DNA of 27,353 nucleotides, from IMG/VR virus record IMGVR_UViG_3300021087_000062, positions 1 through 27,353 of that record. One strand, written 5' to 3'. The stretch's first letter is position 1; each line of letters begins with the position of its first letter. This document shows positions 1-27,353 of this stretch, in pieces. The translations under genes and the position numbers were made by a program. This DNA is from a virus. The notes below the pieces were generated by a model. It did no database searches. It saw only the letters and a program-made list of their open reading frames with translations, and was not told the origin of the DNA.

Positions 1-183
1 ATCTCTAACTGTTAATTGACCGGTTTGTTGTGCCATTCCTGCCGCTTGAATAACGACGTTGACTGCACCTTCTTCTGTCATTTCTGAAATTTCGTCAAAC
101 ACTGGAGTTTGAGGAACTGATTGAGCAGCATCTGATGTGATGGTTGCTTCTTTTTCTTTGGTTACTGTATTAGTATCTGCCAT
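1..183 (-). CDS. Partial unknown protein, N-terminal 61 residues
   Basis: An open frame starts at an ATG at 183 and runs off the left edge of the window, so only the first 61 residues are visible. They are acidic and rich in Thr, Glu, Gln and Ala (starting MADTNTVTKEKEATITSD), with no recognisable motif; the low-complexity start looks like a disordered N-terminus. The start codon follows an A/T-rich leader without a Shine-Dalgarno sequence, like the other genes here. It is the last visible gene of the minus-strand nrdB cluster, 62 nt beyond the preceding stop codon. The function is unknown; a virion or scaffold-type protein would fit the composition, but that is a guess. Confidence 0.7.
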   Translation of the reverse strand, partial: MADTNTVTKEKEATITSDAAQSVPQTPVFDEISEMTEEGAVNVVIQAAGMAQQTGQLTVRD

Positions 184-245
184 TTTTAAATTGTTTTAAT
201 ATTTAGTAATTATACTTTGGGTTTATAAAAGGTTTCATTATTTAT

Positions 246-446
246 TCAGCTAAAATTAACATCAATCCATTTTCCTTCTTTATATAATTGATGTTTAGTA
301 TTATCTTCGGTACGTCTTCGGTATTCGTCAACATAAATCCAATTATCCTTATCTGCTATATACTCATACCAGGAAGGGTTGGGTAGTTCGGAATAATGAT
401 CCCATAATTCCTTCTCTACTATTTCTGGTTCTTTATTACTTGACAT
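246..446 (-). CDS. Small hypothetical protein, 66 aa
   Basis: This is a 66-residue acidic protein rich in Trp and Tyr (three Trp-Tyr-type clusters, such as PSWYEYIADKDNWIY), with no signal peptide or membrane segment. I do not recognise a family. The start at 446 is supported because the 21 bases covering its start codon and upstream region (444-464) are identical to those of the neighbouring small gene starting at 617; this duplicated block includes an AAAGAGAG purine run 5' of ATG. The gene lies directly downstream of that neighbour (12 nt gap) and is probably co-transcribed with it. Confidence 0.7.
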   Translation of the reverse strand: MSSNKEPEIVEKELWDHYSELPNPSWYEYIADKDNWIYVDEYRRRTEDNTKHQLYKEGKWIDVNFS

Positions 447-464
447 CTCTCTTTGGTGTTAAAG
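444..464 (-). repeat. 21-bp direct repeat, copy 1, at a translation start
   Basis: A perfect 21-bp block shared with 615-635. On the minus strand it reads through a purine-rich AAAGAGAG and ends in the ATG of the 66-aa gene. The flanking bases differ on both sides, so the identity is limited to the ribosome-loading region. In this copy the block also contains the TAA stop of the upstream 52-aa gene (459-461). Confidence 0.8.
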
Positions 465-617
465 ACAATGGTCATTTAATGGTATATCATTCTCATTCTT
501 ATACCCAAGTCCAAGTGTAATATCCTCTTTAGTGGTAAGCGTTGTACCATCTTTATAAGTGATAGTTACTACTCCTTCTTTGACTTCAATCATTTGAACA
601 TTGTCTAATGGTTTCAT
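459..617 (-). CDS. Small hypothetical protein, 52 aa
   Basis: An ATG at 617 opens a 52-codon frame ending with TAA at 459-461. The product begins MKPLDNVQMIEVKEGVVTI and is predicted to be a small beta-rich soluble protein (alternating V/T/I around a KDGTT turn). It has no recognisable domain. Support for translation comes from the start region, which is an exact 21-bp copy of that of the downstream gene, and from the tight fit between the nrdB stop (637) and the next gene. It probably belongs to the nrdB transcript. Confidence 0.6.
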   Translation of the reverse strand: MKPLDNVQMIEVKEGVVTITYKDGTTLTTKEDITLGLGYKNENDIPLNDHCL

Positions 618-635
618 CTCTCTTTGGTGTTAAAG
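615..635 (-). repeat. 21-bp direct repeat, copy 2, at a translation start
   Basis: This is the second copy of the block at 444-464, ending in the ATG of the 52-aa gene. Its upstream border lies one base beyond the nrdB stop region (637-639). Two identical initiation regions in consecutive genes suggest duplication of a leader or a shared regulatory signal. Confidence 0.8.
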
Positions 636-636
636 G

Positions 637-1617
637 TTAAAAAAGATCATCTTCTGTAATAGACTTACTTTTTTTATTATAATCAACACTCTTCTTATAA
701 AAGAAATCTCCTTCTTTAGTGCCAGTAATTTCTATATCAAACCATTCTACTGCTTTCAATATTTCCTGATTTACCTCAAAGATGGGCTTCATACCTATCT
801 TATCTAAAGAGTTGTTGAATCTGTTTCTTATAAAATGTTGTATTGTTTCTTTAGGTAGAAAACTAAGTTCTCCTTTCTCAAAGATCCAATCAAGTATACC
901 ACACTCTGCACTATAAGCTTTCATGCATGCAGAGTAGATCAAATCTTCAAATTCTTTATCAAACCATTCTGGATTTTCTCTTTTGATTATATTAATAATC
1001 TCAGCACCAAAATTACCATGTATCTCCTCTTCTTTACTGGTGGCCTCAACAACATTAGATATACCTTTAAGTACATTCTTTTCTTTGTTAAAGCTCATCA
1101 TAATTAAGAACTGACTAAATAGACTTACGTGCTCTATAAATAAAGAGAATAATAATACAGACTTAGTATACATTTTATTGTCTCTAGAACGTGTACCATC
1201 TAGGTACTTTTTTAAGTACTTAAGTCTACCTTCTATTGCAGGCACTTCAACCACTGATTGAAACTCTTTTTCTAAACCTAAGATTCTCAACAGTCTAGCA
1301 TAAGCATCTTTGTGCCTAACTTCTGATTCAGCAAATGTAAATCCTACATCACCAATCTCAGTAATAGGCATTCTTTTATATAGATCACCCCAAAAAGTTT
1401 TTACATTAACTTCTATCTGGGCAATTGCTAACATAGTTTTTTTAATAACATCCCTTTCTGCTGATGTGATAGTTACTTTAAAATCTTGTATGTCTTCTGT
1501 AAAATTAAACTCAGTATCAATCCAATATGAATGTCTAATAGCATCTTTGTATGCTAGCAATTGAGGATACTCATAAGGTAATATGTTTTGTCTTGGTAAG
1601 AAAATGTTTTTATTCAT
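637..1617 (-). CDS. nrdB: Ribonucleotide reductase small subunit (class I, R2)
   Basis: This 326-residue protein has the ferritin-like R2 fold signature of class I ribonucleotide reductase, which holds the di-metal/tyrosyl radical needed to make dNTPs. Likely metal ligands are E69, E99, H102, E162, E197 and H200. The E-x2-H-x3-Y spacing (E99, H102, Y106) preserves the radical tyrosine. The first ligand is Glu rather than the Asp of the E. coli enzyme, as in several R2 subclasses. The acidic C-terminus (SITEDDLF) is the region that normally docks to the large subunit. No large subunit (nrdA) is present in this window; it may lie beyond the left edge, or the host R1 may be used. A terminator-like hairpin ends about 20 nt upstream of the start codon. 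Confidence 0.92.
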   Translation of the reverse strand: MNKNIFLPRQNILPYEYPQLLAYKDAIRHSYWIDTEFNFTEDIQDFKVTITSAERDVIKKTMLAIAQIEVNVKTFWGDLYKRMPITEIGDVGFTFAESEVRHKDAYARLLRILGLEKEFQSVVEVPAIEGRLKYLKKYLDGTRSRDNKMYTKSVLLFSLFIEHVSLFSQFLIMMSFNKEKNVLKGISNVVEATSKEEEIHGNFGAEIINIIKRENPEWFDKEFEDLIYSACMKAYSAECGILDWIFEKGELSFLPKETIQHFIRNRFNNSLDKIGMKPIFEVNQEILKAVEWFDIEITGTKEGDFFYKKSVDYNKKSKSITEDDLF

Positions 1618-1637
1618 ATGATTATTTTTTAATGTGG

Positions 1638-1670
1638 AAAAAAAAACTGCATCCCTTTTGAGAGATACAG
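1638..1670 (-). terminator. Rho-independent terminator upstream of nrdB
   Basis: On the minus strand CTGTATC pairs with GATGCAG (seven pairs, one G-U), extended by two more pairs around a short A-rich loop and followed by nine T. It lies downstream of the 62-aa gene and ends about 20 nt before the nrdB ATG, so nrdB must be read by leak-through or start from a promoter within or just after the hairpin. Confidence 0.7.
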
Positions 1671-1709
1671 CTCTTGTTCAATTTAAGAAATATAACTGTA
1701 AATATAAAA

Positions 1710-1898
1710 TTATTGAGTCATATTAGCAAAAGAAATTGTGAAAAATATAAGACCAAACTCTACTCCAAGTACTGGACGATAGATGTCATCTTCACATAAG
1801 ACTTCACAGTTTACTATTTTAATGCCTAATAGTGTTTCTGTAGGAAGAAACTCTATAGCTAGTTTATTTTTAAAAATTAAAGGATTTACTTTTTTCAT
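1710..1898 (-). CDS. Small hypothetical protein, 62 aa
   Basis: A 62-residue frame starting at an ATG at 1898, beginning MKKVNPLIFKNKLAIEF and ending in a hydrophobic beta-like tail (VEFGLIFFTISFANMTQ). It contains two Cys close together (residues 31 and 35). The family is not recognised. It is the first gene of the leftward transcript from the divergent region at 1899-1955 and is followed by a rho-independent terminator, so it looks like a monocistronic, separately controlled unit. The tail is too short and mixed for a confident membrane segment. Confidence 0.6.
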   Translation of the reverse strand: MKKVNPLIFKNKLAIEFLPTETLLGIKIVNCEVLCEDDIYRPVLGVEFGLIFFTISFANMTQ

Positions 1899-1955
1899 AA
1901 AATTAGAATTTGTATATTAAGTATATACCATTATTGCAAAGATATATATTTTATT
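1899..1955. promoter_or_regulatory. Divergent intergenic region with likely promoters
   Basis: These 57 bases separate the leftward gene at 1898 from the rightward cassette at 1956, so promoters for both directions are expected here or close by. On the minus strand 1937-1944 reads TATCTTTG, matching the TAnnTTTG -7 consensus of Bacteroidota sigma factors; I see no convincing matching -33 TTTG at the usual distance. On the plus strand 1909-1927 carries TTTGTATATTA followed by GTATATA, a motif repeated at 2681-2700 upstream of another plus-strand gene. Confidence 0.45.
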
Positions 1956-2339
1956 ATGAGCCATTGGAAAAAAATTAAGAATTTATTTTGGTACTCTGAC
2001 AGTGAGCCAACTGAATTGCTTATATCTTTCTGCTATATATTGGCTCTTCCAGCATGTATGATACAAGAATTCAGCAACCCTAATATTATTTTTATAATAG
2101 GGGGTGTTCTCATAGGTTTATTTCAGTTGTGGTCAGTTTTATATAATGTAGTAACAAAAAATTGTTTAAGTTATAGACTTCTTGCCACAAAGCTCTCATC
2201 AATATTAGCCGTTATAGTTGTAGTTAATCTATATATAGAAGGTGTAATGAGAGGAACCAATATTGAGTGGATAATCATTATGCTTTTTGCTTTTTGGAAT
2301 ACAATAAGATTGTTTAAAGAAAAAATAGAAAGAGAATAA
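1956..2339 (+). CDS. Multi-spanning membrane protein, 127 aa
   Basis: This 127-residue protein has about four hydrophobic segments, roughly residues 20-37, 43-62, 80-96 and 103-119, separated by short charged loops, with a basic/acidic C-terminal tail (FKEKIERE). It is therefore predicted to sit in the inner membrane. I do not recognise its family. As first gene of the plus-strand cassette, and with its stop codon overlapping the next start (TAATG at 2337-2341), it is probably translationally coupled to the following membrane-anchored coiled-coil protein. A role in lysis or envelope modification is plausible, but a 3TM-type holin candidate occurs further on, so calling this one a holin would be unsafe. 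Confidence 0.75.
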   Translation: MSHWKKIKNLFWYSDSEPTELLISFCYILALPACMIQEFSNPNIIFIIGGVLIGLFQLWSVLYNVVTKNCLSYRLLATKLSSILAVIVVVNLYIEGVMRGTNIEWIIIMLFAFWNTIRLFKEKIERE

Positions 2340-2650
2340 TGGATCCTGTAGTACAAATAGTTATAACAATAATAGGGGTCTTAGGCTCTGGTGCAATCTG
2401 GAAATATCTTGAAGCAAGGTTAAGAGTGAATTCAGATGAAAAAAAATTAGAATTACAAAACAATGATGGCGTGCAATATAGAGACGATTTAAAAAACAGA
2501 GTTAGAAACCTTGAGGCAATGCTAGCTAACTCAAGCAATGAGAAAGACACGCTTAGACAGCAAGTACTAGACTTAGTAGCTGAAGTTAATACATTAAGAG
2601 TTAAAGTTGAGTTTCTTGAAAAAGAGAACCAACGTTTAAAGAATAAGTAA
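2339..2650 (+). CDS. Membrane-anchored coiled-coil protein, 103 aa
   Basis: The product has an N-terminal hydrophobic segment (about residues 4-23, beginning MDPVVQIVITIIGVLG) followed by a long charged region from about residue 45 to 103, with heptad-like spacing of Leu and Val (VEFLEKENQRL near the end) typical of a coiled coil. It is probably a bitopic membrane protein exposing a helical rod. The one-base overlap with the preceding gene's stop suggests coupled translation and joint function. An i-spanin-like or holin-accessory role would match the topology, but nothing in the sequence proves it. Confidence 0.75.
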   Translation: MDPVVQIVITIIGVLGSGAIWKYLEARLRVNSDEKKLELQNNDGVQYRDDLKNRVRNLEAMLANSSNEKDTLRQQVLDLVAEVNTLRVKVEFLEKENQRLKNK

Positions 2651-2680
2651 ACTTTAAATATTTGGAAAAGTTTCTTAAAT

Positions 2681-2700
2681 TTTGTATATTATAGTATATA
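2681..2700 (+). promoter_or_regulatory. Promoter-like TTTGTATATTA..GTATATA motif
   Basis: The 20 bases repeat almost exactly the motif at 1909-1927 (one copy has two additional bases in the middle). Each copy lies 18-29 nt upstream of a plus-strand start codon in a non-coding gap. It contains a TTTG start, as in Bacteroidota -33 elements, and a near-palindromic TATA core. No good TAnnTTTG element follows, so it may be a phage-specific promoter or an operator rather than a host consensus promoter. Confidence 0.3.
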
Positions 2701-2718
2701 GTAACTTAAATATTTAAC

Positions 2719-2880
2719 ATGATAAAAAGATTTTTTTATTTAGTATGGACAAGCAGTCTCCAAGATATATGGAGATACTTGTGGTCTTTAACATCAATAG
2801 ATGAGAAGACTGTTGCAGTTGTTAAAGAAACAAAGAAAAGAACCAAGGCTGTTAAAAAGGCTATTAAAGGAAAAAAATAA
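2719..2880 (+). CDS. Small basic protein, 53 aa
   Basis: An ATG at 2719 opens a 53-codon frame ending with TAA at 2878-2880. The N-terminal half is aromatic (KRFFYLVWTSS, WRYLW) and the C-terminal half is a highly basic lysine-rich helix (KETKKRTKAVKKAIKGKK). The next gene starts one base after the stop. This amphipathic-plus-basic arrangement is common among small phage virion or DNA-associated proteins, but I do not recognise a family. The frame covers the first part of a different, longer open frame that begins at 2801; the tight spacing to 2882 favours this one. Confidence 0.65.
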   Translation: MIKRFFYLVWTSSLQDIWRYLWSLTSIDEKTVAVVKETKKRTKAVKKAIKGKK

Positions 2881-2881
2881 C

Positions 2882-3028
2882 ATGGGTGATTGGACATTAG
2901 AAATAGCATTCCATTGGCCTCATAACAGATTAGCTCTGGGATGGGAAACTATAATGCCTGATGAAGAGTACAATTATAGTACTATAAAAGTCTATTTATT
3001 ATTTGTAACACTCACTTTAGATTTTTAA
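2882..3028 (+). CDS. Small conserved-looking phage protein, 48 aa
   Basis: This 48-residue protein begins MGDWTLEIAFHWPHNRLALG and ends in a hydrophobic beta-like stretch (YLLFVTLTLDF). The frame remains open upstream to an ATG at 2801, but that extension overlaps the 53-aa gene and would be a lysine-rich out-of-frame copy of it. The ATG at 2882, one base after the preceding stop, is therefore preferred. The pattern of His-Trp-Pro-His-Asn followed by a Tyr/Phe-rich tail recalls small proteins of unknown role I have seen in marine phages; that recollection is not a database result. Confidence 0.65.
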   Translation: MGDWTLEIAFHWPHNRLALGWETIMPDEEYNYSTIKVYLLFVTLTLDF

Positions 3029-3031
3029 ACT

Positions 3032-3259
3032 ATGAAAAAGATAAATGTAAAAACACAAAAGGGATTAGTTGCTTTAAAAAAGAAAGCTCCTGAAGTTGTT
3101 AAAGATATGGGTTATTTCAAATTAGGTGGTGGCACTCATAATACATTTAGTGGTTTACCTAAAAAACAAATTGGTGGTACATCTCCTGAGTTGATGCCAA
3201 CAACAGAGAATAAAAACAATGCTGTAGATAGTATTAAGAAAAATTCTTTTGTAAGATAA
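3032..3259 (+). CDS. Small basic Gly-containing protein, 75 aa
   Basis: A 75-residue basic protein starting MKKINVKTQKGLVALKKK, with Gly-rich patches (KLGGGTHNTFSG, IGGTS) and a polar, probably disordered C-terminal half. No membrane segment or known motif is visible. It resembles in style the Gly-rich protein at 4668-4925 in the same cassette. Its stop overlaps the start of the following fibre-like gene (TAATG at 3257-3261), so the two are likely translated together. A minor virion or fibre-attachment protein is a reasonable guess. Confidence 0.65.
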   Translation: MKKINVKTQKGLVALKKKAPEVVKDMGYFKLGGGTHNTFSGLPKKQIGGTSPELMPTTENKNNAVDSIKKNSFVR

Positions 3260-4185
3260 TGAATATTTTAACTGACATATTAAGTTTATTTAAACGCAAG
3301 AAATTTGTTAAAGAAGCTAAAGCTAATGATGTATTAGTTTTAGGTCTTAATGAAGAACCTGACATGACGGGTGTTGCATCTCCAATTCCTTATAAAAGTG
3401 TAAGGTTAATAAAGGTGAAAGATTTGGTTGTAAAAGGTGAAGCATGTGAATATAATAATGTAGTCAATGGTACAGGTACTAAACCTTCTTATGTATATAG
3501 AGATACTACAGAAGATCCATGCTCAGTTAATTTACGTTCAATTGCAGCTACTGGTAATTATATTAGTGTATTAACAAATAATAATGAAATTGAAATTTCT
3601 ACAACTGCTGAACCAAATAGAGCAGCAAATGTAGGTAGAGGAACTGGTGTATTTAGAGATAAAACAGGAGCTTTATTAAACTTCAAATCTCTTGTTGGTG
3701 GTGGTGATGTTACTATAAGTGACGATGGTGATACAATACAAATTACTTCAACCGGTGGTGGTGGTGGAGTAACTAGCATTATTGCAGGTGACGGTATCTC
3801 TGTTAATAGATCAACAGGTGATGTAACTGTAACAGCTACAACTGCTCCTCCAACTTTATATGCAGCCGGGTTAACACAATTTAATAATAATGCACCAACC
3901 TTGAATGTATTTGCTAATTCAATTAATAGAATTGTAACAGCTACATATGTAGATGTTGGTGTATATCAATTTGAATTTAGTGTACCAGTTAATATTAATA
4001 GAACAGCAATAAAGTGTTCATTAACAGGACAATCTCATCCGTTTTTGTTTAACGTTTCTAATCAAACATCAAACGGATTTAGAATATATACATATATTGT
4101 TGATGAGACAGGCGCAACTGTTCTTAAGGATGGTATATTATTTAAGACACCATTAGAAATTATTGTTTACCCAGAAGAACCATAA
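3259..4185 (+). CDS. Tail-fibre-like structural protein, 308 aa
   Basis: The protein has three visible parts. Residues 1-95 form a domain shared with the N-terminus of the 1022-aa fibre at 5595: a helix starting I-L/F-x2-x-I/V-L-x-L followed by RK, a D-x-L-x-L-G motif, T-G near residue 38, IK-x2-D near 52 and two Cys at 63 and 88. Residues 100-195 are Gly/Thr/Val-rich fibre-type sequence (GGGGVTSIIAGDGISVN). Residues 195-308 form a beta-rich C-terminal domain likely to be the distal head. The N-terminal domain probably attaches the fibre to the virion. It could be a short fibre, an assembly partner or an alternative receptor-binding protein. The gene overlaps the previous stop by one base. 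Confidence 0.75.
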   Translation: MNILTDILSLFKRKKFVKEAKANDVLVLGLNEEPDMTGVASPIPYKSVRLIKVKDLVVKGEACEYNNVVNGTGTKPSYVYRDTTEDPCSVNLRSIAATGNYISVLTNNNEIEISTTAEPNRAANVGRGTGVFRDKTGALLNFKSLVGGGDVTISDDGDTIQITSTGGGGGVTSIIAGDGISVNRSTGDVTVTATTAPPTLYAAGLTQFNNNAPTLNVFANSINRIVTATYVDVGVYQFEFSVPVNINRTAIKCSLTGQSHPFLFNVSNQTSNGFRIYTYIVDETGATVLKDGILFKTPLEIIVYPEEP

Positions 4186-4188
4186 GCT

Positions 4189-4662
4189 ATGAGTGATAAA
4201 AAACCCAAAAAGAAGTTTAAAGATACTAAAGTAGGACAGTTCCTTACAAAGAAGGTTCCAAGTATATTAGGTATTGCAGGAGAATTACTTCCTGATGCAG
4301 GCGTTTTAGGTATGGTTAAATCTTTAATAGAAAAAGAACCAGCTTTATCTCCAGTAGATAAAGAGACTGCTTTAAAGTTATTAGAGCAAGATATGGTTGA
4401 AATGCAAGAAGTAAGCAAGCGTTGGGTCAGTGACATGAGTTCTGATTCTTGGCTTAGTAAAAATACAAGACCAATGACTTTGATATTTTTAACTATATCA
4501 ATGGTAATATTTATGTTGTTGGACAGTTCTGAAATTGACTTTAAGGTAGACTCAGTATGGGTAGACTTATTAAAGTCATTATTAATAACAGTCTATGTAG
4601 CTTACTTTGGTTCAAGGGGAGCTGAGAAATTTAAAACAATTAGTAATAAAAATAAAAATTAG
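4189..4662 (+). CDS. Holin, 3TM/GTA-type
   Basis: This 157-residue protein fits the gene-transfer-agent/3TM holin family: a polar N-terminal helical region (residues 1-80), the signature W-L-S-K-N-x-R-P at 88-95 just before the first clear membrane segment (about 97-112), a second segment (about 124-141) and a short basic tail after Y-F-G-x-R-G-x-E-K. Holins of this family permeabilise the inner membrane to release the endolysin at the end of infection. No endolysin gene is visible in the window. It lies 3 nt after the fibre-like gene within the virion/lysis cassette. Confidence 0.75.
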   Translation: MSDKKPKKKFKDTKVGQFLTKKVPSILGIAGELLPDAGVLGMVKSLIEKEPALSPVDKETALKLLEQDMVEMQEVSKRWVSDMSSDSWLSKNTRPMTLIFLTISMVIFMLLDSSEIDFKVDSVWVDLLKSLLITVYVAYFGSRGAEKFKTISNKNKN

Positions 4663-4667
4663 AAATT

Positions 4668-4925
4668 ATGTCAAGAAGTAATAAAGTAGGACCCAAGTAT
4701 GGTAATGGTGGTTCAACAATGCAAAGCACAGATAAATATACATATGGTGGTGGATTTACAATGGGTGCTGGAGACGGAGATATGACTCCGGGTAAAGCAG
4801 GAATGAGAGCAATGGCCAAAGGTGGTGGCTTAATGGGCTTCATGGAAGGTGGAGATGTTACACAACCAGGTTCAATGGACTACTACAAAATGGGTGGTGG
4901 CAAAGGTAAATGCTGCGGCAAATAA
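4668..4925 (+). CDS. Gly/Met-rich small protein with CCGK C-terminus, 85 aa
   Basis: The 85 residues are about one-third Gly with many Met (YGGGFTMGAGDGDM, MAKGGGLMGFMEGG) and end in GKCCGK. No hydrophobic membrane helix or folded domain is evident; the protein is probably disordered or a glycine-rich filament or adhesive element. Small Gly-rich proteins like this occur in structural modules of many environmental phages. It is the first of three consecutive small proteins whose C-termini carry Cys followed closely by Lys. The two adjacent C-terminal Cys could bind metal or form disulfides. Confidence 0.7.
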   Translation: MSRSNKVGPKYGNGGSTMQSTDKYTYGGGFTMGAGDGDMTPGKAGMRAMAKGGGLMGFMEGGDVTQPGSMDYYKMGGGKGKCCGK

Positions 4926-4949
4926 TAATTAACTTTTAAAAATATAACT

Positions 4950-5033
4950 ATGAAACAAGGACAGCAATGTATATGTGGTGAAACACAAAACTCAGAAGGT
5001 TTATGTGACGGATCACATGCTTCATGTAAATAA
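4950..5033 (+). CDS. 27-aa peptide with CDGSH-like iron-sulfur motif
   Basis: An ATG at 4950, after the same ATAACT-type leader used by other genes here, opens a 27-codon frame ending with TAA at 5031-5033. It contains C7-x-C9-G-x-T-x6-C19-D-G-S-H23, very close to the CDGSH signature (C-x-C-x2-S/T-x3-P-x-C-D-G-S/A/T-H) that binds a [2Fe-2S] cluster through three Cys and one His. The differences are one additional residue between the second and third Cys, and no Pro at its usual place. The known domain is about 40 residues, so this peptide is barely larger than the ligand loop. Eight nt separate it from the next gene. Cluster binding is inference; chance resemblance is possible but unlikely given CDGSH plus CxCG together. 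Confidence 0.6.
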   Translation: MKQGQQCICGETQNSEGLCDGSHASCK

Positions 5034-5040
5034 ACAAATT

Positions 5041-5238
5041 ATGGCAAAGACAAATAAAGTAGAAAATGGATATTTTGATCCAACCTCTATACCGGCAAAG
5101 ATACAAGCAAAAAAGAATGCAACTGCTACAGCAACTAGAATGAGGTTGGCAGCACGTGGTTCTCAAGCAAAACAAGTATCTACTAGAGCAACAGAACCAG
5201 TACAATCAGAAGCTTTTAAAAAAGGATATTGTAAATAA
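5041..5238 (+). CDS. Small basic protein ending in YCK, 65 aa
   Basis: A 65-residue basic, Ala/Thr-rich protein starting MAKTNKVENGYFDPTSIPAK, with a helical middle (KIQAKKNATATATRMRLAARG) and a C-terminal GYCK. The frame stays open upstream to 4975, but that extension overlaps the CDGSH-like peptide in another frame; the ATG at 5041 after AAATT matches the leaders of neighbouring genes and is preferred. No family is recognised. Its single Cys is two residues from the C-terminus, like the Cys-Lys ends of the two preceding small proteins. It may be a minor virion protein. Confidence 0.65.
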   Translation: MAKTNKVENGYFDPTSIPAKIQAKKNATATATRMRLAARGSQAKQVSTRATEPVQSEAFKKGYCK

Positions 5239-5246
5239 ATTATAAA

Positions 5247-5591
5247 ATGGCATTAATTCCACAACAACAAATAACTCAATCTGGTCTAGTTCCAGCATAT
5301 ACTGCTGCATTATTAGCAGGAAATGTTTTACAGAATACAGGAATACAGTACTTTCATATTAGAAATGAGAGTGCTTCTTCAGTTACAGCAACAGTAGTCC
5401 CTGTAATAACAACTGTAATAGATCCGGGACTGGGGGAACTTGTAAAGGAAAATGCTGTCTTAACTTTAGCTGCAGGTGAAGCTGGTTTCCTAGGGCCTTT
5501 TGAAACAAAAGCATTTAACAGTCCAGAAGGACAAATAACACTAACTTACACTTCTGTAACATCAGTTACAGTAGCGGCATTATATATTTAA
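5247..5591 (+). CDS. Small beta-rich virion-type protein, 114 aa
   Basis: The 114-residue product is almost entirely beta-strand-like. It has an N-terminal MALIPQQQITQSGLVPAYTA, a central FHIRNESASSVTATV strand pair, then LTLAAGEAGFLGPF and a C-terminal strand VTSVTVAALYI. This order matches a common family of small phage structural proteins (sandwich domain with a G-P-F turn before a Y/F-N element) usually found beside head or tail genes and thought to decorate the virion. The family assignment is from remembered sequence patterns, not a search. It sits 3 nt before the large fibre gene, which favours a virion role. Confidence 0.6.
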   Translation: MALIPQQQITQSGLVPAYTAALLAGNVLQNTGIQYFHIRNESASSVTATVVPVITTVIDPGLGELVKENAVLTLAAGEAGFLGPFETKAFNSPEGQITLTYTSVTSVTVAALYI

Positions 5592-5594
5592 ATT

Positions 5595-8500
5595 ATGAGC
5601 ATATTTATACAAGAGGTATTAGGCCTTTTAACAAGAAAAGAAATCAAGAAAGAAATTAATCCTAAAACAGATTGGTTACAACTTGGTCACAAAAAACAAA
5701 GTAAATTAACTGGTACATCCTTTACACCAAAAATGGAACCTTATGCTATTAAAGCACAAGATTTTATTTGTACGGTGACTAAAGGGTTAACTAGAACTAT
5801 ACAAGGATCAGGAAAAATAGGTTTTGTTCCTGTATATACTGAAACAGATGGAGTATGTAGTCTAAAAGCATTAAAAGATAGTATCATAACTCAAGATCTT
5901 GCCAATCAAACAATTTCTGTAAATGGAAATCTTCTTGTTAAAGGTGATACATCATTAAATGGAAATGTCAGATTAGGAACTGGTGGTATAGGTTTTAAAA
6001 CATCTTTTGAATCAGTAGTTGTAGATGTTAATGGTCAACAGGGTCAACCAAATCAAGTTCTTATTGCTCAACCAGATGGTACCGTAATATGGAAAGACCA
6101 AGCCGGTGGTGGTACTTGTGTATGGCAAGTTGGTGGTGATAATGGTTTTGTTGTAGATTGTAGTGATGTAGTTTTATTTATAGGTGGTGATAAGCTTACT
6201 GCATTTCCAAATGCTGCTAATAAAAGTGTTACATTCAATCATGATAAAACGGTTGTTAATGTAGTTTCTCAAAATGTTGATCCAGGTTTTGGGGATTCTT
6301 TTGATGCTGTCTTTGAAGTAAGAGTAGATGATTATGGTCATGTAGATGGAATTACTACAAGTAAAATTACTTTACCTGAAGAAACTACTTATACTCTAAA
6401 AGGAGAAATATCAGGCACAGATGATTATGCTATATCCTTATCAGATTCAAATGGAGGAACAAGTGAGGTACTCTTAAAAGCAGGAACTAATATTACTTTA
6501 CAAGATGACGGTAATGCTACAGTAACAATAAAAGCAGCAGGTGGAGGTTCACCAGTAATGACATCTACAGTTACCGGAACAGGTAAACTATGGAGTGATG
6601 TTGTACAAGCACAACCAGCAGCAGCTGTATCAGATACAGATCAAAGAACATATGGAGTTCAATTTAATGATGCATCACAACTTGTTGTTAATGTACCATG
6701 GGTTGAAGGATCAGGTTCTGTTGTAGTTGGTAACCCAGGTAATCCTACAATAGATTTAACTTCTATAAGTATAGATGGTACTGTTTATGGTATTGCATCA
6801 GGCGGTGGAGGATCAGTAACCAGTGTTGGTTTAGCTGCACCTTCAGCATTCACTGTAACTAATAGTCCTGTAACAAGCAATGGAACATTAACTCTTGCAG
6901 GTGCAGGAGCAACAACAGATTATATAGATGGGACAGGTGCTTTACAAGCTTTTCCTTCTATTCCAAGTGTACCAGCAAATATAGTTGAGACAGTAGATAC
7001 ACAAAATGGTACATACATTGATATGACACCAACAGGTGCTGTAGATGGAGATGTTGTTGTAACAGCAGAATTATCAGCAGTAGACGGAGCAGATACTTCA
7101 GGTAGATTCTTAAGTAAAGATAACGTATGGTCAGCAATTCCTGGAGGTAATGCAGGAACTGTAACTAGTGTTGGCTTAAGTACAGATATTGCAGCATTCA
7201 CAGTTGGAAGTTCTCCTGTAACAGATAATGGTGTAATAGAACTAAACCGTAATGGAGGAACTGCAGGTCAGTTTTTAAGACAAGATGGTAATTGGGCAGA
7301 TATTCCTTCAGGAGGAACAGTAACTGCTCTTTCAACAGAAGTAACTCCAGTTGTAGCAGATTCAATTGACTTTACTGTAGCTGATCCAACAACAACGCCT
7401 AAATTAACTATAGACTTTAAAGGAGTAGCTGGACAGTATATAAATGGAGAAGGTCAATTAGAAACATTCCCTACTATCCCACCGGCATCAGAAGATGTTA
7501 AGTTTAAAATTGATGCAGCAGATACTGTAGCAGGATATTGGACTGATAAAATAACAATAGGTTCAGGTTTATCAGGTTCAGTTAATACAGATCCAAGTGG
7601 TGAAAAAACATTAACAATAAGTGCTGTATCAGTTACTACAGTAAATAGTATTAAGGTAGGAAACACTACTACTTCTGGAGCGTTTGAGTTTACAGGACCG
7701 GGTGTTACAATGGATACTAATCCAAATCCTCAACTAATTACTTTTGCAAGTGTATTATCATTAGGAGCAACAACAGCAGGTGATGCATTAGATGTTGCAG
7801 TAACAAATGATAGTAGTAATACAGGAGATAGTACACTAGACTTTACTTGGGCAGGATCTGCATCTGAGTATATAAACGGTCAAGGTAACTTAGTTACTTT
7901 CCCAGCAATAACAACAGGTACTGTTGAATCAATAAGCACATCATGGCCAAGCGGTGCAAATGTAGCAATGACTTTAACAGAAGTAAATTTATCTGGACCA
8001 GATGTACAGCTAAATTGGAATGTTCAAGGTACTACAGCACAATACATAGATGGTACTTTTAAACTACAAACATTCCCAACAATACCAGCAGAATATACTG
8101 GTTGGAGTTTAGTTGGAGATTTAGGAAGTGCACAACAAATAAAAACAGGTAATACTGCATTAATAGCAGGTGGTGTTGGTTTAACATCAACAGCAAGTGC
8201 AACAGATACATTAACTATTGATTTAGATGACACAGCAGTAACTCCAGGTGCATATAGTAATGCAGATGTAACTGTAGATCAGCAAGGTAGAATTACAAGT
8301 ATCCAAGATGGAGCAAGCTCAGCAAGACCTTATAAATCATATGTTGCTAACTTCTCAATTGTTAATAATGTTGTGGCTGTTAATATACTAGAAGATGAGC
8401 TTCAAGTACAAACTAATTGGTCTGATGACAGCCTTGGTAAAATATCTATATCATTCCGTCAAAATTTTGACAAGAAAAGAGTTATGGTGTTCATTAATGG

Positions 8501-8663
8501 AATGAGTGGTGAAAAAGGAGGCGGTGGTCAAATATTCTTTGACGATGTAATTTCTGGAGTATCAGAGTTAACAGTGAATTGTGTACATCAAATAGTTAGC
8601 AGTGGTGCTATGACAAATGCAAATGTTGATTTTGGAAGTTTTGAATTTAGATTATATGACTAA
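5595..8663 (+). CDS. Large repeat-containing tail fibre, 1022 aa
   Basis: This is the longest gene of the window. Residues 1-95 are the attachment-type domain shared with the 308-aa fibre (Cys 59 and 88 aligned). Residues 100-160 have shaft-like turns (VNGNLLVKGDTSLNGNVRLG, then a VNGQQGQPNQVL motif typical of phage fibres). Residues about 330-830 contain imperfect repeats of roughly 55-62 residues ending in Y-I-D/N-G-x-G-x-L-x2-F-P-x-I or F-L-x-x-D-x2-W-x2-I-P, each often followed by T-V-T-S-V-G-L. Residues about 905-1022 form a distinct C-terminal domain, probably the receptor-binding tip. Tail fibres bind the host surface and fix host range. The gene closes the plus-strand cassette and is followed by a strong terminator. 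Confidence 0.85.
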   Translation: MSIFIQEVLGLLTRKEIKKEINPKTDWLQLGHKKQSKLTGTSFTPKMEPYAIKAQDFICTVTKGLTRTIQGSGKIGFVPVYTETDGVCSLKALKDSIITQDLANQTISVNGNLLVKGDTSLNGNVRLGTGGIGFKTSFESVVVDVNGQQGQPNQVLIAQPDGTVIWKDQAGGGTCVWQVGGDNGFVVDCSDVVLFIGGDKLTAFPNAANKSVTFNHDKTVVNVVSQNVDPGFGDSFDAVFEVRVDDYGHVDGITTSKITLPEETTYTLKGEISGTDDYAISLSDSNGGTSEVLLKAGTNITLQDDGNATVTIKAAGGGSPVMTSTVTGTGKLWSDVVQAQPAAAVSDTDQRTYGVQFNDASQLVVNVPWVEGSGSVVVGNPGNPTIDLTSISIDGTVYGIASGGGGSVTSVGLAAPSAFTVTNSPVTSNGTLTLAGAGATTDYIDGTGALQAFPSIPSVPANIVETVDTQNGTYIDMTPTGAVDGDVVVTAELSAVDGADTSGRFLSKDNVWSAIPGGNAGTVTSVGLSTDIAAFTVGSSPVTDNGVIELNRNGGTAGQFLRQDGNWADIPSGGTVTALSTEVTPVVADSIDFTVADPTTTPKLTIDFKGVAGQYINGEGQLETFPTIPPASEDVKFKIDAADTVAGYWTDKITIGSGLSGSVNTDPSGEKTLTISAVSVTTVNSIKVGNTTTSGAFEFTGPGVTMDTNPNPQLITFASVLSLGATTAGDALDVAVTNDSSNTGDSTLDFTWAGSASEYINGQGNLVTFPAITTGTVESISTSWPSGANVAMTLTEVNLSGPDVQLNWNVQGTTAQYIDGTFKLQTFPTIPAEYTGWSLVGDLGSAQQIKTGNTALIAGGVGLTSTASATDTLTIDLDDTAVTPGAYSNADVTVDQQGRITSIQDGASSARPYKSYVANFSIVNNVVAVNILEDELQVQTNWSDDSLGKISISFRQNFDKKRVMVFINGMSGEKGGGGQIFFDDVISGVSELTVNCVHQIVSSGAMTNANVDFGSFEFRLYD
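6921..8094 (+). repeat. Imperfect protein repeats in the fibre shaft
   Basis: Copies of a Y-I-D/N-G-x-G-x-L-x2-F-P or F-L-x2-D-x2-W module begin at fibre residues 443, 505, 560, 615, 759 and 817 (nucleotides 6921, 7107, 7272, 7437, 7869 and 8043). Spacing is about 55-62 residues, except one double-length interval that probably hides a degenerate copy. The repeat is seen in protein sequence; nucleotide identity between copies is low, pointing to old duplications. Confidence 0.7.
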
Positions 8664-8702
8664 GAATTTATGATGAAGTTTAATTTTACTAAATTCTGAG
8701 TG

Positions 8703-8732
8703 AAGAGGGTAAGCAGAAATGTTTACCCTCTT
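8703..8732 (+). terminator. Strong terminator between convergent gene sets
   Basis: AAGAGGGTAA at 8703-8712 pairs perfectly with TTACCCTCTT at 8723-8732 around a 10-nt loop and is followed by a T-rich run (TTCTTTTT). It ends the rightward fibre transcript. The leftward genes end at 8738, directly beside it, but there is no T-run on the minus-strand side, so it is weaker or inactive in that direction. Confidence 0.85.
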
Positions 8733-8737
8733 TCTTT

Positions 8738-9127
8738 TTATTTACCCCATTTGTTTCTATTAATCAGCATAGATATTATTGAGTAGTTAGATAAATCAAT
8801 CCATGAATCTTCTAGACTTTCATTTTTAGGATTACGGTTTGACTGTACAATATTCAGTATTCTTTGTATTTTGTCATTACTACGAAACCATATACCAAGC
8901 AAACTCAGCCTACGGTTTTCTTTTAACTCTGTATCTTTACCAAGAGTAATGTTTTGAGGCCCGTAGTCTAATTGCTTCATACAAAACAATGTGTATTGTT
9001 CCTGCTGTATCTCTTTAAACTCTTTTGTTGTTTCAGGATACAACATCTCACAAGATGCTACAGGATCCATAGTATCTTCTTGTGTGTCACTAAACGGGTG
9101 AGCAAATGGTTCTATTTTTTTATTCAT
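8738..9127 (-). CDS. DUF1599 / nucleotide-modification-associated protein
   Basis: The 129-residue helical protein carries the pattern of the DUF1599 (Nmad1) family: K-Q-L-D-Y-G-x-Q-N at 51-59, W-F-R-S-N-D-K-x-x-R at 80-89, N-E-S-x-x-D at 102-107 and D-L-S-N-Y at 111-115. These match the family's D-Y-G, R-x-x-D-K and E-S-x-x-D-x3-D-L-x-x-Y positions. The family is linked by context to modified nucleotides in phages; the exact reaction is not established. The frame is open to an ATG at 9160, but the ATG at 9127 overlaps the upstream gene by only 8 nt and is preferred. It is the last gene of the leftward transcript. Confidence 0.65.
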   Translation of the reverse strand: MNKKIEPFAHPFSDTQEDTMDPVASCEMLYPETTKEFKEIQQEQYTLFCMKQLDYGPQNITLGKDTELKENRRLSLLGIWFRSNDKIQRILNIVQSNRNPKNESLEDSWIDLSNYSIISMLINRNKWGK

Positions 9128-9359
9128 CTTTAGTATATTTATTTTTACTTTGTCTAACATTGGTTTTTTCTATTAAATGTAAATGATATGCAAGCTCAGA
9201 AGTATTTTTAAGTTTATTGTAATACTTGTCAATACGCTGATCAAGCTTCCGTGATTTTTGTAAACCAAATACATTGGGCTTTGCCTTATATTCTAGTTCA
9301 TCTAGTCTACCTTTTAAGTACTGTACTTCTAATAGTACGTGTAGTTCTTGTTCTGTCAT
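9120..9359 (-). CDS. Helical hypothetical protein, 79 aa
   Basis: A 79-residue charged helical protein beginning MTEQELHVLLEVQYLKGRLDELEYKAK and continuing with heptad-like Leu spacing, suggesting a coiled coil or helical hairpin. No family is recognised. Its start overlaps the stop of the upstream 36-aa gene (ATGA at 9356-9359) and its end overlaps the start of the DUF1599 gene by 8 nt, so it belongs to a tightly coupled run of small genes. Confidence 0.65.
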   Translation of the reverse strand: MTEQELHVLLEVQYLKGRLDELEYKAKPNVFGLQKSRKLDQRIDKYYNKLKNTSELAYHLHLIEKTNVRQSKNKYTKDE

Positions 9360-9466
9360 GATCCTTCTGCAATTATAATGTAAATGTTATTCCAAATCAA
9401 AAAAGAAATTATAAATATTACAACCCAAGCTGCAAGACCTATCCAATTAGTATTATGCTTTTTCAT
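9356..9466 (-). CDS. 36-aa single-pass membrane peptide
   Basis: An ATG at 9466 opens a 36-codon frame ending in a TGA at 9356-9358 that overlaps the next start as ATGA. The product begins MKKHNTNW and then has one strongly hydrophobic segment (about residues 9-33, including LAAWVVIFIISFLIW), consistent with a single membrane helix. Its start lies inside the end of the upstream 57-aa gene (14-nt overlap). Function unknown; coding is supported by the coupled overlaps at both ends. Confidence 0.5.
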   Translation of the reverse strand: MKKHNTNWIGLAAWVVIFIISFLIWNNIYIIIAEGS

Positions 9467-9626
9467 AATTTTTAAAATGTTTATCAACTATCTTCCAATA
9501 ATTTTCTAGTTTAACTGAGTTCATTCCGGCAACAAAACACAATATCATATCTAAATGTTTTTTACCATCTGTATATCCCATTTTTTTATGTATTCTTGCT
9601 GCTTCATCTTTATGATCTTTTTTCAT
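9453..9626 (-). CDS. Small hypothetical protein, 57 aa
   Basis: An ATG at 9626 opens a 57-codon frame ending with TAA at 9453-9455. The product is basic and helical (MKKDHKDEAARIHKKMGYTDG, then MILCFVAGMNSVK), with no membrane segment long enough to be sure of. It is the first gene after the terminator hairpin at 9648-9681 and overlaps the next small gene by 14 nt. Family not recognised. Confidence 0.55.
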   Translation of the reverse strand: MKKDHKDEAARIHKKMGYTDGKKHLDMILCFVAGMNSVKLENYWKIVDKHFKNYEKA

Positions 9627-9647
9627 ACATATATATATAAAAATAGA

Positions 9648-9681
9648 AGGCCTAAGAGAAAATCTCTTAGTTGGTTGGCCT
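9648..9681 (-). terminator. Terminator hairpin after the DUF932 gene
   Basis: CTAAGAGA (9652-9659) and TCTCTTAG (9663-9670) form a perfect 8-bp stem with a 3-nt loop, with additional outer pairing of AGGCC (9648-9652) and GGCCT (9677-9681) possible in an alternative fold. On the minus strand it is followed by TTCTATTTTT. It lies between the DUF932 transcript and the run of small genes starting 22 nt further on. Confidence 0.65.
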
Positions 9682-9688
9682 CCTATAA

Positions 9689-9760
9689 TTAATAGTCTTC
9701 ACTTCTACTGCTAATGTAAAAGCAAAAACAAGCTAACAATACTGCTATTACAAAATGCAT
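9689..9760 (-). CDS. Possible 23-aa hydrophobic peptide
   Basis: A 23-codon frame begins at an ATG inside the last codons of the DUF932 gene and ends with TAA just before the terminator. The product (MHFVIAVLLACFCFYIS then a short polar end) is one hydrophobic segment with two Cys. The position between a gene end and its terminator, and the membrane-peptide composition, make it plausible; its small size makes chance an open possibility. Confidence 0.3.
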   Translation of the reverse strand: MHFVIAVLLACFCFYISSRSEDY

Positions 9761-10602
9761 TCATCAATTATAATGCTTTGCTTTTCTAGTTCTTCATCAA
9801 TTTCAATTGTCTCTCCATTGATACCTACTAGCTCCCATTTTTCAGTATTAGTTGTTTGATTGTTTACAACATCAGACATCATAAAATCATGAAAGTTCTG
9901 AGAATCTTGTAACCAATCCCTTGGTGTAGATAGTTTTAATGCATGTGTTACGTGATTGTAAAAACTCCAAGCATTGTTATTATCTGTTAAGTAATCATAA
10001 GAAGGTTTATTAATCTCTTTCTTAATTATAGACATCTGTGAAGAAGTTACAATCTCTTCATCTATAAATAGTCTACCAACTAAAGCTGCTTGCTCTGTCT
10101 TACTTAACAATGTAGACTTTAATGCATCTCTATCTTTAAGAATGCGTGAATAATGAACTTCTCCATTCTTAATTTGATTGCTCAGCTGCATTTTAATATC
10201 ATGACCTGCGGATCCTGTGTGTTTTCTTTTAAAGTTCATCATGTCTCCAGCTACCATACCATTGTTACATACCATAACATATGCACCAATTGCACACTGA
10301 AATCTTGTACTCTTATCATAAGAGTTTGTCCAGGCAAACATCATCCCTAATTCTCTTTCTTTAGAGATATCTTCATCAGTTGTCTGAGAAGGATAGATAT
10401 GATATATGCCTTGTGCTACATTGGCATTCATGTTTGCTCTATATAATTCTTTACGAATAGTAAATCCACTATTCTCCAATAAATTTTTTGTGTCATCTAT
10501 CACTTGTTTATGTGATATGACTGTATAACTCTTACCATGTTTAGGTAAAGGTTGACTTTCTAAATAATTCTGTGTTGTTTCTACTGCTCTTTTATAACGC
10601 AT
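9748..10602 (-). CDS. DUF932 phage/plasmid-like protein, 284 aa
   Basis: Residues 87-130 carry the characteristic core of the DUF932 family: W-T-N-S-Y-D-x-S-x-R, then an A-I-G-A-x-V-x-V-C-N-N-G-M stretch, followed by a basic H-T/G motif. The C-terminal half is helical with an N-N-A-W-S-F-Y-N-H-V-T-H-A-L-K segment typical of the family. Length is a little below the 300-370 residues common in the family. These proteins are frequent in phages and plasmids; their biochemical role is unknown. The gene stands alone between an upstream 50-nt gap and a terminator, so it may have its own promoter in that gap. Confidence 0.75.
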   Translation of the reverse strand: MRYKRAVETTQNYLESQPLPKHGKSYTVISHKQVIDDTKNLLENSGFTIRKELYRANMNANVAQGIYHIYPSQTTDEDISKERELGMMFAWTNSYDKSTRFQCAIGAYVMVCNNGMVAGDMMNFKRKHTGSAGHDIKMQLSNQIKNGEVHYSRILKDRDALKSTLLSKTEQAALVGRLFIDEEIVTSSQMSIIKKEINKPSYDYLTDNNNAWSFYNHVTHALKLSTPRDWLQDSQNFHDFMMSDVVNNQTTNTEKWELVGINGETIEIDEELEKQSIIIDECIL

Positions 10603-10652
10603 AGTTTAAACTTTTAAAGTGTAAATATAACTATTTTATATGGGATAACCAA

Positions 10653-11486
10653 TTAAAATATATATCTGATTGTTTTTATAGAAAAATACTTTGAATAAAT
10701 TTCTTTAAATTCAGATAACAACCTTCCTTTATGTTCTAAAGGATATCTCATAACTCCTGATTGATTCTTAATTTCATAAGATCTTCTCATCAACTCTCTT
10801 GCTTCTGGTGTTGTTTTAATCATTTGCTTAACATGATTAGTTAAAGCAATAACTTCACATTTATTTTCACCTGCTACATCTTTTACCATAGAAAAAAGAT
10901 TATTATACTCTTCTTTCCAACCGGGGTAAAAAATTAAAGGGCTATAATTTAAATGTACTTCCCAGCCCAATTTCTTAAGCCTATTAATATCAGCTATACG
11001 GCTTACTATCTTTTGCATCTTAGGTTCTAATATATTAGAATACTTCTGAGGCATAAGACTTACACGTACCCGTGGTGGTTTATTAAAGTGATTTACATCT
11101 AACTTTAACAACCCTGGATACTTAGTGGCCATAGTACTATTAAGTTGTGGGTGATTATCAAACCTCTTAAGATAATCAATCAAAGGTTCAGGCATGTGTT
11201 TCTGCATCAGTACTAAATCTGAATTGCAGGCAACATCTACCATAGTATATATAGGGTCTTGTTGATCAGGGACTTTAGTAAATTCCTTTTCCCATTCAAC
11301 AACAGACTCATAAATCTCATCAACGTTCTTGTTAACAAAAACTCTTTTACCATTATATCTAGACATATAACAATATGTATCTACACAGCCTCCAAAACAC
11401 CCATATATGATGTTTGGAGCTATGCAATTACTACTATTATTATTTGTTTTGGTAATTAAAGTTTTGGTTTTCTGAACTTTAATCAA
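10653..11486 (-). CDS. Spore-photoproduct-lyase-like radical SAM enzyme
   Basis: The 277-residue protein aligns by eye with spore photoproduct lyase (SplB), a radical SAM enzyme that reverses a UV thymine dimer. Visible landmarks are a Cys cluster near the N-terminus (C30, C34, C39, ending Y-C-Y), A-C-N-S-D at 86-90 matching the S-C-T-S-D stretch of SplB (its Cys is, as I recall, the catalytic hydrogen donor), T-K-Y near 106-108, R-V-R-V-S-L near 138-143 and a later P-G-W-x3-Y motif. The cluster spacing is C-x3-C-x4-C, not the usual C-x3-C-x2-C. Translation starts at TTG, overlapping the MazG-like stop (TTGA); the next in-frame ATG would remove the Cys cluster. A DNA-repair role is likely, a modified-base role possible. 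Confidence 0.7.
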   Translation of the reverse strand: MIKVQKTKTLITKTNNNSSNCIAPNIIYGCFGGCVDTYCYMSRYNGKRVFVNKNVDEIYESVVEWEKEFTKVPDQQDPIYTMVDVACNSDLVLMQKHMPEPLIDYLKRFDNHPQLNSTMATKYPGLLKLDVNHFNKPPRVRVSLMPQKYSNILEPKMQKIVSRIADINRLKKLGWEVHLNYSPLIFYPGWKEEYNNLFSMVKDVAGENKCEVIALTNHVKQMIKTTPEARELMRRSYEIKNQSGVMRYPLEHKGRLLSEFKEIYSKYFSIKTIRYIF

Positions 11487-11785
11487 CGGTCTTTAACAAA
11501 TTGACCATTAACCATCCTACCTGTACGTTGTGAAATTACATTGTAAGCACTTTCTAAACATTTTTCTAAACTAATGTTTTGCATCTTAGCTTGAATAATC
11601 AAGGTAACCATAATATCACCCATAGCATCAATGATCTCTTCACGGTCTTTAACATTAATGGCCGTGCAAAGCTCAGTTGTTTCTTCTAATGTTTTCAGTG
11701 CTTGGGCCATTGGTGTAGCTTTAGCAAGAATACCTTTTTCCATAGCCCAGTTTTCTACTGCGCATTCTAATTCAAAATAATCCAT
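11483..11785 (-). CDS. MazG-like nucleotide pyrophosphohydrolase, 100 aa
   Basis: A compact all-helical protein with the MazG/all-alpha NTP pyrophosphatase pattern: E-E-x-x-E at residues 34-38 and E-x-x-D followed by D at 50-57 (EIIDAMGD), which hold the Mg ions that hydrolyse NTPs or dNTPs to monophosphates. The length fits the single-domain phage version. Phage MazG-like enzymes are proposed to recycle host nucleotides, clear altered dNTPs or affect ppGpp. It lies 5 nt after PhoH and is coupled by a 4-base overlap to the SPL-like gene. Confidence 0.8.
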   Translation of the reverse strand: MDYFELECAVENWAMEKGILAKATPMAQALKTLEETTELCTAINVKDREEIIDAMGDIMVTLIIQAKMQNISLEKCLESAYNVISQRTGRMVNGQFVKDR

Positions 11786-11790
11786 ATTGT

Positions 11791-12453
11791 TTAATTGTTT
11801 TTTAATAATTCTAATACTTCAGTCAATGATTCATGACGGTGGTTATCTTCTAGTACAACTTTATATACATGAAGAGAACTTGTAATCTTAGCAACTTCAT
11901 TAATTGCAGAATAATTTTTGTCTTTTAAATCTATTTGTTGATTGTCTCCACAAAAGATCATCATTGAATCTTTACCTAGTCTACTTAAAGCCATTGAAAA
12001 CTGAGAGCGTGTTAAGTTCTGAAACTCATCTACAATAACAACAGAGTGATCAAATGTCCTTCCTCTAAAATGAGATAAAGAAACCAATTCTATTTGTTCT
12101 TCAGATTCAAGCTTCTCTAAAAGCTCAGGTTTATTATAGACCTTACGCATATTAGATTTAATAGGTACCAACCAAGGTTCCATCTTTTCTTTTTCAGAGC
12201 CAGGTAAAAAACCATTATCTTCTGTTGCCACAGTAGGCCTAGTAATAATAATCTTATTGTATTGTCTCTTAAAAAATTGATCTAGTGCTATTTGGACAGC
12301 AAGTAGTGTTTTACCACTACCTGCGTTCCCATGTATAAAACTAAAAGGATGTTTAAGTATTTGTTCTTTTGCAACCTTTTGTTCTTCTGATAATGTAATA
12401 CTAAATCTGATAGACCCTTTAGGTGGTCTCTTTGTTATATTTGTTTTTGCCAT
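11791..12453 (-). CDS. phoH: PhoH-family ATPase
   Basis: The 220-residue protein has the PhoH-type P-loop domain: Walker A G-N-A-G-S-G-K-T at 42-49, the family signature T-R-P-x-V followed by G-F-L-P-G-S-E-K-E-K-M-x-P-W (71-94), Walker B V-V-I-V-D-E-F-Q-N at 138-146 and a C-terminal G-D-x-x-Q motif. PhoH proteins are ATPases/putative RNA helicases common in environmental phages; their role in infection is unresolved, with a link to phosphate stress in cells. The start overlaps the polymerase stop by one base (TAATG), so it is translated together with the polymerase. Confidence 0.92.
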   Translation of the reverse strand: MAKTNITKRPPKGSIRFSITLSEEQKVAKEQILKHPFSFIHGNAGSGKTLLAVQIALDQFFKRQYNKIIITRPTVATEDNGFLPGSEKEKMEPWLVPIKSNMRKVYNKPELLEKLESEEQIELVSLSHFRGRTFDHSVVIVDEFQNLTRSQFSMALSRLGKDSMMIFCGDNQQIDLKDKNYSAINEVAKITSSLHVYKVVLEDNHRHESLTEVLELLKNN

Positions 12454-14459
12454 TAGAATAGTGTTAATTGATTTGGAGCAACATCAATAATATTATTAAT
12501 CTCTTGCTCTATAGCTTCAAGATAATATTTTTTATCAATATCATAGTTTTCCCACTTAGGTTCTAATTGCATATCATTAAATATTGACTGCAACCATTTG
12601 CCAGCTTCTAACTGTATCTCTCTTTTATCTTTCTTGTTAACTTTAAGAATCTTTACACCGGATTTAGATATAAAATATCTATTAATCTTCTGTAATTTTT
12701 CTTCATCAAATATACCATTCTTTATTTGTCTAGCAACCTGTTGCCAATCACCTTTTGATTTTCCACCAATACAATAATCTAATATGTTTTTATTTGTATC
12801 AATATAATCTTCAGGTAACATATCATGAACAAAGTAATGATAGATTGCCTTTGGTATAACAAGTTTAGATTTATTCTTGTGCAACTGCAGGTTATGAAAA
12901 TCAAATCTACCCTTAAGTTTTACCGGGGCAAAACTAAACTTATCATTCTCTACTTTAAATAAGTAATGAGGATTGTCAGTTTTTAGTTTTCTCCAAGTAG
13001 ATATATCTACATCAACCCACTTATTAATACCAATGTAGTTGTTAACATCACCAATAACCATCTTCTGATATTCATCATGCTCTAAATTAAGATTGGTTTT
13101 CTTTTCCCATTCTTCACATATAAGCATGTACTCATCATAAAATGCCTTTGGTATTATAGTTTCTACACCATCTGTGTTTTGTAATAAAGCAATAGCACCC
13201 GGTATACGCTCCATAATTTGCTCATAAAGCATCATTAGGGATAGTTGACCATTGATTGTTATTCTCATACATAACTCAGGATCATAAAAGAAGCTATTTT
13301 CATCATTGCTAAGACCAAAAGTAGAATTAAGTATAATCTTATATACATAGTTCATTGGATTGCTCTTAGGAATCTTCTTACGCTCTTCAAAGAACCACTC
13401 ATATTGATTACAGAATTCTTCTTTAGGGAAATGACCCGGAGACCACTTGTTTTTAATAGCCAGATTAGGATAAAAAGATGTTACATCAGAAGACATAATC
13501 ATCATGTCATCATCCGGTTCATAAACACCTTTCTTTATAGCACCATGAACACCACCTAAACCAAAGTGTGTATTGACACCCTTATAGTTTATGTTGTATT
13601 TAAAACTACCCTTAAGACTACCTGCGTTAACTTCTAATGAAGCAAACCTATCAAACAATACCTTAAACTCTTGAGATGAGAAAGAAATGTATGGTAATAT
13701 AATATCCTTAATCTTAATTGTATCCCTATAAGTTCTCATCTGTTTGAGATCTCTTTTAGGAATATTTAAGTTTCTAGATAAATAATATCCAAATATCTCT
13801 TTACTAATCCTAGGCTCTGAGGCACTAAACATGTTAATATTGTATGTACTTGTCAATTCTTTTCTTAAAGCTACTTGAGATCTTGATCTGTTATAGATTT
13901 CTTTTGTAGACTTAACATCATTAATGCAGTATTCAAGTATAGTGTCTAGATCTTTTTGAGTTCTGATTTCAGTTTCATGATGAATAGGCATATCTAATAT
14001 ATTCTGCCAATCCATACTATACTGAATCCATTTAAGACTAGAACGTTTAGCCGGGTTATCCCAATGGTGCATTTTAAATAAATCTATTTGACCTATTCTC
14101 ATCTTCCATTGTGGATAATCACTAAACTCTTTATTGTTTGATTTCTGTATACATCTCTGTGCATACTTATAAATAATATTAGCAACTAGATGACCATCAA
14201 GACCTAAACCTTCTTCATCTTTCCATTTACTAACATTATCTAATATATAGTGAGTTACTTGCGCATCAAATGCTAATCCATTATAGGATATATGCCACTC
14301 TTTGTTTGTGATGTTGTCTTCTAGAAAGTTTATAAATTCTGTCTGATCATTTCTTAACCGTGATATTACAAATATCTTAGTCTCTGTAGTTTTATAATTT
14401 TCAAAAACACCAGTAAAACAATCATAAAGTGTTTCATAATCCATTACCCAATGTTTCAT
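12453..14459 (-). CDS. Family B DNA polymerase with 3'-5' exonuclease
   Basis: The 668 residues carry both activities of a replicative family B polymerase. Exonuclease motifs are D7-Y-E9, N60-x4-D65 and Y177-x3-D181. Polymerase motif A is D325-V-T-S-F-Y-P, motif B K374-I-I-L-N-S-T-F-G and motif C N428-T-D-G instead of the classical D-T-D-S. The last five residues, Q-L-T-L-F, match the canonical bacterial beta-clamp-binding motif, suggesting that the host sliding clamp gives processivity. At 668 residues it is short for the family. The start overlaps the stop of the small HTH gene (ATGA), and phoH overlaps its own stop, so the three are coupled. Confidence 0.88.
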   Translation of the reverse strand: MKHWVMDYETLYDCFTGVFENYKTTETKIFVISRLRNDQTEFINFLEDNITNKEWHISYNGLAFDAQVTHYILDNVSKWKDEEGLGLDGHLVANIIYKYAQRCIQKSNNKEFSDYPQWKMRIGQIDLFKMHHWDNPAKRSSLKWIQYSMDWQNILDMPIHHETEIRTQKDLDTILEYCINDVKSTKEIYNRSRSQVALRKELTSTYNINMFSASEPRISKEIFGYYLSRNLNIPKRDLKQMRTYRDTIKIKDIILPYISFSSQEFKVLFDRFASLEVNAGSLKGSFKYNINYKGVNTHFGLGGVHGAIKKGVYEPDDDMMIMSSDVTSFYPNLAIKNKWSPGHFPKEEFCNQYEWFFEERKKIPKSNPMNYVYKIILNSTFGLSNDENSFFYDPELCMRITINGQLSLMMLYEQIMERIPGAIALLQNTDGVETIIPKAFYDEYMLICEEWEKKTNLNLEHDEYQKMVIGDVNNYIGINKWVDVDISTWRKLKTDNPHYLFKVENDKFSFAPVKLKGRFDFHNLQLHKNKSKLVIPKAIYHYFVHDMLPEDYIDTNKNILDYCIGGKSKGDWQQVARQIKNGIFDEEKLQKINRYFISKSGVKILKVNKKDKREIQLEAGKWLQSIFNDMQLEPKWENYDIDKKYYLEAIEQEINNIIDVAPNQLTLF

Positions 14460-14584
14460 TCTTTTTCTTCTTTAAGTTTATCTTTAAATGTATGTAGAGT
14501 TCTTTCATTAATACCTAAAGCTTTAGCTGCACTTCTTACAGTTTTATGCTTTTTTAGAGCTAGAGTCATTAATCTCTCTTTCAT
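14456..14584 (-). CDS. 42-aa Fis-type helix-turn-helix protein
   Basis: An ATG at 14584 opens a 42-codon frame ending in a TGA at 14456-14458 that overlaps the polymerase ATG. The sequence L-M-T-L-A-L-K-K-H-K-T-V-R-S-A-A-K-A-L-G-I-N-E-R-T-L is a clear Fis/NtrC-type HTH (A-A-x-x-L-G-I-x-x-x-T-L), so almost the whole protein is the DNA-binding motif. It could regulate the polymerase transcript or bind an origin. It overlaps the end of the upstream 110-aa gene by 41 nt; a later Met at residue 6 would shorten this to 26 nt. Confidence 0.7.
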   Translation of the reverse strand: MKERLMTLALKKHKTVRSAAKALGINERTLHTFKDKLKEEKE

Positions 14585-14876
14585 TTGTAACAGTGTTTCC
14601 ATCTTTATAATTTTTAAGTGCTACTACTTTAGCTTCTAATATTAAATCCATAATACTATCATAGATGCTTTCTACTGCTTCAGGAGATCCCTCACGCTCT
14701 AACTTTTTATCAATCTCTCTTTCATATAAGTCAACAGTCTTGATTACTTGTTTAATCTTCTGTTTAACTTGTTGTGTATGTATATACTGTAACCCATGTG
14801 CAAGTTCACCTATGCACTTAGTCATAGCAAATAGGATGTTTACATCCATTATTTCTTCATCTGTTAATTTAGCCAT
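14544..14876 (-). CDS. Helical hypothetical protein, 110 aa
   Basis: A 110-residue predicted all-helical protein (MAKLTDEEIMDVNILFAMTK, then repeated Glu/Lys/Leu helices), with a polar, probably disordered C-terminal tail from about residue 90. No motif is recognised. It starts 16 nt after the terminator hairpin at 14893-14918 and is the first gene of the unit that leads into the HTH protein, polymerase and PhoH. Its disordered tail is the part that overlaps the HTH gene. Confidence 0.65.
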   Translation of the reverse strand: MAKLTDEEIMDVNILFAMTKCIGELAHGLQYIHTQQVKQKIKQVIKTVDLYEREIDKKLEREGSPEAVESIYDSIMDLILEAKVVALKNYKDGNTVTNEREINDSSSKKA

Positions 14877-14892
14877 ATAAATATATTAGAGC

Positions 14893-14918
14893 AAAAAAAA
14901 GCCCAAATTAATGGGCTC
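14893..14918 (-). terminator. Rho-independent terminator
   Basis: On the minus strand GAGCCCA pairs with TGGGCT (stem 14900-14905 with 14912-14917, six pairs) around a 6-nt A/T loop and is followed by eight T. It separates the replication/recombination genes ending at 14951 from the polymerase unit, whose first start codon is only about 16 nt further on. Confidence 0.85.
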
Positions 14919-14950
14919 CTTTACATTATTTAATAAATAGAATAGGCTAC

Positions 14951-15367
14951 TTATTGACCAGGCATGATAATTTTAGAAACTTTTGTTTCTTCAATATCTA
15001 CAAAAAATTGTTTGTAATCATAAGAAGATGCATTGATTGCAAATATATTAATAAAGTCTTCAATGTCTTTTTTATCTGATAAATAAAATTCAGAAAAAGT
15101 ATCCACTAATCTTCTTTCTTCTTTATGTGTTTTACCTGTTTGCTTATTAGGTGTCTTAAGTCTCATAGGTTGACCATCATCATCTAACTTAGGAACCATA
15201 TGATAGGATTGTTTCATCACTTTACTGATGACTGCTAAAATGCCTGACGTAGGGTCAAACATAGCTTCTGTATAAGGTGAGTCATTACTGACTGGAATCA
15301 TTGTAAATGATTTAGCATTTCTAAAACTAGAACTTACTAACATCATATTTTGTCCAATTTTTGACAT
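14951..15367 (-). CDS. Hypothetical protein, 138 aa
   Basis: The 138-residue product begins MSKIGQNMMLVSSSFRNAK and is mixed alpha/beta with a polar linker around residues 62-85 (DDDGQPM, then basic T-G-K-T-H-K-E-E-R-R) and an acidic helical end. The T-G-K-T tetrapeptide is not in a P-loop context, so I do not call an ATPase. No family is recognised. It follows the 15380 gene by 12 nt and is the last gene before the terminator at 14893-14918. Its position among replication genes suggests an early function. Confidence 0.7.
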   Translation of the reverse strand: MSKIGQNMMLVSSSFRNAKSFTMIPVSNDSPYTEAMFDPTSGILAVISKVMKQSYHMVPKLDDDGQPMRLKTPNKQTGKTHKEERRLVDTFSEFYLSDKKDIEDFINIFAINASSYDYKQFFVDIEETKVSKIIMPGQ

Positions 15368-15379
15368 ATTGATTTTTTT

Positions 15380-15955
15380 TTATTTAGGCAAATATACATT
15401 ACATTCTTTTAATAAAGAAAGAAATGCACCATTTTTATTAATAACTGTTTCTTTTATCAAGTCTGGCGGGCTGCATAATTCAAACACATCTTCTAAAAGT
15501 TCTACTTCAACATCTAGCTCATCAGCATAAAATTCATGAAATCCTTCTGGTGATAAAAATGCTTCAACAAAGTCTGAAGATTTAGAATCACTAAAGAAAT
15601 CTATAATTATTACCTTAGAGTTTAAACTAAATTGAGAATATTTTCCTTTTAGAAATTTGTTAAAGTCACTTTTATAGCCTGAGAAATCAAAAACAAATAA
15701 ATGTTTATTATCTCCCAGGTCTATATACTCATCAAATTTAGGATGGTTTCTTATGTATCTTTTACAGAACTTATCAAATGAATCACACATTTTAACTTTG
15801 TATTCACAAAGAAATTTGTAATCATCAAAAGAGTGCACATTATCCATAGCTATATAAGTTTGCTTTGGAACGTATGCCAATCCTTTCTTTAAATCCAATA
15901 AAGGATAAAGAAAGACCCTACTCTTCTGAAAATAATCTGTATACACAATACCCAT
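15380..15955 (-). CDS. Hypothetical protein, 191 aa
   Basis: The product is an acidic, aromatic-rich protein (many Phe, Tyr and Asp; for example VFDFSGYKSDF, IIIDFFSDSKSSDF) with no recognised domain. The frame could start seven codons earlier at a TTG at 15976, overlapping the upstream nuclease gene by 20 nt. The ATG at 15955, one base after the upstream TAG, is the simpler start. It lies between the RecB-like nuclease and the 138-aa gene and may take part in the same process, but nothing in the sequence shows how. Confidence 0.7.
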   Translation of the reverse strand: MGIVYTDYFQKSRVFLYPLLDLKKGLAYVPKQTYIAMDNVHSFDDYKFLCEYKVKMCDSFDKFCKRYIRNHPKFDEYIDLGDNKHLFVFDFSGYKSDFNKFLKGKYSQFSLNSKVIIIDFFSDSKSSDFVEAFLSPEGFHEFYADELDVEVELLEDVFELCSPPDLIKETVINKNGAFLSLLKECNVYLPK

Positions 15956-15956
15956 A

Positions 15957-16955
15957 CTATAATCTAACTTTTTCAATTAAGAAATTATAAGGTAAGCTAT
16001 AATTTCTTTCATTATAATGGTATTCTGCAGCCTTAATTACATTACTAAAAGCTTGCGCCCATTTATTAAGTGTAGCATCTGTAACTTCAAAAGTATAAAC
16101 TTGGTTATATTTATCTATAACAACAAACTTAAACTCAATCTTATACTCATCTACATTATCAATTGATTTACTTATATCTTCATAAACAAGTTTACAATAA
16201 ATAGCAGCTTGAAGCCAGTAGTTATAAAACTCTACTGTATCATTAAAGTCAGCTATTGTTTTACCTGTAGTTTTAAGATCACATATAGTTATAAGCTTCT
16301 CATCATGATTAACTTTATAGTAATCTATGTAACCATGCAAACCAAAAGGCATTTTAGATAATGTACAACTCAGATATTTTTCTGCATGAGTTTCTATTGG
16401 GTCTAAATCAAAGTCTGTTGAAACTTCTTCAAATATTGCCATAACATCACTGTTACTTTTAATAAACTCTGCCTGCTCTGTACACTTTAATAAAGTATCT
16501 TGATCTACAACATCAACGTTTTTGTTAGATAAGAATTCCCAATAAGGTTCAAACTCATCTTTTATAATCTTAACAATACGTTGCTCATCTGTTTTTAGAG
16601 ACTGATACAAATTCATTTCTTTGAGTGAATCCAATACTATTTCAGATGGGACATCAAATAACTTTTCTGCATCAGTATATAAAGACATGTTCTTTAAAAC
16701 CTTTCTAACACTATCTGATGGTGCTTTACCAGGTACAATACTAAACTTGTTCTCAACGTTTTCAGGTTCAAACACCAAACAATGTACAAGCTTGCCTTCT
16801 ACTAAATGTTTATCTGTTCTAACCTCACGGTCATTTAAAATATAGTCCTTATAAAATAAGGATGGTGAAAATAAAAGTTTATTTAAAGAAGAGTAGCTAA
16901 ACTTAAATTTATCATTTGAGTAAAACTGCTCTTCTTTTTCAATGTTTCTATTCAT
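15957..16955 (-). CDS. RecB/Cas4-like PD-(D/E)XK exonuclease
   Basis: The 332-residue protein has the layout of phage RecB-type nucleases: an S-Y-S-S-L-N-K-L start (20-27) resembling the family's S-x-S-x-L helix, G-K-L-V-H58 (the conserved metal-binding His), G-x-x-G-Y-I-D211, D226-L-K228-T-T (the D-x-K core) and Q249-A-A-I-Y253 (the Q-x3-Y motif). Enzymes of this class resect or process DNA ends and often work with a single-strand-annealing recombinase. A Sak4-like ATPase and an SSB-like protein are present upstream in the same strand order. The gene overlaps the stop of the preceding gene by 8 nt. Confidence 0.82.
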   Translation of the reverse strand: MNRNIEKEEQFYSNDKFKFSYSSLNKLLFSPSLFYKDYILNDREVRTDKHLVEGKLVHCLVFEPENVENKFSIVPGKAPSDSVRKVLKNMSLYTDAEKLFDVPSEIVLDSLKEMNLYQSLKTDEQRIVKIIKDEFEPYWEFLSNKNVDVVDQDTLLKCTEQAEFIKSNSDVMAIFEEVSTDFDLDPIETHAEKYLSCTLSKMPFGLHGYIDYYKVNHDEKLITICDLKTTGKTIADFNDTVEFYNYWLQAAIYCKLVYEDISKSIDNVDEYKIEFKFVVIDKYNQVYTFEVTDATLNKWAQAFSNVIKAAEYHYNERNYSLPYNFLIEKVRL

Positions 16956-18114
16956 TAATTGAGTTATTATATTTTTCCTTTAATACAAGATGTTCTAAAT
17001 CAACTTTAAATACTTCAGCTCCTGGTCCTACCATTGCATTTAAGCATTTATTGAGAAATAAAGATCTGGTATTGTCAACAGCAAATTTAGTTAATTTTCT
17101 ATCTTCTGTCAAAGCCATGATGTATCTATTATAAGAATAAACATTATTAGTATCATGACCACCTTCATATGATTTTAACCGTGACCTCATAGCTTTTACA
17201 TTTACTGTATTCCAATTATTAGTAGCTTTCATCCAATCATAGTGCCACCAATACAAACTAGATACTACATTAAATGATTTTTCTATATTAGAATTAGCTA
17301 GCATTTCAAGAGCCAATGTTCTATTTTCTATATCATTACTTGTAATCATCTGTTCTATGGTACCGTATTGATCATCTTCAATAATTGCTAAATCTTCATC
17401 AATTATTTCAGTTATTGCAGTATCAAATACAACAGTAGCTACAGAATTAACAACTCTATCATAATCTTTAACTTTACCTTTTTCAATCATAACTACTCTA
17501 GATCCTAGATTTGCTGCTTCATGAAAAGGTTCTGTAATCTTAAGAAATTGGTCTCTCCATAACTGAACATTATTACTACTATTATAGTAGTGTTGATTAA
17601 AAGCAACAATAGAGTTTTGATCCATTCCAGATAGTTTTTCTCTAAGCTGATTAAGAGCTCCATCAGTAAACATACCTTTCTCTTTTGCTATAATACAAAC
17701 TCTAACGAAGTCTCTGTAATCTAAAAATTTATTACTATACCAATTGTATGTGAATAAAGATTCTAAAAACTTATATGACACTACATGTATGTCTGCCTTA
17801 TCACTATTCCTAGTAATTTTACAATCAAACCTTTCCTTTAACAAATCAAACTTTTGTCTTGGTAAGTTTAATTTAGGATATCTATAAATCTTTACATCTT
17901 GTAAGCTAATAACAGATGGTTGCTGTTTACCAGTAACTATGTTATGTAACCCAAAATTTGCAAGATCATCACCTGATAAATGATAGTTATCACTACTACC
18001 AACATACAGTTCATCTGTTAGTTCTATATCAAATGCTCCAGATGTTAGTTCAACGTTTTTGTTGACTGTAACATCATCTCTCTTTAAATTAAAATTATAT
18101 ATTTTTTTAGTCAT
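16948..18114 (-). CDS. Unknown protein, 388 aa; paralogue of the 18107-19144 product
   Basis: No known domain is recognised, but residues 75-113 (K-I-Y-R-Y-P-K-L-N-L, then L-L-K-E-R-F-D-C-K-I and A-D-I-H-V-V-S) align with residues 68-105 of the protein encoded just upstream. A second block, residues 256-290 (D-I-E-N-R-T-L-A-L-E-M-L-A-N), resembles that protein's residues 228-260. The first block looks like a small alpha/beta unit of BRCT/Rossmann type; the second is helical. The region 233-252 is very acidic. Overlaps of 8 nt on both sides tie it to its paralogue and to the RecB-like nuclease, and the MoxR/VWA pair lies immediately upstream. It may be a client or adaptor of that pair. Confidence 0.75.
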   Translation of the reverse strand: MTKKIYNFNLKRDDVTVNKNVELTSGAFDIELTDELYVGSSDNYHLSGDDLANFGLHNIVTGKQQPSVISLQDVKIYRYPKLNLPRQKFDLLKERFDCKITRNSDKADIHVVSYKFLESLFTYNWYSNKFLDYRDFVRVCIIAKEKGMFTDGALNQLREKLSGMDQNSIVAFNQHYYNSSNNVQLWRDQFLKITEPFHEAANLGSRVVMIEKGKVKDYDRVVNSVATVVFDTAITEIIDEDLAIIEDDQYGTIEQMITSNDIENRTLALEMLANSNIEKSFNVVSSLYWWHYDWMKATNNWNTVNVKAMRSRLKSYEGGHDTNNVYSYNRYIMALTEDRKLTKFAVDNTRSLFLNKCLNAMVGPGAEVFKVDLEHLVLKEKYNNSINE

Positions 18115-19144
18115 TTTTTAAATATTTTTGATATTCTTTTTTTACAGCTACTTTAAAAGTATAAAGATCCCTGTTATGAATGCTTATTTCTTTTCTTACT
18201 ATAGGTTCTAAATATCTGAAACTTGTTTTACATAACAATTCTCTCTCTTCTAACCAAAGTATCATGTCCTGAGCACTCTTTCTTTCAAAATCAAGAAATC
18301 CAGATTCTTTTAACCAATACTGTAGATCTTTATCTCTGTTATCTGCATATGTTATACTACTACAGTCTTGTGAAAATTGCCATAATAAATGATAATTTTT
18401 TTTATAATCTATAGTAGGAACAATTTTAAGAGCTAAGGCCTTATCATCACCATAAGCCTTTAATTGCGCTTTTAAATCATTAAACAGACCTTCATCAAGA
18501 GTCATTTTAGTAGCAGATGCATGTAACACAGTCTCAGGATCAATAACACTAACATGTGTGGTATCAATTATATGAGCCAAGTTTATAGCCATACCAGTAA
18601 GCATCCAGGTATCATATAGACTATCATTTATATCTATATCATAATATCTTACATTGTCTGTAATCTTAGGTGTAATAATACATTCTAAACCAGAATCTGA
18701 GACTTTTTTTAGGACACCTGTTTTTGTTGCATCTCCCATTGTAGTTTCATAATTCCATATCTTATTCATCATTATAGTAGACGGGATATTTTCCGCATTC
18801 TGTAATGTATGAGTAGAAATATCCTCATGCCCAATTATAAGATCTGCTAATTCATAATCATTTGTAACAGTTATACCGTGCTCTTTAAGAGCAGCCTTTA
18901 ATCTATCTTGTGATACATTACACTTAGGTAGTATAAAAGCTTTCTTTTTGGTTCTAAAAGTTTGGTCATCTTCTGTGGGGACCGTTAATATACTGTGTAT
19001 TTTTTCATATGTTGTTTGATCTTGAGTACATAATACTTTATTACAGTCTGTATTAGAGAGGACACCATAAACGGTGTCACTCTCCAATGCAAAGTAATTT
19101 AAAGCATCAGTATCAAAATCTTGATATACTGATTTATTTGCCAT
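18107..19144 (-). CDS. Unknown protein, 345 aa; paralogue of the 16948-18114 product
   Basis: The 345-residue protein shares two blocks with its downstream neighbour: residues 68-105 (K-A-F-I-L-P-K-C-N-V, L-K-A-A-L-K-E-H-G and A-D-L-I-I-G) and 228-260 (K-A-L-A-L-K-I-V). The first has the pattern strand, helix, Gly, strand, A-D-L-I-I-G strand seen in small alpha/beta domains such as BRCT, although I would not assign that fold without structure prediction. The C-terminal 85 residues are charged and helical. It starts 1 nt after the MoxR-type ATPase gene, indicating coupled expression. It is probably part of a four-gene MoxR-VWA unit; function unknown. Confidence 0.75.
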   Translation of the reverse strand: MANKSVYQDFDTDALNYFALESDTVYGVLSNTDCNKVLCTQDQTTYEKIHSILTVPTEDDQTFRTKKKAFILPKCNVSQDRLKAALKEHGITVTNDYELADLIIGHEDISTHTLQNAENIPSTIMMNKIWNYETTMGDATKTGVLKKVSDSGLECIITPKITDNVRYYDIDINDSLYDTWMLTGMAINLAHIIDTTHVSVIDPETVLHASATKMTLDEGLFNDLKAQLKAYGDDKALALKIVPTIDYKKNYHLLWQFSQDCSSITYADNRDKDLQYWLKESGFLDFERKSAQDMILWLEERELLCKTSFRYLEPIVRKEISIHNRDLYTFKVAVKKEYQKYLKND

Positions 19145-19145
19145 T

Positions 19146-20414
19146 TTATTTCATTGTCATTTTAACAATCTCAGGGATCATCATTAATTTATTGAACTTT
19201 TGTTTATTACCACTAAATATTGATCTTACAATCAAATATTTTAAGTCATTAGTAAAATAGTCTTCAGTACATAGTGTCTTTAGTCTATCTGTATTCTTTT
19301 GACTTACGGTATTTTCTTTAGAATACACAACAGCATAATTTGCTAAACGTGTAGCTAATGTAGATGCTATATCAGCACGGTAATTATCATCCTTACCAAT
19401 ACAACTTCTAAGTTCACCTAAAATATATTGCTGATTATCATGTGTCAACAAATCTTTTGGTGTTACAAGCTTATCAAGTTTATTATTAATGAAGGTTGTG
19501 AACATTGATGCAAAAGCATCACCTACACTACCCTCACCAATCATTTGAATCATGCTGAGGTTATCTTCAAAATTATCAAAACTTGATATAGCATTAAAGA
19601 ATGTAGTAATAGATCTTGCATTTGTTTCTTGAGTTACTAACTCAGGATTCAATAACAAAAAGTTAATACATCTAGAATCTACACCTGCTTCTTCTGCCCA
19701 TTGAGCCCATACATTAACATCAAACTTAAGATTTGCGGTTACATATCTAGTCTTCTGTGCACTATCTACACTGTTAACCATATAATCTCCGTTATCCGGG
19801 TTAGCTGTTAATATAATATGCCAATCCTGTGGTAGTGTCCATGAAATATAAGACTGTCTGTCAATCAATTCCATACAAGCTTGAATAAAACGTACATCAG
19901 CACGGTTCCAGTCATCTAGTAATAAGATACCACCTGATTTTTTATCAGCAATCCACTCTGGTGGACAATAAGACATTCTGTTCTTACCAGTCATTTTGTA
20001 TCCATTTTTTAGATACTCTTGTACAGCAAGTTCATCAACCCATAAACCAACTTTTTTGGTTTTTGCTTGAGGCATCTTTGCCAGAGATGATGATGCAGCA
20101 GCTCTTTGTGCAGCAGTATAAGATATGTCATTTTTATTTTCTGAAACTTTTGTCTCTTTATACATTTGGAATTGTCTAACTGGGAAACCTACTAAGTCAC
20201 CTAGCTCTTCTATCTGTGCTAAGTTTAACTTAACAAAGTTTAAATCATTCTCTTTAGCTAGTTCAACAATGGTTGACGTTTTACCAATACCTGATTCACC
20301 AACAACCTCAACAGATACAGATTGCTTACCTTCTTTTTGTAAGAATCTGTTGTTTGTGATTATGTGGTTTACAAATCCTTTTAGTTCTGTAGCATTTAAA
20401 TTTACTTGACCCAT
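19146..20414 (-). CDS. MoxR-type AAA+ ATPase, 422 aa
   Basis: The protein has an AAA+ core: Walker A G-E-S-G-I-G-K-T at 39-46, Walker B I-L-L-L-D-D at 163-168 followed by W-N-R-A-D, sensor-1 region L-T-A-N-P-D at 202-207 and a K-T-R at 221-223 that could supply the arginine finger. The N-P-D and D-D-W-N-R-A features are typical of MoxR/CbbQ-like ATPases, which remodel target proteins together with a VWA-domain partner. Such a partner is encoded immediately upstream (15 nt gap). The insertion at residues 85-120 is Ala/Ser/Lys-rich. The C-terminal 190 residues are helical. The cellular target is unknown. Confidence 0.85.
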   Translation of the reverse strand: MGQVNLNATELKGFVNHIITNNRFLQKEGKQSVSVEVVGESGIGKTSTIVELAKENDLNFVKLNLAQIEELGDLVGFPVRQFQMYKETKVSENKNDISYTAAQRAAASSSLAKMPQAKTKKVGLWVDELAVQEYLKNGYKMTGKNRMSYCPPEWIADKKSGGILLLDDWNRADVRFIQACMELIDRQSYISWTLPQDWHIILTANPDNGDYMVNSVDSAQKTRYVTANLKFDVNVWAQWAEEAGVDSRCINFLLLNPELVTQETNARSITTFFNAISSFDNFEDNLSMIQMIGEGSVGDAFASMFTTFINNKLDKLVTPKDLLTHDNQQYILGELRSCIGKDDNYRADIASTLATRLANYAVVYSKENTVSQKNTDRLKTLCTEDYFTNDLKYLIVRSIFSGNKQKFNKLMMIPEIVKMTMK

Positions 20415-20429
20415 TTTTACTTTTTTAAT

Positions 20430-21593
20430 TTAATTTAGTTTTATCTTTTGTCCTGGTAATTCATCATTTATCTCTGATATACTGCTATGTACCCATAGGG
20501 TATTTTTTGGACAGTCATCAGGAGAATATGCTTCACCGTCTGTTAAATATATAAGAGCTGTATAAACTCCTTTCTTTTCATTATAGTGATCAATTACTGG
20601 TTGGAAGCTTGTTCCACCACGACCATGTATTTCCCAATCTTTTTTAGGATTGAATTCTTTTACACTTTTAAGCTGTGTATCACACTGTGCAACTGTAATC
20701 TTATGACCAGTTTTATGCATATGTGCTAACTCAGAGAAGAATTCTTTTAGTTCTTCTGTATTTACAGATCCTGATGTATCAACACCAACAAGTATGTGAT
20801 TCTTAAACTTTATCTTTAAACCTGGATTCTCAGAATAACGTTTATTATACTTACGTCTCATTTTTCTAGTGTAAACTATACTTGAATTACCAACAAACCT
20901 TCTTAAGTAAGCTTTCCAATTAAACTTTGCAGGTTCAACATGCATTAACTTGTGAATTAGTTCTGCTAACTCTCCTGGCACACTACCTTGCTTTTTAAGA
21001 GTTTCTTGTGTTGCTTCCTTAAGCTGATGATCAACCTGTTTTTGTACAAGCTTTTTATCTGCTTCAGATAAATCATCAAATTCATTCCATGTACCATGAC
21101 AATATTGTGATTCACCATTCATTTCATCCATTAGATTATCTAATGAAGGAGAACTCCCATCTTGCTGCGCTTGTTCCAAAAGTTTATAATATTCTTTTGT
21201 TCCTGCTTTAGTAGGAAGATTTAATTCAGGAAAACTTGAGAGTAATAAACCACCTTCAGGTAATTTACTTTCCAGTATGTACTGGTTGATCTCTAAATCA
21301 GCAGCTATGTTAAATAACTTATGATTAGAATATAGATCTCTCATTACTAAGTGCCCAAATGCAATGTGTAATAGCTCATGCTTTACCAAACCATACCTAT
21401 GATCTTCACTTAAGTTTAAGTAAAAATCAGGATTGATTGTTAACTGCATGCCAATACCGTGTTTACTAACACCTGCTGTAGGTATTTTATCACTGTATTG
21501 TTTATTTATACCAATTAAAAAAAGCCCGTAAAAGGGCTCTTCAAATATTAAACTTTTAGTTGTCCGTGCAACTATATCTTGTATGTTCATCAT
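20430..21593 (-). CDS. VWA-like protein with metallopeptidase-fold N-terminus (DUF2201-like)
   Basis: The 387 residues match the two-part architecture of DUF2201-type proteins. The N-terminal part is a putative metallopeptidase-like domain with H72-E-L-L-H76 and, 25 residues on, N-I-A-A-D-L-E101-I-N as the likely third ligand. The C-terminal part is a VWA-like domain with the MIDAS D272-T-S-G-S276, T328 in G-G-T-S-F and T-D-G-E at 351-354. VWA partners recruit targets to MoxR-type ATPases, as in CbbO-CbbQ and ViaA-RavA. Two consecutive ATGs (21593, 21590) are possible starts. A terminator-like hairpin lies inside codons about 19-26. Whether it has protease activity is unknown. Confidence 0.85.
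   Translation of the reverse strand: MMNIQDIVARTTKSLIFEEPFYGLFLIGINKQYSDKIPTAGVSKHGIGMQLTINPDFYLNLSEDHRYGLVKHELLHIAFGHLVMRDLYSNHKLFNIAADLEINQYILESKLPEGGLLLSSFPELNLPTKAGTKEYYKLLEQAQQDGSSPSLDNLMDEMNGESQYCHGTWNEFDDLSEADKKLVQKQVDHQLKEATQETLKKQGSVPGELAELIHKLMHVEPAKFNWKAYLRRFVGNSSIVYTRKMRRKYNKRYSENPGLKIKFKNHILVGVDTSGSVNTEELKEFFSELAHMHKTGHKITVAQCDTQLKSVKEFNPKKDWEIHGRGGTSFQPVIDHYNEKKGVYTALIYLTDGEAYSPDDCPKNTLWVHSSISEINDELPGQKIKLN
21517..21538 (-). terminator. Terminator-like hairpin inside the VWA gene
   Basis: On the minus strand AGCCC and GGGCT (21534-21538 and 21523-21527) form a GC-rich stem around a 6-nt loop and are followed directly by seven T. It looks like the terminator at 14893-14918 but sits about 55 nt inside the coding sequence, in codons for P-F-Y-G-L-F-L, which are conserved-looking for this protein family. 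It could attenuate transcription of the VWA/MoxR operon, or simply result from those codons. Confidence 0.5.
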
Positions 21594-21595
21594 AT

Positions 21596-21886
21596 CTATA
21601 TAATTTTATCTAATATTTTTTTATAAGTTTCTTCATTATATGTACCACCAATATCAATAAGTATACATTTTATTGTAAGAGAACCTAAAGAATATTTAAT
21701 GTTTCTACTTTTCAAAAACAATTTTCTTGCATCATAATGCAAAGCTTTAGCAAATAGCTTATCAGTTATATATTTATCTTGTAACTCTAAACTATTATAA
21801 CAATGCATTCCTAAATCAAAATCAACAGGTAGGCCATTAAGTAATCTTAAAATATTAAAGAAATCACTTTTCTTTATTACATTCAT
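21596..21886 (-). CDS. Hypothetical protein, 96 aa
   Basis: A 96-residue mixed protein beginning MNVIKKSDFFNILRLLNGLP, with a helical N-terminal half, a central basic stretch and a hydrophobic strand (TIKCILIDIGG) before a Lys-rich end. No family is recognised. It overlaps the end of the RusA-like gene by 23 nt and ends 2 nt before the VWA start, so it is co-transcribed with both. Confidence 0.65.
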   Translation of the reverse strand: MNVIKKSDFFNILRLLNGLPVDFDLGMHCYNSLELQDKYITDKLFAKALHYDARKLFLKSRNIKYSLGSLTIKCILIDIGGTYNEETYKKILDKII

Positions 21887-22262
21887 CAGTTAATATTTCT
21901 ATCCATACTCCAGGATTCTGTTTATCATATGTATATTGAATAAATACAGGAAGAATAAACTCTGCATTATCATCCTCAATCCAACCCGCTTTAACCATAT
22001 CATCTTGAACTGTTTGTGCAGGATTGATGTAATCAAATTTATGTTTGGTACCCCTTACAAATGTAAAAGATATCTTAGCCGGCAAAGTACATTTAGATAA
22101 TTCTGCTTTAAACTCTTCAGCATACTTTTCATAGTATTCTTTAGTAAGCTTTCTATAGTTAACTACTGTCTTACTAGCTATAAAGTATTTACCCGTCCAT
22201 CTTCTTCCATTTTTACTGGAAGGTACGGAACCTGGTATCCACCATTTTTTTGGTTTTTTCAT
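21864..22262 (-). CDS. RusA-like Holliday junction resolvase
   Basis: The 132-residue protein opens with P-G-S-V-P-S-S-K-N-G-R-R (10-21), the basic start typical of RusA-family endonucleases. It carries the acidic catalytic region F-D77-Y-I-N80-P, V-Q-D87-D88-M and I-E-D97-D98-N, corresponding to the D-x-D-N, D and D-D positions of RusA; here the first motif is altered, with Asp and Asn three residues apart. RusA-type enzymes cut Holliday junctions and branched DNA formed in phage replication. The gene ends within the 96-aa gene and starts one base from the primase stop, inside the replication/recombination operon. Confidence 0.75.
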   Translation of the reverse strand: MKKPKKWWIPGSVPSSKNGRRWTGKYFIASKTVVNYRKLTKEYYEKYAEEFKAELSKCTLPAKISFTFVRGTKHKFDYINPAQTVQDDMVKAGWIEDDNAEFILPVFIQYTYDKQNPGVWIEILTDECNKEK

Positions 22263-22263
22263 A

Positions 22264-23238
22264 TTATTTATTAAGTGTTTGCTTTAGTAATGGTTTTAAT
22301 GCTTCATGTAACTTATCAAAGCCATGTTTTTCCATAGCATCTGATATGTCTTTGCATATAGTTAAGTAACATCCTTGAATATTATATGCATTTGCATATC
22401 TTTCAATTGCTTTAAAACCTGCTTCATCATTATCAAACAATGTAATAACCTTTTTATACTTTTTTTTAAAGTTTTGTATAATGTGAGGTTTAATTATAGT
22501 ATTCTCTGAGTCTGGTGCTACAACTTCAACGTTATAACCCATACTTTTTAAACACATTGCATCTTTTAATGATGAACATATTACTAAATAAGGTTTCTCA
22601 TATTTCAATTGATCTAGTCCCTGAAGATAAGTATTAACTTTATGAAATCTATGTTTACTCTTGGGTTGATATATTTTATATACTTCTCCATGTTTATTAA
22701 AGTAACCATAAATTCTTGGTGCCTGTATTTTCAATGTATTAATGTGGCCATCTTCTTGCTTTATGAGATTATAATACTCAATTGGCTTGACATTATACAA
22801 ATCCAACATAGACATACCTATCCTATAGGATAACCAGTAATCTGCATCTAATTGATTCCAAGGTCTGTGTTTTATAAAATCCACTTCCCATTTAGATACA
22901 GGTTTAAATTCAATTTTAGCTTTACCATTCTGCTTGACATATATATTATAGTCAGATATAATTTTCATTACAGCTTTAGTATAACCAATATTAAACATAA
23001 GTTTTACTAAGTCAACTTTATTACCATTATTACCAGTTGAGAAGTCTTTAAATTTATATTGACTTATTCTTGGGTCAACATAAACACAAAAGCTTGGTGT
23101 TTTCTCATTAGGATTAAATACTGAATGTATTTTTATATCCTGTCCTGTTAAGGTTTCTGATAAATTTAAATAATATTGAAACACCCAATAACTTGGTATA
23201 TCATCTATTTCTAATACTAAATTTTTAGTGTTAAACAT
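22264..23238 (-). CDS. DnaG-type DNA primase with divergent zinc and TOPRIM motifs
   Basis: The 324-residue protein has a region resembling the DnaG zinc domain (F-N-P-N-E-K-T-P-S-F at 41-50, then G-N-N-G-N-K-V-D-L-V at 69-78), but the usual Cys/His zinc ligands are absent. It also has a TOPRIM domain with D-N-D-E-A-G at 269-274. Where TOPRIM normally has Glu (E-G-x3-D) this protein has S-S-L-K-D (222-226). Primases make RNA primers for replication. The frame is open to an ATG at 23268, but those codons overlap the terminator at 23252-23276; the ATG at 23238 gives MFNT, the same start as the SSB-like protein, and is preferred. It may be reduced in activity or use another acidic residue. Confidence 0.75.
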   Translation of the reverse strand: MFNTKNLVLEIDDIPSYWVFQYYLNLSETLTGQDIKIHSVFNPNEKTPSFCVYVDPRISQYKFKDFSTGNNGNKVDLVKLMFNIGYTKAVMKIISDYNIYVKQNGKAKIEFKPVSKWEVDFIKHRPWNQLDADYWLSYRIGMSMLDLYNVKPIEYYNLIKQEDGHINTLKIQAPRIYGYFNKHGEVYKIYQPKSKHRFHKVNTYLQGLDQLKYEKPYLVICSSLKDAMCLKSMGYNVEVVAPDSENTIIKPHIIQNFKKKYKKVITLFDNDEAGFKAIERYANAYNIQGCYLTICKDISDAMEKHGFDKLHEALKPLLKQTLNK

Positions 23239-23251
23239 ATTAATCAAATTG

Positions 23252-23276
23252 AAAAAAAAAGGGGGCATTACACCCC
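23252..23276 (-). terminator. Rho-independent terminator after the SSB-like gene
   Basis: On the minus strand GGGGG and CCCCC form the stem around a short loop (TGTAATG), followed by nine T. It lies 25 nt after the SSB-like stop and ends about 14 nt before the chosen primase start, so primase expression needs read-through or a promoter in this short gap. It also argues against the earlier ATG at 23268. Confidence 0.88.
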
Positions 23277-23300
23277 CTCTAATTTTAGGTTAATTTCTGA

Positions 23301-23975
23301 CTACAGATCAAAGTCACTTGCTGATGAAGTTGTTGGCTCAAAGCTTGTTGTTGCTGGAGCATCTGTTTTAACAACTTTTCTTAAGTGAAGAGGATTGTTA
23401 GAATCAAATGTAATTAATTTAGATGACTCTACATCAAGTGCTTCTATTGGCACATTACCTTTACTCATTTTTGGTAGAAACAAATCATTGTTAATATAAC
23501 CTTCTTTGTTTTCCCATTCACGTGCTGCAAGGCATACGTTTACAAAACCTGAATTAGAAAAGATACCATTACATGCACTCATGAATTCTTCAATTGTGTT
23601 TGCACTAATCTTATCTAGATCCGCTCTTTTGTTTAGAGTTTCAGCTAAAAATACCATAGCTTTCATAACTTCATTGTCACGGCTAATCTCATTACCATTA
23701 GGAAGAATAGTATCTTTATATGCATAAGGGCTAAACCTTACTCTACCTACTTGACCTGAATAACGTGGTCCATTAGGATTATTTTGATCTACTAAAAATC
23801 CTTGAAATTCACCTGTTACAGGCTCACTTTCTACATGCAATGTAATGTTATATGCATTTGCATCATATGGTGTTTGATCAAAAGTAACAGAGTTAATCTT
23901 TACTTTTTGGTTACCTGTTCCAATAACTGGTTTTTCTTTGCCTGATCCGGCTGTCATTCCTTGTGTGTTAAACAT
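23301..23975 (-). CDS. Probable phage single-stranded DNA-binding protein
   Basis: The 224-residue protein has a beta-rich N-terminal half (K-V-K-I-N-S-V-T-F, Y-N-I-T-L-H-V-E-S-E-P-V, G-Q-V-G-R-V-R-F-S-P-Y) consistent with an OB-like fold, a helical middle, then a flexible Thr/Ser-rich tail ending in acidic-hydrophobic S-D-F-D-L, reminiscent of the acidic tip of SSB proteins. No canonical SSB signature is present, so the call rests on fold-like pattern, tail and neighbours: the Sak4-like ATPase upstream and primase downstream. It is followed by its own terminator, suiting an abundant protein. A different recombination mediator is possible. Confidence 0.5.
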   Translation of the reverse strand: MFNTQGMTAGSGKEKPVIGTGNQKVKINSVTFDQTPYDANAYNITLHVESEPVTGEFQGFLVDQNNPNGPRYSGQVGRVRFSPYAYKDTILPNGNEISRDNEVMKAMVFLAETLNKRADLDKISANTIEEFMSACNGIFSNSGFVNVCLAAREWENKEGYINNDLFLPKMSKGNVPIEALDVESSKLITFDSNNPLHLRKVVKTDAPATTSFEPTTSSASDFDL

Positions 23976-24010
23976 AATTTTTACTTTTTAATTATTGATT
24001 TTTAAATAAA

Positions 24011-24694
24011 TTACTCTTCATATTTTTTAATGCAGTCTTTTACATACTGCAGGTTGTTTGGGATGAAGAAGTCTTCAAACATACCTTGTGGTGATTTACA
24101 TGTGTTCTCTCCATTGTTTTGAGTTTCAAAACCATATTCAAGTTCACCATCATCATTTTTATTTACCTTTCCAAATAGAACTATAGAAAACAGACCTTCC
24201 AAAGTTAGTGTGTTATCTATCATTTTACCAATGGTTTTTGCTTTAATTTTTCTATTACCATTGATATCAGTTGAATCTTCAGAATGAGTTAAAAATATTA
24301 CAGTTAAGTCATCCCTTAGATCTTTAGGCATTTTAGCTACTGTAGCTAAGTTTGCTGCAATCTGGGTAAACTTATCATAACCTTTCTCATTAGCTCTATC
24401 AAAGTATTCAAAAGAACTCATATACTGCCAATCATCAATAACTAATGTTTTGATCTTTGGCATTTTTTGATCTACATGTGTAATTGCCTTCATTATTCCA
24501 GCTGCTGATGAAGAAGAAGCCAAATTACCTTTTGGATTTTCTTTATTGATTGCTGTATAATTAGATTTCCAACCTTTAAAAGGTAGTGGTTTGTTTGCAA
24601 TGTTAATTATAAATGTTTCATCAGGATCTAAGTGTCTAATTGATGTTGATTTACCTGTACCTGAATCTGCTATTATTAATATGCTGTTTGCCAT
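24011..24694 (-). CDS. Sak4-like RecA-fold ATPase
   Basis: The 227-residue protein has an N-terminal Walker A A-D-S-G-T-G-K-S-T at 9-17, Walker B T-L-V-I-D-D-W-Q-Y at 83-91 and a T-H-S-E-D segment typical of the AAA_24/Sak4 group, small RecA-core ATPases found in phages next to SSB genes and acting in single-strand-annealing recombination. The length is in the usual range. Here it sits 35 nt upstream of the SSB-like gene, supporting the pairing, with the RecB-like nuclease and RusA-like resolvase in the same strand. A DNA-packaging or generic P-loop role is less likely. Confidence 0.75.
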   Translation of the reverse strand: MANSILIIADSGTGKSTSIRHLDPDETFIINIANKPLPFKGWKSNYTAINKENPKGNLASSSSAAGIMKAITHVDQKMPKIKTLVIDDWQYMSSFEYFDRANEKGYDKFTQIAANLATVAKMPKDLRDDLTVIFLTHSEDSTDINGNRKIKAKTIGKMIDNTLTLEGLFSIVLFGKVNKNDDGELEYGFETQNNGENTCKSPQGMFEDFFIPNNLQYVKDCIKKYEE

Positions 24695-24697
24695 TAT

Positions 24698-25198
24698 TTA
24701 TTTTTTTAATATTTTAATTAATTGTTGAAGTGAATTGTTTATCTCATTTAGTTTACCTGCTATTAGATTTTCATCATTGTTAGATGGTTTATCATCCGGG
24801 TTAGGTAACTCTGCAAAGTCTAGATCTAATTTACCTCTACTTGTTACATCATTAATAACCTTAAGTTCACTTGCAGGAACTAAATGTCTTTGGAAACCTG
24901 AGTTACTTGTAATCATCTCATACTCTTCTCTCCAGTGTGGATTAAATTTCAGAAGGTACAAAGTTCTCTTAGGATCTTCTGAGTCATAGTTTATACTTAC
25001 AAACTCTGTATAAATGTCTTGACTCTTTTCCATCTCACTAGGAAAGAAACTTACATGTAAGTCATCTTTACCTGGTGGTCTATATGCCATCTTAGGTATA
25101 AACAGTGCATTTAAATTACCAATAGTTTGAAAGTAATCTTCATGCTCTTCTTTTAATTTATTTACTTTTTGTTTACGTTGTTCTGGTGTTATTCCCAT
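24698..25198 (-). CDS. Hypothetical protein, 166 aa
   Basis: The 166-residue protein starts MGITPEQRKQKVNKLKEEHE, has an alpha/beta centre (AYRPPGKDDLHVSFFP, Y-L-L-K-F-N-P-H-W) and ends in a Lys-rich helix. The frame extends 25 codons upstream, but that extension overlaps the helicase gene in another frame and gives a Lys/Cys-rich sequence; the ATG at 25198 avoids this. It lies 19 nt after the helicase and 3 nt before the Sak4-like gene. No family is recognised; a recombination or replication accessory factor is the contextual guess. Confidence 0.65.
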   Translation of the reverse strand: MGITPEQRKQKVNKLKEEHEDYFQTIGNLNALFIPKMAYRPPGKDDLHVSFFPSEMEKSQDIYTEFVSINYDSEDPKRTLYLLKFNPHWREEYEMITSNSGFQRHLVPASELKVINDVTSRGKLDLDFAELPNPDDKPSNNDENLIAGKLNEINNSLQQLIKILKK

Positions 25199-25217
25199 TT
25201 TTTTACTTTTTAATTTG

Positions 25218-26174
25218 TTATCTGCGTTCTTGTTGACCAGGGGTTTGCATTTCTTCAATCTGCATTTGTTCAAACTTTGCTTTAAAGAAACTCATTCTTG
25301 CATCACCATTTCTTGCTTTCAAAAAGTGTAATACCAAAGTTCTATCATTTTCTATAATATATCTATCTGGCCCATAGAACCTAATCTTTTGTTTAGCAGG
25401 ACGGTTTATACCAATAAGCATATCTGCATGTTGTAACATAGCATCTGAACCAAATATATCTGACTCAAGAATATAATTACCATACTTACCATCTATTGCT
25501 CTATCTGGATTATCAATATTTCTATTAAGTTGTGATAGTGAAATAAACAAACATGGATAATCTCTCTTACATTGTGTAAAAAACTCACCTAATTCAAATA
25601 ACATATCTAATGTGTTATTCTGATAAGGTGCTCTCTTTACAAGCATTGTATGATCCAATGTTATAATAGTTTTTTTACCTTTATGCTTGTTCATGTACAT
25701 ATCAATTTGCTCACGCATTTGATTTACAGTCATAGGTGTTGAAACTATATCTACCGGATGCTTAACTCTTTCCTTAGCATACTGATGACATGTATTCAAT
25801 ACATCAGAAGTAAGTATACTACCAGCACTACATAATTCTTTATATGTTTTACCAGTAATAGAACTAAACTCTCTAATAGCTGATGTTCTACCAACCATCT
25901 CAAACTGAAATTCTAATACTCTAAAATCATCATCTGGATTTAATGCAAAAGATTCTCTTATAATCTGATCTTTAATAAGTGTTTTACCTGAACCAGGTCT
26001 ACCACCAATTACAGTTAGAGTATTCCATTCTAAACCATCAGTAGCAGCATCATTAAATTTAGGCCACGGTGTATATATAGACTTTTCAGTCCCATTTTGT
26101 CTACCTTGCATGTATTTTAATGCTTCATTGAATGCGGAATATTGCCCCACCCATCCTTCTGTTGATTTAGCCAT
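25218..26174 (-). CDS. dnaB: DnaB-type replicative helicase (C-terminal ATPase domain)
   Basis: The 318-residue protein is a RecA-fold DnaB-like helicase. Walker A G-G-R-P-G-S-G-K-T is at 57-65, then the F-Q-F-E-M segment equivalent to the catalytic S-L-E-M region, Walker B T-I-I-T-L-D-H and S-Q-L-N-R near 217, which corresponds to the Gln of motif H3/H4. The C-terminal A-K-A-R-N-G-D-A resembles DnaB's K-x-R-N/G-P motif. The DnaB N-terminal collar domain is missing (full DnaB is about 450 residues). It unwinds DNA ahead of the fork and probably pairs with the primase downstream. A 52-aa gene overlaps its start. Confidence 0.88.
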   Translation of the reverse strand: MAKSTEGWVGQYSAFNEALKYMQGRQNGTEKSIYTPWPKFNDAATDGLEWNTLTVIGGRPGSGKTLIKDQIIRESFALNPDDDFRVLEFQFEMVGRTSAIREFSSITGKTYKELCSAGSILTSDVLNTCHQYAKERVKHPVDIVSTPMTVNQMREQIDMYMNKHKGKKTIITLDHTMLVKRAPYQNNTLDMLFELGEFFTQCKRDYPCLFISLSQLNRNIDNPDRAIDGKYGNYILESDIFGSDAMLQHADMLIGINRPAKQKIRFYGPDRYIIENDRTLVLHFLKARNGDARMSFFKAKFEQMQIEEMQTPGQQERR

Positions 26175-26325
26175 TCTCTATTGTATATATAATACTTGTT
26201 ACATTATCTATGCTTGAATTACATGATTTAGTGTCTGGTTCCCATTCACCATCTCTTAGCATTTGAAAATCTTCAAGTACAAGGTTTAATTTATTTAATA
26301 CTTCTGCTTGTTCTTCTACTGTCAT
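26167..26325 (-). CDS. Small acidic hypothetical protein, 52 aa
   Basis: An ATG at 26325 opens a 52-codon frame ending with TAA at 26167-26169, overlapping the helicase start by 8 nt. The product begins MTVEEQAEVLNKLNLVLEDF and is acidic and helical. Its start overlaps the stop of the 196-aa gene by 4 nt (ATGA), so it sits as a coupled link between a possible winged-helix protein and the helicase. Position suggests a helicase accessory; the sequence itself does not prove this. Confidence 0.6.
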   Translation of the reverse strand: MTVEEQAEVLNKLNLVLEDFQMLRDGEWEPDTKSCNSSIDNVTSIIYTIENG

Positions 26326-26912
26326 ACTACTTTTTCTTTAAATGTTTGTTGTTCTGTGTCTATACCATCTCTGATCATATCACAATAATCAGCTAATGTA
26401 GAAGACTTAACTTTATGTTTGTCTTGCTTACATATAAAATATTGACTTGTCTGCATATACATATATTCTGCATCTCTGTACTCATTCACATACATTCTTG
26501 TAGCTTCAAATACTTGATCCCATGTATAATCATATGTCTCAAACAACCATCTAAAAGAACTTGATAACATTTTTACGTTGACTCTTGCAGGTTTACCACT
26601 AGGCAATCTTTGATTTGGAAATATTTCCCTATAGGTATTTATTTTATCAGCAAAGTCTTTACCCATAAGTTGGATGTTTGTTTTCTTTTTTGCTTTTATA
26701 AAATAATTATCTAAGTGTGCTATAAAGACTTTTGCATCTGCTGTTAATTTATATGATTCATTATCAAATGTAACATATCCATTATCAACTAATGCTTTTT
26801 TGTCATCTTCTGAAATCTTAGGTAAAGCTATCTTTAGTTTCATACCAAATAATATAGCTGCCTGATTTGGACTAAGTTTGTTTTTGTATATTATTTGGAA
26901 TAATTCCCACAT
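26322..26912 (-). CDS. Possible winged-helix replication protein, 196 aa
   Basis: The N-terminal 65 residues (LSPNQAAILFGMK, then DDKKALVDNGYVTFDNESYKLT) have the helix-helix-strand pattern of a winged-helix domain. The C-terminal half (residues 90-196) is helical with aromatic residues and F-R-W-L-F-E-T-Y, as in some phage replication/helicase-loading proteins. No specific family is recognised. It lies between the DnaA-like gene, whose end it overlaps by 41 nt, and the DnaB-type helicase, a position where helicase loaders often occur. The overlap is long, but the next in-frame ATG would delete the first helix, so the long start is kept. Confidence 0.6.
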   Translation of the reverse strand: MWELFQIIYKNKLSPNQAAILFGMKLKIALPKISEDDKKALVDNGYVTFDNESYKLTADAKVFIAHLDNYFIKAKKKTNIQLMGKDFADKINTYREIFPNQRLPSGKPARVNVKMLSSSFRWLFETYDYTWDQVFEATRMYVNEYRDAEYMYMQTSQYFICKQDKHKVKSSTLADYCDMIRDGIDTEQQTFKEKVV

Positions 26913-27333
26913 AAGTATTTATTAGTTTATTAACTTTATCAAATGCATTCATATAACTTTTATCTTTTATATAAAGCATATCATCAACGCTGTTTCTACT
27001 GTGCACTACACTTGAATGATCACGTTTAATATATTTACCTACAGCATGGCAAGTATATCTCATAGTATGACCTATATGACAGTAAATCTTTCTGAACATT
27101 ACCAAGTCTTTTGTTCTGTTTAATTCAGAAAGCTTATTGATATTTTGTAGTTCAGGATAAAGCGTATGCATAACAGTTATACATGCTTTATGTATTTGTT
27201 GAAGTGTTGGCCTGTACTCTCCTTCATTGTGTAATTTTTGAAATACAATGATCTCAATTCCATACTGTCTGAGCATAGTTTCTTTGAACTTAACTATGTC
27301 ATTATCAAGCCTATTGTGTTGATTATTAGTCAT
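26872..27333 (-). CDS. DnaA domain-IV-like DNA-binding protein
   Basis: The 153-residue protein lacks an AAA+ domain, but residues 72-120 match DnaA domain IV: D-L-V-M-F-R-K-I-Y, then the DNA-binding A-V-G-K-Y-I-K-R-D-H-S-S-V-V-H (97-111), close to the DnaA signature I-G-x2-F-x-x-R-D-H-S/T-T/S-V-x-H/Y-A. In DnaA this part binds DnaA boxes. A stand-alone version in a phage may recognise a phage origin or compete with host DnaA. It is the first complete gene of the region; the start codon is followed upstream by only 20 nt to the window edge, so any promoter or origin is not visible. Confidence 0.8.
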   Translation of the reverse strand: MTNNQHNRLDNDIVKFKETMLRQYGIEIIVFQKLHNEGEYRPTLQQIHKACITVMHTLYPELQNINKLSELNRTKDLVMFRKIYCHIGHTMRYTCHAVGKYIKRDHSSVVHSRNSVDDMLYIKDKSYMNAFDKVNKLINTYVGIIPNNIQKQT

Positions 27334-27353
27334 TTATGTTTATTATCTAGTTT

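Follow-up and report, generated by a model that had tools for sequence, protein, structure and literature searches.

Can an open reading frame (ORF) encoding only 27 residues in a phage genome be a functional gene, and if so, what would so small a protein do? The question is raised by a 27,353-base virus record, analysed here over its whole length and referred to as the window, in which the sequence-only reading had picked out a 27-aa frame with a nearly complete CDGSH motif in a virion and lysis cassette. The window also encodes a DNA polymerase, a primase and a DnaB-like helicase. Its G+C content is 31%, and a Shine–Dalgarno-like 4-mer lies upstream of one of its 31 listed ORFs. Shine–Dalgarno sites are rarely used by Bacteroidota, and because of their scarcity here we infer that the host belongs to this phylum, which the sequence fits.

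A small gene in the lysis and tail region

Both the frame and its motif were confirmed. The translation, MKQGQQCICGETQNSEGLCDGSHASCK (27 aa), follows the pattern C7-x-C9-G-x-T-x6-C19-D-G-S-H23 and carries an extra cysteine, Cys26 (Table 1). The degenerate motif C-x-C-G-x-T-x6-C-D-G-S-H occurs once in the window, at the loop itself; it is absent from 100 dinucleotide-preserving shuffles. The setting had also been read correctly, as the gene lies among holin-like and tail protein genes. Gly/Lys-rich ORFs occupy the slot directly upstream of the peptide site in many relatives, mostly without the cysteines of the GKCCGK end found in the window.

Table 1 Positions of the peptide gene, its loop and selected other genes in the window
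Feature	Position	Strand	Remarks
Ribonucleotide reductase small subunit	637–1617		phrog_86
Membrane/coiled-coil ORF, 103 aa	2339–2650	+	phrog_2658 'hol-like chemotaxis', E 9.4e-9; upstream, same strand, late block
Holin-like membrane protein, 157 aa	4189–4662	+	phrog_3427 holin, E 1.7e-18; two genes upstream of the peptide gene
Gly-rich ORF, 85 aa	4668–4925	+	Directly upstream of the peptide gene; C terminus GKCCGK
CDGSH-like microprotein gene, 27 aa	4950–5033, including stop codon	+	ATG at 4950, TAA ending at 5033
Ligand loop C7-I-C9-G-E-T-QNSEGL-C19-D-G-S-H23	4968–5018	+	Pattern match; putative ligand role, from CDGSH structures (PMC3174974)
Loop codons of the putative ligands	Cys 4968–4970, 4974–4976, 5004–5006; His 5016–5018	+	
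ORF, 65 aa (ENGYFDPTSI)	5041–5238	+	Next gene downstream; anchor in the synteny test
Tail protein, 114 aa	5247–5591	+	phrog_16194, E 6.6e-11; second flank anchor

Relatives were retrieved with only the flanking genes as queries: 66 loci through the tail protein and 78 through the 65-aa protein, two sets that share contigs. A CDGSH-like ORF is present in 23 of the former and 27 of the latter, always at one site, under a search expression that fixed the four ligands and G15, allowed D/E/N and S/T/C beside them and left G4, T/S6 and G11 free (loop numbering). One relative with a tail gene 60% identical to that of the window, retrieved without the motif, carries a 26-aa orthologue there. Among the dereplicated flank-fetched loci, the peptide gene stands directly before the 65-aa gene. 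It starts between 1 nt inside and 5 nt past the upstream stop codon, except in the window type, where the distance is 24 nt (for L463, L465 and L471 we assumed an inner ATG), and its stop codon precedes the following start by 2–7 nt (7 nt in the case of the window). At anchored loci that lack the peptide, the upstream ORF ends 1–29 nt before the 65-aa gene, and the dereplicated loci with an anchor show neither a decayed remnant nor a broken copy there. The peptide is also absent from all nine flank-fetched loci that have no recognisable anchor. The best explanation is a small accessory gene that is gained and lost as one cassette in the lysis and tail region.

Whether related viruses carry small ORFs with the same Cys and His residues had been set beforehand as a test of the gene, and they do, at the site itself. 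Protein constraint on codon substitution was found as well: pN falls short of pS whenever the window is paired with one of its 12 orthologues. Across the 13 distinct peptides, window included (78 pairs, 20 codons), pN is 0.197 and pS, which is near saturation, is 0.537, giving a ratio of 0.37. All 13 retain loop residues G4, T/S6, G11, D14 and S/T16. The ORF at 4950–5033 is a real, selected and free-standing gene.

Relation to CDGSH proteins

As described with the structures of types 3, 4 and 6 (PMC3174974), CISD proteins share the motif ΦCXCXX(S/T)XXXPΦCDG(S/T/A)H, in which C2, C4, S/T7, P11, C13, D14, G15, S/T/A16 and H17 serve iron coordination and structure, and Φ1, P11 and Φ12 belong to the β-sandwich core; dual iron–sulfur modules and a β-sandwich were, according to that source, common to all CISD structures then known. 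The 3Cys-1His ligand set, C-x-C ... C-D-G-x-H, is present in the window peptide and in 13 of 13 orthologues (the search required it), and the second-shell residues S/T7, D14, G15 and S/T/A16, in the numbering of PMC3174974, are found in 13 of 13. As the sequence-only reading had noted, the loop exceeds the consensus by one residue and is without its proline. Six residues separate T from C, so the spacing is not C-X-C-X2-(S/T)-X3-P-X-C with its invariant Pro11, and where Pro would stand, two residues ahead of the third Cys, 102 of the 106 viral proteins listed have Gly. Residue 1, hydrophobic in the motif, is Q in the window, and the residue before the first Cys is K or Q in 76/106 viral motifs and K in 87/125 chromosomal motifs listed. 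Position Φ12 is mixed, with Y, L or F in 64 of the 106 viral motifs listed. At 27 aa, the peptide is too short for the β-sandwich with its N-strand, P motif and dual cluster modules.

PF09360, with its gathering score of 29.5 bits, matched neither the window peptide nor anything else in the window record and nine related phage records; two longer-loop relatives that were scored reached 16.6 and 14.9 bits, against the same cut-off. Among 50 longer-loop family members, 23 show zf-CDGSH matches, all of them weak (E ≤ 1, best 9e-4). When these 50 were aligned as a profile with 22 viral CDGSH proteins of canonical spacing, hhalign returned 96.4% (E 1.3e-9). A PDB sequence search gave three weak matches, two over the loop to the CISD entries 3TBM (E 0.13) and 3TBN (E 0.30) and one over half of the loop to 1GH9 (E 0.89). 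The AlphaFold model of a 33-aa relative, of modest confidence (mean pLDDT 67.6, pTM 0.26), contains no strand of three residues; that of a tandem relative is of low confidence (mean pLDDT 54.9), and Foldseek and VIA-align found no match for these models of modest and low confidence.

We file the window peptide as a CDGSH-like variant outside strict zf-CDGSH, because the spacing, Pro11, residue 1, the β-sandwich and the Pfam score all depart from that family; it may nonetheless work like a CDGSH member. The mitoNEET-type kinship first proposed for it holds for the ligand set and the profile match but is not supported as zf-CDGSH membership (no Pfam match, different spacing, no Pro11). Loss of scaffold contacts along with the scaffold would be coherent with a loop that holds a cluster, and is no proof of one; the loss of P11 is not purely a scaffold loss, because P11 is also structural for the cluster module (PMC3174974).

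Like the CISD proteins (mitoNEET, Miner2/CISD3 and the prokaryotic types 3–7; PF09360), the micro-peptides have the C-x-C...C-D-G-(S/T)-H ligands, an S/T two residues after CxCG, the conserved D and G, and a matching profile. Unlike them, they have one more residue in the loop, lack Pro11, the hydrophobic residue 1, the N-strand, the P motif and the β-sandwich, and are mostly 22–30 aa long, whereas PcCISD, the smallest CISD among the three structures of PMC3174974, has 53 aa at full length. Short CDGSH proteins of canonical spacing from uncultivated viruses resemble them in being viral, often short and equipped with the same ligands, but keep the x3-P-x spacing and match zf-CDGSH in 22 of 22 tested. 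The canonical spacing matched at least 120 stretches of viral contigs (L127–L246 as listed), and 50 of the 96 distinct canonical-spacing proteins listed are no longer than 60 aa. In the open literature we found no description of phage CDGSH proteins or of a link between YceI and CDGSH proteins; the 'orphan CISD' supplement of PMC3174974 may list short forms, and a 2018 CDGSH phylogeny (PMC5859297) features no virus, phage or Bacteroidetes in its available main text.

A family in viruses and bacterial chromosomes

The gene belongs to a wider family in viruses and bacterial chromosomes, which lay beyond what the sequence-only reading could see. A DNA pattern search of viral contigs for C-x-C-G-x-[ST]-x6-C-D-G-[ST]-H, which fixes the ligands, G4, S/T6, D14, G15 and S/T16, matched at least 120 stretches. 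Together with four of the flank loci (L001–L004), the listed matches number 124 and represent 106 distinct proteins, of which 47 have at most 30 aa, 26 have 31–60 aa and 33 are longer; at positions that the pattern leaves free, these 106 carry, besides Gly11 (102), Asn/Asp8 in 89 and Pro9 in 56. In one-per-species bacterial genomes, the viral pattern with G11 also fixed again matched at least 120 stretches, so that both figures are lower bounds on family size. Free-standing ORFs of at most 66 aa account for 112 of the 120 bacterial stretches listed (88 in Bacteroidota, 15 in Bacillota and 9 in Verrucomicrobiota), and all nine Verrucomicrobiota matches listed have two loops in tandem. Among the matches listed, 47/74 viral and 86/107 chromosomal distinct free-standing peptides are 22–30 aa long, with lengths taken from the farthest upstream ATG and so possibly overlong; a few chromosomal ORFs, such as L252 and L277, are broken by N runs or contig ends.

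The exact pattern occurs, seed included, in 15 of 299 sampled genomes from the family of the Flavobacteriaceae seed and in 4 of 194 from the phylum of the Opitutae seed, and in 1 of 299 from the phylum of the Paenibacillus seed (the seed alone). The longer-loop family is therefore widespread yet patchy. A reversed-pattern control had no matches in 792 sampled genomes. Annotated phages searched by tblastn with a consensus-like micro-peptide, with a short canonical CDGSH protein, with a 108-aa fusion and with a 71-aa canonical protein gave no match, which is poor evidence of absence given how little sensitivity tblastn has for queries this short. The window peptide itself had one weak match (E 5), to an open frame (L006:5001-5069) in a human-gut phage record (MT835885). 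This frame reads C-x-C-x9-C-S-S-S-H, which keeps the spacing of the ligands but has no D-G; chance alone would give such an E-value, and the match is probably accidental.

The loop also occurs fused to other proteins. In L273 it is joined, through what we read as a membrane segment, to a YceI domain that covers profile positions 6–149 of 150; a Lys-rich stretch precedes the membrane segment, which suggests that the loop is cytoplasmic. In three Bacteroidota proteins (L264, L355 and L366) it forms the C terminus of a PSP1 protein, the PSP1 match having been tested in L264 only; we take this partner to be RicT-like. An Opitutae genome (L345) has it near the C terminus of an extended ribosomal protein S16. 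In phages it ends a long protein with a Peptidase_S78_2 (XkdF-like protease) match (L048) and a WYL_2 SH3-like protein (L008; L043 is similar by eye). The loop-ended long phage proteins of L032, L057, L110 and L115 look like the L048 member. Alignments of the WYL_2 fusion with 13 annotated phages stop at or before query residue 96, short of most of the CDGSH loop, and were set aside.

Neighbourhoods, proposed function and alternatives

Chromosomal neighbours, counted with one peptide per locus and named by Pfam, place many of the peptides in a redox setting. Of the 88 Bacteroidota loci listed, 56 have a YceI gene directly upstream on the same strand (median gap to the peptide 4 nt, range −1 to 54, in 57 loci among the matches listed), 16 have an FMN_red gene directly downstream, 11 have the full row of YceI, peptide and FMN reductase, and 61 have either neighbour. 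Neither adjoins the peptide in 27 of the 88, nor in any of the 15 Bacillota and 9 Verrucomicrobiota loci listed. Within 3 kb of the peptide, the 88 Bacteroidota loci also contain MarR (18), HxlR (10; our reading from the sequence) and Pirin (5) genes. YceI abundance does not explain the adjacency, because 21 sampled genomes of one such Bacteroidota family hold 73 YceI genes. YceI lipocalins are described as binding isoprenoids, ubiquinone-8 among them, and for one of these lipocalins a genetic link with a cytochrome b561 in the defence against lipid peroxidation is described (PMC9113575). The gene beside the peptide in many marine bacteria is thus a probable quinone carrier. MitoNEET, for its part, is described as being reduced by FMNH2, which flavin reductase makes, and as passing electrons through its cluster to oxygen or ubiquinone (PMC9490426). 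The BcnA/LcoA/PsrA lipid-peroxyl detoxification system (PMC9113575) likewise has a YceI lipocalin encoded beside a redox partner; the neighbour here is instead a CDGSH-like microprotein with a putative redox function, accompanied by an FMN reductase in some loci.

We propose, with a probability of about 0.5, that the peptide is a free-standing, minimal CDGSH-like [2Fe-2S] redox peptide that acts as a relay or guard at the membrane quinone pool and is used by phages late in infection. Cys7, Cys9, Cys19 and His23 of the 17-residue loop would bind a single metal centre, most likely [2Fe-2S]. The missing parts would mainly be dimer-scaffold features of canonical CDGSH proteins, and because they are missing, stability of the centre would have to come from the peptide alone, from its self-association or from docking to a partner. 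The chromosomal YceI and FMN reductase context fits the mitoNEET path from NADH through flavin reductase, FMNH2 and a CDGSH [2Fe-2S] centre to ubiquinone, with the peptide as a putative electron relay or redox guard. Phage copies may, by analogy, act on the redox state of the host membrane late in infection; the chromosomal context can be transferred to them only by analogy, because neither YceI nor FMN reductase was found in any of the 91 listed viral loci (free-standing ORF of at most 66 aa). In favour of this reading are the presence of the peptide in flank-fetched loci, pN < pS, the kept positions, the profile match, the YceI and FMN reductase rows and the L273 fusion. Counting against it are the altered spacing, the absence of Pro11, of a hydrophobic residue 1 and of the β-sandwich, and scores of longer-loop members below the Pfam cut-off, as well as the FMN reductase being the next gene in only 16/88 listed Bacteroidota loci and the 27/88 without either neighbour.

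The main rival to [2Fe-2S] is zinc: the same four ligands could bind Zn2+ in a structural peptide, a zinc-knuckle-like adaptor for protein or nucleic acid, which we find credible though somewhat unlikely. Zinc knuckles resemble a chain of 22–30 residues without a hydrophobic core. The loop is fused, in adaptor-like fashion, to the unrelated WYL_2 domain, XkdF-like protease, ribosomal protein S16 and PSP1 protein, and CDGSH itself was at first annotated as a zinc finger (PMC5859297). Against zinc stands the retention of T/S6, D14, G15 and S/T16 in 13/13 orthologues, residues with iron-binding or structural roles in CDGSH proteins as described (PMC3174974) and with no obvious need at a Zn site; the redox setting of many chromosomal loci also speaks against it.

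The phage neighbourhoods could instead point to a lysis-timing factor that acts on holin or endolysin directly or as a redox-gated regulator. Among the 91 listed viral loci, again with one peptide counted per locus, a holin-family gene lies within 1.5 kb in 49, compared with 299 of 1196 other ORFs there, and an M15 peptidase gene in 27, compared with 162 of 1216. One or the other is found in 59 and neither in 32, and all 78 nearby holin and M15 matches are on the peptide's strand. This enrichment is an indication and not a test, because frequent neighbours served to build the neighbour models, which makes the count partly circular, and because the loci are related by descent. With one locus compared per distinct peptide, the peptide recurs in different gene orders, which argues for repeated placement near lysis genes: holin, Gly-rich ORF, peptide, 65-aa ORF and tail in the window type; coiled-coil membrane protein, peptide, M15 or another ORF, and holin; M15, holin, peptide and an HNH-like ORF (HNH being our reading); peptide, ORF, M15 and holin; and M15, ORF, peptide and a thioredoxin-like gene. 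However, the ends of late-gene regions are common sites for accessory genes, the position in the lysis region may be just such a favoured location, and the peptide is often absent from relatives with the same holin–tail layout. We consider a lysis-timing role distinctly unlikely.

Very unlikely, in our view, is an iron/sulfide or thiol buffer, metal-donating or thiol-reactive, that would for example supply iron to phage ribonucleotide reductase. The window does encode the small subunit of that enzyme, its peptide has the additional Cys26, and 7 of the 91 listed viral loci have a thioredoxin-like gene no more than 1.5 kb away; but only 18 of the 145 peptides of at most 34 aa among the matches listed have more than three cysteines, so that additional thiols do not characterise the family. 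The nearest neighbours of the peptide include a thioredoxin-like gene in L029, L051, L058, L068, L089 and L116, the Pfam match having been tested for L116. A chance ORF with a lucky motif can be set aside: although the frame has only 27 aa and no match of its own in Pfam or PHROGs, this idea is contradicted by the flank-based orthologues, purifying selection, tight packing, more than 100 distinct homologues and 0/100 shuffles.

Returning to the [2Fe-2S] redox peptide, a speculative extension, rather unlikely as a whole, is that the 22–30-residue class is among the smallest natural [2Fe-2S] proteins, passing electrons in bacteria from FMN reductase to YceI-bound quinone and, once acquired by phages for the lysis cassette, altering the redox state of the membrane and with it the time of lysis. 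Carriers are Bacteroidota, Paenibacillaceae, Opitutae and phages, and the class is unnamed in the family libraries searched. Confirmed metal binding would mean that CDGSH-like centres can be reduced to the loop and that the motif can work without a β-sandwich, and would provide a natural model of very early iron–sulfur peptides. The operon of YceI and FMN reductase genes makes a concrete electron path testable, and part of this could be done in cultured strains, for instance Polaribacter glomeratus (L270), which has YceI upstream; phage copies, if the reading is true, would bring a redox element into lysis cassettes. Such ORFs escape family libraries: for the 50 longer-loop peptides, NCBIfam and PHROGs held no fitting family, and Pfam gave only the weak zf-CDGSH matches.

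Some of the peptides (L052, L063, L069, L070 and L123) have acidic tails with NEDVPF, which presumably resemble the C-terminal tip of single-stranded DNA-binding proteins, and another group, including L035 and L046, ends in LPFPYL.
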